Origin: Hexactinellida sp. DTS-2022
Taxonomy: Eukaryota; Porifera; Hexactinellida
Direction of reading: 5' to 3'
NCBI GenBank assembly: GCA_028753945.1
Contig: JAPNXP010000012.1
Span: 2,108,001-2,172,000 of the forward strand
Length of the DNA: 64,000 bases
The number at the start of each line of letters is the position of its first letter. Positions within the stretch are counted from its first letter, which is position 1. The notes beneath the pieces were generated by a model that made no database searches, was not told the DNA's origin, and worked only from the letters and a program-made list of their open reading frames with translations. Below are positions 1 through 64,000 of the stretch, in pieces. Position numbers and translations under genes: made by a program.

Positions 1-430
1 GCAACGCGCCTGGAGGCGCGTGAATTTGGAAGGAAATTTTTCTAGGCGCGCGAAAATCGAGAGATGCTCCCATAGACTTTATACAAAATGAGTAATTTAG
101 GCGCGTGTGAACGAGCTCAAACTAAATATAGCCGCGCAGGAAATTTAGTTTGGATGAAAGCCTGATCCCATTATTGAAGAGCTCCCATTTGAGTTCAAAA
201 TTGAATCATTATTGTTTTTAGAGTTCCGATGGATTGTGAGAATTGTTGGGAGATGTACAATGCATTTTGATGTTAGCATTGGGATTATGCCAATATGGAT
301 ATAGATTGATTTAAAAATTGATCTCTTTTTTCCGATGAGTTATTAATTGGCAAGTGTTGATTTGGGACGAGTTGGTATTTTTTCGCGAATAGATTTAAGA
401 CGAGTTTGTATTTGGCACGAGTTAACTTGG
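1..430. other. no gene recognised
   Basis: The first 160 bases contain scattered GC-rich words (ggcgcg, gcgcgtg) in AT-rich sequence, probably the edge of an old repeat that starts outside the window. I see no coding signal. Confidence 0.4.
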
Positions 431-1490
431 GACGATTTTTACTGTGACGACGACTATACTAGTAAAGTGGCCTAGTATTGTAATGACTGCCTTGGTTAGT
501 TATTATTAGTCCGTAGATCCTCTACAGAACAGAACTTTATTTACTAAGACCTGAAATTTTCTGGATAGGTGTCTCATGGGTTACTGTTGTGCACCTGGGG
601 TCACAACTTTTGCTTTCATCTTTTTTGACACATTTTACACCTGTTTTATGTTAGAAAAGGAACAATAAATAGTGCCCGGATATTCAATTTATATACATAC
701 AATGGAGAATTAAATTCTATACCTTTTTACAGTGCACTATTTTCAAATTGGTTTTAGTTTGTGCCATAATTGAGTTGCTAATTTCATTTGTTTACTAGCA
801 CTTCAGTTTAATTCAAAGTGTTAAATCTAATTCTATTGTTTCATCTTGTGATAATTAAATTGATTCAACTTTTGAGATCGATTAGGCTTCTATTTTCTAA
901 TTGAAAACTAAGATTCTACATTCTATAACAATGCGATTATGTGATTATATTTCCTTCTGCAAGAATACTCTTGCACTATAAACATCTAAATAATTCAGTC
1001 TGTATTTTGACAATATAGACGCTTCCTATTTGTTTATTAGGGGTTATCGAGTGTGGGAATTGTAATATGGTAGCCTAATTAATCTTATTTAATATTTATA
1101 ACAAACAATTAAGCTTAATAATTTTTATGTTGACATTGAAATTGGTGTTAAATTATTATCTATTTTTTCAACTAATTCGCTAAATATCATACATATCAGA
1201 GTTTTATAAGATAGAAACAAACTTCCAAGTTATCAATTGATCCTTATGCAACTTAACACCTTTATAAATGGTTCTTGGCACCTTGAGGTGATGATGAGAT
1301 CGTTAAAACATGTGTTTTACAATTTTATGAATTATATATTTCGAATGGGTTGGTTGGTATTGGGTGAACTCCCATCACGCACATCGAAAATGCTGACTCT
1401 CACCTATTATATTCTATTGAAACTTGAACTTCTCTGGAATGCAGTGAGCTCAAACGAAACTTCCAACTCAATAATGGTTCCGACTTGATT
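430..1490. repeat. diverged dispersed repeat, copy A
   Basis: This stretch is collinear with 42540-43300. Shared landmarks in the same order are a gactatact block followed by a cctagtattg-like word, a gcacctggggt word, and an aaatggttctt word near the end. The two copies are clearly diverged, with many indels. No reading frame is conserved between them, so the short open frame at 1237-1488 is not supported as a gene. Confidence 0.5.
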
Positions 1491-1552
1491 GAAAATTCAA
1501 CTGTTTCCAATTCTGATTTTTGGAATACAAGCCTAACTTTGGCTCTCTTAAA

Positions 1553-1803
1553 CAAGTTGAGGTTTCCACTCGTCTCCTAGTTAAGGCGTTATTCTCACAT
1601 TTGGGAAGTGCGAAAATTTATTTAATTTCACATAATTCGCATCCTCTGCGAGATAATACTGAAAATTTAATTTAAGATATATTTAATGATGCGGACATTA
1701 TGTCACACCATATTGTCGTAATGCTTATAGCTTACTCATTATCGAATGATCATGTAATGCTTATATTTTCATAATGTTAAATTTGACTATTTTATGCCTT
1801 TTA
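1553..1803 (+). repeat. old relic of the local Helitron body
   Basis: The order of words ttgaggtttccactc, cacataattcgc, gaaaatttaat, aatgatgcggacat, cgaatgatca and atttgactattt matches the interior of the two Helitron copies at 5366-6419 and 55477-56809. Neither terminus is present, so this is an internal fragment of an older copy. Confidence 0.5.
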
Positions 1804-1809
1804 GGTACC

Positions 1810-2930
1810 CAGAATTAGGAGTGGCCACTATTCCGGGGTGACCTTTAGGCGAAGTTTGTACTCCGTTATGTAGGAGTACAAACATGCGCGGCGCAAGGTT
1901 TTTCGAACAAGGGGGGGGGAACAACCAATTTTTCTTGGGACAGCTTTCCCATCCGTCAGAATTTATCTGAAAACAATGGAGCTACGATGAATTTGTCAAA
2001 ACTATCCAGGGATATAGGGATTTCATCGAATATTCATTGATTTTTTGAAATTCTATTTGTATATATTTCCGTTAATAAATCAGCATTGTGTGTCCAAATA
2101 ATGTTATTCTTGAAGAAAATTATGATCACACATAGTTCAAGAGGAACTATAGAATGTCCATTTCCAGGTATTTAGCAATTAAAATCCTAGGTATCCTGGG
2201 AATCCCCGTTATCCTCGGTTAATAACTTGGAATTCTTAAGAATCAGTGGTTAGCATGTGCTAAGTTATCAGATATTATTTTAACTTGAGATTACCCTCAA
2301 ATCCTGACCCCCCTCCGGAGGTCAGATTCAGTTGACCAAGTATATTCGACTATTCGGTTAAATTGTATTTTCGCGTAGGCGGTTTCTACCTTGATTATAA
2401 CTAACATCTAATTGAGGTAATTGATATTAGTTACAATTATACTTAGTTTGGAATCTTCATGTGTAGGAAAATGTAAACAATCTTCTACATTTTGGTAAAA
2501 AATTTCTAAGCTTCTTTACCTTGAAGCCAATGCTTGAAGTTTTTAATAAGCATGACATATATCTTAAACAAATTGTTCTAAACTATATGTTACACCTGAT
2601 ACATCTGCATCTGATTTCAAAAGGACTTTCATCTTCTTTACTTTTATTGTGATGCAGCACATGCCGCTTGAATTTGACATTTACCTATAATATTCCTACT
2701 TGAGCAAAAAAATTGCCTCGCATATTACAATATATACAAATTAGCCGATTTATCATAAGAACTCTCCGTACAATTTACGAATCGAAATGCCCTCTTTTTT
2801 AATGGGAAGAATTAGAAGAACAAAAATTTCTTGGTTACATTTCAAGCATCAATGAAAGTATCAACCCTCGCTTTATTATCGTCAGGATATAGAAAACAAA
2901 ATTAGAATATTATCTTGTCTACAACCAGAG
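1810..2930. other. no gene recognised
   Basis: AT-rich sequence with no long open frame, no recognisable repeat boundary and no RNA gene that I can see. Confidence 0.35.
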
Positions 2931-3260
2931 TTGTAAGTCAAATCAAATATTTCAAATATTTGATTTGATTTGAATTATTTGAAACTTCAAATACATATTT
3001 TGATTTGATTTGATTTGAAAATATTTGAATTCTCAAATGATCTGATTTCATTTGAAATACTTTCAAAGCATTTCATTCATTTTCTATTCTTTATTAGATC
3101 ATTTCCAGATCATTTTCAGATCAATTTCACACATGTAAAATCATTTTCAAAATTTTGATACGATTTGATGATAATTCGGAAATAATTTGAAAATTATTAG
3201 AAAATTATTTGAAATTAAATTCATTCCAGATCATTTTTATCTTTTTCAAATCATTTCCAG
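2930..3260. repeat. palindromic AT-rich repeat of atttga/tcaaat words
   Basis: The tract opens with gttgtaagtcaaatcaaat and consists of alternating tttgattt and aaatcaaa words that can fold back on themselves. The same composition and the same gttgtaa-type edge recur at 62047-62196, where both ends are visible. Probably an old MITE. Confidence 0.4.
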
Positions 3261-3674
3261 TTTCACAATTAGAATTGTGGATGTATCCTTGTAAGACATA
3301 ATCGTAATGATTTGAAATTAAGCACCTGTAGTAATTCAATCTTTGTAAATTTAAATCTGAAATCAGAATTTGTATATTCTAATTATATATAATGATCAGA
3401 AATTATCTATTTAATTAGCTCATTTTATAGTTAATGAGTTAACAGCTCCATAAAAATGTAAATAAGAGATTTACTATTTTTTATTACTTAACCTATCGTT
3501 TTATTTACTAACATTTCTTAATCTTAAACTTAAACTTAGTTTGAACTAAGTTAAACCATAGCCTACTATATAAAGGCCATTTCACTGCTTTGGACCAGGG
3601 ATAAGATAAAGGCGGGTTTATTTTTCTAACTGTAACCAATTACCTGATTAATACTATACTTATTATATCAACTA

Positions 3675-3848
3675 CAGTTGAAACCGGATATTTAATACCG
3701 GATATTTTTAACAATCGGGTATATTTAACACATTTTCTTGTAAATAATTAATTATTGTTGTTGTTGTAAAATTGGGTATCTTTAACAATCGGATATTTTT
3801 AACAAATTTTGGTTAAAAGAATGTGTTAAAAATATCCGGTTTCAACTG
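3675..3848. mobile_element. Tc1/mariner-type MITE (cagttgaaaccgg)
   Basis: Inverted ends cagttgaaaccggatattt and aaatatccggtttcaactg are bounded by TA on both sides. A related unit with ends cagtcgaaaccgg lies at 54495-54679. It is non-coding. Confidence 0.7.
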
Positions 3849-4618
3849 TACACATATTAAAGTTTTATATATGGGTCATAGTTGTCTCCCAACATAAATT
3901 CAAGCTCAAGTATTATTATTACATGCAAACTAGATAGTATAATTATGAAAACTAAGCAAATATTTAGAGGAATCTCTCATGATTTTCTTTGGGGCAGGTA
4001 GTAGGAACAATAATACAATATGGTTCTTTGCCTTGTTGCTGTTAAGTAACAACTGGCTACTGTTGTTAAAATTTAAACTAATAAATTGATTTTCCTTCTG
4101 TACTAAGCAATCTATACCTCATCAACGAAGTCTTCGCACTTTTCACTATCGAGTTTTAGGAGGGGGAGTTGCTTGAATCCGATTGAAAACATAATTGTAA
4201 ACACTTTCCAAGGTGTAATAAACACCACATTTAACACGTAATTGGAAGGGCCATTTAAGCAGCCACGATCAAAAAGGCCAATCAAAAGGCAAAAGTTAAA
4301 ATTCGGGTCTTCAATTTCCATTCAATTCCGTATCTTTTCAGTGAGTACTGAACAACGATCGGGGTACAAATCTGAGATTTTAGACAATTTACTTAATAAG
4401 AAAGGCAGCATATCCTCCGATAAAAGCTAGAGGTTGTCTTGTGTATGAATTCAGGAAAAAACTTCAAAAGAGTGGCCACACACATTATGTGTGAAATCAC
4501 ACTTCTCAGGATGACTGCGATAAAGATCTGCTGATAAATTCCATAAACGAATCTCGTTCTTTATGGACATAATCTTTCCTAATTTACAACTTGAGAATAT
4601 TAGACTGTTTAAGTGCCC

Positions 4619-4981
4619 CATAGGCGTCGATCATGCCGGGGCGTGCCCCTTCATGATAAAATCATGCCGGGGCGGCCACTGTTCCACCCGGCATGAATCT
4701 GCCGAAATTCGGTGATTTTTGGTGGTGTTTCGTGATAATTTGGATGTATCCATAATGGATTACTATTTTCTATTAGTTAAGAACTCTTTTGAGCAAATTT
4801 CGTGCATGTTTGGACCCACTGAGAACATCGCTGGAAAAGTATTCATACGATTAGTTCGACACGAACCTATTTCGTAAAACAACTTTTCGGAAAAACACGT
4901 TTTATACTAGGTGAAATTTTTAAAAATGCCTAACTCGCCCCGGCATGATTTTTCGAAAAATGTATTAGTTCGACGCCACTG
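4619..4981. mobile_element. hAT-type MITE, GGCGTCG family
   Basis: It starts cataggcgtcga and ends tcgacgccactg, and is flanked by a perfect 8-bp duplication aagtgccc (4611-4618 and 4982-4989). The interior has ccccggcatg words shared with the longer family member at 8866-9614. An 8-bp duplication is typical of hAT superfamily insertion. Non-coding. Confidence 0.8.
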
Positions 4982-5227
4982 AAGTGCCCTCTCATTTTCC
5001 AGGACTTGACGAACCAATACATTGTAGTTTTACATCTGTAATCTCGTTCCTTAAAGAATCTCGTTCCTTGAGACGAACTCCCTTCCAAGAGTGTTAATTA
5101 GTCAATCAATGCCATATCTATCGGTTTTCGAACATCCAGCTGATTGAGAGATTCGCAAGGGTTCCACTATTATAACACTCTAATTTGAAGAACTTGTCAA
5201 TAGCAATAATGTTTTGGACTGAAATGA

Positions 5228-5265
5228 CAATATTTGAAACAATCCTTGGATTGTTTCAAATATTG
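5228..5265. repeat. short perfect hairpin
   Basis: Two 18-base arms (caatatttgaaacaatcc and its exact complement) are separated by only two bases. Confidence 0.6.
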
Positions 5266-5365
5266 TAGAAAATCAATCCTTGGAGATCTTAATGTCTGAT
5301 GATTTAGAGACAGACAATTTTCTCTGTTCTTCTTCGTACAAGTCAACACTCTGTTTCATTGCCAA

Positions 5366-6419
5366 TCTATACTATTAAAACACAAGCCTGGGTGTATTAA
5401 AAAGCATGTCTCTTTATCTAAGATATGGGGACATGTTTCAAAAGCTAACCTTTTTTTACAACACAATTGAGGTAAAAAAAATCCCGATTCCCTATAAGGA
5501 AATTCATCATAAAAGTGTGTTTTTATGGAGTATTTGTCCCTATATCCCATGATATGGGGACCTATTCTTGCAATATTAAAAAGCATGGCTCTTTATCTGA
5601 GATATGGGGACATGTTTAAAAATATTAGCTTTTTTTACAACACAATTTATGTAAAAAAAGCTCTATTCCTTATAAGGAAATGCTCCATAAAAATGTTTTT
5701 TATAGAGTATTTGTCCCTATATCTGGAGATAAAGGGACATGTTATGGCGATATGTGTGTGTATATATACAGATCATGTCCCTATATCTCCAGATATAGGG
5801 ACATATTTATCAAAAATACTCCATAAAAACACATTTTTATGGTGAATTTCCTTATAGGGAATCGTACTTTTTTTTACCTAAATTGTGTCATAAAAAAAGC
5901 TTAGCTTTAAAATATGTCCCTATATGTAGACAAAAGACTTGATTTGTATATATATATATATTTGTTTGTTTGTTACGAGTTGATTGAAGACAGTGGACTG
6001 TTTCAAATGTGATTTTTAGCATATAGGGGTAACTTTTGGCACCCGCCACCATGTTGAGGTTTCCACTCAAAAATTCTCACACCTCGACAAGTTATGACGT
6101 CATTGTCACATTTCGAGAACCCTGAAAATTCATTTAATCGCACTTAATTCGAGCCCTTTAAGAGTTAAAAATCTGAAAATTTAATAGAACATTTGCATTA
6201 ATGATGCGGACACGTTTGTCTTACCAGATCGCCAATATTCTGAATCATTAGCGAATGATCACGTATTCACTAAAATTTCACATTGTTGAAATTGACTATT
6301 TAGCCCTATTTACGCTTTATAATCAATATTCGGAGTATATACACCACACACCAACCGCGTACCGGTTGATGTGTGGTTGTGTTCTGCCGCGATGCGACCT
6401 AGCAAGCTAAGCGCGCTAG
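5366..6419 (+). mobile_element. non-autonomous Helitron, copy 1
   Basis: It begins tctatactattaaaacaca and ends gcgcgctag, and sits between a host A and a host T, the usual Helitron insertion rule. Just before the end, gcgacctagcaagctaagcgc can form the 3' hairpin. The sequence from about 5935 to the end matches 56340-56809. About 540 bases near the 5' end (about 5399-5935) are unique to this copy and hold direct and inverted repeats of an atatggggacatgt word. No Rep/helicase frame is present. Confidence 0.8.
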
Positions 6420-6762
6420 TATACAATAACATACAACATGTTAAGATACAAAACTTTTACATTTAGCACAACTTGACATACTTAGATCTGTAAATCATGC
6501 TCCTTTTCTCTCTATCAAGTCGCTGATACTTGATAGTGTGATTAAGACGATCAGGGCCACCAAGAAGCTATTTAGGTACTGCGCCTTTCTTCAATGTAGC
6601 TTTTATTGGTCGTATCTTCGTTTGACCATCATGTAAAGATAAGTTTGTGTGTCAATAATATCATCAAGATTCAAGTGTTTAGCACAAACGAAAATGGTTT
6701 TTTCAGTGTGTGAAGATCTAGCATATAATTACATAATTAAGTATGATTAATTATAGAGCATC

Positions 6763-6919
6763 CTTATATGTAGACGGTCTATATAAAATGCCCAAACAAA
6801 TAAGCCAAAAAATTGTCGACCGTCTATAAATTCTGTAGACCAAAAGCCCTGCCGTCTATGGGTATTACTAATGTATATGTAAGAAAACCTGGTCTAGAAA
6901 TAGACGGTCTACATATAAG
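6763..6919. repeat. inverted-repeat unit (tagacggtct)
   Basis: Arms cttatatgtagacggtctat and atagacggtctacatataag pair at 19 of 20 positions around about 115 bases that contain further gtagac/gtctat words. Probably a small MITE, although no clear duplication was found. Confidence 0.5.
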
Positions 6920-7014
6920 TTATTTATTAATTAAAGTATGTAAGTGATGTTAAGCTTTAAAGGAAAACTGGTAATTAATTAATTATACATGTCCAACTAG
7001 TAAAGCATACTCAC

Positions 7015-7147
7015 CATCTCTATGCAGAAAACGTTTCCACTTATGGACGATGTCTTGCGGCCCAGGGGGAATGTGAAATACTGCAACACCACTATGGTCA
7101 CTATAGTACCCAGTAGCACATCTGGGAGCAGAACAAGAGTTGGGCAT
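7015..7147 (-). CDS. THAP-domain first exon of a P-like transposase
   Basis: The frame starts at an ATG at 7147 and opens MPNSC, the usual beginning of a THAP zinc finger. Its paired cysteines (NSCSAPRC) are followed by a phenylalanine-rich strand (VAVFHIPP) and the conserved tryptophan (HKWKRF). The exon is followed by a consensus splice donor (gatg|gtgagta). THAP domains bind the ends of P-type elements. I cannot see the following exons, so this is probably a surviving first exon of a deleted gene. It lies about 250 bases inside the right end of the element, as in the copy at 37673-40353. Confidence 0.7.
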
Positions 7148-7419
7148 TAGTTCAGGATATAAATAAACAAGGAACTAGCATTATAAAGGCAAAGTATGAT
7201 TGAATTAAAGAGAATTTGTTATTAGAATAGCTAATATTTACAGACGAATCTCGTTGACTATTTTTCTAAACCAGCTAAGCATTTGTAGTTTTAATCAAAA
7301 TTTATATATTTACACTATGGGTATATAAGAAAATCGCCTTCATCTTATCCCTTTTCCAGGCGTATTTGGCTCTGTAAAATGGCCTTATTTTTAGTAGGCT
7401 ATGGTTAAACTAAGTCTTG

Positions 7420-7620
7420 ACTTAGTTAATGCTAAGTTTATTTAACTCTCAAAACTTATCCAAGAACTTAGTTTTGCTTAAACTTAAACTTAAACTTATT
7501 CTAAACTAAGTATTGGCTTAGTTTTGCTTAAACTTAAACTTAGTCTAAACTAAGTAATTACTTACTTTTTGCGAAGTTTTCTTAACTTCTCAAAACTAAA
7601 CTCAGAGTGATACAACCACG
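7420..7620. repeat. cttaaactta-rich tract
   Basis: Repeated words of the type cttaaactta and taagttta occur in both orientations. Similar tracts occur at 3520-3550 and 16640-16760. They resemble the subterminal repeats of PIF/Harbinger elements such as the one at 27768-28306, so this may be the left flank of the element that contains the transposase fragment at 7684. Confidence 0.4.
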
Positions 7621-7683
7621 ATAAGTAATACGTATAAATACAATTTTACATTATCCTGTAACTCCTGGCCAGATACGATACAA

Positions 7684-7965
7684 TCGAGCCTTTTTAAATA
7701 CAAGAATTATTGAATGCGCTTTTGGAATATGGAAAAGTAGATGGCTATCAATGGATAAAACAGGAGGAACACTCTGCTATTCTCCGGAACGCGTATGTAG
7801 ATTGGCAGTTGCAACTATTGTATTGCATAATATTTGCATTGATCATGGCTTACAAGGGGAGCAAATTTTGTTACAGAAGAGGATGAGATTATTGCCGCTC
7901 CTGATGAAACAACACATTCCGGAAATATAGTGCGACTATCTGTGATTACAGATTACTTTTGATTA
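7684..7965 (+). pseudogene. PIF/Harbinger transposase, C-terminal fragment
   Basis: The + strand reads RIIECAFGIWKSRW, then a spacer and LAVATIVLHNIC, which match the end of the Harbinger DDE nuclease (conserved E in IIE-FG-K-RW, then a V-LHN-C helix). The catalytic D residues upstream are absent and a frameshift follows near 7900, before a last readable VRLSVITDYF. A Myb/SANT-like gene characteristic of the same superfamily lies at 12693-14080 on the opposite strand, and the P-like element at 8027-12669 separates the two. I infer that both belonged to one Harbinger element. Confidence 0.65.
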
Positions 7966-8026
7966 ATATAATTCCCAAATATTTGTTCATGAATTTTAGA
8001 AACGATGTATTTCATTTAATCTTAAC

Positions 8027-8310
8027 CATAGCCTACTCTATATAAGGCCTACCACCAAAGCTGATATTTTGCACCAAGGATGAAGTAGTGTACAATATTA
8101 TTATTGACCCATAGTTATTTACATTTATCTCTGTAGGTACAGTTAAAATATTTTAAAAATAGTTGGATCAACCATATCTTACTCTATATAAGGCCTACCA
8201 TCAAAGCTGATATTTTGCACCAAGGATGAAGAGTGTACAATATTATTATTGACCCATAGTTATTTTACATTTATCTCTGTACAGTTAGAAATATTTTAAA
8301 AATAGTTGGA
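8027..8310. repeat. tandem duplication of the P-element 5' end
   Basis: A unit of about 143 bases, starting catagcctactctatata and ending in an atagttggatcaa word, occurs twice head to tail. The second copy has small changes (catatcttactc). It duplicates the terminal inverted repeat and the presumed promoter. Confidence 0.75.
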
Positions 8311-8429
8311 TCAACTTGTTTCTGATTAATTTTTAGTAATTAATTAATACAATTATCCTGCTACCGATATTTTAAGCACTTCCTAGTACTATATTTGACT
8401 TTGTTTCTTTTTAATAGTTAGTTATTGAA

Positions 8430-11400
8430 TTTTTCTCAATACCGAACTGTTCTACCTCTGGTTGTAGGGGTAATTATACCCAAGAAGACCGCGTCCCAGT
8501 TTTTAAACTTCGAGATGGTCCACCTGAGTACGACATGCCTGGACCGTGAGGTTATTTTTGACCTCAAATTCGTGTATGTGTGCGATAAGCTTTTTCCGAA
8601 GAAAGATATTCAATATTTTCACACGGTACATAGAGGAGATGGCACATCCTATTAGGTCCCGCGAGGAAGACCCAAAATTATCCTGGCGCTGTCCCCTCTC
8701 TCCTTCCTGGTTGTCCGTATTATTACGCCTCTACCCCTTCAATTAGAATCAAACGAACTCGGTTCTCTTACGAATCCAAAGATGAAGATTTATTGAACCA
8801 AGCAACTAATCTCAGCTTGAGATCAGAGAACAGAGAAATGGAGAAGTTTCGTGTTGTTTGTATACCAGTGGCGTCGAACTTTTCCATTTTTCGGGAAGTC
8901 ATGACGGGGCGAGTTAATAATTTTTAAAAATCACCTAGTATTAAACTTGTCTCAGAAAAGTAATTTACCTAATGTTAACTTTTTTTCAAAAAGTCGTTTT
9001 TATCTTGATTTAAAATTTACTATAAATCGGTATCTATTAAACTTTCTGACACAATACATAGATTGCATTCTTGCTATAAACATGGCTGATTTAACGCTTC
9101 GAATTAATTTCGGCCGAACCTATCAATTTAGTTCAAGACGAACTAAATGTGTTCATCCGAATCATATAGGTTCGTGCAAAAAAGTTTCAGAAACTTTTCC
9201 CGCGGGTGAATTTAATATGTCACCAATTTATGTTAATTTATTACCTATCGAGCAGAGATGATATGAATCAATTTAGAATTTTTAGTTCAGCCGAACCAAA
9301 TTTGTTGGGTTCCACTCGAATTACCTTAGTCTAAAAATGTTCACCCGTACAAATAGGTTCGTGTGGAACTAAACGTATTAATACTTTTCCAGCGATGTTT
9401 GCAGTGGGTCCAAACTTGCAGGAAATTTGCTCAAAAGAGTTCAGAATCAATAAAAAATAGTAATCCATGGTAGATCCATCCAAAGTGTCACGAAACACCA
9501 CCAAATAATCACCGAATTTTGGTAGATTTATGCCGGGCGGAACAGTAGCCGCCCCGGTATGCTTCTTTCATGCCGGGGCACGCCCCGACCGCCCCGGCAT
9601 GGTCGACGCCTATGTTGTATACAAGAAATACGAGATAAGTTAGCTTTGATAACAATCCCAACTGACTGGTTAGTTTGGATTCAAACAGATAATTGTGTGA
9701 GATTTTTGCCTAAGCAGGAAAATCATAATATTTGTGAAGATGTTTCTCTTGAAGGAATTTCTTTTACTGTAAACTGATATATATATATATGGGGAGTCCA
9801 TTTCTCTCTCACTTATCTTTATCACTGATATTCGACAAATTGAAACGATGTTTACAGAGATTACTCTGAAACTTAGCTCTTCCCCTCAGAAGAAACATCC
9901 TCACCATATCTCTAAAGCAAAATAACATATTGAGGAGGCTATATGTAATCAATTAGATTGTGATGAAACAGAATCCAATTGTTCCGATTTGCCAAGATTA
10001 CAATTTATTCTTGGCCAACTAGAGAATGTGGGTATTTACAAGAAGAGAAGGAGATATAATGTTTTACACAAATTCCGGCCATAAAAACGCATCTGGTTTC
10101 TCCTGCTTGTTACAAATTACTCCAAAGTTCAGAATGCATTTCTTTTCCACATGTTCACACACTAGAAAAGTTGTACTCTTCTTTTGGGCTGGAAAACGAC
10201 TCTTGTACTTACCTTAGCCAAATAGCCAGGTAACTTCTTCTTTTAGTTCTCAAGAGAAGAATGTAATTATTCAGATGGATGAGATCCACGTTAAGTCTGA
10301 TATCTCATATAAGGGTGGGAAAGTATTTGGTCCTAACTTATCCCCTGAAACCCCACAAGAACTGTATTTGCTATCATGGTTTATAGTTTGCACAAAAAAT
10401 GGTCCTGTATTTATCGTTTGATAGCTTGCGCATCTATATCTGCTGAATACCTTTTCCCTATAATTAAGTCTTGTATTTTGGATATCGAATCTTGCGTTTT
10501 GAAAGTACAGATTATTTCTACCGACAATTACCCTTTAAACGTGAACTATTCTAGTTATTTTCTCCAACTAAACAGTTAGATACTAGTGTACCACACCCTT
10601 CTGATAATAAAGAAAACTCTATGTTACTTTTGACTTTGTGCACATTTTGAAAAGTATTCGAAACAACTGGTTGAATTAGAAAGATATTCGGAAAACCTTT
10701 CACTTTCCCAACTTTCAGAACATTAAGCTGGATTACTGTGTGTATCCTGTTCAAGTTTACTCTGCATCTTTTAGTGATGTGCGTCTCCTCTATAATTTAG
10801 AGAAAGAATCTTTAGCTAAGTTAGCTCCTTGCTTGACTATCAAAGCTTGTTATCCTTCTGCTATTGAGCGCCAAAATGTGAAACTTGTTTTGAAAGTATT
10901 CAACGAATTAACTGTTGCAGCTCTGAAGTTACAGAATGAACTCCGTAACCAAGAAGACCGAAACAATGCACACGACTTTGTTGAAATGCTTCTTCAAATT
11001 TGGAAACTGTTCAACATAAATTCCCCACTTAAAGGTCAAAGTTTGAATGATGATATTTCAAGACCTCTAACATACCAGGACGAACGATTTTCATTCTTAG
11101 CTTGTGTTGTCATTTGGTTAGAGACTTGGCTGGCCTTGCCAGGTATTGTAGGAAAGTTTATTAAACAGACGTTTACCAATTTTAAACATGCTTGTACTGT
11201 ATTGCCTCAGATAACTAACCATTTAACTGGATTTGTGGATTTACTATCTTTTACATCATTTTTACATACAGATCCATTGTAACATCACTTTGGCCTATAT
11301 CGTATGAAGTCAGGTTCAAACTATCATATCTCGTATTTCAAATTCTTGAAACTGAACGCCGCCTCAAGTTATCCAGCATTTAAAGTTTTTTACTTCACAA

Positions 11401-11960
11401 CAAGATTGTGGCTTATATTCAATTCAGACATTTATTGATTCATACTCATCCCTTGAAACGAATAATGGCCATGAAATCGATGTCCAACTAGTCTGTGATG
11501 AAATTGATAATCTAACTTCCATTGAATGTAGATAACAGACTCTTCAGTCATTAGCTTTTATTGCTGGTTATGCAGTACATAAATATATTTAAAGAACTCA
11601 GCCATGTCATGTTCGCATTGATCATTTGACCATTGACAAAGACTTTATCTTTGATGAAGATTCACAACCCGAGTTCAGGCTTTTGCAATTAACTGACCGT
11701 GGTGGCCAAAAGTATCCATCCGAGTTTTTCCTCGTATCTATTGTAACTTTATGGAAACGTTAATTGCAATTGAAAGCAAAGACAACTTGATGGCGATATT
11801 AATGCAAGGATCATCCAGAAAAATTATTGTGGAAGTAACCTTGATATTCTTAGAAGAGACTGATGCGATTGCTAAATCGAGTTGCATTTCTTGTGGTGTC
11901 TCTATTTTGACTATCCAAAAAATCTTATTTCACTTGCGCCAACTGTAACTAGCTAACAAG
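8430..11960 (+). pseudogene. P-element/THAP transposase pseudogene
   Basis: Readable pieces in order: a THAP zinc finger (CSTSGCRGNY near 8450, then LKFVYVCDK and RGDGTSY to 8655); a DKLALITIPTDWLVW block at about 9630; an RNase H-like block MDEIHVKSDISYKGGKVFG near 10275, whose D is the likely first catalytic acid; and a long helical C-terminal part at 10740-11280 (LYNLEKESLAKLAP, QNVKLVLKVFN, SFLHTDPL). That part is followed by a GSNYHISY-like box near 11315. The order matches the minus-strand copy at 38071-40091. There are multiple stops and frameshifts. The coding sequence is interrupted by a 749-bp MITE whose removal, together with one duplication copy, leaves an open frame. Confidence 0.75.
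8866..9614. mobile_element. hAT-type MITE, GGCGTCG family (long copy)
   Basis: It begins cagtggcgtcgaac, ends gtcgacgcctatg, and is flanked by a perfect 8-bp duplication ttgtatac (8858-8865 and 9615-9622). Its ends match those of the 363-bp copy at 4619-4981. It lies inside the P-element transposase coding sequence. The open frame at 8947-9261 inside it has no recognisable product. Confidence 0.8.
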
Positions 11961-12189
11961 GTTAAAAATTATAACTCCGCTGTTGCATCTAAAGGAATAG
12001 AAAGCGAAAACTGAAGAAGTTCTCACATTGATGAAATACACCAGAAGGCTACTCTTCTATTATTATTGTTTTTGGAACCCACATTATTCTTTATGTATTC
12101 TTATCATTGTTCTTAAGTGAGCAATAAATACTCTATAGAGAAAATCTATTCTTTACTAGAATTATTTCTTATAACAGATTCGTTTCTAA

Positions 12190-12563
12190 CAGTGGCGGCG
12201 CGAGACCAAAATGAGCGATGGGGCTGGCCTTGGCAAAGGACATTTGAGATGGGGCAAAATGTTTAACTATAAAACCACTATCAAAAAATATCGGTAGACA
12301 CACAATAGTGCTAGTACTATTACTACAATATGAGCCCCATTCGTCTGTCCGATAGGCTTGCAAACATGAAAACCAATTCAAACGTAATTCATGCTACAAA
12401 ATTGGGTTAAAAAAGCGTCCTATTAAGAAGACGAGCGAAAAAAACTTCAAAAGCGCCCAAATAAATTCTAAGCTATTGATAAGGCTTGCCCCACCAGTCG
12501 TGGGCAAGCCGAAGGCCAGGTGGGGCATTTGCCCCACCTTGCCCCAGCGTGGCGCCGCCTCTA
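12190..12563. mobile_element. hAT-type MITE, GGCGGCGCC family
   Basis: Ends cagtggcggcgcgag and gtggcgccgcctcta are flanked by a perfect 8-bp duplication gtttctaa (12182-12189 and 12564-12571). The right half has repeated gccccacc words. Relatives lie at 47970-48506 and 55016-55141. Confidence 0.8.
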
Positions 12564-12692
12564 GTTTCTAAATGATGTTGAAAACGTTGAACTGTGTTTA
12601 TCACTTTCTCATCGTACACTACTTTACCATAGTACATTTGATGTTAGGCCTTATATAGAGTAGGCTATGTCTTAACATATTATACTAAGAGT

Positions 12693-14080
12693 TTATTTTA
12701 ATCGAAGACAACAAGTTACACGACCTTGCTGCCGCAGTGAAAATGTTGTTGCATAAATGTTGAAGGATATACTTTGAGGGGGAAGTGGTGGTAGAAACGT
12801 TGGCGGATTTGATCCATATTGTGGGTGCATTTGAGGTGTCGTGTTGGTTAGCAACTTATTCTGCACAGCAACTATCTGTCCCAAGAGATCTACCATGCAA
12901 TCCATCTTTTGGTCAATGCTTCTTAAAAGAGTTATTTTCACTTGTTCGTTCTCCAAAGTAGCTTCTTTGTTGTGTCAATTGGATCACTTCTCTCTTTAAA
13001 AAATTTCGCTTCCTAGGAGGCTTCATCTCTTCAGAAATTGAATATATGAAACACTGAGAGGACTGTGTGACGAGGTACTTATTAGAGCACTGCGCGGGGC
13101 GGGTTAATAAATGTTGGTTGCTGGACCCTCAACTCGCGGGTTCTTGCGGGTCAAAGGTTCAGAATATTTGCGGGGCGGGTCGGATGCGGGTCACGGAATC
13201 GTCTGGCGGGTCGGGTGGGAGTCAGAGATTGTTACTGCGGGTTGGTGCGGGATGATGCGGATCAGCGCGGGTTTGCGAAAGAGTTCTCGCTAAAGATTAT
13301 TTGGGGCGCATTGTCCACTAATTGTAACAACAAAATTAATGGTCAATGTCTTGCGATGGAACGAATTGTACAGTGAATTATTTCGTAATCCCGAATAATT
13401 AACTCGTAATCTATCTTCAAATTTCCGCCAAAAAGATATTGCCGTCTTCTCTATTCCTTAAGGATGTAAATATGTTGTGTCCCCATTGTTCCCGAGCGTT
13501 TACACCCTATTATATAATCCTAGCGATAATACTGGTCATCGAGTGTTGGTGCGGGTTGGGCGGGTTAATGTGAGTTAGTTGCGGGTTGATGCGGGTCATT
13601 TGTTTATATTGTGGGATTTGCGGGGCGGGGCGGGTCAATCACTAATAGTTTCGGGGCGGGTGCGGGTTCCCGAATATGACCCGCGCAGAGCTCTAGTACT
13701 TATGTCGATTCCTCCTACAACTCCTACAAACAATTATTTTCTTTTAATCCTCTTCATCTTTGCCTCGAGCTCTGTAAGTTCGGCTCCAGTAGAGCTGCCT
13801 CCAGTTTTGCGAGCTGAAGAATTATTCTCTCTTATAATTGGCTTATGCTTTGCCAAAAAATTGACCACTTCTTAGCGACATCTTCTTTAGTCCTCAAACT
13901 TCCATGCGCCTGGGATATAGCTTCCTTGATTTCTTCCCGAATGCTATTCTTTTCTTCATAGATCAAACATTAACTCAATGAACCAAAGATTTTGGACTTG
14001 TTTTCTTGAATTAAGTCCACTAGCATTGAAATTTCCTCATGAGAAAAGTTCTTTGAACGAGTTTTCAATGACATTGCCAT
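12693..14080 (-). pseudogene. Myb/SANT-like DNA-binding protein of a Harbinger element
   Basis: Reading on the minus strand from an ATG at 14080, the protein opens with a Myb/SANT-like trihelix pattern: NFSHEEISMLVDLIQENK, then an alanine/lysine-rich helix (REEIKEAISQ) and a tryptophan helix (VAKKWSIFWQ). After the inserted MITE (13083-13695) the frame resumes with a basic segment and ends in a heptad-like helix (SIDQKMDCMVDLLGQIV) at 12900-12840. Stops near 13970 and 13800 show that it is inactive. In PIF/Harbinger elements such a protein helps the transposase bind DNA and enter the nucleus. Confidence 0.6.
13083..13695. mobile_element. hAT-type MITE with gcgggt repeats
   Basis: Ends tagagcactgcgcggg and cccgcgcagagctcta are flanked by a perfect 8-bp duplication gtacttat (13075-13082 and 13696-13703). 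The termini are packed with gcgggt and gggcgggt words that make it a GC island. Short open frames across it come from this composition and are not genes. It interrupts the Myb-like pseudogene. Confidence 0.8.
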
Positions 14081-14099
14081 TAATATTATATTCCAAATT

Positions 14100-15190
14100 T
14101 AGTGATTTTAATGAATAAGTGATCGAATTAATTTTACAATCAGACGCACCAGATTTTATATCTTTTCAAATGCTATCTATGACGACTCGGAGCGCAGTTA
14201 CAAAGTGATTAGCTTTACTGTTTCCGCCGCCCCTGGTACTAGAAAGAACTTTCATTCACTCCAAATATATTTTGTCATAGCTTTGACAATGATTTCCTTA
14301 TGTCCCCTCCACCATTTTTACCTACATTAAAAGGTTTTCTCCTATAATAATTGAAAGACTTCTTCCCCTTCTTGAGTCTCAGCAATAATTTGTTCCTCAT
14401 TCATAATTCGGTAAAATTCTCAAAAAATTTACTCTATTTAGATCAGGGCTTCACATGAGTCATTATGAAGCGAGTCATTAAATTAGACACGGGTGCAACC
14501 TGTGGAAGATTTGTGGGCCATGGTCATACTCCTACAAATAATTGTCTAGAGATAGTTTTTCTAATAATAATGCAAGTTGTCCAAAATACTCTACCAATTC
14601 AGATCCATACTCCGAGTATAAAATCCATACACCATAATCCCCATACCGAGTATGAATTTTATTTTATTTTATTTGAGAAAAAATAAATTGACAACCATCT
14701 CTATATCCCACTGATAGAATGGTGTTCTCATTATGGCCTATGTAGAATACAACAAAGGTATATTCCTCCATACTGTATTTGTGAGGTAAAAACAAACAAC
14801 CCATTAAACGTGTTTTTGCAATGGAGGACGCATTCGATGCAAATAAGAGGAGTTCAAGTTGATCAAAGCCATTGCTGTCGGACTGATCTCAACAATTGAA
14901 TTATTTCGAGCTGCATGTTGTTATATAGGAATCCTGTGAGTACTTCATATTTCATTGTAGATATGTCAATATATCTAGGAAGTGTATCGACCTCTGGTGG
15001 TTAAACTAATTGATTTAATCGACTTCTCAACTGTATTCCCATACAGGCCTTCATCTAACCCTAAGAGATCCGCACACCCTAGGTGATGTTGATTTTTCAA
15101 TCGCACACCCAAATTTGCCAAAAATAATAATACATTTACCAAAAAAGATCAAAATTAGTATTATGAATACTCTGGGTGCGCGCCGCTCCC
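14100..15190. other. no gene recognised
   Basis: Mixed AT-rich sequence. Part may be the far end of the Harbinger element, but no terminal repeat is recognisable and no frame shows a known domain. Confidence 0.3.
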
Positions 15191-15204
15191 AGATGAATGT
15201 CTGT

Positions 15205-15440
15205 TCCCAGAGTATCTCGTTAATCAAGATCACTTTACTAAATTTGTTCGTCTTCGTGCAGTGATAATTAAGTCTGCCGAAGAAGTATCCGAAGCATTGA
15301 CGCATTTATTCTTCAAAACGATAATGGTTGAGAGTTTGATACTATTGTTCAATATGATTAATGCCAACTGGCCATCTACTTGAATATTTCATGGAAAACC
15401 AAGACATCAAGTTTCAATTTACTACCTCTCTCTCAAACAA
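15205..15440 (+). pseudogene. integrase core fragment (Ginger/Gypsy-like)
   Basis: The + strand reads NQDHFTKFVRLRAV, then KSAEEVSEALTHLF, which match the strand-helix region of a retroviral-type integrase core just after the first catalytic D. A frameshift leads into an LQNDNG-EF trace (second catalytic D region), and then NANWPS and FHGKPRHQ, the segment before the catalytic E. About 30 bases are missing between the blocks and there is a stop at 15380. The fragment is too short to place in one superfamily. It differs from the two Ginger-like genes near 57 and 61 kb. Confidence 0.6.
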
Positions 15441-15599
15441 CAGCAATACCGGATGCCCCTCTGTTATGCAATCTTGCCAGTAAACTCAGTGCAAGTAATA
15501 ATCCAACTCGAGCTGCCTCTGCCGAAGAGACTATAAGTAGTGTAATTAAGGGTGCCATAACTGAAAGACTTGTGTAAATAAATTATTTTTTTCAGTCCC

Positions 15600-16620
15600 G
15601 AACTGTTGAATGCCGAAACCAAGGCCCCTGAGCTCCTTCATCAACGAATCGAAAGATCCAAAGATTTACCCAACACGGACTCCTGGGCAACCTCAACATT
15701 CGCGAGGTACTCGAGACCTTCGTCGTAATCCTTCTCATTCTCGATGATGTCTGGCATTCCAAATTATCGAAACTCCTTGAGCAACTCCTTGAGCGTATTC
15801 TTCTCCATCGGACATCAGTAGGTGCGCGACCAAGCCCATATACAATTCCACTGTCCTAGATTGACAACCATTTTCGATGCAGCATTTCGCTTCTTGCAGT
15901 TAAAAACTAAGGATTTCATCAAGGCAAGAATTGCCGCCTTTTAAATTTTGAGATTGCGATCGGCAAGGCAAATTAATTCACCAAGTCCGTAAGGAAGACT
16001 ACGATAGACGCTGAAACATATAAAGATCAGAACGTCACCTTGCATGATATGAATCAATTCCATGTACACAATGACCGACAGCATATTAAGGCACAAGTGC
16101 ATGATGACCTTCTGTCAGACTGACGACTGAGAAATACAAGTCTCGCGCAAGTAATACCTATGTGTTTCGTGAATTGAGCGAAATCTTCATTTTAAAGGAA
16201 TTTACTGACCAGATGCAGGCAAATTAATTCACTGTGGAATTAATGTCCAAGGATTATGACATTGTGCAGGTGCTTTTAGAAAACATGGGGGAGAATTTGG
16301 AAGATAGATTTGAGCTTGTGCCGGACCTGCTAACCCAGCTATACAATCGCCTAGGCAACAAGCGATGAAAGCCCAGGTTACACGTTTGTCTGCAGAATTT
16401 TATATTCGGACAGGATATCGCGCTTAAGATCCATGACAACAAGAGCAACGTTTTAAAGGCAATGTATGCTACGATTAAAATTGACAAGGAAAGGAACAAG
16501 AAATTATTTGCGATACAGGCCATTGAATGAACAATGGAAGAAAAAATCCCGTATTGGTTTATGGGACAATGATTCAGATGCACGCAGAAATAATGATTGT
16601 CGCGATTCTGGATGATGCCA
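15600..16620. other. unrecognised old coding-like stretch
   Basis: The base composition is less AT-rich than its surroundings. Broken frames on the + strand can be read (for example VPDLLTQLYNRLGNK and FIFGQDIALKIHD near 16310-16450), separated by stops. I cannot name a family. It could be an old retrocopy or transposon gene. Confidence 0.3.
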
Positions 16621-16900
16621 GGGGCCTAGTTCACTAAACTTCTTAAATTAGTTTGTGCTTAAACTAAGCATAAACCTGCTTTGTGCTTAGTTTAAACTAG
16701 GTTTAAGCACAAACTAAGTCTGAATTTAGTTTGAACTTAGTTTGTGAATAGTTCTGAGATAAAACTTAGTCAGGATCGGCGCCACCGGGGGTGTCCGGAC
16801 ACCCACTGCCTCAAGGAAATGAAGCGGTGCTTGGACAGTGACACCCACTAGACTATACAGTGGACACCCACTACACCCACCTCATAATACGTGGCGCCGG
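16620..16900. repeat. Harbinger-type end and ggcgccac unit
   Basis: The sequence ggggcctagttcactaaac at 16620 resembles the Harbinger MITE termini at 27768-28306 (gggcccgtattcactaag) and leads into the same taagttta-type repeats. Immediately after it, 16775-16893 is a small unit bounded by ggcgccacc and cgtggcgcc, related in sequence to the GGCGGCGCC MITEs but without a convincing 8-bp duplication. Confidence 0.4.
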
Positions 16901-17965
16901 CAATGTTAGTTGATTAGTTTTCTGTTGAAAAGTAAGCAAAAAGTTAAGTCCACTTCTTACCAGACTTAACTGAATATTTTACGACAATATACTTGTATTT
17001 GAAAATTATTTAATTTATTACAAATTATATCTCGCATTCTTTGTACTAGTATACAAACATATATCTAAACTGTATTATATCTTAAGTTGTTGTATTTTCA
17101 ATCCTTCATTACTACATTAATTCCATTTTATGTAATATGACGAAGTTCGTGTATTTATGTTGCGTAACTCGTTAATCCTTCCCACAACTTTTGCACTCGT
17201 GTTTGCCTTGGCCTTGTGCGTCATCATATGTCGATACCATTTAGGCTCCCCAGCCAAACTATCTTAATTTGGAGGTAAAGTTTGATTTACCTCCCTGTGA
17301 ACATGGAATTACTCTATTTACTCGAATAGTTGCTTTGGCAATTTTAAACTTCCCTTTTCGGGGAGATTATTCGAGTGAATAAGGTAATAATGGTAATTCA
17401 TTATTATCATATAAAGAACATTTGTAAATAAGGATAAATATACTTTAGTTCTCTTTTGATTCTTAGTTACATAACTGAGCTTGCAGAGTCCATTTTTTAA
17501 TCCCACATTCGTCAGTAGTTACATTCTAACGAGGGTAGTAACACAAGCAATATCATTCGGTACACTCTTCCTCTTTGATCATTTTTCTTGATTTGTAATC
17601 AAATTAGTATCTGTTATTTACTGTCCTATGATTGACCCACATATTTCTCTGATTCTTCCCGGCATCTTCTTTGATTTTGGCCTGTTTCTATCTAAAATCA
17701 TGCCGCCTTTATTTAATTCAGATCGGAATAATGATAATTTTATTGTGGGACTCGCTAAACAATTACTTTGCAGACGATCGGGCGCTGTGGATCGATTGTC
17801 TATCTCCAAACCTTTGTGAAGGGCTCTCATTTCCTAAGGAGGGTTTTATACAATTGGTTTAAGACATGTTATATAAATATTCACGAAAATTTTCTAGAAA
17901 TACTGTATAAAATTTACATCACCTGACTTCTGAATTATTTCCTTTGATCATGCTGTAAAATTTAG
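16900..17965. other. no gene recognised
   Basis: AT-rich sequence. Overlapping short frames on both strands at 17618-17862 lie over each other and show no domain. Confidence 0.3.
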
Positions 17966-17968
17966 ATA

Positions 17969-18052
17969 CTAGCGAGCTTCACTTGCTAGGTCGCTTCGCT
18001 GCAGAACACAACCACACACCATCCTCGCGGTTGGTGTGTGGTTTATACTTCT
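17969..18052 (-). mobile_element. truncated Helitron 3' end, inverted
   Basis: Read on the minus strand, this is the last roughly 85 bases of the same Helitron: a ccacacaccaaccgcgagg block, gtgttctgc, then gcgacctagcaagtgaagc and a terminal ctag. The homology stops at about 18052, so the rest of the element is missing. Confidence 0.65.
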
Positions 18053-18442
18053 AACATTAATTACAGTCAACGGCCAAAAGTATTAAACCACACTAATTTA
18101 ATTACATCTATTGACCATATGGTATGTGTTACCAGTATATTTATTAGGATGGTCCTTGAAGACTTTTTGTTATTTTTCAATGGGCCACCCTCTAGATGTG
18201 TTTAATTACCAAATAAATCTTCCTTGTAAATTTAATGGTAATCGGATCATTTTTTGATGTAGCTACCACGTTATTTATTTGTCAAATTCAGCATTTTATT
18301 ATATACTATTAAATTTAACTGATTTTGGTCATTTACTTTTGTGCAGTACGGAAGCATAACTAATTGTGTATATGTTTGTCGCATTATACAATTCGTATAT
18401 TCGTATAAATACAACGAAGGAATACAAATGTTTGCTCATTGG

Positions 18443-18596
18443 CATAGGCGTCGTAACCCGCCCGGGTCCCGGAAATGTCCGGGCTTCCCGGAAGGGTTGC
18501 CCCTATGCTACTAATACAATACCCCGAGTTTACCCCGACATAACCCGGAATTTCCGCGTGTCCCAAGGATTGACCTTGGCATTTATGACGCCTATG
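18443..18596. mobile_element. hAT-type MITE, GGCGTCG family (short)
   Basis: Ends cataggcgtc and gacgcctatg are flanked by a perfect 8-bp duplication ctcattgg (18435-18442 and 18597-18604). The 154-bp interior is GC-rich (cccgcccgggtcccgg), unlike its surroundings. The open frames over it on both strands reflect that composition. Confidence 0.8.
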
Positions 18597-18639
18597 CTCA
18601 TTGGGCACGTACATTTTCTTTGACTGGTTGCAAGCAACA

Positions 18640-19170
18640 TTCCAAACGGTGAAGTAATCTCAGTATTCTTTAACCATCATCTGACACAAGGGAAGACCCT
18701 ACGTCAAAGCTCAACAATTTTAGCTGAAGAAATAATATTATTTTGGGAACGGGCAAGAATCTCTTATCGGAAAAAGAAGCATATTTTGGAAGCTATCGAA
18801 AAGGTGTTCTTGCAATGACAAGAACTCAAAAAGAATAAACAAAATAAACAAAAATGATCTGACGATCTGGTTGAAAGAGAAATTATTTTCAAAAATGGAC
18901 TTGATGGTCTCTTTCAAGAAGCATTAATTCTCATTAAATACTCAAAAGATAAGGAAATTCCTGGCACAGAGTGAAAAAGGGCGCCGTGGATGTTTGGTCC
19001 CAGTCGATATGTCTCTGACCAGGATGGAAGAGAGATCAACAGCTAGAAAAGCAAGACTTGAAAATCTGAGAGAAAATGAAATAAAGATCAGATTTGTATT
19101 TTGGAAGACTCTAATAGTGAAGATCTGATTTGTATTTTGGAAGAATAGTTGTAATGAAGATAATGACACA
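18640..19170 (+). pseudogene. transposon-associated ORF remnant
   Basis: Broken frames on the + strand read GEVISVFFNHHL, AEEIILFWERARI, then KYSKDKEI, a KGRRGCLVPVDMSLT-like block near 18978-19020, and RKARLENLREN. From memory this order resembles a repeated uncharacterised protein of invertebrate transposons, but I cannot name its superfamily. It has several stops. Confidence 0.4.
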
Positions 19171-19768
19171 GATGATTCTACCTTCTACGAGATCCTGAAA
19201 TACTATGGACCTTGGATTAGATTCAACCTGGCTAGGACGAAAGTTAATGATCGTAATGCAACATTAATTATTGCACCCAACGCAAAGAATCTTGGGGCAT
19301 CTTTGGGGTCTTAATAAACTAATAAATATATGTACGTATTCAGAATTTTGCTAAGCAACCATAATTTTAATATACATTTTACCAACGAATTTTTATTATT
19401 TTGTAACCTTAATCTTTGAGTAAATGAAACGAATTTATTTACAAATTTTTGGGAATCCTGAAAATGGCATTGTAAAACCAAAAAACTAGTTTTTCCTACT
19501 TCCAGATGCCGTGCCATTGTGCATATTGGAGAGTACAGAATTTCATTAAGACGTTCAATGGCTGTGGTTTCTAACTTATTAAATACCCTTGTATATTATC
19601 AATTGTTTATTTCAAAGATAGAGTATCAAAGATATACCCAAAATTTAAAAAATATTTTTTAATCGAAATGGATTACAAAAGGTACTTGTTTCTATACAAT
19701 AAGTATAGTACATTTATACGATAATATGATCAAAAATAGCGCCCTTATTAATTGTTGATTTCTTTTAG

Positions 19769-20754
19769 CAATTTACAAGGATCCGTACTGAATTTCTCCC
19801 TAAAAAGAATTTTGATGAACTTGTTAATTACTATTATTTTTGGAAAAAGTCTCCTAGTGGATTAGCCAATCGCAATATGCGCAAAAGTCGTAAATCAGTG
19901 CACTTAAAGAAAAATCATTCGGAACATTCCTTACCTTCACCCTGTTTGGCTGATTTGTTTATTGAAGTAACTTCAGCGGATGAAGGTGAACCTTTTGAAG
20001 ATGCTAAAATTGTTGGAACTGTTGACAATACATCCAATAAGGAATCCAAGTATTATATATGTCAGCATTGTTACTGTTCTACTAGCCTTTCTTGGCACCA
20101 CGGAGGTGTCGATAATACATTTCTTTGCGATGTATGTCGATTGTATTATTGCAAGTATGGTCAAATGCGCAAACTCTATGCTGTGAATGATCCGCCACTT
20201 CATATACTTAAGGACACTGACCACCTTGAGTTGATAAAACAAATTAATGAAGGTAGAAACACTCTTCAAGGCAAAATCTTTTATCATCGCAGAGATTTTT
20301 CTGATCTTTCAGAATCTTCAGATTATGAATCCAACCTTTCTGATGTAGAAAAATTGGATCCAGATTATATTAAAGTAAACATTCCTTCTTTTATTAAAGA
20401 ATCAATTAACACAAGGAATTCCAAAAACTCATTTGGCAATCTCAATTTGATCGAAGCCAATAATGTTTCACTATTTTCTTCGGGGAGATCATTTACTGGT
20501 CAAATACAAAAAAATATTTCACAAGAAGACAAGCATAAAAATATTGCTGATTGTTTAAGCATGACTCATCAGAACCAAAATTATAGTAGTATAATAAATC
20601 TGCAGATGCAAGACAACACGAAAATAATTCAAAATCCCAGAAAACTCTCTTCCTCTAACTTACAATCACCCCTCCAAGATAATTTCTCCGATATGAATAC
20701 ATCAATCTTAAAATCTCTACTACAAAGCAGTGATGAAAAATCATCAAACCTAAG
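19769..20754 (+). CDS. RERE: Atrophin/RERE orthologue, SANT-GATA exon
   Basis: This exon encodes part of a nuclear transcriptional corepressor. It follows a splice acceptor (tgatttcttttag|caa) and is open for 328 codons. The first residues (RTEFLPKKNFDELVNYYYFW, then KKSP) are the end of a SANT domain. From about residue 98 comes a four-cysteine GATA-type finger (CQHC...CDVC) with the HHGG motif seen in Atrophin/RERE proteins. Serine- and asparagine-rich sequence follows. The exon ends at a donor (cctaag|gtattc), leaving two bases of a codon that match the phase of the exon at 43647. The BAH, ELM2 and first SANT helices are not seen in the window and must lie upstream. Confidence 0.85.
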
Positions 20755-20812
20755 GTATTCCCTTTGTATTATATTTTATTTATCTATAATGAGGAACGTC
20801 AAAAGATTCTGA

Positions 20813-22090
20813 TGTTATTTCTAGATTTTATTTTAAATGCGATTTTTATCATACTATTAACTTATTTAATGTTGGATGAATATTCGATATTGTTAATTCA
20901 CATCGCTATTTTGTTAATTATCGCGTCCTTCGCTTACTAGCTCACTTTTCGATAGGGCTCGTCCATTCAACAACCATTTGGCGGCAAATTCAATAGTTTT
21001 TGAGATAATGAGATAATTAACACTTAATTCATTATTAGGTAATGACTCACTATCTCAAAAATTATTCAAGTTAGGCATATAAAATGTATTATCGATGAAT
21101 AGGAAGTTACCTATTCCGGACAGATCAGTACCAGTCTAGTTTACATAACATTCATAGTTTTTGAGTTATGGCACATTTTAGGAAATTTACATTTTCCATG
21201 GCAACCGAGGAATGTGTCAACATTCCATTTATAATTTCGATATATTTTATTCTACTACTTCTGGGTATAACCATGTTCCAATTTTGAACATTTATAACGT
21301 GTTTAACTATGTTAAAAGTATGCTAGAAAAACAAGATAATTCGAAACCTAAATAACCATAACGTCATCAGATTATGACATATCACAATTCTGGAGGGTGC
21401 TATACCTGGATACCATATTCCTATATAGTTATAATACACTTTTCAGCTCTATCATTGCTAATTATTCGAATAAAGATCAATTCTCCATTTTGAAAATTAG
21501 AAACTGGCCTCTTTGTTTTATGGCCTTCTCGGCGACATATATAGCCGTATATTAAGTAGGCCATGTGGTATTCCAAGCTGGGTTCTCGCTAGGCCTCTAT
21601 TAAAAGGTACATGCCTTCTTGAAAGCTATTGTACCCTTTATTCACATGTTGTGAGTCGGCATGTACCCTTTGAGTCAATATTATTATTTGAAGGTTTCAT
21701 TAAATCATTGACATCAAGTATTATCTCACACTCATGTACCCTTACAACGAAAAATCCTTTCGAGAACCCTGGTCCCAAGCGCTTCGTTTTAACGAGAGTT
21801 TACTGTATAATGTATTTGTATTGAAAGATATAAAATATATAAGGTAATCGTAATCCATAGGAATACGTAAATATAAGGTTTACTGAAAATTAACAGTAGT
21901 GATATATTAAAATATACTACGACTGAAAAATTGTAGAGGCACTTTTGAATATGTGAGTAAATATTAGTGAGGAGATGTATGAGGTAATTGAGAGATATGT
22001 GAGTAGATAATAGTAGAAGGAACTGTAGTAGGATGAGTAGATATCATATAAGTTGTAAGGACTAAATCTAAGACTATTTCCAGGAAGTGT
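20813..22090. other. intronic sequence with fold-back relic
   Basis: This is the first part of the large Atrophin intron. At 21180-21235 the words ccatggcaaccgaggaatgt and gtcaacattcc match the centre of the fold-back element at 55505-56324, so an old relative is present. A short gagagtttactgta word near 21800 resembles a mariner MITE end. I see nothing else. Confidence 0.4.
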
Positions 22091-22095
22091 ATAAA

Positions 22096-24609
22096 TTACA
22101 TCGGGTTCTCAACATCTTTAACTACTGAAGGAATCGCACGTTTTTCGGCATTCATTCTATATTTAAGAATTACCAGTAGCGAAATTGTATCAGGGTTTAA
22201 TTTAGAGCGATGCGGGAGACAGATACGACCCGCTACACTGAACAATCGTTCCACATCAGAGGTCGATGCTGGACCCAATAGATATATCATAGAGAGTTGA
22301 CACATCGAGGGAAATTTGGAAGAATTTCTAACCCACCACCTAGCTGGATTGACATCAAGAATTCCGTGTATCATTCTTTCCTTTGCTCTGAATAAAGTTA
22401 ATTCCATATTGATGATATCTTCAGAAACACCTTGTAGATGTGAATCTGAAAACCTCTTAACAGGAAATAAACTCTTCCTTTTTTTGATAGAATATTCACC
22501 TTCGGACTCTACGACATCTTGTATTTTATTCTCTCCTTCAGTGATGTTATTGTTTTCCAATACAATTTTCAAAGCCTGCTTTAACGCTCTCATGTAATCT
22601 TCTTTCTCAAATGTCTCTAACGCATATCGTGGGTCGAGACAATTTGCAATCCAGAATTTTTTTTCTAACTTGAGATAAGCAAAACGTTCTTCAATGATAT
22701 CACGTAAAACTAAGGCTAAGTCTCCCTCATCCAATTCGTTCAAAATCATTTCTATCGCAGGGATAATCATGCCACTTGTGCCGTGAGTAGCTTGCATCTC
22801 ATTTGTAAAAAGAGAAATTGGCTGAAGAACTTCGCATACTTCGCGAAGTATGTTCATCTCAAAGTTCTTAGGGGGTTGACAGCTTAATGGTGGCAACTGT
22901 TCTAATATCGTTCTGTCATCTGCCTTAAATAATGAATTAAGCATATTATACATGCTGTTCCATCGAGTTTTATTCATTGAAACCAAGGACATACGTTCAT
23001 TAGGAAAATTTCGGCACATTTTGTAGAATGTTTGCAACATTTCACATATTAATGAGCCTTGGCTACTAGAACGTTGACCTGGCCACGGTGGCCCATATTA
23101 CGAGCAAATAAATCCTTTACTGCTAATTGCGCCGTATGCATACCTGCCAACCGTACAGGGATTCCCTGTACAGTACAGGGATTTAAACATTTTGGCTGTT
23201 CTGTACAGGTGTATAGGGATTTATTCAATTTGTACAGGGATTTTTAATTTACTAATTTTGTGTCAAATAATGCCTAAAAATGTCTAGCAATGATAGTATA
23301 TTCTGCATTGACCACATAAAGGCACAACTGGTTTATATATTTATTCAAGCGTACAGGGATTACCTGCACAATATATAATTCAATGCTTTCTCCTTTCCAA
23401 AGTACTAATTTTGCAATGTAAGTGTATAGTAATTCCCTGGACGAGCGAGCGCGAGAAATTTTTTTGGATGTGTACAGGGATTTCGGCCAATGTACAGGGG
23501 AAATTTGGATCCTGTACAGGGATATAACTCAAATAGGTTGGCAGGTATGCGTATGGCACGCGCATGGGAACCAATTCTTTAACAGGCCAGCATTTCGCAA
23601 CTTTATAAGTAGTGATTTAGGATGTGTTTTTTCCAAATCTTCAGTTAGATTCTCGACAGCTTCTTCTATAACAGAATTGTCAATCTCATCAAACGCCAAC
23701 GTTTCCTCATCGAAAGAATCGTAATCCTCGTCTAGATGTTCAACAGTTGGTGAACCATCATCCAAATTCTCTAGGTTTTCGTTCAGTTCTAATAATTCTT
23801 CAAAATGAGAAAATTCATTTACCATATTCGACCCATTATCTGCCCTATTCGAACAATCTTGTTGGTAATACTCCAATCTCCACAAGTACTGAGAGTAAAA
23901 TCCGCTATTCGCCTACCTGAATGAGGGCCTTTAAACATCTCCATCGACAAAACACTGAACTTAGGAATAGTTTCTACATAATAGTGTACGATGATCCCCA
24001 TCATACTGATTGTCCACTGGGAAATCCAACCGTATATGGTAATAGTAACAAAAGGACTATTAGTCAGCTGATCACGGAGTGACTTGTCACCTCAATATAT
24101 TTATTCTTCAATATCCTATTTTTTAGCTTAAAGATTGAAGGTACAGTATAGTGGGGATTGAGCCCTGCACAAAAAGCAAACTCCTCAAGTTTTACGAATG
24201 TGAATGGGAGTTCAGCACTAATAAACAAGTCTCCAAGTTCATCATCAATATCATCTGATTGCAGTCCTTTCGAACAAGGCTTCTTGTTAACTTGATGACG
24301 TGATATTTCTTTCGAAACTGCATTTCTGCCCCCATGTTGAATCTTCCAAATATCGTATTTCACCCCACACTCTTTGTATTTCTTCGCAGTAAAGTGACGG
24401 TGAAGGTTAGTCAGTGCATACAGAGGGGCCATACCCTCGAAACCACACTCAACACATTTTTGTCGGGTATAATTTGAACCTTCTACAGGAATAAAAAAGC
24501 GTAAGTACCAATTTGGGCGAGTCACGGGAACATTGTACTTCCTAATTGTGTGTTCCTCGATGAGCTGAGAATTATAAATTTCTGGCGGTTGAATGCCAAT
24601 ATCAGCCAT
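22096..24609 (-). pseudogene. hAT transposase pseudogene (ZBED-type)
   Basis: Minus strand, read from an ATG at 24609. It has an N-terminal BED-like zinc finger (CVECGFEG then LTNLHRHF, about residues 58-78). Next is a catalytic-core segment (MGIIVHYYVET, FKGPHSGRRIADFTLS, then DNGSNMV). A CACHT-QLAVKD block follows, the usual hAT Cys/His motif, interrupted by the MITE at 23139-23549. The C-terminal dimerisation domain (LLGPASTSDVERLFSVAGR) lies at about 22290-22230. Defects include a frameshift near 23870 and a stop plus frameshift near 23050. Terminal repeats of the element were not found. Confidence 0.8.
23139..23549. mobile_element. MITE with catacctgccaacc ends
   Basis: Perfect 14-base inverted ends catacctgccaacc and ggttggcaggtatg are flanked by a 6-bp duplication cgtatg (23133-23138 and 23550-23555). 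A gtacaggga word is repeated many times inside. It is inserted in the hAT pseudogene; without it and one duplication copy the hAT frame reads through. Confidence 0.8.
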
Positions 24610-25140
24610 TAAGATTCTAATAAGTTTAAATTGAAATAAATTAAAATAATTGAATAGGCAATGATTTCAATACAGGTCTACAGAATGCTCAGAGCAGTCA
24701 AAATAACACTAAAGGGGAGTAAGGTTATCAAAGCAGAATAAAAACTGATATTCCGTATGGTGAAACTTCGTTGAGATTCCAGCGCAACTCATACTTTTTA
24801 GATCTATGAGAATATATATATTCTAGAGATTTATTCGAATATGCACCTGACAGGAAGTACAACTAACCACAAGATATTCGTGTGAAGTAATCCTTATGCT
24901 ATGCTATATTCTTAGCCAACGGTTACTAATTTGATATATATAAGCAAAACAAATTTTACAATTATCACTTAAACATGGTTTCAACGGTTCTATTGGGGTA
25001 AACGGGTACGTTGATTCCAGATATGGTATTGTAAAAATTCAACTCCTAAATGTTTCCTAATCGAAGTCCGAATGCCCGAGAGCAAATACAAAATGTTTGA
25101 CACCAGCGTAGAGCGAGCAAGCGAAGCGTGCTTGTATATT
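24610..25140. other. no gene; possible Helitron hairpin relic
   Basis: Non-coding. The words gagcgagcaagcgaagcg and tgcttgtata at 25108-25137 resemble the 3' hairpin of the local Helitron family, but no ctag terminus or neighbouring homology is present. Confidence 0.3.
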
Positions 25141-25189
25141 GAAAATCTAAATGATTTTTCTAAGAAAAAGGATTAATTTATCGAGTCAC

Positions 25190-25610
25190 TTAGATAAATA
25201 AATTATAACAGATTTATATAATGATTTTATGAAACAAGTAAAAATCAAAATGATTTATAAGATCATTTTATAAAATAAATCAAAAATCAAAATGATTTTA
25301 TGAAACAAGTAGAAAATCGAAATGATTTATAATATTATTTAATAAAACAAGTAAAATCAAAATGATTTCTAAAATGATTTTATGAAACAAGTATATAATC
25401 GAAATGATTTCTAAAATGATTTTATGAATCAAGTAAAATAAAAATGATTTATAAAAATCATTTTATAAAATAAATCAAAAATTAAAATGATTTTATCAAA
25501 CAAGTAGAAAATCGAAACGATTTATAACATGATTTTATGAAACAAATGAAAATCAAATTAATTAATACAATCGTTATATAGAATAAATCAAAAATCAAAA
25601 TGATATTATT
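25190..25610. repeat. AT-rich tandem repeat (aaaatgatttta)
   Basis: Imperfect units of roughly 60-70 bases contain aaaatgattt, ataaaacaagta and aatcaaaatga words, repeated about six times. Many units are locally palindromic (aaaatgatttta against taaaatcatttt). Satellite-like tract with no coding potential. Confidence 0.6.
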
Positions 25611-27360
25611 ATTAGATTTATGATTTTTAGATGTATTTTGATCTCAATTCCGCTTGAATGTAATATTAACTAACCCACTGGATCAAACAAAAATTTAAGT
25701 TCGATGTTTTACTGAAAATCAATCAATCATTTTTGTTATGATTTTTCTTAAATAAATCAAAATCATAACACAAAATCAATTTGATTTTTTTCATGTCTGG
25801 TCCGGAATTAACACTTTTGCAGTGATCTATTTATATTTTATGGATCAGTGTTTATATTTTATAATTATTCAGTTTAGTTCTTCCTTCATTCAGTTCAGTT
25901 CGTTTTGTTCGTTCACTTCACGTTCAAGACTTTACGTATGAATCGTCCGTTCCTTCAGTTTGTTCAGTTCGTTCAGCGTGAATCCATTAAACGTCCTGCG
26001 TTCTGTTTGTTCAGTTCAAGTTCAATAAATACGTTCGTGAACTTTTAATTCCTTGAGAACAACGTAGTGAGGGAAAGCTATTGCTGCCATTGAATATGCT
26101 ACTATTCCAGAGTTGAAACGTATCACCTAACTCCACTAACTATTCCTATGAGAAGATGAACAACAATTATTTATTATTTACATTGTAAATGAACACTCAC
26201 TGTAGCTATTATACGTATATTCAACTAAATTATGAACAGCAAATTGTTCTTTGTATACTTTGTAAGCAAAATGTCCTGTTACCTCACTTTCAGGAGGTTC
26301 ATGTCTATTATGTTCGTCAATGCCTGAAATCTTCCTCCAAAGTCCAAACCTTGTCGGGACCCAATCGTATCTCGCCATGTTGACAGTGAAATCTACGCTT
26401 TCACTTCCAAAAGTTTATTCTATAAATCTTTTGTGTTTATGAAAACATATTCGTAATTTTCCTGGGTTGTTGATCCATGTTGTCAATATGGTGTCAACAA
26501 ACACCCTCTCAGCATGTAATCACTTTCCCCTAATGACTTCTCCTCCCAATAATTTATTTTCCACGTAGTTTCCAATTGGCGAGATTCCAGAAAACATGCA
26601 TTAATCTCACTAATAAATCGGATAATCTTCCATCAGGTAAACAAATGCCTTGGACATTTATTGAGTGGTAGAAATATCTTGACATAATAACCTTATCTTC
26701 AGAAGGCCCTGGATACGATTATGTGTTCAAGAACGACAGGGAAGTGGGCGAGATCTTCTGGGATATACTGATGACAATCCAAGTTCAACTGCTCTAATTT
26801 AACCTGCAAGCTGATGGCTCACATGATGTGCAAGATGGGTACAACATGGGTTGAGTAGAGATTAATTTTGATGAACTTCATGATCGTCAAAATTGTTAAC
26901 TGGACAAACGTATACGTTGGACTAATTTGAGATCATTATTGCAATCCATTCTTTCCATACGGTCGACCAAGCTCTCTTTAGTCAGATATTTGACTCACTT
27001 CTAGTCATCAAATTTGAATACATTTTGTGTCATTCGACAGAGGAGATATTGGTTTTCAGTGATATGATTTATTTCATCTCTATTTTGGTTATTTTTATCA
27101 TGCAAATTAGGGCTAATATTTCATCAAAAATCTCTATCTCAAAATTCTGAAATTTGTAGTTATTCCTTGAATAGATGGACGATTATGTTATCTAATTTTG
27201 TTTTGAAAATTATCCATAATTTAAACATCCTAAATTGATATATTATAAACTTTTTAGAAACATTCAAACTTGAAGTTGGGAAATGAGTGGAAGTAAGATT
27301 TTGAAATGTCTACTGAGTGGAGTTAGTTAGAATGTCAATTACTATCCAATTTCATACTGA
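25610..27360. other. no gene; short ttcgttcagttc repeats
   Basis: From 25876 to 26035 there are repeats of a ttcagttcgttc word, which could be part of a retrotransposon end or a simple repeat. The remainder shows no recognisable domain; the overlapping frames at 26178-26383 on both strands are not convincing. Confidence 0.3.
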
Positions 27361-27767
27361 ATCTAGCTTATTTTTGGTATCAGTCGTCAGAGGAGCTCAC
27401 TGATTTGGGCCACGGTATAGGCCAATAACCCATAGTTCTCAAAATTCACTTTATTGATTAATAAATGGAACGTATTACAAATATGAATTGAATTGGATGC
27501 CTATATGCATAGTAATGTTTATTCCAAGTCGAATGTAATTTGAGTGACGAATTTATATTTTCCGGTTTCATTAATGAATTACATCGATCAAATATAATTT
27601 TCCCTTTGATTTAAACTATGTTTTTGCTTGACTAACGCGAGGATATGTTTACTTTTTCTATTAAAGCCTTTGGTCGTGTAATTTAAAGTGATTAAATACT
27701 GGTTTCGCCCTTTTATTTAAACCACAAAACTTAGGATAGGTTGTAACATAAGTGCCCGAAGAATTCA

Positions 27768-28306
27768 GGGCCCGTATTCACTAAGATTACTTAGTACTTA
27801 AGTACTAAGCACGTACTTAGTTAAGTCGTATCCACTAAGAAATATTGTTGTACTTAAGTACATACTTAACTTAGTACGTACTTAAGTACGAAATTGAATT
27901 ATATTTAATAGCATAGCATATTAGTGATTGAATGCTATAGTAATAGCTTGCTGTATTCTTTTAACTTTAAAAAGAATATTCTCAATGAAGTTCCTGTGAT
28001 TTTTGTGCTTGAGAAAAAACAGAACTTTTAGAAAACAACAACCAATTGTAATAAATGTTGAAAATAGAATCATAAACTTCCCCTAAAGAAAAGCAAGCAC
28101 TACTAGAAATATAATACAATGTTCTAATTAAACACCAACGTCTAAAGAGTCAATATAAGAAAATTCTTATAAGTTAAGTCAACTTAGTAGGTTACTTAAG
28201 TTTTGTACTTAAGTATGTACTTAAGTACACTCTTAAATCTTAGTGAATACCAATCTTAGTGAATACGACTTAAGTACGTACTTAACTTCTTAGTGAATAC
28301 GGGCCC
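27768..28306. mobile_element. PIF/Harbinger-type MITE
   Basis: Inverted ends gggcccgtattcactaaga and tcttagtgaatacgggccc are followed inward by arrays of gtacttaagtac words on both sides. The ggg...ccc termini and taag-rich subterminal repeats are typical of Harbinger MITEs. A clear 3-bp duplication was not seen. Non-coding. Confidence 0.7.
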
Positions 28307-28309
28307 AGG

Positions 28310-30690
28310 TGTAAAAGTTGTATTTTAAATTGATTTTGGTTAATGATTTATCGACCACATACCGCATATAATAAGTTGAAGACCTGCTTCGATCGCAAAT
28401 TACATAAAACGAGTCAATTCCAATAACTCTTTCCGTTTCTTCGCATTTGAAATGGTATTATTACATATTTAATATATTAATTTGATGAACTGAATAAGAT
28501 ATACTGTAGATTAATCTATTTGAAAGTGTGAATTATTTAGTTGTTGAAAATATCTATCTATGCTGAGAAAAACTCACTTTTTTTGCTGAAATTTTGATGC
28601 AAATTAAATTGATCTGAGACAGTGAATGAAATTATTACTCTTTTGGATATTGATGATGAAAACAGACACAAAGTTTCTTCTTTCGTGAATAATGTCCAAA
28701 TTAACTAGAATAAACTTGTGTGACAGTTAACTTCGGAGTGGTGGAATTCTAAGATTCCCTGGGAACCAAAATGTAAGAATATATGTCTCTGTTCATAAGT
28801 AGAATGATCAAATCCATGTACTACAAATTAGTTTAATTCTAGAAAAAGTATTCAGTATCTCTTTACAGCAACAACGGACTAGGCTATCGTATTTTAAAAA
28901 CAGTTGAGATATATTGCAAATTTTGAAATCATGTCGCCCATTTTAATAGCTGCACTTTTATTACAACTTGTAACCCACGAAAATGATAACCGTCAAGTTG
29001 CCAAGTTTCCCCAATATATAATTGAGAGTTGTGGCCTCTGTGATCCTGTTGGAGAAAATGTTCCTGTTGACAAAGCATTATTTTGCTTTCTAAGAGGGGT
29101 GAAGAAGGTATACTCAGTTTCGTCAGGTATTGCTATTGGATAATATAATTTCCCCATCTTTCACCAAGTTAGCAGAGTTGAGAAACGTGTTGGTTTCCCA
29201 ACACTCTACAATTTTATATACTAATCCATTCAAACCTATCGATATACAGGGGCATCCTGGCCATACAAGCCATCGGAAATCCCTATTGGGCAGGAATGGT
29301 AAAATAATGATTTTTTTAAATAAAATAAAAATAAAAATCAATTGATTTGAAGTTGATTTACTATTTGAAAATGGTGAAACCTATTTCAATCGTAGATATT
29401 TCGACGTAATATTACAAAGTATACTTACTGCGAATAAGGGGCCCCCTTTTGGGCCCTTATAAAACTATTCTATCTATACAAATGCACAGAAATCGAAGCG
29501 GGCCCTCTAGAAAAAATGTACGAAGTTGGCCCCCATAGGTGCCCCTAACTTTGGGTCCGAGTTTGTATGTGGCCCAAAAGAGGAGGCATAAAGGGACCAA
29601 GCCAGATATGGGTCGAGGGCCCACTTGAGTCTGTTTTTGCGAATCACTTGGAGAGATCCAGATGGGCCCAGGTGGAGGATGCGCGGATTCGGACTCTCTC
29701 GGTCTTTTGAAGAATTGCGCGACACTGGGTTGCTAGTCGATGCTTATTCAATTACGCTTCACTCTTTCTCCTTCATCTGTGTGCTCCCGACAACATCACT
29801 ACAGACAACTACACTCGTATTAAAAATTAAAAAACACAACACCCAAACAAAAGTTCAATTATTCAGGTAAGAATGCTAAAGCTGAAAGGCAACGCAGCCA
29901 TGAACGCTAGTGCATTCTGGGAGCATGGGAGGCTTGTACGTATTATAGAGCAAAATCTATAATTAGCAGAAATCTTTACTAAGGGCACGGTATTATCAGT
30001 GTATGGAGAGTATTTGAGGAATTTCAGAATGCCTTTATCTGGTTTCTAGGTATGGAATTTTTAAAAATTCTAAATATAGTTTCTATTCAAATTAATACAA
30101 CCTATAAAATTTTTCAAGTGCTCATTCTACACAAATTTAATCTTTTTTGATCGTAGGACTGAGCAATAATATCCAATCAACACCACAACGTTCACTTTAA
30201 GCTCAAAAATTACCCAGAACTTATTTTCGGGGATATTTGTCTTGAAAACGCTACTTTTCATGGGTTTTTGACATTTTTTGGTACTAAACTCCCCACAAGG
30301 GAGTCAAAAAACAAGTAATCAAAATTCTATCTATGCTAATAAATGTTTTACATGTTCTCAACACTCTATTAGATTTTCAGACAAATTCATTTACCAGTGT
30401 TTGAAGGAAAAATTATTCCCCTGGTCCACTTTTCGCAAAATACTCTTTTGAGTTGTGTCGAAGTGGCTGAGTCCAGAAATTGAAAGTGCGAGGAAAATAA
30501 GTTCCAAAGCTGCATATATTAGATAAAGTCATTTCAAATTGAATTATATTACTTTTAGCAATTTAGAGCTAATATTTAAGAAATTTTACCTCAAATTATA
30601 GGTCAACCTTGAAAAAAATTGTTACCAAACAATTTCTACACTAGAGTCTTCTTCTGGACCCAAATCAACATAGAAAAAAAGTTGCAAGCC
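28310..30690. other. no gene recognised; gggccc-rich patch
   Basis: A frame at 28904-29143 and its neighbours have no recognisable domain. At 29430-29690 there is a GC-rich patch with repeated gggccc and ggcccc words, probably an old MITE whose ends I cannot define. Confidence 0.3.
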
Positions 30691-30965
30691 CAAATCCATG
30701 AGGAAATTTTTTTACACGAGTTGCAGTTTATGATTTTCCATAGTAAATCGCCGACATTTCTGAGCTAACTTTCTCAAATCAGCTCCAATCAACTTATTAT
30801 CACCATATTGGTACTCTGCTTTAAATTTCCAGCAATTTGATATATCACATGTCCATATTTGGAAGAATTTTTCCATAGCAACGCTGGAATGTTTTAGGAA
30901 TGTGTAAAAATTTAATTATAAAATTGTGTTCCCACATAATCAAGTGACCCCTCATTCGACTCCCT
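30690..30965. repeat. left arm of a diverged long inverted repeat
   Basis: Words aaatcgccgacattt, actttctcaaatca, aatttccagcaatttgatat and ttccatagcaacgctgg match the complement of 36580-36830 in the same order. The arms enclose the unclassified transposase, a MITE and the truncated P-like copy. Confidence 0.6.
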
Positions 30966-30999
30966 TCAGCTACCTGAGTAAATTATACAAATACCGACA

Positions 31000-31085
31000 C
31001 TCTAAAACGTGATTTTATAAAATAATTCGAGATTTTCGAGGTTAACTGTAAATCTCGAATTATTTTATAAAATCACGTTTTAGAG
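31000..31085. repeat. 36-bp perfect palindrome
   Basis: The left arm, 31000-31035 (beginning ctctaaaacgtgatttt), is an exact complement of the right arm 31050-31085, with a 14-base loop. It can form a fully paired hairpin or cruciform. Possibly a very short MITE, but no target duplication is clear. Confidence 0.8.
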
Positions 31086-31379
31086 ACCAATACCAGGCTA
31101 GAAATTGTCTCAAATTACCTTATAGATATAATACATCATGTAGCTTATCTATAGCTCCCGCTTCGATGCGCAACATTGGTATTAATACAACATTCCATTC
31201 ACCAGTTATTGTTGCTAGGCAACCAATCCAGCAATTTTGCATGTTTATATATTTCAATTCTCTATATAACCCATTTTTATATTTATTATTTATACGTATC
31301 TTCTTTGCCTTTCCATATACTGCCAAAAACAAGGCTTGATTTGGCTATTATTCTACAATCAAATCAATTTAATGTTCCG

Positions 31380-33690
31380 AAAAACAATTGAAGAGATTAC
31401 AAAACTTCTTGAATTGGATCATGCAAAGAATGGTTCATTAGCTACTTTAATATCGAGAATTTGTCACAAAATTAACCAGTCTAAAAAGACAGTAGGATCG
31501 TTGCAAGGGGCCTAGCTACGTCTCTGATCACAACACGAGAATCAACTAATGTGTTCCACTTCAAATCATTTCAGAAGAAAATGCTCATCAGTTAATAACT
31601 ACCAGAGGGAGTCGTGTTGAGGAGACTTTACACTGTCTCAAGGTCAAAGGGCTCAAACTGTCTCAGAGCTGCAATGAGTTCGCTTTTGAGATGATGGAAT
31701 CTTGGGACAAGTTGAATACCCCAACAACACAGTTTCCCAACGTCGTCTCAAAATTGATGAAATTACATGCTGGACACGTGTCTGTCATCAAAAACAGATA
31801 CCGATTCAGCGAGAAAGAGATTCAGCTTGAGACTGCGTTCACTACTTCCCTGGCGCTTCTATTCGTCATCGCTCACTCAAACTGTGTTCAACTCATACGG
31901 ATCCCGCAGGACCTGGAATTTCTTGTTGATCACGTAACTGCAGGAAGATAGTAATGGGTATGAGGATAAAACATTCAAGCAGCAGGAGGAGAAACGCAGT
32001 AAGCGTGTTCACGATTGATCATTCAGGCAATGCATGGAGGAATTGAGACAAACATTCTTTCAGCTCTTTGTCCCATCTTCCAATCAGGTGACGCATCTGA
32101 GAACGATGGACCGTCTAGCTCCTCTGTTGAGGCATTAGATAGAATCAGCACTTACCACCGGAAGCGTATTATGCGTGTATCATTCAACTACAAATGAACC
32201 CACCTTTTGCGAGTTCGAACCTGTCTTTATCCTGAATTTGACAAGCGTTGTGTCGTTGATGATCCGCATATTCAACTATAGTCTGTATCGCACCAACACG
32301 ACTTCTCGCCAAGCAACGCATATCGTCGCTCCTGCATTGTCCGCCGCAGGTGTTTACCTTACATCAATCACACTATCCACCAGCTCATTGAATGAAGCTC
32401 GCAAAGATTCAAGAAAAACGATCGGAGCCAGTATAAAAAGAGACTTTCTGTCAGACAGTCCCTCCATAGCCACTTTGATGGGAAGATACTACCAGATATG
32501 GAAGGTGGAAAAAGTGACAGAATGGCCGTAGTTTTTTCAGGTGAGTATGTGGAAAAGTTGTTAGGCATTTGCCGCTCCCGAGTCCCAAATGCCTCTGGAG
32601 CTCACATGGGGCATAAGGTGGTCAATATTCTGCAGGAGTAGACGGGTGTCGTTCCCCATCTCGCCGGTCTCTGCTTCGATACAACGGCGAGCAACACAGG
32701 AATAACAGAGGGGCTATAACTGTCTTCCAAGAGGCTTTCAATCGAAGGTTGCTTTACTTCGCCTGTCGTCATCATATACTAGAAATACTAGCGGCAGCCA
32801 TGTTCGAAATGTTCTTAATCTCCTCCGGTACAGAGATCAGACTTTTAGAAGATTTAAGGATTTTAGGTTTTTCTTTGATCAAAATGCCCCCCCATTCTCT
32901 GGACAACGATGCGTCTAGAAGTGGCGGTATATTTTCAGACTGTGAGCATTCCTGGCTTATCGAGCATGGGGGCGTGGTCATTGAATTACTCCACTTACAG
33001 ATATTGGAACATTATCCAAGAGAGGACAATCTAGAGTTCATTTTGCTAGCCCTTTTATTCTTGGTGTCCATAGATATAAACCTAATTCCAGGTCACCTGG
33101 CGCTTACAACCAATTGCGTTGATGTCGAAAGGCATATCCTGTCTAAAATATTCCCCTTCCGTTACCAGTTTAAGTTATCCACAGACGAGCTGCAGGGTCT
33201 CCGTCGGAATGTACTGTTCACAGTGACTATTTATATCCGAATGTGGGTAACTGTATCAGTGAGCACGTTAGCACCAAACAACGATTGATAATGCCCCTAC
33301 AGATGCTGGAGCGGTATACTCTTGTTGACCCTCCAATTTCAAAGGTGGCCATACATAAGATGCGCTGTCACCTCTGGTATTTAAGTGAGGATCTTGTCTG
33401 CATCGCCCTATTTGATCACCATCTCCGGTCACTTTGTTGAAAAACTTGTAGCGCGTCTCTCAAAACCAGCGAAAGCTAGTGATGTTCGTCGCCTGGGTCC
33501 AATGAGTGTGCCGGAATTCCGCACGGTAGAGCTACCAGATTTTGCTACCATTCGTTCGATGAACTTACTTGAGGCGCTCAGTCTTCCACAATACTTCTTA
33601 TCAGTCAGTCCAAAGTTGTGGGAAAGCTCCGGCGAATCGAGTTCCATCAAAGACTTTTGCAGACAACTGCATCTAAACATAATATTGTAG
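31380..33690 (+). pseudogene. unclassified DDE-like transposase pseudogene
   Basis: Broken + strand frames read in order: ESWDKLNTPTTQFPNVVSKL (31700); DGKILPDMEGGKSDRMAVVF then YVEKLLGI (32475-32570); GLCFDTTASNTG (32671-32706); FNRRLLYFACRHHILEI (32738-32788); VDVERHILSKIFPF (33120-33160); and RRLGPMSVPEFRTVELPDF (33492-33545). The D in FDTT and the ACRHH-EI helix are typical of a transposase-like family repeated in several invertebrate genomes, whose superfamily I cannot name. At least four frame changes, so inactive. Confidence 0.5.
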
Positions 33691-33799
33691 CTCTAATTAA
33701 TAAGAAATAAATACTCATGCTAGTTCAGGCTTCAAATTCATGGGGGGGGGGGTGCACATGTTCTAATTCGAAAGCCACTCAAGCGGTTTAACATTAGAC

Positions 33800-34108
33800 C
33801 AGTGGTTCTTAACCGGGGGGAAATTTCGGGAATATAAGGGGAAATCAATTTCGACAAAATTAATAATAATATTAAAACTTAAATAAAATAATACAAACCA
33901 TATATTTTATCTACATAGGTCATAACAAAAGTACTGATCACCAATCATATTGATGTTGTGCACTATTGTTTGCTAAATTTTCAACCAGCAGAAAGCTAAT
34001 AAATTGTATGTTTGAGGCTAATTTTTTCCTTATACAAATGATGGGGGAAATCGGGTAGAGTGAACAGGCCAAAAGGGGAAATGAAATTAAAAAGGTTAAG
34101 AACCCCTG
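33800..34108. mobile_element. hAT-type MITE (cagtggttcttaacc)
   Basis: Ends cagtggttcttaacc and ggttaagaacccctg are flanked by a perfect 8-bp duplication cattagac (33792-33799 and 34109-34116). The interior is non-coding, with paired aggggaaat words. Confidence 0.85.
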
Positions 34109-35582
34109 CATTAGACAGTGATCAAAGATATTTTCAGTGGAGGTATTTAGATGAAACAAAGTTGTGTACATAGTTGCATGAGGCTTCATTCAAGAGAAAT
34201 GTTAAAATTGTCCGATTTTTGATAAATTTTCATGTCAATAGGCTCCTTGAGAGGTCTGTTAACGTTAACCGATTAGTGTAAATTTGTTCTTTTCTCAGTC
34301 TTCCTCACGAATTCAGAGGGCATGCATTATAAAATTAATAAAAAATATTCCAATAGAAAAATTAAACACGCTAATGGAGGTGTTAAAGTAATTAACTATA
34401 TAATTAGCTAGTTAATATTTAATTTATGATCATTAAAAGATGCATTGAAAATCAACAAGTTCTGTTTGTAGATTTAATTCCGCATTCTCAAATTACATTA
34501 ATTGCATAATTTCAAATTAATACGATTAGTCATAGTCTACTATACTCAGGCCTGACAGTAAAACACCATGGATTAAAAAGAAGTCATGTTTAAAATAGCA
34601 TAAAACTGAGTGCTATGTAACTAGTTCTGGATTTAACATTATTCTACTGATGACAATCGGTATCCTACAATTAATAAAGGAAATAAACATAGTAAACCAA
34701 TAATCAACAGATATTTCGCCACACATAGCCAATACACTATGAATATGTTGCAGTCAGAAGCCGTTTCCAGTTGAAACGCGTTTCAACTAGTCAGAACCCG
34801 TTTCAACTAGATTAACAGTTGAAACCGTTTCTGACTAGTCCAAACCCGTTTCCAATAGAAATTATATATCATGGGTAGACAATAATTTTAATGATTAGTT
34901 ATGAATAATAACGCTAAGATGTTCGGAATAACAATCCTACTAGGATCATTGCTTATTCATATCAAAGCTCGTGTACAAATATTACTTAAATTTGAAGTAT
35001 GTGAACTTCTATATTTAATAGTATTATGAATATTAAGTTTTCAATAAGTCAATAATCAGTAAATCCATTGAATTAAACGGAAATAAATAAATGATCTGTC
35101 AGTTGAATCAGTGTTCCGCAAATCCTCATTTGCGGCTCGCAGAGTTATTGAAAGACGAAAATTGTTATGCAGAATGTCTTTTGGATCTGGATTTGAAGTA
35201 TACTATATATGTCTTTGAATATAAATGCAATTCATTCATTTTATAGTGGCCGGCACAGCTGTGGGTTTATATATTTAGCCTCCAGATTCAAAAAGGTTGC
35301 TGAACGGCTTCTGATTGCAACAAATATACTACTTAACACGAATCGTTAATTAACATATTGTTGAAAACATATTTTGTAACTTTGAAAGAAATGGATTTAG
35401 GTCGGTATGAGAATCATTGGCGGCTTCGTCTGAGGTGAATGATATGAAGAAAGATTTTTATATAATTTCTTTACAAGGCTGTGTGAAAATAGCTTCAGGT
35501 TGCTAGAGACTTTGAGTCGGCGTTCTTTTTCAAGAATCTGACTAAAGGAAACATGATAATTTGAGCCAGACATCATTCTATA

Positions 35583-35826
35583 TACCGTATTTCCCCGAAT
35601 AAGCGCCGGGTCAATAAAAATGACATTGGTATGAAATAATTTATACACATTAGTTAATCACTGTAATGTAATTCCGTTGATTTTGGCAACTTCGGTAGGT
35701 ATACTGTTGGTGGAAACCATTAGATCCGACCTAAATAGTATATTCTGTATTTTTCACAGAGATTTCAGGATAATTTTGGCCCACGAAAACAATAAGCGCC
35801 TGGACGCTTATTCGGGGAAAACGGTA
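35583..35826. mobile_element. TA-flanked MITE (taccgtatttccccg)
   Basis: Inverted ends taccgtatttccccgaataa and ttattcggggaaaacggta are bounded by TA. It is inserted in the P-like transposase between the TDPLEH and MMSGSNYH blocks. Tc1/mariner-type by its TA target. Confidence 0.7.
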
Positions 35827-36082
35827 TACCGAAGTTGTGTTCTAGCGGATCTGTTTGTAAGAAATAAGTAAGTACGTTTGGAAAATCCACATTGATAAGT
35901 TAAATGGTTTACTAGAATCGGTAGCGCTTCACAAGTAATGTTTGAAGGAAGTGATAGTCTGTGGACTCAATTTCCATGTTTTCTGGGTAATGATCTCCAG
36001 GCAGTGAGAGCCAGTTAACAATGCAATGAATGAGCTCAAATCTAGAATCATTAATGACCAGTTGTTTGGAATATTCGTCATT

Positions 36083-36176
36083 GTTTGTCTTTGTTCGGCA
36101 AATTGTTTGTCTTTGTTCGGCAAATTGGCAAATTGTTTGTCTTTGTTCGGCAAACAATTGTTTGTCTTTGTTCGGC
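36083..36176. repeat. minisatellite ttgtttgtctttgttcggc
   Basis: Four to five units of about 19-24 bases, each containing ttgtttgtctttgttcggc with spacers aaa, aaattggcaaa and aaacaa, lie in tandem inside the P-transposase coding region. Read on the minus strand they give a repeated NKDKQ/EQRQT peptide. Confidence 0.8.
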
Positions 36177-36559
36177 CGATTAACATTAAACAATTTCCAG
36201 ACCAAACGATGATATCGATGAATTCAGCGGTATGGTTTTTGAAACGTTTGAGGCGAGGTTCGTTGCAAATCTTGAGGGCTGCGCTGGTAGAGTCGTCGAA
36301 AATGCGGAGAGCTAATTTAACATTTATAGTTGCATTTTCGACTTGGCATACGATAAACTGGAGTCGAGCTAGCGTGGAAGTATCATTGGAAGTATAATTT
36401 TAGTCAAAATATCCTGATATACCTTCTTCAAGCATAATAATAGCTTTGTTAATGTATTTGCAAGCTTGGGATTTGACGAGATTTGTCTGAAAATCTTCAA
36501 TTTTAGGTTTATCTCGAATAATCTCGACAAATCCCATTTTAGAGGGTCGATATATGTAT

Positions 36560-36850
36560 AATTATACTAGTGGAGTTGAACGAGGGGTCACTAGATTGGA
36601 TAGGCCCACAATTGAGAATGGAATGTTTTTGATACATTCCAGCGTTGCTATGGAAAAATCCTCCAAATGTTGTCATGTGATATATCAAATTGCTGGAAAT
36701 TTTACGCTGAGTACAAATATGGTGATTATAAGTTGATTATAAGTTGATTAGATTTGATTTGAGAAAGTTAGTACGAAAATGTCGGCGATTTACTATGAAA
36801 TTGCCGACACTGCCACCCGTGTAAAATTTTTCCCCAAAAACGGATTTTGG
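36560..36850. repeat. right arm of the diverged long inverted repeat
   Basis: This is the complement of 30690-30965 (cagcgttgctatggaaaaa, atatatcaaattgctggaaa, aatgtcggcgatttacta). A run of gattataagttgatta is duplicated here. Similar arms, more diverged, occur in the fold-back element at 46319. Confidence 0.6.
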
Positions 36851-36979
36851 ATATGTTATTCTACGAAAAATTCCGCTTCTAATGATACTAAAATACGCTT
36901 TGTGTGAATTTTTTCTCGGTATGACCCATTTTGGGATTTCAACGACCAGATTATATGTAATTTTAATATAAGTAATATG

Positions 36980-37330
36980 TAATGCTGAAGAATACATAAA
37001 TGAGTATAAATTTATAAGCGAGTTCAAACAGCGAGAATTGAGCACGTCTAAAGGCTTCTCAATTCCAAAAATCAGGCATAGTAACTCTATCTTTCCTCCC
37101 ATATAATGCAGCAGTAAACTGTGTTTCTTCAGAAATTCAGCTTTTACTGTCAGCATTTTTGTTGCCAAGTTTGTCAAGCGTGTGTTCTGGCGTAGCGTTT
37201 TGACAACTGTAGCCTTTTCAAGACCACTTGGTTTAGCAACAGTATCACATCCTGATAGACCATCAACACTCTTTACTGGGGAATAATTGCAGAGTGCTTC
37301 TAAACTATTGTTGTCTCTAGTTATTCCAAA
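36980..37330 (-). pseudogene. transposon-associated frame with GCDTV motif
   Basis: Minus strand reads SPVKSVDGLSGCDTVAKPSG then LEKATVVKTLRQN. The SGCDTV-then-kinked-helix pattern is common in repeated invertebrate ORFs linked to transposons, but I cannot assign a function. The longer open frame here (37447-36737) runs on into AT-rich sequence without a domain. Confidence 0.35.
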
Positions 37331-37672
37331 TTTCAAAATATACTCAAGTTTTATTAAATAATTGAAACTTACCTGGTGTTCCAACCACATAATTATTAAT
37401 AAAGACCAAATCATAGCATTCCAATATGCTAAGGCAATGGCACTCATGTATTTTGGACCATGTATTAGTTAAACGAGTTAGTATATAGTATTTGATAATA
37501 TACCTAATACATTATGTATAATAAAATTTGTTGTTGTTTACAGTCAGGTTACATTGTTGATGCATATTTATTAGGTTTTTCTTATATCTTGATCCCTTTC
37601 TGATATTAATTAAAATGCTTAATAGTAGTTAGTGAAGATTTGAACTAACACTACATAGTTAATTAATTCATG

Positions 37673-40353
37673 CATAGCCTACTCTATATATGGCCTGACA
37701 GTAGATATACCAGGGATGCACAAGAAGATGGGAAATTTTAATTTTTTAATGTTTTCTATATTGAACTACTAAGTTCTTTATACGTCTCTAGGTCATATAT
37801 ATAACTCAGCCCTGCTAGCCCGTGATTAGTATTAGCTGTAATGAGAAGGGTGATTGGATTTTCATAATTTAATAGTAATAATAAACACAAACAGTACAAT
37901 TTTTAATATTGATGCTACAGTAAATACTACACAATTATTTGCTTTCTTTCCTCTCTCCTCTTTCTCTCTCTGGCTCTAGCAGTGACACACGACACACTTA
38001 ACTACATAATATAAATAAGAATAAACAGAGTAATACAAATCATGGTAAATACAAATAAGTAAACACATAATTAAGAGAATTTCTTTAATTTACGCTTTTC
38101 TATACTTTTTGGAAGAACCAGCGAGTTATAATTCTTAACTTTGTTTACAAGAAAGCAATTCGCTGCGGTAAAGACTAGCTTCGATAAGATGTTCCAACTA
38201 AACACACCACAGCTAATACAAGTAGACTTCCAAATTCTTGGATCACAATAATCACTATCTTCCAAATACAGCAACGCGAGTTCAAATATTATTTTCTAGA
38301 AGGTCCACTTACAAGCTTTGCCAACAGCTCTTTATTGTTTTCGATGGCACTAAAGGTCTTCCATAATACAAGAACGGATTTCCAAACTGGCTCAGATGGA
38401 TATTTAAGTCCGCCACGGTCCGATAGCTGCAGAAGTTTATACTGAGAGTCCAGGTCTAAATTAAGGAGAAATTATTTATCAAGTGTTAGCATATGTAGAC
38501 AGACATGACACGGTTTTGTTCGTTCAGGTACTGATGGACAGAATAGCCTGCAATAATGGCTAATGATTGAAGTAACTGTGAACCACAATCAATTGTTGAT
38601 AGGTCATGAATCTCATCAAGAAATGGCTCCAAATTGAATTCACCATCAGTAGTGGAATACGGACAAGAAAATGACTTGACAAATGACTGAATAGATCGAA
38701 AGGAAGTGTCTTGTTGGTCAGTAAATATGTTTAATATGCTAGAAAGTTCAAGTCGATGCTCGGTTCATGGATTTGAAGATAGGAGATGTGATAATTAGAA
38801 CCCGACATCATACCGTATAGACCGAAATGGTGTTCCAAGGGATCCGTCTGTAGAAAGGAGGACAACACATATGTAAAGCCACAAGATTGAGTCAAATGAT
38901 TGGTAATTTGTGGTAAGGCATACAAGCATGTCTAAAACTGGTGTATGTTTGTTTACTCAGTTTGCCAATTTTTTCTGGTAAAGTTTGACAAGCATCTAAC
39001 CAAAAACTACACGAGTCAAAAATAGAAATCGCTCGTCATTAAAAGTCAAAGGTCTCGAGAAATTATCATTCAAACGTATTCCTTTAAATGGTGTGTTAAC
39101 GTTAAATAATTTCTAAACAGTAAGAATGGTATCAACAAACTCCGGAGTATTCTTTCTATATTCTGGATAACGCAATTCGTTCTGGATAGTTAGCGCAGAT
39201 ATTGTTAATTCGTTAACGACTTTCAAAACCAGTTTTACATTTTTGACGCTCTATGCTAGACGGAAAACATGACTCCATAGTCAAATGAGGAGCTAACTTG
39301 GCTAAACTTCTTCTTTCTGAATTATATAATTGACATACATCTTGAAAGAATGCACAACCGAACTCAAGGGGATAATCACAATAAGAACTAGAGTTGTATT
39401 TTAAAGCAAGTTCCGGCAAAATAGATTCAATTTCTCGGATGTCACTAATTGCAGCAATGGGAACGGATATACTCTGTCCATTAAAATAGGCTGGGGTGGA
39501 TAAATAAGCATTGATTTCAAGGTACAAATCTACGCGGAGATATTTTTTCAGCCATTTTAGCGAGAACAAACGTTATGTTACTCTCATTACGGAACCACAC
39601 CAACCAACTATTAGGTAAATAAATCAAAGTTAACTTATCTCTCAAGTCCTGTAGAGAGTTACCACAAACTTCTCTTTCTCTTGACTCTCGGATCTCAAGC
39701 TGAGTTGTAGTGTTTGGTTTATCAATTCTTCCTCTTTTGCATCGTATGACAAGCAATTCCGTTTGTTAGGTTTGGATGAGTAATATGCCGGGCAGCCGGG
39801 CAGTAAACTTGTACAGCGCCTTCCTTCAGCTTTGGCTTGGCCCGCGGTACTTCAGTAAAAGTACCATCTCCTTTTGGGACTTTGAAAGTGTAGTCTATGA
39901 ATTCTTTCTGAAACCGTTGATACATACATAGACCAACTTCAGGTCACCAATATCCTCGCGACGAAGAGCGGATGTCCAGGCATGATTCAGGGTTGGTGTA
40001 CTTTGAGACATCTTGAACATAGGAACATGGTCATCCGGGTTGTAATTGATCTTGCAACCGGGGAGTCGGGGACAGAACAAGAGTTAGGCATGAATAGAAG
40101 CTAATATGAATAAAATACCAGAGCGAAATGTAAAAAGGATGGGATAGTACGTCAATAGAAGAGTTTGGAATAAAAATTATAAAATCTGATCAATAGTTGT
40201 ATATATTTCAAGAATATTTCTAATTAATGTGGTTGATTATTATTATTATTTTTGAAATTAAATATTGTGGTTGGATAAATATTACCATCTTCTCCTCCAT
40301 CCTTGGTCCATATTTTATAGGTTACTGTCAGGCCATATATAGAGTAGGCTATG
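37673..40353 (-). mobile_element. P-like element 4 (THAP type), complete ends
   Basis: It starts catagcctactctatatatgg, ends ccatatatagagtaggctatg, and is flanked by a perfect 7-bp duplication attcatg (37666-37672 and 40354-40360). At 2.7 kb it is the only copy here with both ends and no large insertion. It contains the pseudogene at 38071-40091. Confidence 0.85.
38071..40091 (-). pseudogene. P-element/THAP transposase pseudogene
   Basis: Minus strand. THAP finger first (MPNSC at 40091, then after an early frameshift LPGCKINYNPDD, HAWTSALRREDIGDLKLVYV and a final RAKPKLKEGAVQ near 39830). Next comes the DKLTLIYLPNSWLVWF block (about 39640-39590) and QLYNSERRSLAKLAPHL (about 39330). Last are LQTDPLEHHFGLYGMMSGSN (38850-38790) and a C-terminal tail to 38071. 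THAP binds the element ends and the RNase H-like core cuts; the core's acidic residues cannot all be placed. Several frameshifts. Confidence 0.75.
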
Positions 40354-40499
40354 ATTCATGAAATAAATAACAAACACAATGAACTAAGTGTAACATTAAA
40401 CAACAGTATAGAGTCTCTCTGTAAAGTAATGAGATTAGGAGTGAAACTTGTATATGCAATAGAATTTGTCAGAGGAACTCTTCACTCAACAAACATCTT

Positions 40500-40690
40500 A
40501 TAGGGCAGCGGTTCTGAAATTCGGTCTATGGTTGGAAGTAGGGGTCAACAAGATCTCTAAATTTGTTTACGGGCAATGGGGGGGTCAACAGAATGTTTGG
40601 TATTTGGGAAAGGGGTCCACGATTGAAAAATGTGGGGTTCGCTGTGATAGTTCCCCCCCCCCCTAAATTGAAATTTCAAACTTAATATAC
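40500..40690. repeat. possible partial hAT MITE
   Basis: Starts cagcggttctgaaattcgg, which resembles a hAT MITE left end, and continues with ggggtcaac words and a C-run. No matching right end or duplication was found, so the unit may be truncated. Confidence 0.35.
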
Positions 40691-40706
40691 GTGCGTATAA
40701 TAAATA

Positions 40707-41035
40707 CAATAGAAGTTCGTTAGTAATGACACGATTAATTCTGTCCCCTCAAAGCCTTTTCAACACATTCATATTGGTTAATACAATCCCGGTGTAAAAA
40801 GCGCGCATTGGGGACCCCAGCGTTTTAGGGCCCCTGTCCCAAATTCCCAACATTTTAGGAACCCCGTCCCCTTATTGCTAATGTTTTAAAGCCCAGGGGG
40901 CCAAAAACGCTAACGATTTAGGGACGGGGCCTAAAACGTTGGGGTCCCCATAACTCGCTTAAACCGGATAAGGCGAACGAACGCATATTGATGGTCCCCT
41001 GGCTGTTATTCGTACTACATAACGAGATTCTACTG
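40707..41035. mobile_element. Tc1/mariner-type MITE with gggacc repeats
   Basis: Inverted ends caatagaagttcgttagta and acataacgagattctactg are flanked by TA (40705-40706 and 41036-41037). The GC-rich interior carries repeated ttttagggccc and gaccccgtcccc words. Confidence 0.65.
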
Positions 41036-41667
41036 TATACATGTTTTACTTTACCCGGCCAAAAGTATTTAAAATCCGAAATTTGTGCCACAAGTGGCTG
41101 ATGACAGGGATAGATATACCTCTTCAAATATCGACATAACATGACCTGAAAACACTCGGTTTTCAAGTTTATAACGATAGTAATCATAGTATGATATTAT
41201 AATTAACTCATATCAATGTAGTGGCATTTGTGTTCCTGTCAATGGGCCACTTGTGAAACAAGTGGAGCAAAAAACCGCGTGCCACGCCGATGCAGCCAGA
41301 GTATATCCTACCACACTTAGAAAATTTATCGAAAGTGGAGAAATACACCTTACACTGGCTTGAACAGGTATGAAATAATGATGCTAAACAATGTACAATA
41401 TAGAGTGGATCTATCGGGGCTGAAAATTTGCAAATCAAATGCATATAAAATGACTCTTTAACCAATCCATAGTTCAACGAAAAACATGAGTACCATTGTC
41501 TTAATATATTGAATGCTATGACCAAATGTTAGCATTTCTAAAACTTGAGTAGATCTATGAATTTATTGAAAACTTGAGTAGATTCGGCAAGATCTAGTTT
41601 TATTTTTGAGTGTCAGTAAAACTAGATACATTTTGTAATTTTCCCTTAATAAAAAAATAATTATTTT

Positions 41668-41944
41668 AGGCCTGAAACGAATATTCGAATATTCATTCGT
41701 TTAGATGACTAAGCATTAAATCAATTTCAAGACACATAATACATAGGAAAATAGGTTTTTGTTAATGTTACAATGGTTAAATAATAGTTTCAAAGTGTAT
41801 TAGATACAAATTTGATATTAATCAGCTAGTTTAGGTAGGAATTTATATTTACGATATCTCAAAGATCATGATCCGTTTAAATCTAATATTCGTTCAATCA
41901 TTTCGAACGAATATTCTAATATTCGGTCTATTCGTTTCAGCCCC
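41668..41944. mobile_element. MITE with gaaacgaat ends
   Basis: The left edge ggcctgaaacgaatattcga and the right edge attcggtctattcgtttcagcc are inverted relatives. The interior is AT-rich. No certain target duplication. Confidence 0.5.
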
Positions 41945-42539
41945 AAAATTTATTTATATCAAAATTGAAATTAGTATTTTTATTTTTCAATAATAATACC
42001 TTTAAATACCCACCTCCTTAAGATATCAAAGTAGAACCTCTCTAGTTTAGCGGTTTCGGAATAAAACTCAAAACCCCATATTATAAAGTTTTTATTATGT
42101 TCACCTTTTGCGCGATATAATATTAGTATGTATCCCATCACTAAATCCTGGAAGCATTTTAAGTTACTGATATTATTTATTATTGCCTCTTAGCGTTAAT
42201 GACTTGCTATGAAATATATTAATTAGGATATGTACTAATATTTAAATACCTACTATAACTGTGATTTAATTTGAAAAATTGATTTAAATCAAAAATCTGA
42301 TTTAAATCAAATACATCCAATATTTTTATTTTTAAAAAGATCATGGTTTTCATCAACCCTTCTGTGAAGTTAAGCTAGGTATCAAGAGAAAGCGAGTGAC
42401 TCCCTAAACAGCTCGCACCAAATAGTGGGTGAATGTCTTCAGACTGTATTCCGAGTCGAGTCACTGCTGCTAAACTGCCCAAGCTTGGATAAAACCAATT
42501 AGTAATAAGTCTTGATCTTGCCTTGGCCTTTATAATTCT

Positions 42540-43480
42540 TTGTATAGTATTACAATTTTTATTGTGCCGACTATACTGTAGTATAGTGGTCCAGTATTGA
42601 AATCACTGGCTATATTTTTATCGATATTCTTTCTCCGTGACGGTGCCCTGGCCAGAGCTTTATAGTTGAGAGGCTGAAACTTGGCATGTAGGTGCGGATG
42701 GGCCATCTAATTTGCACCTGGGGTTACGATTTTTGATCAAATTATTTTTTAACACCTATTTGAACTAATTATGGCTCATAACATGAAACAATTAATATTG
42801 AGCTTGATATAATTTACATGTACGGATGGAGAATTAGATTCTACACCTTTTGGCAAATCGAAAATGTTCAATTTGGCCTAGGTTTGTGCCATAATTGGGG
42901 TGCCAATCTCCTGTATTTCCTCACACTTCAGATTCAGTAAAACTGTTAAATCTAATCTATTGTTTCAACTTATAATAAATTTATTGATTTAACTTGATAA
43001 ATCTTCCACTATTGTTTCAATTTGCGATTATTATATTGATTTAACTTGTGAATTCGAGCTGGCTTCTATTCAATCGCAGTAATATATAATACTATACAAT
43101 GAATTGAATCAAATTCAATTAATTAAATAAGGAATTTGTTAATTTTCCTCAACTCACCGTGGATAACATTGCTAAATGACTAACTAATTATAGAATATAT
43201 TATCTATACATAATGAATTAATCGCATTAAACTCAAGATGGTTTAAGATAGAAACAAACTTACAATTTTCCAATCGTTCCTTGTGGCTCGGACCAATTAA
43301 CAAATGGTTCTTCACAGATGAGGCGTTGATGACATGGCGAAAAAAATACAAAATTGCAGCTTTGCGGACAGCATGTTCCTTTGGAGGCACTATCAATAAA
43401 CCACCACCAAAATATAGTGCTACCAAGGAGCATGTGTTTGCACAGCTGCAATTTTGGATTTTTTCTTAATGACCTAATTT
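42540..43480. repeat. diverged dispersed repeat, copy B
   Basis: Collinear with 430-1490 (see that entry). It ends about 165 bases before the Atrophin exon at 43647. The opposite-strand frames at 43184-43469 have no known domain. Confidence 0.5.
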
Positions 43481-43646
43481 AAATAAGTATTTTCACATTT
43501 GAGATATACACTTAATTTAAATCTCAACGTTATTTATGGAATAATTACTTTTACATTGAACTGGCTATGCCCTTTGATTATTTCCAAATTTCCCATCCCT
43601 TCCTTAAAAATTCCATTTATTCTAATTTGTTTCATATTTTTCTTAG

Positions 43647-45255
43647 GTCCCAAATCAAGGTGATTATTCATGACAATTATGGGGTGGAAATTTCGAGTGT
43701 TTCCTATGAGGACGTTGTCGATGATGGCGACTCTAATTCAACATCTGAACCAAATTCACCCGAATTTAAAGATGACTTTGTTCTTTTTAGACAAGAAAGT
43801 ACACAAGGTGCTGCTAGATTAGATTATATTCCCAAATCTAATATCAACGATCTCATTGTCAAAAGAAAAAGTAGCCTTGAAGGAAAGGATTTATATCAAA
43901 ATATTGAAAATCATGGAAGGCACGAATCAAAATTTAAAGATAATTATGTTAAATCACAAAATGCTACCTGTGAGAAGGTGAATCCAACACCATTTCCTCA
44001 TATATCTATAATTCCAAATACTTCGCATGCACATAGCTACCCCTCAAATATTTCCTCTATGCCTGCTAATTTATCTCATTGTAGTTTTTCGAATAATCAA
44101 AGCGGTTCTGTTATTCCTTTTCCTATTTGTACAGGTCACACTGAAGCATCAAATATAATTTATGGAAATTCTGATTCTTCTTTGGACCAGCTTGATAAGG
44201 ATAATGCTCTTTACCGATTAAATCAAGGTAATTTATTAAAGCATATGTCAAATACTCAGGACCAATTCGGAAACCAATTTATTCTTCCCAACTCACTTGG
44301 ATCAAATTTAAACTCACTACCACCTCCTACACATGTTGGTAATATAGTAAATTCCAATCCCGAGTCAATTGTTCAAACGGTTTTAACCAAGCAAGATAAT
44401 TTACAACAACCTATTTTAAATTTTACTGATTGTAATATTCCTATAACATCTAATTCAGATTTATTGCCTACAGGCTTAAATCCTTGTTTGCCATCAAGAA
44501 GCCTACCCTCTGGATCAAATTTATATATATCAAATATTCCTACTCACCTCAATCTAGACAGTATGAGAGAAATTAACCAAAGTGTATTTCATCATACTTT
44601 GCAAAATAATCAATTACAGCCTCAAATCCCAAGACCAAACCAATTGGAACCTGTTTCAAATTCCCTATTACAATCAATTCCTAATACTATTTTACCGAAT
44701 ACTAATGAGCTACAACTCACTTCCCAATCAAATACAACTGTACCATGTATCTCTTTGCCACAAATGAACAATTTGCACACTTTAATGAACAGTAATATTT
44801 TATTGGCTCCAATGCAAGAAAATCGGATAAGTAATCTACATAACAATTCCGTCTCTTCTGGTAATCTGTTGGATTCTATTCCATGCAATATTGGGCAAAC
44901 TAAACAGGGTTATCAGCAATATTTAACATTCCTGAATAGCCAATTATATTCTCAACAGTTACATGCAATATTGCTATCACAAATGCAAATGCCTACTCAA
45001 TCACTCCAAGCTCAAATTAATGCACAAGTTGCTCCATCCCCGTTACAACTGCAGTTGTCACAATTATCACAAATTCCTTCACAAGTCATTTCTACACAAA
45101 GTCAGGCATCAGTAAGTCGGCCTCAATCGCATTCTATCTCATTACCAGGTTTTATTCCTTATAATAATGAAATATTACATCAACTTCCAAACTTTACTAT
45201 TGCAAAAGATCAAGATCATAATAAAATTTTATCTAAAAATTCTGAAAAGAAATGA
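43647..45255 (+). CDS. RERE: Atrophin/RERE orthologue, Q/N/S-rich exon
   Basis: The exon follows an acceptor (catatttttcttag|g); its first base completes the codon split at 20754, so the phases agree. It is open for 535 codons to a stop at 45255. It begins with SQIKVIIHDNYGVEISSVSY and an acidic stretch (DVVDDGDSNS). The rest is a low-complexity S/N/P/Q-rich tail (for example LQLQLSQLSQIPSQVISTQ), as expected of atrophin corepressor tails. The conserved atrophin C-terminus is not visible. The sequence tca|gtaagtcgg at 45109 is a good splice donor, so the real gene may leave this frame before the stop and continue elsewhere. Without the other exons, identity rests on the exon at 19769 and the matching phase. 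Confidence 0.65.
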
Positions 45256-45414
45256 CTAATTGAAATTTTCACATGCGGATCGGTGAAGATATATTCTACA
45301 ATGTGGCTATTACTTTTATGAAATACTCTTATTATTCTTAGTTCAATGAAATTATTATTATTTGTAGTGACCTATTATTTATTTATACATTAATTATCCT
45401 GGCTTCGGCCTGTT

Positions 45415-45730
45415 GCATGATATTTTGAGCATTACTACTAGCAAACCATGGATGTGCTATTAGAAATTATACAGTGATATTTTGAGACACTATAAAAGGA
45501 ATTTTTGGCTTATTTTTACTTATGTTATGAATTTAAGTTAAGAACGAGACGCGTGAGATTTTGAGACATTACTACTAGCAAACCATCGATGTGCTGTTAG
45601 AAATTATACAGTGATATTTTGAGACGCTATAAAAGGAATTTTTGGCTTAATTACTTTTATTATGAATTTACAATTTTGAGACGCTAGTAAAGATAAACCA
45701 GAGACAGATTTGCTATTATATATTGTTTTG
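45415..45730. repeat. left subterminal tandem repeats
   Basis: Two and a half units carrying attactactagcaaacca, attatacagtgatattttga and ataaaaggaatttttggctt. The complement recurs three times at 58255-58650 near the other end of the 14.7 kb element. Confidence 0.75.
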
Positions 45731-47353
45731 AGACGCTGGTATATCACAATTTCTGACTTGATTACCTGTTTTGAACGTCTCACTATATTTTATATTCTAT
45801 CTGCAATATGTATCCCTTTTAAATCAAGTTTAATTCCTGATAATTATAGCAAGTTTTACCAATAGTCCAAATTCAATGTATATCTGATTTGACTAGTTTT
45901 CTTAATCTAATAATTACCCAATTCAGCATATGGTTATAATACTAACAATTGCAAAGACACAACTTTAATTAATTACAATCAAAAACAACTATTACAAACA
46001 AACAGAATAAATATACTAAATTAATTTAAACGAAACATAATAATACATACATAGACTAAATAAAAAACTCAACATATAAAAAATTAATATAAAAACCCCA
46101 AAAGTACCCCCCATCTTGCTCGATTGCCTCCGTCTCCTGTCCTCCCTCCTCTCCCCTTCAAACCGCCTCAAGTAAAATAATAAATACAGGAGTAACATTT
46201 AAATTAGGTAGGTTTGTTAGCTAATAGTTATAGTTATTAACTTTTGATATCCAACAAACGAATATAATACACAGTGTCAATAACGTCAATTTCCAGCACT
46301 ACCTTATCTGATTTAATCCAGCCGCTTACAACCAAAAAAAGGCTTAATCATGCATTTTTATATAGAATTTTCAGACTTTGTAGGTTTGTTCTTTCATGCA
46401 AATAGTGTATTTTTGGATATAGTGCCAACTCCAAATTCCAATGTGTCGGCCACAATTGACCACTTAAGGGACACATTTTGAAGGTGTTAGAACTCACCTA
46501 ACTTCCTCAAATCAAGTCCAATCCAATTTTTATGCCGATATTCGTAATCAACACTAAATTTGGCGTCATTTAAGTGGTCACCTGAGACAATTTTTCCTTG
46601 ACGACGCAGGAATGTTGTAGGAATTTAACAACATTCCATTCTCAAATTTTATTCTAACATTCTAACACTATCGAGTGACCCCTTGTTCGACTCCACTCAG
46701 CTTCCTGAAGCTAGTTAGACACATGCGAACCCTCTCAAAAGTCATTGGTGCTATTGTACTGTTCTGACATATTGGTTCCGGCCGGTACCAATTTGTCATA
46801 AATTGTTCATTTAACAAATTAGTTCCGGGCTAAATTTAGAGTGTTAATCATTTCTATGGGTTTGTCTATTCCATAGCAAATTCGTTCCGGATTAATTTAT
46901 ACCAGTAATCACACTTAGACGGTTCCTTATGCAACACTTAAGTAACTTTTACGTAATCACCACCCTTGCTTAGGTACATTATAATTAAAAAGCATGTACC
47001 CTCGGCCTCTGGGAAGTAGTAAATATGTGTATTATCCTACGTACTAATTGAATTAACCTTATAAATAGAGATTTTGTCTCAGGATTTCGAATTAGATGTT
47101 ATCCAATCTCGTGATTATTATTACAAGGTATGTATCAGATCCGGTGGAAGCAGTTATAGTGGTCAGGTCATGACATGACCGGCCTAACTAGTGACGTAAG
47201 AGTGGTTGAGCTATTGGCCTGACCGCTTCTGCCGGCTATGTGTATGATATTTACTGGATTCATGTTAAACATAGTCGTCTTATTATACTAACTTTGTTCT
47301 TAAACAGTAAGTATGAAAACGAATTCCGCATTTACAAATTTCTAATATGAATA

Positions 47354-47510
47354 CAGTAAACTCTCGTTATAACGATGTGCTCGTGACCTGTAAATTCCTT
47401 CGTTATATCCAGATATTCGTTATAAGCGGAAAATAATTAATGCATTTAGTGCTCCGTTAATAAGCGGGTATTTCGTTACATCCGAGTTCGTTATAACGCG
47501 AGTTCACCTG
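47354..47510. mobile_element. Tc1/mariner-type MITE (cagtaaactctcgttataac)
   Basis: Inverted ends cagtaaactctcgttataac and gttataacgcgagttcacctg are flanked by TA on both sides. Pogo/mariner-like ends. 157 bp and non-coding. Confidence 0.75.
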
Positions 47511-47969
47511 TATTTATTGTTGCTGTTACAAAATAGCAAAAAGTTGATAAATTCGAAATGCACATAGAGGCCAGCTTCCAACGGGTTTAATAGGTAAACA
47601 AGGATGATGATTTCCAAATTAGAATCGGAATATTTCTGAAATGATATTTATTGTTGTCTTTGACACTGTGGTAAGAAATTACTTATACAAAGCTCAGCTC
47701 TAGTAGAGTTCAGTTTTTCAGTATGTGTATTCAGGCACAGAAAGGTCAGTTTTTCCCAAGCTTTGAAATTGACCTTTAGAAAGTAAGCCTGGGCTTTTAG
47801 TATGGGAAAAATCTGAACTCTACAAAGCTCAGCTCTTATATAAGCATTCTCTTGTGGTAAATAGGAAAAAAGTTGTCAAGTATTATACTTCACCTAAAGA
47901 CTAGCCTTCGACAAATAAACTGGTTAATACATTTGCTGAATAGAACTTGTTTTCTGGCAGGTTTGTTCA

Positions 47970-48506
47970 AAGAGGCGGCGCCAGGATTTTCAGGTAGGGT
48001 GGCCAGGGGGGGGGGCACACTGTACAACCAGTAATGTGCTCCGGTACTAGTAACGGAGTAACGGTAAGGTAAGGGGAAAAGTAACGGTAACGGGCGTCGC
48101 GGAGTAACGGTAACGGACATCCGTTACTTTTAACTAGTTACCGTTATCTTTAATCAGTTACTCTTACCATTACATTACCGTAACACAGTAACCGTTACTA
48201 CGTTAAACTTATTCCACTACCATTACGACGTTATTTTACATCAGTTACCGTTACATTAAGGTTACTGTACTGACAAAGGTAAACGGGTAAACTTAACAAA
48301 AGTAACGGAGTAACGGTAACGGAAGAAATAAAGTAACGGTAACGGGTGAAATAAAGTAACGGTAACAGAACAAATAAAGTAACGGTAACGGAGTAAACGG
48401 AAGATTTAGTAACGGAGCACATCACTGTGTACAACATTGTCATTCTAGGGGGGGGCCAGCCTCAAAAGAGGGGGGGGGGGCATGGCCCCCCCTGGCGCCG
48501 CCACTG
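47970..48506. mobile_element. hAT-type MITE, GGCGGCGCC family, gtaacgg repeats
   Basis: Ends aagaggcggcgccagg and cctggcgccgccactg are flanked by imperfect duplications tttgttca and tttgttgt. The interior has dozens of gtaacggtaacgg words in both orientations, and G-runs. The minus-strand frames at 47890-48443 reflect this simple repeat and are not genes. Confidence 0.7.
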
Positions 48507-49488
48507 TTTGTTGTTAAGTTGAAACAACTAATAATGAGCCATATTTTGATGAATAAACGAGAGCGCGTAGCGGGTGAGTGATCTTACAATTGAGATTTTG
48601 AATACTTATTCAATATTCTAACTGTTGTTAGGTCAATTAAACCCTTCGTTTCCTGGGGTAAAAGGTACAAATAGAAAAATCCCATTTCAATTCAATTGAA
48701 ATTGAATTTAGTTTAAGTTTGACATTCACATACCTGGTGCAACGAAGGGATACGTATATACGTATATATCGTAAAACAGAAAACTATTAACAAATGAAGT
48801 ATTGAAACCTGGGATTTAGAAAGAATTCCCGCGATTCTAACCCCTATTTAGATAAAAATATATTTGTATTTGCCTCTATTTTATAAACCTGGTTTGAAGT
48901 GTTACTTAAGTGTTGCATAAGGAACCGTCTAAGTGTGATTACTGGTATAAATTAATCCGGAACGAATTTGCTATGGAATAGACAAACCCATAGAAATGAT
49001 TAACACCCTAAATTTAGCACGGAACTAATTTGTTAAATGTTCAATTTATGACAAATTGGTATCGGCCGGAACCATTTTGCAGCCGGAACAAAAATGTCAG
49101 AACAGTACAATAGCACCAAATGACTTTTGAGAGGGTCCGCATGTGTCTAAATAGCTTCAGGAAGCTGAGTGGAGTCGAACAAGGGGTGAGTCAATAGTGT
49201 TAGAATAAAATTTGAGAATGGAATGTTGTTAAATTCCTACATTATTCCTGCGTCGTCAAGGAAAAATTGTCTCAGGTGATCACTTAAATGACGCCAAATT
49301 TAGCGTTGATTACGAATATCGGCATAAAAATTGGATTGGACTTGATTTGAGGAAGTTAGATGTGTTCTAACACCTTCAAAATGTGTCCCTTAAGTGGTCA
49401 ATTGTGGCCGACACATTGGAATTTGGAGTTGGCACTATATCCAATGAAAGAACAAACCTACAAAGTCTGAAAATTCTATATAAAAATG

Positions 49489-52079
49489 GATCTGCACATT
49501 TTGATCAAATTTCTAGGTAGAATTTTGATCAAAATGTCTTAATAGAACTTTGATCAAATATGCAAAATCAGAATTTGATCAAAGTTCGATTATTGCTATT
49601 GATGTAGAATTTTGATCAAATTCACAAAATCAGAATTTGATCAGAGTTCTACTATTGCTATTGATGTAGAACTTTGATCAAATTCACAAAATCAGCTTTT
49701 GATCAGAGTTCTACTATTGGTATTTATGTAGAACTTTGATCAAATTCACAAAATCATTGTTGAAACAAACTTCTACTATTTGTTAGATAATGAAATAAAG
49801 AATAACATTGAACAAATGAGAAGCATACTTAAAAACAGCGTAATAAGGAGTTAACACAATGAAGAGTTACTAATAAACCTACATAAGCATTTGAATAAAG
49901 AATGATAGTTAACTCTCATTGAAATATCTGTAATTTACTCGTAATGCAACAGCGACATGTAGGACATCTGTCTTCTCGATTAAAGTTTAAAGCACAAGTT
50001 CCGCATACTTGTGCATGTCCACATGGCAAAAAAACATATGTCGAAACTCTCTCCATCAAACAGATTATACAAGGATTACAAACTATTGATTCTTCACTAG
50101 TTATAACTCCATCATCATCTTCATCAGAATCTGAGAATTCAGTGTAGTTTAATTGTACATTACCAATCGTTTTAGACACTTCATTGATGTACTCGATAGG
50201 CGTGTACCCTCCATTTTCCAGCTTTTCTTTACATCTATTTCGTCTCTTTTCAGTTTCAATATCCTTTTTCCGTCACTCTCCGATTGGTAAGCCATTCATA
50301 TATCTTTGATATTCTTGATCATATTTTATCACATTCTTTTCAAGGTACTCAATGAAGGACCATATATTTGGCCTTTTCACCCGTACCATAGCCTTTAATT
50401 CTCGATGGTAAACTTCACAACAGTTATTGGTTTTCTGAACTGATTGATAAATTGAAAAATCATTCCTTTCTATCCATTCCCTTCTGATATAAGCGATAAG
50501 TTTATTAAGAAGAAAGTCTTCTCTTGGTGATAAATCTTTAGGTACAGTGTTAACCAGTATTTGAAATGTTTGAAAAATTTCCTCTTCAGGTAACATTGAC
50601 AATGATATGACAAATTTTATCCACTCATTCAAGCTTGTATTTTTACTATATGTTGAGGAAAGTTGTAACTTTTTCACTTTTTTCCAAAAAGCCCTTGAAT
50701 AATGGAACAGACACCCTGATACTGTGATCGAGGAAATATTTTACGAAATGTATTTCTTGAAGCCTTTTCATAATCACCCACTGCTAATTCTGGTCGGAAA
50801 TCTGGAATCATTTCCACAATCTTCTGTAGTACAGCTGTATATAGATTCTCATTTTTAGACGACATTAAAATGTGAATAGCAGGAAAAGCATGGTGTTGTT
50901 CTTGGATAAAGATAGTAAATAACTGATAAAACAGTTTGGGAACCACGTAAAAAGTTCCATCAAAACTAACACTCTTTGCTTCTTTTAACTTCTCAAGCAT
51001 TAGATCAGAGGCAAATATTGCTGCAGCACCTTCATGTATGATGACCATTGAACGAAAGTAATTTGAAAAGCGAGTTCGCATTAAGATATCTTCAAATTCT
51101 TGATGATGTTTCGGGTTTCCTGGTAATTCAAGTCGTCTTCTTTTGAACATTGTGTTACGTACCTGTCTGTATGATACCATTGCACCAGCTTCGTCTGAAG
51201 CCGTGACTTGGTCAAATACTTGTCTAAGGCTATCTGTCGAATTCTCAGCAGCACGCTTTATCTTATTATTTAGGGCGATTAATTTAGATTTGTATGCTTC
51301 TTCTGTATGACAGTGATTTTGAGTAAGATAGAAAAGATTGCATTCATTATTTATTCTCCCAAACCCACGACATTCTATTCCATGCGCTCTCCATAGAGTA
51401 CATCTCAAATATATACATTTATCACTTGAAGAAGAACGTGTATATAAATATCTTTGGCACGAATAATTATGAGTTCCCAATTTTTTGCCTTCAGCAATAC
51501 TATACTCCATTTACGTATCTCTGGATAGCTACGAGTTGAAAATGATTTAATCTTCAATAAACAATTTCTATTATTTACTGAAGATAATACGTAATAATAG
51601 GCATTCTACCCCTTGATTTAAACATGATATTTGGTTTGGGATTTGAATAGGAATGATGTGTTTAATCAATATATGTGTTAATGGACACCTTGAGTATTGT
51701 ACTCAATTAAAAATTATTACTTATGATGGCTTGCCATGAATGTGTTTATTCAATACAAGTCTAAAGTACAAGAAAACAGCTGTAACAATAGTAGAAGTTT
51801 GTTTCAACAATGATTTTGTGAATTTGATCAAAGTTCTACATAAATACCAATAGTAGAACTCTGATCAAAAGCTGATTTTGTGAATTTGATCAAAGTTCTA
51901 CATCAATAGCAATAGTAGAACTCTGATCAAATTCTGATTTTGTGAATTTGATCAAAATTCTACATCAATAGCAATAATCGAACTTTGATCAAATTCTGAT
52001 TTTGCATATTTGATCAAAGTTCTATTAAGACATTTTGATCAAAATTCTACCTAGAAATTTGGTCAAAATGTGCAGATTC
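49489..52079 (-). mobile_element. MULE transposon with 300-bp inverted repeats
   Basis: Arms of about 300 bases (49489-49790 and 51795-52079), filled with tttgatcaaa words, are inverted copies of each other. The 9-bp duplication ataaaaatg (49480-49488 and 52080-52088) is perfect, as usual for Mutator-like elements. The single gene between the arms is the transposase-RING frame. It is inserted in the right arm of the fold-back element. Confidence 0.9.
49916..51510 (-). pseudogene. MULE transposase with FLYWCH and RING domains
   Basis: Minus strand from an ATG at 51510, about 530 codons. First a FLYWCH-type zinc finger (YSCQRYLY, CIYLRCTLW, HGIECRG, NHCH; about residues 17-70). Then the MULE DDE core: SFDGTFYVVP (first D, about residue 181), VGDYEKASRNTFRKIFP (second D) and a CLFHYSRAFWKK block, which is readable only after a one-base frame change near 50713. 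The frame then runs to a TGA at 50273-50275 and continues in the same frame into an acidic stretch. It ends in a complete C3HC4 RING: CIIC, then CGH at the third ligand pair, CGTC and CPTC (50070-49950). The RING would recruit a ubiquitin E2. Two lesions suggest a recently dead copy. Confidence 0.8.
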
Positions 52080-52112
52080 ATAAAAATGCATGATTAATGT
52101 TGTAAGCGGCTG

Positions 52113-52890
52113 GACTAATTACGATTAACAAAATATTAGAAACAAAATTTTTTGTTGATAAAAAAACTATTTATTTTTAATGTTTATGTTGCAGTTTATG
52201 GAAAGTCCTGATCTGCACGCGTGCACACCATAAGAAAGTCCTGGTGTGCACGCGGGTACACCAGGCACGTCCATAAACTGTAACATTAGAACCATTTTAT
52301 TTCTCCTGAATTTCAATATTATATACGAGCAGAATGTCTAGAAAGAGATATACATATATTTATAAGATAATTAAAAGGTAAACTATTTTTTTCAATCAGT
52401 TTTGATTGTATTGACCAATCATTTGGGGGCCTCCTCCTTTTCCCCACACATCCTCTCCATTCATACAGTGGAAACCGCACATCTATATCAATTCAATCGG
52501 CTCCCATTTTTTTATTAAATTAGCCTTCGTATGTGTGTAACGACATAACAAAATATGTATCGCATTGATACGCCCAGTTAATGCGGTTCCCAGTGTACAA
52601 AGAAATCTGTCAAAGGAAACTACATTAAGTTACACTAAATTACACAAACAATGAAATTAAAGAGTGTTACAGTGAGAACTCCAGTCGGCTATAAATCAGT
52701 TTATAACGAAGTTCAATGGTCCGGACATCCCTATACGTATTTGACTACACTATAGTAAAATAAATCGATATAATGAATTCTCTTTTTGGCGAAGATATTT
52801 ATTTTGGACATAATCTGAAGTTGTTCCATAAGTCTTGTAATTCGTGTTCATCATTGATACGACAGGTTGATAGTGATCGAAGTAGTTCTA
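52113..52890. other. no gene recognised
   Basis: Sequence between the fold-back element and the OTU frame. At 52196-52280 the words ccataaactg and gtgcacgcg/cgcgtgcac occur in inverted and direct copies, a possible tiny MITE. Nothing else seen. Confidence 0.3.
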
Positions 52891-53397
52891 GATATAAAGG
52901 ATGGCTGTAGGATTATCTGTGGCTCTGTGTAAACTCCAACGCACCTCGTGAATTATTGACACTTTCGTTCTGTAAACGTTAATGGCAACATAGACATCGG
53001 CATCAAGAATAGCAGAATCAGCATAAATGTCCAAATCTGTTCTCCAAATGGATTCACGATTCATAAGTACATGTGTGGTAATGTATTTACACTGTGTCAT
53101 TCCTTTGGTTTTAAAATACAATCCTAGTTTCCTAGTTCCTTCACTGGCGATAAAGCGAGAGATGAAGGAGCGAAGATGTAAGTGGCTGTTTTCACTCCCA
53201 CTAATTAATTTAGATTTGCATCGAAATAGACAATTACCATCTCCTTTGATATGTTCCGCTTCCCAAGGTTCAAAACCGCTAAGTGACTTCCCAACGCTAA
53301 TATATGGTTGTCTGCAAACTGATTCAAATAATATCCCCAACATATTACATTTACTACGCTGCCAATTTTCATCTATCACAGTGATCCTTGGGTCCAT
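52888..53397 (-). CDS. OTU-like cysteine protease of the integrase transposon
   Basis: The 169-residue minus-strand frame holds an OTU domain: the catalytic box IKGDGNCLFRCKSKLISGS (D and C near residues 53-56), then HLHLRSFISRFIA, and WRTDLDIYADSAILDADVYV followed by AINVYR. OTU proteases remove ubiquitin. A catalytic His is expected near the end (IIHEVRWSLHRATDN). The domain usually follows or is fused to the integrase in some DNA transposons. Here it lies downstream of the integrase exons on the same strand. Whether it is a separate gene or the C-terminus of the same protein cannot be settled; a separate start at 53397 is possible. Confidence 0.7.
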   Translation of the reverse strand: MDPRITVIDENWQRSKCNMLGILFESVCRQPYISVGKSLSGFEPWEAEHIKGDGNCLFRCKSKLISGSENSHLHLRSFISRFIASEGTRKLGLYFKTKGMTQCKYITTHVLMNRESIWRTDLDIYADSAILDADVYVAINVYRTKVSIIHEVRWSLHRATDNPTAILYI

Positions 53398-53583
53398 CGG
53401 TGTGTCATGGATTACGAAGCGGAACTACATCGTGAAATGATTCTCATAGCATTGTTTAGATACTGCATTCCCTAAAATATTAATGTTTACAATTTAATTA
53501 ATATAAGAATGATTTTAATGTCATAACCTGCTTTGATATACTGAACAAACATACTAATTTTAATTGAATTGGGTATTGTTAGA

Positions 53584-53919
53584 TTATTTTAACTTACCAC
53601 GAAATACATTTGTGTGTGTGTGTGTATAGCACGTTGGGTATCTGTATAGCTGGGGTAGAGATCTGTTGTCCATCCAAGTATAATCTCCATAATATCTCTC
53701 TTCAACAATAAATGGGTAAAATGATAATTTGTAGTTATCGTATGAATTATTGTTAACATACAACTTCCTCTTCTTTTCCACCATCCAAATACTCGAATAA
53801 CTTCGTGTGGGAGTGTAGTTGTTCGCTTTGTAAAACAAGTGGCGCAGCTCTTCATGTAGAAGAGTCATGAAGGTCTGCCCACGTATATTCTGCATTAGGA
53901 TTTCTACAAATGACAACAC
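53584..53919 (-). CDS. unrecognised frame between integrase and OTU
   Basis: A 111-codon open frame (FVEILMQNIRGQTFMTLLHE, then ELRHLFYKANNYTPTRSY and a YPFIVEERYYGDYTW segment). It lies on the same strand as the OTU and integrase parts and so may be an exon of the same transposon gene. No family recognised. The gtgtgt run at 53611-53623 gives the repeated TH at its end. Confidence 0.35.
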   Translation of the reverse strand: MLSFVEILMQNIRGQTFMTLLHEELRHLFYKANNYTPTRSYSSIWMVEKKRKLYVNNNSYDNYKLSFYPFIVEERYYGDYTWMDNRSLPQLYRYPTCYTHTHTNVFRGKLK

Positions 53920-54494
53920 ATTGTAAGAATAATATTACTGGATGTTACAAATATTCGGATTGACGTCAATTGAAGGTGTCAAGCTAAAATAACAATGAGT
54001 GTCAATAAAGATTACACAATTAATTAGACAGTATAGGTGAGAACGGAACCTTACTTTTAAGTTATTAAGGTGTTGAAATATAGATTCCGTAGAAAATCCA
54101 AAAAGATTCTGGTACATCTAAAAATGGAATATTTTACTATTAACACTTTTTACCTTTAAAATAACAACTCAATCACAATGAATTTACCTGTGAGGTGTTG
54201 ATTCCTATGCTAGTAGCGAGGCTTACTTAATTCTTAGTATTCTTGGGAATAGAGGATCTTTCAAAGTAGGGTCTTGTGATATGGATTGGAATCTTTTTGT
54301 CCTTCTTCGTTCCTAAGTCTGTTTTAGAAATTGTAACATGGCTTTCTGTTGCTTTCGACACCGTGTAAGGGCCAAGATGTTTCGTTTGCTTTTTGTTTTT
54401 ATTTTGGGAATGTTGGTATAGATCTTATCATCCTTCTAGCTTCTTTAGAGATGCACTAATTACAGAGAGAATAATTATGAAAATAATTCTAATA

Positions 54495-54679
54495 CAGTCG
54501 AAACCGGTTTATTCTAACTCGGGTTATTCTAACTTATCCGTTTATTCTAACTATTAATAATGTAATCTTTTGTAAGAAATTCCAACTATACTGTATTTTT
54601 CATCGGTTTTTTCTAACTATCGGTTTTTTCTTACTAATTTTATCTGAAAAGAAATGATTAGAAAAACCGGTTTGAACTG
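54495..54679. mobile_element. Tc1/mariner-type MITE (cagtcgaaaccgg)
   Basis: Ends cagtcgaaaccggttta and aaaaaccggtttgaactg are flanked by TA (54493-54494 and 54680-54681). Internal ttattctaac words are repeated. Same family as 3675-3848. Confidence 0.75.
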
Positions 54680-55015
54680 TATAAAGAATGAATCGAACAT
54701 TAGTAACAAGATAGACTGAGGGTAATGTATGAATTAAATATCATCATCAGTTCAACTAACCGATTAGTGTTTTAATTAATTAACTAATTAACTTTCTTAT
54801 CATATTGTATCTTCTGCTTGAGTTGTTAAAATTGATGCAGTCCATAGCTGATTGCTGTGTAGAAGTTCGAGATTCATCAATGTTGCTAACTGCTACGAGG
54901 GAACTATCAGGAGGTGGGTAAAATATGTCGATCATCCCTCCGAAATCATCTAGTGGTTCTGTGACTTCAGAGAAAATCGATTCTTCCATATCAAAGTCTT
55001 CATCATCGTTGGTAT

Positions 55016-55141
55016 CAGAGGTGGCGCGAGGGTGGGGCCTGTGCCCACCTGAATTTAAGTGTGCCCCACCTCATTAATGTAAGTGCCCCACCTGTGACGT
55101 AATTGTGCCCCACCAGTGGCGGCTGGCTAGCGCCGCCACTG
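55016..55141. mobile_element. hAT-type MITE, GGCGGCGCC family (126 bp)
   Basis: Ends cagaggtggcgcgag and ctagcgccgccactg are flanked by a perfect 8-bp duplication gttggtat (55008-55015 and 55142-55149). It contains repeated tgccccacct words, as in 12190-12563. It sits inside an integrase exon; the frame on each side is in register once the unit and one duplication copy are left out. Confidence 0.85.
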
Positions 55142-55476
55142 GTTGGTATGCAGGTTGTTAATGGTGGACAAGAGATCTTGATGCCGGGACTCTCTTCCCC
55201 ACATAACCTTGAATGGAGTTTGTCCGAAGGATCTTTTCTTGCAGGAGTTCATTGCAAGCACAGCCTGTTTCAGCAGTTTAGACCAATGATCCCATATCTG
55301 ACTCTCCATTTTAATCAGTTTTCTATATGGATAATACGTAAATGGGTCTAAATTTTATATTACAAAATACTAACTGTTTCAGAATCTTGTTGTGCGCTTC
55401 GACTAAGTCGTGCCATCGGGTGGTAAGCACGAGTGCTACGATTGTCTATACCCAATTTCTGGTTGAATTCCTTAAA

Positions 55477-56809
55477 TCTATACTATTAAAACACAAGGCT
55501 GGGTCATAGCATTCTATACATAAGGCAATGGTACGCACTCAAATTTCTGGACCAGGGATTAACTAGTATAGTCAACTAAGTAGATGCAACTCAATTATTC
55601 TTCGAAATAACAAATCCAGGGTGCTTCTACTTATGTAATTGTTTTTTATAAAGGTAGTCATATACAAGACGCATATTTTTGAGATGCCACTTGGGCGAAA
55701 TGACGTCACTGTATTGTCTAATAGTCCAAATATGCCAAAACCAAATATGCCAAAACCAATTTTCTGAGAATTGTGATTATTGTAATATACATTCAAACGG
55801 TTATACACATTTTGTGAAAAATTGGTTGTTAATGGAGCATCGAAATGTATTATCTTTGAATAGGAAGTTGAGGACGGGCTATCAATTGGATCCATTAACT
55901 AAGCTGTAACTATATTTCTTCTCGAGATATGACCTCAAGCATTGAAATCACATTTCCATAGCAACAGAGGAATGTGTCAACATTCCATAATTGATTCTGA
56001 GATATTTTGTGTAAAATGACTCCTAGATGGGTTAGTCACATCGATTTGTTTTAAAAAGCGAAATTGAACATTTTACATGCGTTCAAAGTTTTGGCATATT
56101 TGGACTATTAGACAATACAGTGACGTCATTTCGCCCAAGTGGCATCTCAAAAATATGCGTCTTGTATATGACTACCTTTATAAAAAACAATTACATAAGT
56201 AGAAGCACCCTGGATTAGTTATTTCGAAGAATAATTGAGTTGCATCTATTTAGTTGACTATACTAGTTAATCCCTGGTCCAGAAATTTGAGTGCGTACCA
56301 TTGCCTTATGTATAGAATGCTATGGCTGGGTGTATATATTTGTGTGTATATTTGTTTGTATGTTACGAGTTGATTGTAGAAAGAGACGGTTTCCAAATGA
56401 GATTTTTGGCATATAGGGGTAACTTTTGGCACCCGCCAACAAGTTGAGGTTTCCACTCAAAATTTCTCACACCTTGACAAGTTATGACGTCATTGTCACA
56501 TTTCGGGAATCCTTAAAATTCACTTAATCGCACATAATTCGCGCCCTCTATGAGATAAAAATCTGAAAATTTAATAGAACATGCAGATTAATGATGCGGA
56601 CATGGTGGTCACACCAGATCGCCACTATGCTGACTCATTATCGCATGATGACGTAATCATTAAAATTTCACATTGTTAAATTTGACTATTTAGGCCTATT
56701 TACGCTTTATAATCAATATTACGAGTATATAAACCACTCACTAACCGCGAAGCGGTTGGTGTGTGGTTGTGTTCTGCCGCGAAGCGACCTAGCAAGCGAA
56801 GCGCGCTAG
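55477..56809 (+). mobile_element. non-autonomous Helitron, copy 2
   Basis: Starts tctatactattaaaacaca, ends aagcgcgctag, and lies between host A (55476) and T (56810). The 3' hairpin gcgacctagcaagcgaagcgc is intact. It has landed a few bases downstream of a splice acceptor of the integrase gene. A fold-back element (55505-56324) is nested near its 5' end, leaving about 0.5 kb of Helitron. Confidence 0.85.
55505..56324. mobile_element. fold-back element with about 240-bp arms
   Basis: The arms start catagcattctatacataag and end cttatgtatagaatgctatg and are near-perfect inverted copies (55505-55742 and 56089-56324). A 7-bp (possibly 8-bp) duplication gctgggt lies at 55498-55504 and 56325-56331. 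The centre has ccatagcaacagaggaatgt. No coding frame of its own. Confidence 0.85.
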
Positions 56810-58140
56810 TATCTGTTAAATAGAATAAAGAAATACAAATAATAATACATACTATAATGTTAGTATCTAAATTAGATAACACAATGTCGGAAGAATCTAA
56901 CAAACAGTACATTATACTAACACTGCTTGTGAACTCTTTGCCCTGGTCGTGCTGGATAATATCAGGTAATCCCATATCGAGATAGATGTCCTTCAGATTG
57001 CAAATAACTTCTTGTGAAGTCTTAGTCTTGAGAGGGCGTACTGCAACATATTTGCTCAGGTAGCATACAGTGACTAGAATGTGTTTATAGCCGTCTTCAC
57101 TCTCAGGTAGGTCGCATATAAGGTCCATTCCTATATGTATCCACGTTTTAGAAGGAGGTGGTATTAGTTGGAGTTTCTTTTGCGGTTGAGGTGGCAAGGC
57201 CTGCTGTCATCTGACATATATGGTAAATCTTTACCTTTATAATATAATAAAGCCATTAATATTGTATAATTTAATATGTACTACTATGTTACAAAGCTAA
57301 GTGAATAGTTTCTAATCATTATGAATTTGCGATTATTTCCCACTGAGATACATCCACATTTCCATATGTGCCACTTGTCCCACAAGTAGTACGTGACATA
57401 GACACAGATGCCACTTTATGGTTATTGGATAAACATTACTTAAAATCATAATGTTATGATATTTAGAATTATATTACAAGATAAAGTCATTTAAGAGTAG
57501 TTTAATTCAGTAGGCTTTATTACGCAAACGAGAAGTATATTGTATCAGGAATAAAAATTCAGTCGTTTAGAATTTTCAAATGAAACGAGATAGGTAGGAA
57601 AATTTTATAAAGTATGAACAAAATACAGAAGTGGTCCGGTCAAAGATGGACTATCCTTTATAATAATGTCTTTGTAAATGGCAAGTGGTTTGGTATTGAC
57701 ATAACCACGGGCTACCTAGGAAAGTATACCGGATAATTAAACTCAGATATACTTTAACGTCTTGGGAAACGCGTTCCCATGTGCATCTTTTGCTGAACTG
57801 AATGTAAGGTCGTATTTATTCCGGGATGACCGACTTGGTCATGGAACATCTCATAGATGCTGTCCAACTCAGACTGCAATGGAACTGCCAAATCTGTCTC
57901 TGTGCCTTCCACTTTTACTCTCTAAAGGAAGAATTCAATTAAACCATGGGATATTTAAAAATAGTCTAGGGGAATAAGGAAGTCAATATTACCTTTGAAA
58001 AGTCTGTTGGTATCTCCAATAAAATAGGAAGACAATCTTTTTTATAGTTCCATTTTGTCTGACGTGAAGCTTGAGATGCTTCAGGATATTTTTCTTCGAA
58101 AATAAAGTCAATGATTTCGTCATATTCATTTGGATTCATT

Positions 58141-58660
58141 TCAAAATAAGAAAGGATTTGATTGTATATTTGTTGTATATGAATAAGACAATTAATGCAT
58201 TTATTAAGTTTCTTATATAGTTAATTTGATAATAGTATAGGGTTTATATATATTATGATCTCAAAATCATAGTACTGTATTCTTGAATTCATAATAAAAA
58301 GTAAAATAATCCAAAAATTCCTTTTATAGTGTCTCAAAATATCACTGTATAATTTCTAATAGCACATCCATGGTTTGCTAGTAGTAATGTCTCAAAATCT
58401 CACGCGTCTCATTCTTAAATTAAATTCATAATATAAAGTAAAAAAAGCCAAAAATTCCTTTTATGGCGTCTCGAAATAATACTGTATAATTTCTAATAGC
58501 ACATCCATGGTTTGCTAGTAGTAATGTTTCAAAATCTCACGCGTCTCATTCTTAAATTAAATTCATAATAAAAAGTAAATAAGCCCAAAATTTATTTATA
58601 GTGTCTCAAAATATCACTGTATAAATTATAATAGCACATCCATGGTTTGCTAGTAGTAAT
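58141..58660. repeat. right subterminal tandem repeats
   Basis: From about 58255, three units of about 130 bases carry aaaattccttttat, tcactgtataatttctaata and tggtttgctagtagtaat, the complement of 45415-45730. They lie upstream of the integrase start and may hold its promoter. Confidence 0.7.
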
Positions 58661-60052
58661 TCAGGGTTGGGTTCTGAAATTGCGTATTTGCATTTGTATC
58701 TGTATTTGAATATAATAGTTAGGTGTATTTGCATTTGTATTTGTATTAGAAGTCGAAAATATGTATTCATATCTGTATTTGTATTTGGCTTCTGATATTT
58801 TACACATAAATTTATAACACGAAAGATTGCATGATTAACAAAGGAAATGACGAATCTCAAATCTCAGTTATAGCGTTGTTGTATGACAGCTTTACTACCA
58901 TGACAGACTTACTACCTCTATTACTAGTACCATGGATGTTCTCTATCCATGACAGATTTACTACCTTACATGACAGAATTACTACCCTTTGATCTTGACT
59001 TGAGTATTACTATGCACTTTTAATGGTTTCTTTCTTTCTTTCTTTCTTCTACTTGACTAAATACAAACAGCATGTATTCAATATAGGAAGTATTTACTTG
59101 TATCTTTAAAAAAAATTATTTTTGAATTTGACTTGCTCAATCATCTATATAATTGACATCTCCACATCCGCCTTCCCCGTATTCATTATTTACTAGGTTA
59201 ATTAATATGTAAAGCATTGTGAACGGTATAGATAATTATTCTAACATCGGAGATACGACCTTTTAATGGATTTAACAATACATAACCTATTGGGAATCTG
59301 AGATTATATTAGCTGTCAAAAACCGTATCGCTCTACAGCCTCTACTCAATGATCATTGCATTGCTGAAGCCGTCTGTGTAAAAAAAAGTTGTAATACGAC
59401 AATGTATCCTGTCAATAACTTCACTAAGTTGATAGCCTGAGGCTGACATTTTAAAATTTCGTCTCGCGAATTTTGTTGAGTTCAATAAATCGCTCGGCAA
59501 AATCACATGGGAAAGAAATTCACAAGCTTTGAATATTCAGAGATATTCATTATTGTAATGTAATTTCTTGAATCAAGACTATAATTTGTGTACTTTCTCA
59601 AATCGATGAGTAGAATAAATAATATAAATGAATTACCATTTCCTATATTGAATACATGCTGTTTGTATTTAGTCAAGTAGAAGAAAGAAAGAAAGAAACC
59701 ATTAAAAGTGCATAGTAATAGTCAAGTCAAGATCAAAGGGTAGTAATTATGTCATGGATAGAGAACATCCATGGTACTAGTAATAGAGGTAGTAAGTCTG
59801 TCATGGTAGTAAAACTGTCATACAACAGCACTACTAATGAAAAAACTTAGTGGGTTCTGGAAGTCGACGAAAAAATCAAATAATTGAATTTTTGTTTAAT
59901 TTGGTAATTGCTAAATCGTATTTGTATTTGTATTTGTATTCGTAATTGTATTTGAATCTATTAATTTAGGCGTAATTGTATTTGTATTTGGTTTCTGCTC
60001 AGTGTATTTGCATTTGTATTTGATCAAGAAAAATTTATTTGAACCCAACCCT
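58661..60052. mobile_element. inverted-repeat unit (cagggttgggttc) with nested fold-back
   Basis: Ends tcagggttgggttc and gaacccaacccta, with tagtagta and aagtagta flanks (7 of 8 bases). Subterminal tgtatttgtatttg words lie at both ends. It interrupts the right subterminal repeats of the 14.7 kb element. A second fold-back unit (about 58875-59829, arms of about 200 bases starting gttgttgtatgacag) is nested inside; its arms include a tttctttctttcttt run and its complement. Confidence 0.7.
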
Positions 60053-60099
60053 AAGTAGTATGTCTCAAAATCTCACGCGTCTCAAAATATCATGCAACA

Positions 60100-60240
60100 T
60101 GCCTTTTGTTGGGATCGAATAACTATAAATACATTCATTAGAAATATAATTTTTGTAATTTCCAATATTATGAAATCTCACTAATAAATCTCATAATTGT
60201 GATGAGAAATTTCTTATTGTATCACGTCATATGAGACCTG
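60100..60240. other. host spacer between two integrase elements
   Basis: AT-rich; nothing recognised. Confidence 0.4.
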
Positions 60241-60429
60241 TTGCGTAGGATTCTGACCCGCGTAGGATTCTGACCCGCAAGTCGCAATTTCATTTTTGTG
60301 TAATCTGTGTTCTATCCCTAGTATCTCGGTTACTTATATAAAAGCTACTTTCTAATATTTTACTTACCCTAATTTTATTATTGTTTCTAGATTTTCAACT
60401 TCAAATTTGACATTGACAATTATTATGGA

Positions 60430-60712
60430 TGCGAGCGAGTATCAAACAGTTCTTGGATAACTCCAGAGTCCAGACGCAAGAGATTCCTAGCGAAATCAAG
60501 AATGATCGCTATAAGAAGAAGAATTTTATCAGGAAGTGCAAGGGATTTGTGTTCAAGACCAAAAACTGATGAAGGTAATAATTTCTCAAATTATTTTCAG
60601 ATGGTATTTCTAATCAATATTTTATTTAGAGCCTGAGGAAGAAGAACGGAACCTTAAAATACCTCGAGATTCCAATTGACACAGAAATCAATGACATTAT
60701 TGGCTGGTATTG
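60430..60712 (+). pseudogene. integrase N-terminal fragment, core deleted
   Basis: Reads KQFLDNSRVQTQEIPSEIKN and KKKNFIRKCKGFVFKTKN, the helical N-terminal domain, up to a donor near 60575. After an acceptor (attttatttag) it reads EIPIDTEINDIIGWY, the segment just before the H2C2 histidines in the copy at 57.9 kb. Homology stops at about 60712. The H2C2 finger and the DDE core would have to lie in the 230 bases before 60946, where they are absent. Confidence 0.6.
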
Positions 60713-60945
60713 AAGTTAATGTGAACGTAAACAAACTGAACGTGCGTCAATTTGAGATGGTTTATTCAGTCCATTCGTGAACCTTACATTCTCTTTATAA
60801 TAATATTTATTGTTCAAAACTATCCTTAACCTTTTTAAGTTAATTTTATTAAAATAGCTTAAATTTCCAATATTATTCCAAACGCTTAAAATTCAATGCT
60901 TACAATAATTATTAAGCCTTGAATTTGATTTGTCCGTTGTTTTAG

Positions 60946-63557
60946 AAAAATTAACTATATGATGTGCAATGGGTACAAAGAATGGGTAGATAAATTACAG
61001 CCAGCAGTACTAGCAGCCAATACTCAGACTAAACGATCCACAGGCTACACACCATTTTATCTCATGTTCGGTAGAGATTTCAATTCCTCTAATCTACTCA
61101 ATCTTATCACCTCTCCAAATAACCCCGGCTTCAAATCACCAACAATTATTGAAACAGAAACAGAATTAGCCCACCCGAATATTACTCCAATGGACATTGA
61201 TGAAATTACAGATCCTTACGAACTCCCAAATAACGATAACGAATGGGCAGAAACAATTGCTGCAAGTCGTAAGAAGGATAAGAAAAATGCCAGACAAAAG
61301 ATCAAAGAAGAGCAAAAAGTCCAAAAGAAAACCTACGACCGAAAAGTCAAACGCAATAGGTGTGTTGATACGTCTTACTATGTTTCACTTTGCAATTGTA
61401 ATTCTACTAAAAATCATTTTTTAGAATTCCTTACATATTTCAAATGTATTGTGTTTATTGTTGTTTCCGAGATAACATCTTACGAAACATAATGAGTCGG
61501 TGATACTATCATGTGATGTCTAATAATAGTAACCTTAGGTATTTGAATGTGTTATTGTTATTGCGAAAGTTCTGGTTCAATTACGCAACTTCCGAACTTC
61601 TTATTGTGCAATTCATTTGAGTGTACTGCTTTAGGACAGAATTTGAAGAAGGAGATCAGCTTATCGTACACAATATCAAGAAAGCAAGGAGACTCCCAGG
61701 AACAAAAGAAGCAAAGAAATACTTAGGCCCATATTCAGTAGAGAAAGTAACACCAAGCCACCTCTTAGCACGAAAAGATCCCAACAGCACAAAAGTAACA
61801 AAATTACCTCTCCATCTCTCTCGAAAATATTTCCCTCGCAAACAACCGGTAAGTTAACTTTTGTTGATTGTTTACCCCCCAATGACTCATTCCTATTATA
61901 TTTTAGGTTACACCAACGAAGAATCAAACACCCGACATCACATCAACCGGATTTTCTATTTCGCATGCAATTGGTAAGTATTTTTGATTGTTTACTGCTA
62001 TATTAAAAATGCGTTATTAACAAGCACGATTATGAATCAGACACTGGCAGGGTTGTAAATGAATCATCTTAGATTTCAAATCATTTCAAATCATTTCAAA
62101 TCAAATCAAATCAAATCAAATAATTAGCCACTTAAAATTATCTTAAATCAAATCAAATATTTGAAATATTTGATTTGATTTACAACACTGGTTACTCATG
62201 ATATTTCTACATACTATTCGAACTAGTTTAATCGTATAATTTTAAACACACTTTATTTGATTTCATTTAGAACCATTTGAGGAGACCCTGACTTTAGGAG
62301 CAACTGAAGAAATCTATGAAATCCCTGAACAACGAGGAACAGAAGTAAGTATTGATGCTACACTAACTACCATAAAACCTCAAGTATTAACAGCCCTTAA
62401 CAACCGTACCTATCTAACCCCACTACATAAAACGCTCGCCACCAAAGCTGAATCACTAATATCACTAAAATCACTATACGATTACCATCCATCAACTGAA
62501 CTAGATTTTACGACCAAAGAATCGATCTCCATCGCTACCGCTAATTGGTATAACGAATATCGCAATAGCCATCCCTGTAACGATCCGATACAAATCAGAA
62601 AAGACTATGATTATCCACTCGCAGTTCTGTTACCTGTTGTGATTCAGCTAATAACACCTAAGCATCAACTAGAAGAGATAATTACCATCGAGACCAATCC
62701 ATCACCATCTAACCATCTGAATATCATCTCACAGATTGCATCACTACCAATAGCATCCTATGTGGGGGGGAGAGCACAATGACATCATGCTATCCAATAC
62801 CTGCTCAGTGGACAACATCCTAGCCATCCTAAGTTATAAGAAAGCAAACATACTCGATGCATTGAACTTAATCGGAACCTCACCAACTGACACCAAATTC
62901 TACCATCTGTTCAAACTGGCTGCTAGTAATAAATTCGAAGAACTGCGAGATTATATTGCCAAACAACTCGGGCTGGATATTCAATATGATTCAACTGGTT
63001 TGATGCAATCATACAATTTTTTTGGATCAGAAGGCAACATCATTCAATTCCTAAGAGCAGAAGACCTATGCAACGACAGATACATTACCAACTTCAAATG
63101 CCACCACTGCACCAACATTTTTAACACCACCACTATGATAGGAAATATTGGCAGCGTATTCACTAATCTGGAGTCTTCTATAAACCGAAAACTAATTCCA
63201 ACTAAATGTAAGTCCTGTGGATCAAGTAATGCAATCTGTGAGAGGTTATCTGGGCGTTTTCAACCCATTCCTATACTGCTAACAATTGAAATTGGACACA
63301 TTCTAACACAGAGCAAACAAGTATTAATATCTGACATCGACCAACAATTTACCATCAGTCATCAACAACAGACATTACATTATAAACTAGCTGGCTTTTC
63401 CATCTTCGTTAGCAACCACTTTTACTCTATCCTATGTGACAACGAACAATTTTATAAATATGACGGCATGAGAAACCCTACTGTCGAACTATGGGACTGT
63501 AACCAATTCATCGGATCACTCAATACTGTATTCTACCTCTTGCTCTCTTCTGACTAA
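60946..63557 (+). CDS. integrase C-terminus fused to USP-like peptidase
   Basis: Four exons join in phase: 60946-61359, 61635-61848, 61907-61973 and 62271-63557, each with consensus gt and ag sites. The first has the integrase C-terminal block (WVDKLQPAVLAAN, STGYTPFYLMFGRDF) and a lysine-rich coil. The second has a GPY/F domain (EEGDQLIVHNI, KYLGPYSVEK). The last has a linker and a peptidase-like domain: Cys box NTCSVDNILAIL (62793-62828), two CxxC pairs (CHHC 63100, CKSC 63209) like the finger of USP/C19 enzymes, and a His box HFYSILCDNEQFYKYDG (63418-63468). The frame shifts by one base at a run of seven Gs (62764-62770). The integrase core is missing upstream, so the gene cannot encode a full enzyme. 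Confidence 0.65.
62047..62196. mobile_element. MITE of tcaaat words in an intron
   Basis: Ends cagggttgtaaatgaatca and tttgatttacaacactg are inverted relatives, and the interior is made of aaatcatttc and aaatcaaatc repeats. It lies in the intron between 61973 and 62271. Same composition as 2930-3260. Confidence 0.6.
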
Positions 63558-63745
63558 TTCTTCTTCTTATTCAATCGAAAGCGCTCAAAGGCAAGGTACA
63601 TCGACCTTGTGGGGACCTCTGCTAGAGGCTATACAGGCAACGCAATCCCTATCATGGTGAGCCCAGATAATGGTAACGCGACCTGCAACGGCACATCCCC
63701 AGTGGCGACTGACAGTTTAACACTTCCAACACTCAACCAACCCAA
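63558..63745. other. GC-richer sequence with repeated acaggcaacgcaa
   Basis: Non-coding. The word acaggcaacgcaa occurs at 63633-63645 and again at 63758-63770 within the hammerhead-like motif. The segment is clearly less AT-rich than its surroundings. Confidence 0.4.
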
Positions 63746-63798
63746 GTGAATTGCGTGACAGGCAACGCAACTGACGAGTCCGGGCCGGGACGAAACAC
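63746..63798 (+). ncRNA. hammerhead-ribozyme-like motif, probably degenerate
   Basis: The conserved core ctgacgag (63771-63778) and cgaaac (63791-63796) flank stem II, made of gtcc and ggac around a 6-base loop. Stem I is closed: ttgcgt (63751-63756) pairs with acgcaa (63765-63770). Stem III is three pairs, gtg (63746-63748) with cac (63796-63798). The two bases before stem I, where a cleavable hammerhead has U then H, are AA. One core base therefore departs from consensus and the copy is probably inactive. Such ribozymes are known in Penelope-like elements and retrozymes of animals. Confidence 0.5.
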
Positions 63799-64000
63799 AA
63801 AATGGAACCAGAAGTAAGTGAGTTTCTAGACTTATTTATTGACTATAACATTAAAGTATATTCTATAACTGTCTAGTATAACGGCTACTTAGAATAGGTC
63901 CCCACATGACTTCCCATATTATTATTATCCTGTATATAGCTGCCATCTGTCATAATGGCCATTTTTGAACAGTCCCTAGGGTAGCCGTTATTAACAGGTT
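63799..64000. other. no gene; short inverted repeat
   Basis: A donor-like agaa|gtaagtgag at about 63812 follows the ribozyme-like motif. The words tataacggctac (63877-63888) and gtagccgttatta (63981-63993) are inverted, about 90 bases apart, and could mark the end of a small element or a hairpin. Confidence 0.35.

Follow-up and report, generated by a model that had tools for sequence, protein, structure and literature searches.

The window, a 64,000-nucleotide stretch of DNA from the glass sponge Hexactinellida sp. DTS-2022 (contig JAPNXP010000012.1, positions 2,108,001 to 2,172,000), contains three ubiquitin-system modules, a RING, an OTU protease and a USP-like domain, each carried by a transposase element. 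The RING and the OTU were detected by Pfam and the USP by predicted structure. The initial annotation, which had placed three such modules on transposon genes, one of ligase type and two of deubiquitinase type attached to transposases, was right on both points. The three modules lie close together as it had noted, but this is partly because one MULE sits inside one Ginger. All three window copies are damaged, and relatives with open frames were found elsewhere in the same 112-Mb genome.

A Ginger1-like element with an OTU protease

The features of the first element are as follows (window positions).

45261..58691, minus strand: Ginger1-like element with OTU, recognised by collinearity with its relative L075; insertions inside, ends approximate
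46313..52114, no strand: insertion of about 5.8 kb, MULE included
52888..53424, minus strand: OTU protease frame; keeps the Cys box GDGNC but stops prematurely, ahead of the His motif (NYFDHYQPV)
55505..56324, no strand: inverted-repeat insertion, 237-bp arms, 99% complementary
56919..57179, minus strand: DDE integrase core exon, 94% amino acid identity to L075

A terminal repeat motif was found at 58301, 58439 and 58576 (plus strand) and, inverted, at 45491 and 45628 (minus strand). Ginger1 elements have a 4-bp target-site duplication. The integrase frame (56700-57206, minus strand) matched rve with an E of 6.6e-6 (26.8 bits, under the cut-off of 32.6), and the OTU frame (52888-53424, minus strand) matched PF02338 with 24.2 bits (cut-off 23.3). 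The OTU of L075 reached 42.7 bits, covered model positions 2-128 of 128, and keeps the His motif that was lost from the window OTU. An OTU frame had been reported downstream of an integrase locus on the same strand. Our analysis confirmed this arrangement and showed that both frames (52.9-53.4 kb and 56.7-57.2 kb) belong to one element, which is collinear with L075 and interrupted by the MULE.

A MULE with a RING tail

49480..49488, no strand: left target-site duplication ATAAAAATG
49489..52079, minus strand: MULE (Phantom-like) DNA transposon of 2.6 kb, defined by TIRs and TSD
49916..50272, minus strand: C-terminal frame with RING, ending in KLQIFQ-stop
50273..50740, minus strand: transposase continuation in another frame (frameshift in the window copy)
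50674..51510, minus strand: first frame, transposase N-terminal and MULE (DDE) part; MULE domain at residues 181-265 of 278
52080..52088, no strand: right target-site duplication ATAAAAATG

The TIR arms are about 295 bp long and 99% complementary, are built with 62-bp repeated units, and are flanked by the 9-bp TSD. Pfam detected the MULE domain in 50674-51510 (minus strand; E 6.5e-11) and the RING in 49916-50272 (minus strand; PF13920, E 4.2e-8, 33.3 bits, cut-off 27). The RING occupies residues 66-112 of the C-terminal frame (about 49937-50077, minus strand), its zinc ligands follow C3HC4 or a related order, and its best PDB matches were XIAP, BIRC3 and BIRC2. The match to FLYWCH (PF04500) was weak (E 0.7, 10.5 bits, cut-off 23.6). 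A MULE frame ending in a complete C3HC4 RING had been described here. The RING is present, but the window copy is split into three frames: a frameshift occurs at about 50.7 kb, and a stop interrupts the sequence at 50273-50275. In L076, which is 98% identical to the window MULE, the transposase is one 530-aa frame containing the MULE transposase domain (PF10551, 50.6 bits, cut-off 27.6).

A RING-type tail was found for 35 of the 39 MULE cores in frames of at least 520 aa, and none was seen for the other four. This survey covered 101 of 127 MULE core matches, and the 26 omitted include none with an open frame of that length. At the DNA level, three of the 35 tails are not whole: the one at C12:3496856 lies out of frame, that at C1:17319045 contains a stop, and that at C18:5108547 is partial. 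Intact RING-less relatives, named earlier as the finding that would speak against the module, were thus looked for among 39 long open frames of this MULE clade and none was found, four frames having no located tail. MULE-domain frames of 474-485 aa, below the size surveyed, are also present in the genome.

A Ginger1-like element with a USP-fold domain

60233..64000, plus strand: Ginger1-like element with USP, running past the window edge, about 95% identical to L074
60704..60705, plus strand: site of a deletion; the window copy lacks about 1.0 kb present in L074 (3041-4058), DDE core exon included
60929..61492, plus strand: frame with the post-DDE integrase part (by eye and position; no Pfam match)
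61647..62006, plus strand: GPY/F-like exon region, motif read by eye in a neighbouring DNA frame
62261..62782, plus strand: linker exon
62754..63557, plus strand: USP/C19-fold domain with C17, CxxC at 116 and 152, H222 and D237
63575..63706, plus strand: conserved block of about 135 nt, shared by OTU and USP Gingers and lying downstream of their stop codon

The claim that a second integrase gene runs in phase into the peptidase did not hold: the parts occupy different frames, the window copy has lost the DDE exon, and between 62261-62782 and 62754-63557 the frame shifts. In L074, these two regions form a single 432-aa frame, in which linker residues 31-131 were predicted to fold as a five-helix bundle, and the rve domain of L074 scored 34.6 bits (cut-off 32.6). 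L078 holds a whole Ginger in one 922-aa frame, with H2C2 (PF17921, E 5.3e-15), rve (PF00665, E 4.4e-12) and the USP-like domain. Visual inspection showed LGPY stretches in frames of the L075 and L078 types, and LGAY in P0018. No inverted pair spanning the element was found in L074. Among the first 52 of 150 L078-type integrase matches, compared with 115 of 148 USP matches (lower fragments left out), a USP match lay downstream in 33, including all 11 frames of at least 790 aa.

The C19 assignment rests on fold comparison, sequence profiles having failed. The predicted structure (pLDDT 88) gave only USP-type rows in VIA alignment (50 of 50), with 9-15% identity to the USP family and spanning the USP part only, not the linker. 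No Pfam family scored above cut-off in 62754-63557 (plus strand), and Pfam UCH matched one of 11 USP-like members (16.9 bits, under the cut-off of 23.9). When PDB chains were searched with a profile of the USP-like domain (hmmsearch), the 8 matches included none of relevance (best E 0.17). Of the folds that the initial annotation had put forward, RING and OTU were therefore recovered by Pfam, and C19 by fold comparison but not by Pfam. In a viral library search with the USP-like domain, named giant-virus USPs came out on top.

The block following the deubiquitinase stop codon was considered as a structured RNA and as a coding exon, and both were rejected. Its folding energy was not clearly under that of shuffles in any of five sequences (z 1.43 to -0.49), and covariation was little (2 of 37 pairs). 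Rfam gave no match inside the block, one chance-level match outside it (E 0.37) and none in the whole window. One of six frames had the lowest dN/dS-like ratio (0.32), yet stops and 1-bp indels occur.

Conservation, copy number and OTU/USP alternation

Over 18 aligned rows, the N-T-C residues and both CxxC pairs of the USP-like domain are invariant, as are C17 and H222, and D237 is nearly so. This alignment (A2) omitted P0008, P0012, P0013, P0015, P0016 and P0018 of the 19 rows in A1, which were partial, disrupted or not needed; among the rows left out the catalytic Cys is absent in P0016, which reads Phe, and in P0013, which has no Cys box. Between subfamilies the dN/dS was 0.12-0.32 for the USP, 0.15-0.18 for the RING tail and 0.12-0.16 for the MULE core; these are rough values, with diverged pairs near dS saturation (pS about 0.65 to 0.88) and several dS infinite, and they exclude near-identical and infinite-dS pairs. 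Conserved catalytic residues under purifying selection, which had been suggested as a check, were thus found for the USP residues, and selection for RING and USP between subfamilies, but constraint was weaker in close USP pairs (0.34-0.50 between damaged copies; 0.93 for window versus L074).

Searches of this genome gave at least 150 matches for the RING tail, at least 150 for the OTU and at least 148 for the USP-like domain, some loci counting as several matches. Given these numbers, the three modules are more than chance. The closest named relative was the glass sponge Oopsacas minuta; beyond Oopsacas, homology searches relying on shared exact words (24, 14 and 3 proteins) gave no named match.

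OTU and USP share one slot in related integrases. Among 150 L075-type DDE matches listed, 88 had an OTU within 6 kb, 15 had a USP, none had both and 47 had neither (compared with 150 OTU matches plus 53 from another listing, and 115 of 148 USP matches). The USP-bearing integrases do not form one clade (p-AU 0.002; tree of 12 rows and 139 columns, the halves partly overlapping). Therefore, the modules have probably been swapped between Ginger integrases. The earlier description of "unrelated or swapped" contexts stands for the swapping; the integrases are of the same element kind and not unrelated. Ulp1 (PF02902) had 17 matches in the genome.

Discussion

What was observed or computed comprises the domains and folds, the conserved catalytic residues, the copy numbers, the OTU/USP alternation, and purifying selection acting on RING and USP. 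Ginger1-type integrases end in an OTU or a USP (C19-fold) deubiquitinase at the same position, and the Phantom-like MULE ends in an IAP/MDM2-type RING. It is fairly probable that the window elements are decayed copies of cut-and-paste transposons of two groups, in which a C-terminal ubiquitin-editing domain is a regular part of the transposase.

The enzymatic activity, substrates and benefit that we infer for the RING, OTU and USP modules would be as follows. The substrates of the Ginger deubiquitinase may be the transposase that carries it, or chromatin or repair proteins at the transposition site, and ubiquitin removal from them could lengthen the life of the complex. RINGs of the IAP/MDM2 type work as dimers. 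Dimerisation of the transposase on the element ends might turn the MULE RING on, and the active RING would ubiquitinate either its own transposase or some bound protein of the host. We tentatively propose that cut-and-paste transposition in this sponge lineage cannot do without ubiquitin editing: Ginger would need a deubiquitinase of any fold, exchanging OTU for USP as a cassette, and MULE a dimer-type RING that stays inactive until two transposases come together at the element ends.

There is a substantial possibility, although somewhat short of an even chance, that the modules work mainly outside the transposition reaction and counter ubiquitin-based silencing or degradation by the host, for which any deubiquitinase class would suffice. 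The interchangeability of OTU and USP in one slot agrees with this, and a similar role was proposed for Helitron-encoded deubiquitinases in the cited part of PMC9741609. It leaves unexplained why MULEs carry a ligase and not a deubiquitinase.

Repeated capture from host genes, the origin first suggested, is doubtful. The presence of two deubiquitinase folds plus a RING in these element groups would fit separate captures, as would L083 (an OTU behind an unrecognised N-terminal part) and L077 (an rve frame with USP). However, USP domains are 25-34% identical across integrase groups though Pfam UCH misses them, and OTU domains likewise (25-34%); therefore, element-to-element exchange explains the pattern at least as well as fresh host capture.

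It is rather unlikely that the modules bind rather than catalyse, with RING, OTU and USP serving as DNA-, chromatin- or partner-binding folds. In four MULE RING tails (L085, L086, L087 and L089) His replaces other canonical residues, as might be expected of binding folds, but the tail of L086 still finds MDM4 and MDM2 RINGs as best PDB matches. The invariant Cys and His and nearly invariant Asp in 18 USP rows, and the OTU Cys box and C-terminal His motif both kept in L075 and L005, also argue for catalysis. Finally, the rve core common to all and the absence of detected TIRs in the USP element could suggest Gypsy LTR retrotransposon or host genes in place of Ginger DNA transposons, but we dropped this highly improbable reading in view of the inverted terminal repeats of the OTU element, the dispersed near-identical copies (dozens for OTU, several for USP), and the L078 frame, which begins at the integrase N-terminus and has no reverse transcriptase by Pfam.

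Ubiquitin enzymes on transposases have been in print since 2010, and the cited sections of PMC2836005 only suggest their role. One genome with OTU or USP on related integrases, together with a MULE lineage keeping a ligase tail across diverged subfamilies, offers matched pairs for testing. Such pairs would show whether the shared need is for ubiquitin removal (or addition), and whether this acts on the transposase, repair factors of the host or a silencing pathway.

Comparison with known systems

In the literature searched, no report was found of USP Gingers, of OTU/USP alternation or of a RING-tailed MULE lineage. OTU on DNA transposons, by contrast, was already known, as the initial annotation had stated: OTU and Ulp1 Gingers were published in 2010 (PMC2836005). 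According to the cited sections of that paper, Ginger1 of Hydra, Aplysia and aphid has a Gypsy-type integrase, H2C2, DDE, GPY/F, introns, TIRs and an extra C-terminal protease. Its table lists OTU (several families), Ulp1, or Ulp1 with PHD, and one family with none; a ubiquitin role was suggested. The H2C2 and DDE parts, the introns, the TIRs (here of the OTU element) and the position of the protease are alike here, a GPY/F-like stretch was read by eye, and OTU occurs in both; in one group here a USP replaces OTU/Ulp1, and OTU and USP alternate among relatives. A Trichomonas transposase_11 protein with Peptidase C19 (one protein, cited in the same paper) also has C19 on a transposase, of a different transposase family.

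Helitrons carry OTU and/or VTD deubiquitinases, suggested in the cited part of PMC9741609 to stop degradation of transposition proteins or overcome inheritance limits. They likewise join a transposon protein with interchangeable deubiquitinase classes, but by contrast are rolling-circle elements with VTD instead of USP.

Our MULE resembles Phantom MULEs (Tm1 and insect relatives, as described in the cited parts of PMC3169594 and PMC6446971) in transposase, TSD of about 9 bp and long foldback-like TIRs with repeated units; it differs in its RING, which is C-terminal and in the same frame, and in its weak FLYWCH. In the cited part of PMC6446971, the aphid Ghost element has a RING in a separate ORF and one Phytophthora element has a C3HC4 ring finger. 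Compared with the USP family in PDB, including USPL1, our domain has the same fold, Cys box, two CxxC and His box, with Pfam UCH below cut-off. The RINGs of IAP, MDM2/MDM4 and MEX3C in PDB share the short C-terminal tail and a similar zinc-ligand pattern, and here such a RING is fused to a MULE transposase.

The RING-tailed MULE in the window and in the genome

The genome comprises 112.4 Mb in 18 contigs, and the window lies at C4:2108001-2172000 (C numbers denote contigs). In the homology search, the nearest named proteins were supplied by the glass sponge Oopsacas minuta (P0012, P0027 and P0032, 56-58% identity; P0018, 52%). Neither the Oopsacas nor the Aphrocallistes genome paper, in the main-text passages available, mentions MULE, Ginger, OTU or ubiquitin. 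The MULE element of the window was delimited by the following features.

49.49-52.08 kb, minus strand: MULE, bounded by 295-bp inverted repeats that are 99% complementary and contain 62-bp units
49480-49488 and 52080-52088: perfect 9-bp duplication ATAAAAATG flanking the MULE

This copy is 98.2% identical, across 2665 aligned columns, to L076, another locus of the genome whose single 530-aa frame holds a MULE domain (50.6 bits) and a RING domain (30.9 bits). Compared with the single L076 frame, the window transposase is broken by one frameshift and one stop. The best PDB matches of the window RING tail were the RINGs of XIAP, BIRC3 and BIRC2, and the alignment reached near their C-termini. In a second set of genomic tails, His stands at ligand positions; one member of this set, the L086 tail, gave MDM4/MDM2 as its first PDB match. 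The dimer action of IAP and MDM2 RINGs goes through their C-terminal tail.

The survey of how general the tail is took in those 39 of 127 MULE core matches whose frame stays open, with no stop, over at least 520 aa. The 118-aa RING tail was employed as genome query, and the best 150 of 576 candidates were listed; among these listed matches, a tail was found for 21 of the 39 cores. Among the matches listed for the L086 tail as query were 13 of the remaining 18 cores; three of these 13, at C12:3496856, C1:17319045 and C18:5108547, have a damaged or partial tail. Beyond these 21 and 13 cores, the RING tail of C7:1921319 (L090) was found by direct reading. A RING-type tail was thus located for 35 of the 39 cores, including the three damaged or partial ones; the other four (C4:3838324, C18:1565425, C7:1874993 and C3:2502418) lie outside the tail matches and the direct reading. 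Among the seven tails read directly (L084-L090), the RING is canonical in L084 and L090 and a His variant in L085, L086, L087 and L089, and the tail of L088 is out of frame. RING annotation was present on 9 of 14 database relatives and absent from P0028, P0030, P0032, P0037 and P0038 (364-520 aa). Between subfamilies, in pairs with finite estimates and with dS near saturation, dN/dS ran from 0.15 to 0.18 in the RING tail and from 0.12 to 0.16 in the MULE core.

Ginger1-like elements with a C-terminal deubiquitinase-type module

The integrase and OTU frames on the minus strand of the window share one stretch that is collinear with L075, an OTU-carrying Ginger1-like copy.

58328->52114, then 46313->45261, minus strand: OTU Ginger

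About 5.8 kb, the MULE included, is inserted between the two parts, and both ends of the element bear one terminal motif in inverted orientation. L075 has separate frames in the order N-terminal, DDE, GPY/F-like (assigned by eye) and OTU; the OTU match scores 42.7 bits and spans residues 2 to 128 of a Pfam model 128 positions long. The window OTU retains the Cys box, and a stop codon precedes the His motif. Many genomic copies of a 227-aa OTU frame are about 80% identical to it. An inverted-repeat insertion (58864-59840; arms 59-102 bp, 92-100% complementary) adjoins the terminal repeats of the element.

A conserved block of about 135 nt begins about 17-20 bp past the stop codon of the predicted deubiquitinase module (DUB, either OTU or USP) in the following places.

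window 63575-63706
L075:3858-3991
L074:6902-7037 (USP Ginger1-like copy)
L006:1974-2105

OTU and USP Gingers share about 90% identity in the block, and the DDE cores of L074 and L075 are 58% identical in protein. Inside it, Rfam gave no match and no RNA-structure signal was found; one reading frame seems weakly protein-like.

Further features were seen in L074. A conserved linker (5583-6077) stands ahead of the USP, its residues 31-131 being a predicted five-helix bundle. Short tandem repeats downstream of the USP frame (7335-7660) are about 21 bp long, judged from match shifts, and their number apparently varies among copies. Sequence at 12-407 is similar to degenerate GTAACGG-type repeats at window 48001-48430.

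OTU and USP occupy the same slot

The DDE exon of L075 served as query; the best 150 of 980 candidates were taken, and the 6 kb downstream of each, on its own strand, were searched for a DUB. Among these listed matches, 88 had OTU, 15 had USP, none had both and 47 had neither; the last number is an upper bound, because OTU and USP were scored among the matches listed, with 115 of 148 USP rows entered. Also among the matches listed, an identity of at least 70% went with OTU (75, with 36 neither and no USP), the 60-69% band held 13 OTU, 5 USP and 8 neither, and below 60% there were 10 USP, 3 neither and no OTU. When the DDE of L078, another USP copy, was the query, USP lay within 5 kb in 33 of the first 52 rows, and it was present in 11/11 L078-type frames of at least 790 aa.

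The 12-row tree of DDE cores, built on 139 alignment columns of which its two halves share only some, required at least two module changes on the starred branches. Forcing the USP-bearing integrases into one group was rejected (p-AU 0.002). In the L075/L074 half the OTU row L003 stood beside USP rows, though without strong support (86/67). USP domains are 29-30% identical across the two integrase groups (L078 versus L074 and versus the window), and OTU domains of different integrase groups are 25-34% identical. Because both modules resemble their counterparts across integrase groups, module exchange among elements seems likelier than numerous independent captures of host genes.

The modules also occur in other carriers. 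L005 (C14) and L008 (C1) represent one more group of integrases; it has GPY/F-like and OTU frames, and its DDE core shares 37-42% identity with that of L078. In L077 (C1:752000-756200), a frame of 972 aa combines a divergent rve core, weakly matched at 23.1 bits (below the cut-off), with the USP-like domain seen in Ginger elements and with Cys-rich stretches, one of which looks similar to a CXC motif; a second 972-aa frame of this type lies at C17:124992. The frame of L083 (C1:884500-888500) is 919 aa or longer and ends in an OTU; its N-terminal part gave no Pfam match and no recognised transposase domain. Among the matches listed, further OTU domains sit in frames of about 1251-1260 aa.

Proposed mechanism and known elements

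Alongside the observed element anatomy, fold, conservation and OTU/USP alternation, a mechanism may be proposed. The predicted DUB could protect the Ginger complex or edit proteins at the break. The MULE RING may be switched on by transposase dimerisation, and once activated would mark the transposase or a bound host protein.

In the open-licence literature, Repbase reports aside, no paper was found that describes Gingers with a USP, alternation of OTU with USP, or MULE lineages with a RING tail. Ginger1 with OTU or Ulp1 was published in 2010, when a role of ubiquitin in transposition was already proposed, and one Trichomonas transposase_11 protein with a C19 domain is cited there (PMC2836005). 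In Helitrons, OTU domains are known, as are VTD DUBs with a biochemical study (PMC9741609). A RING beside a MULE is noted for one Phytophthora element and, as a separate ORF, for an aphid Ghost element (PMC6446971).
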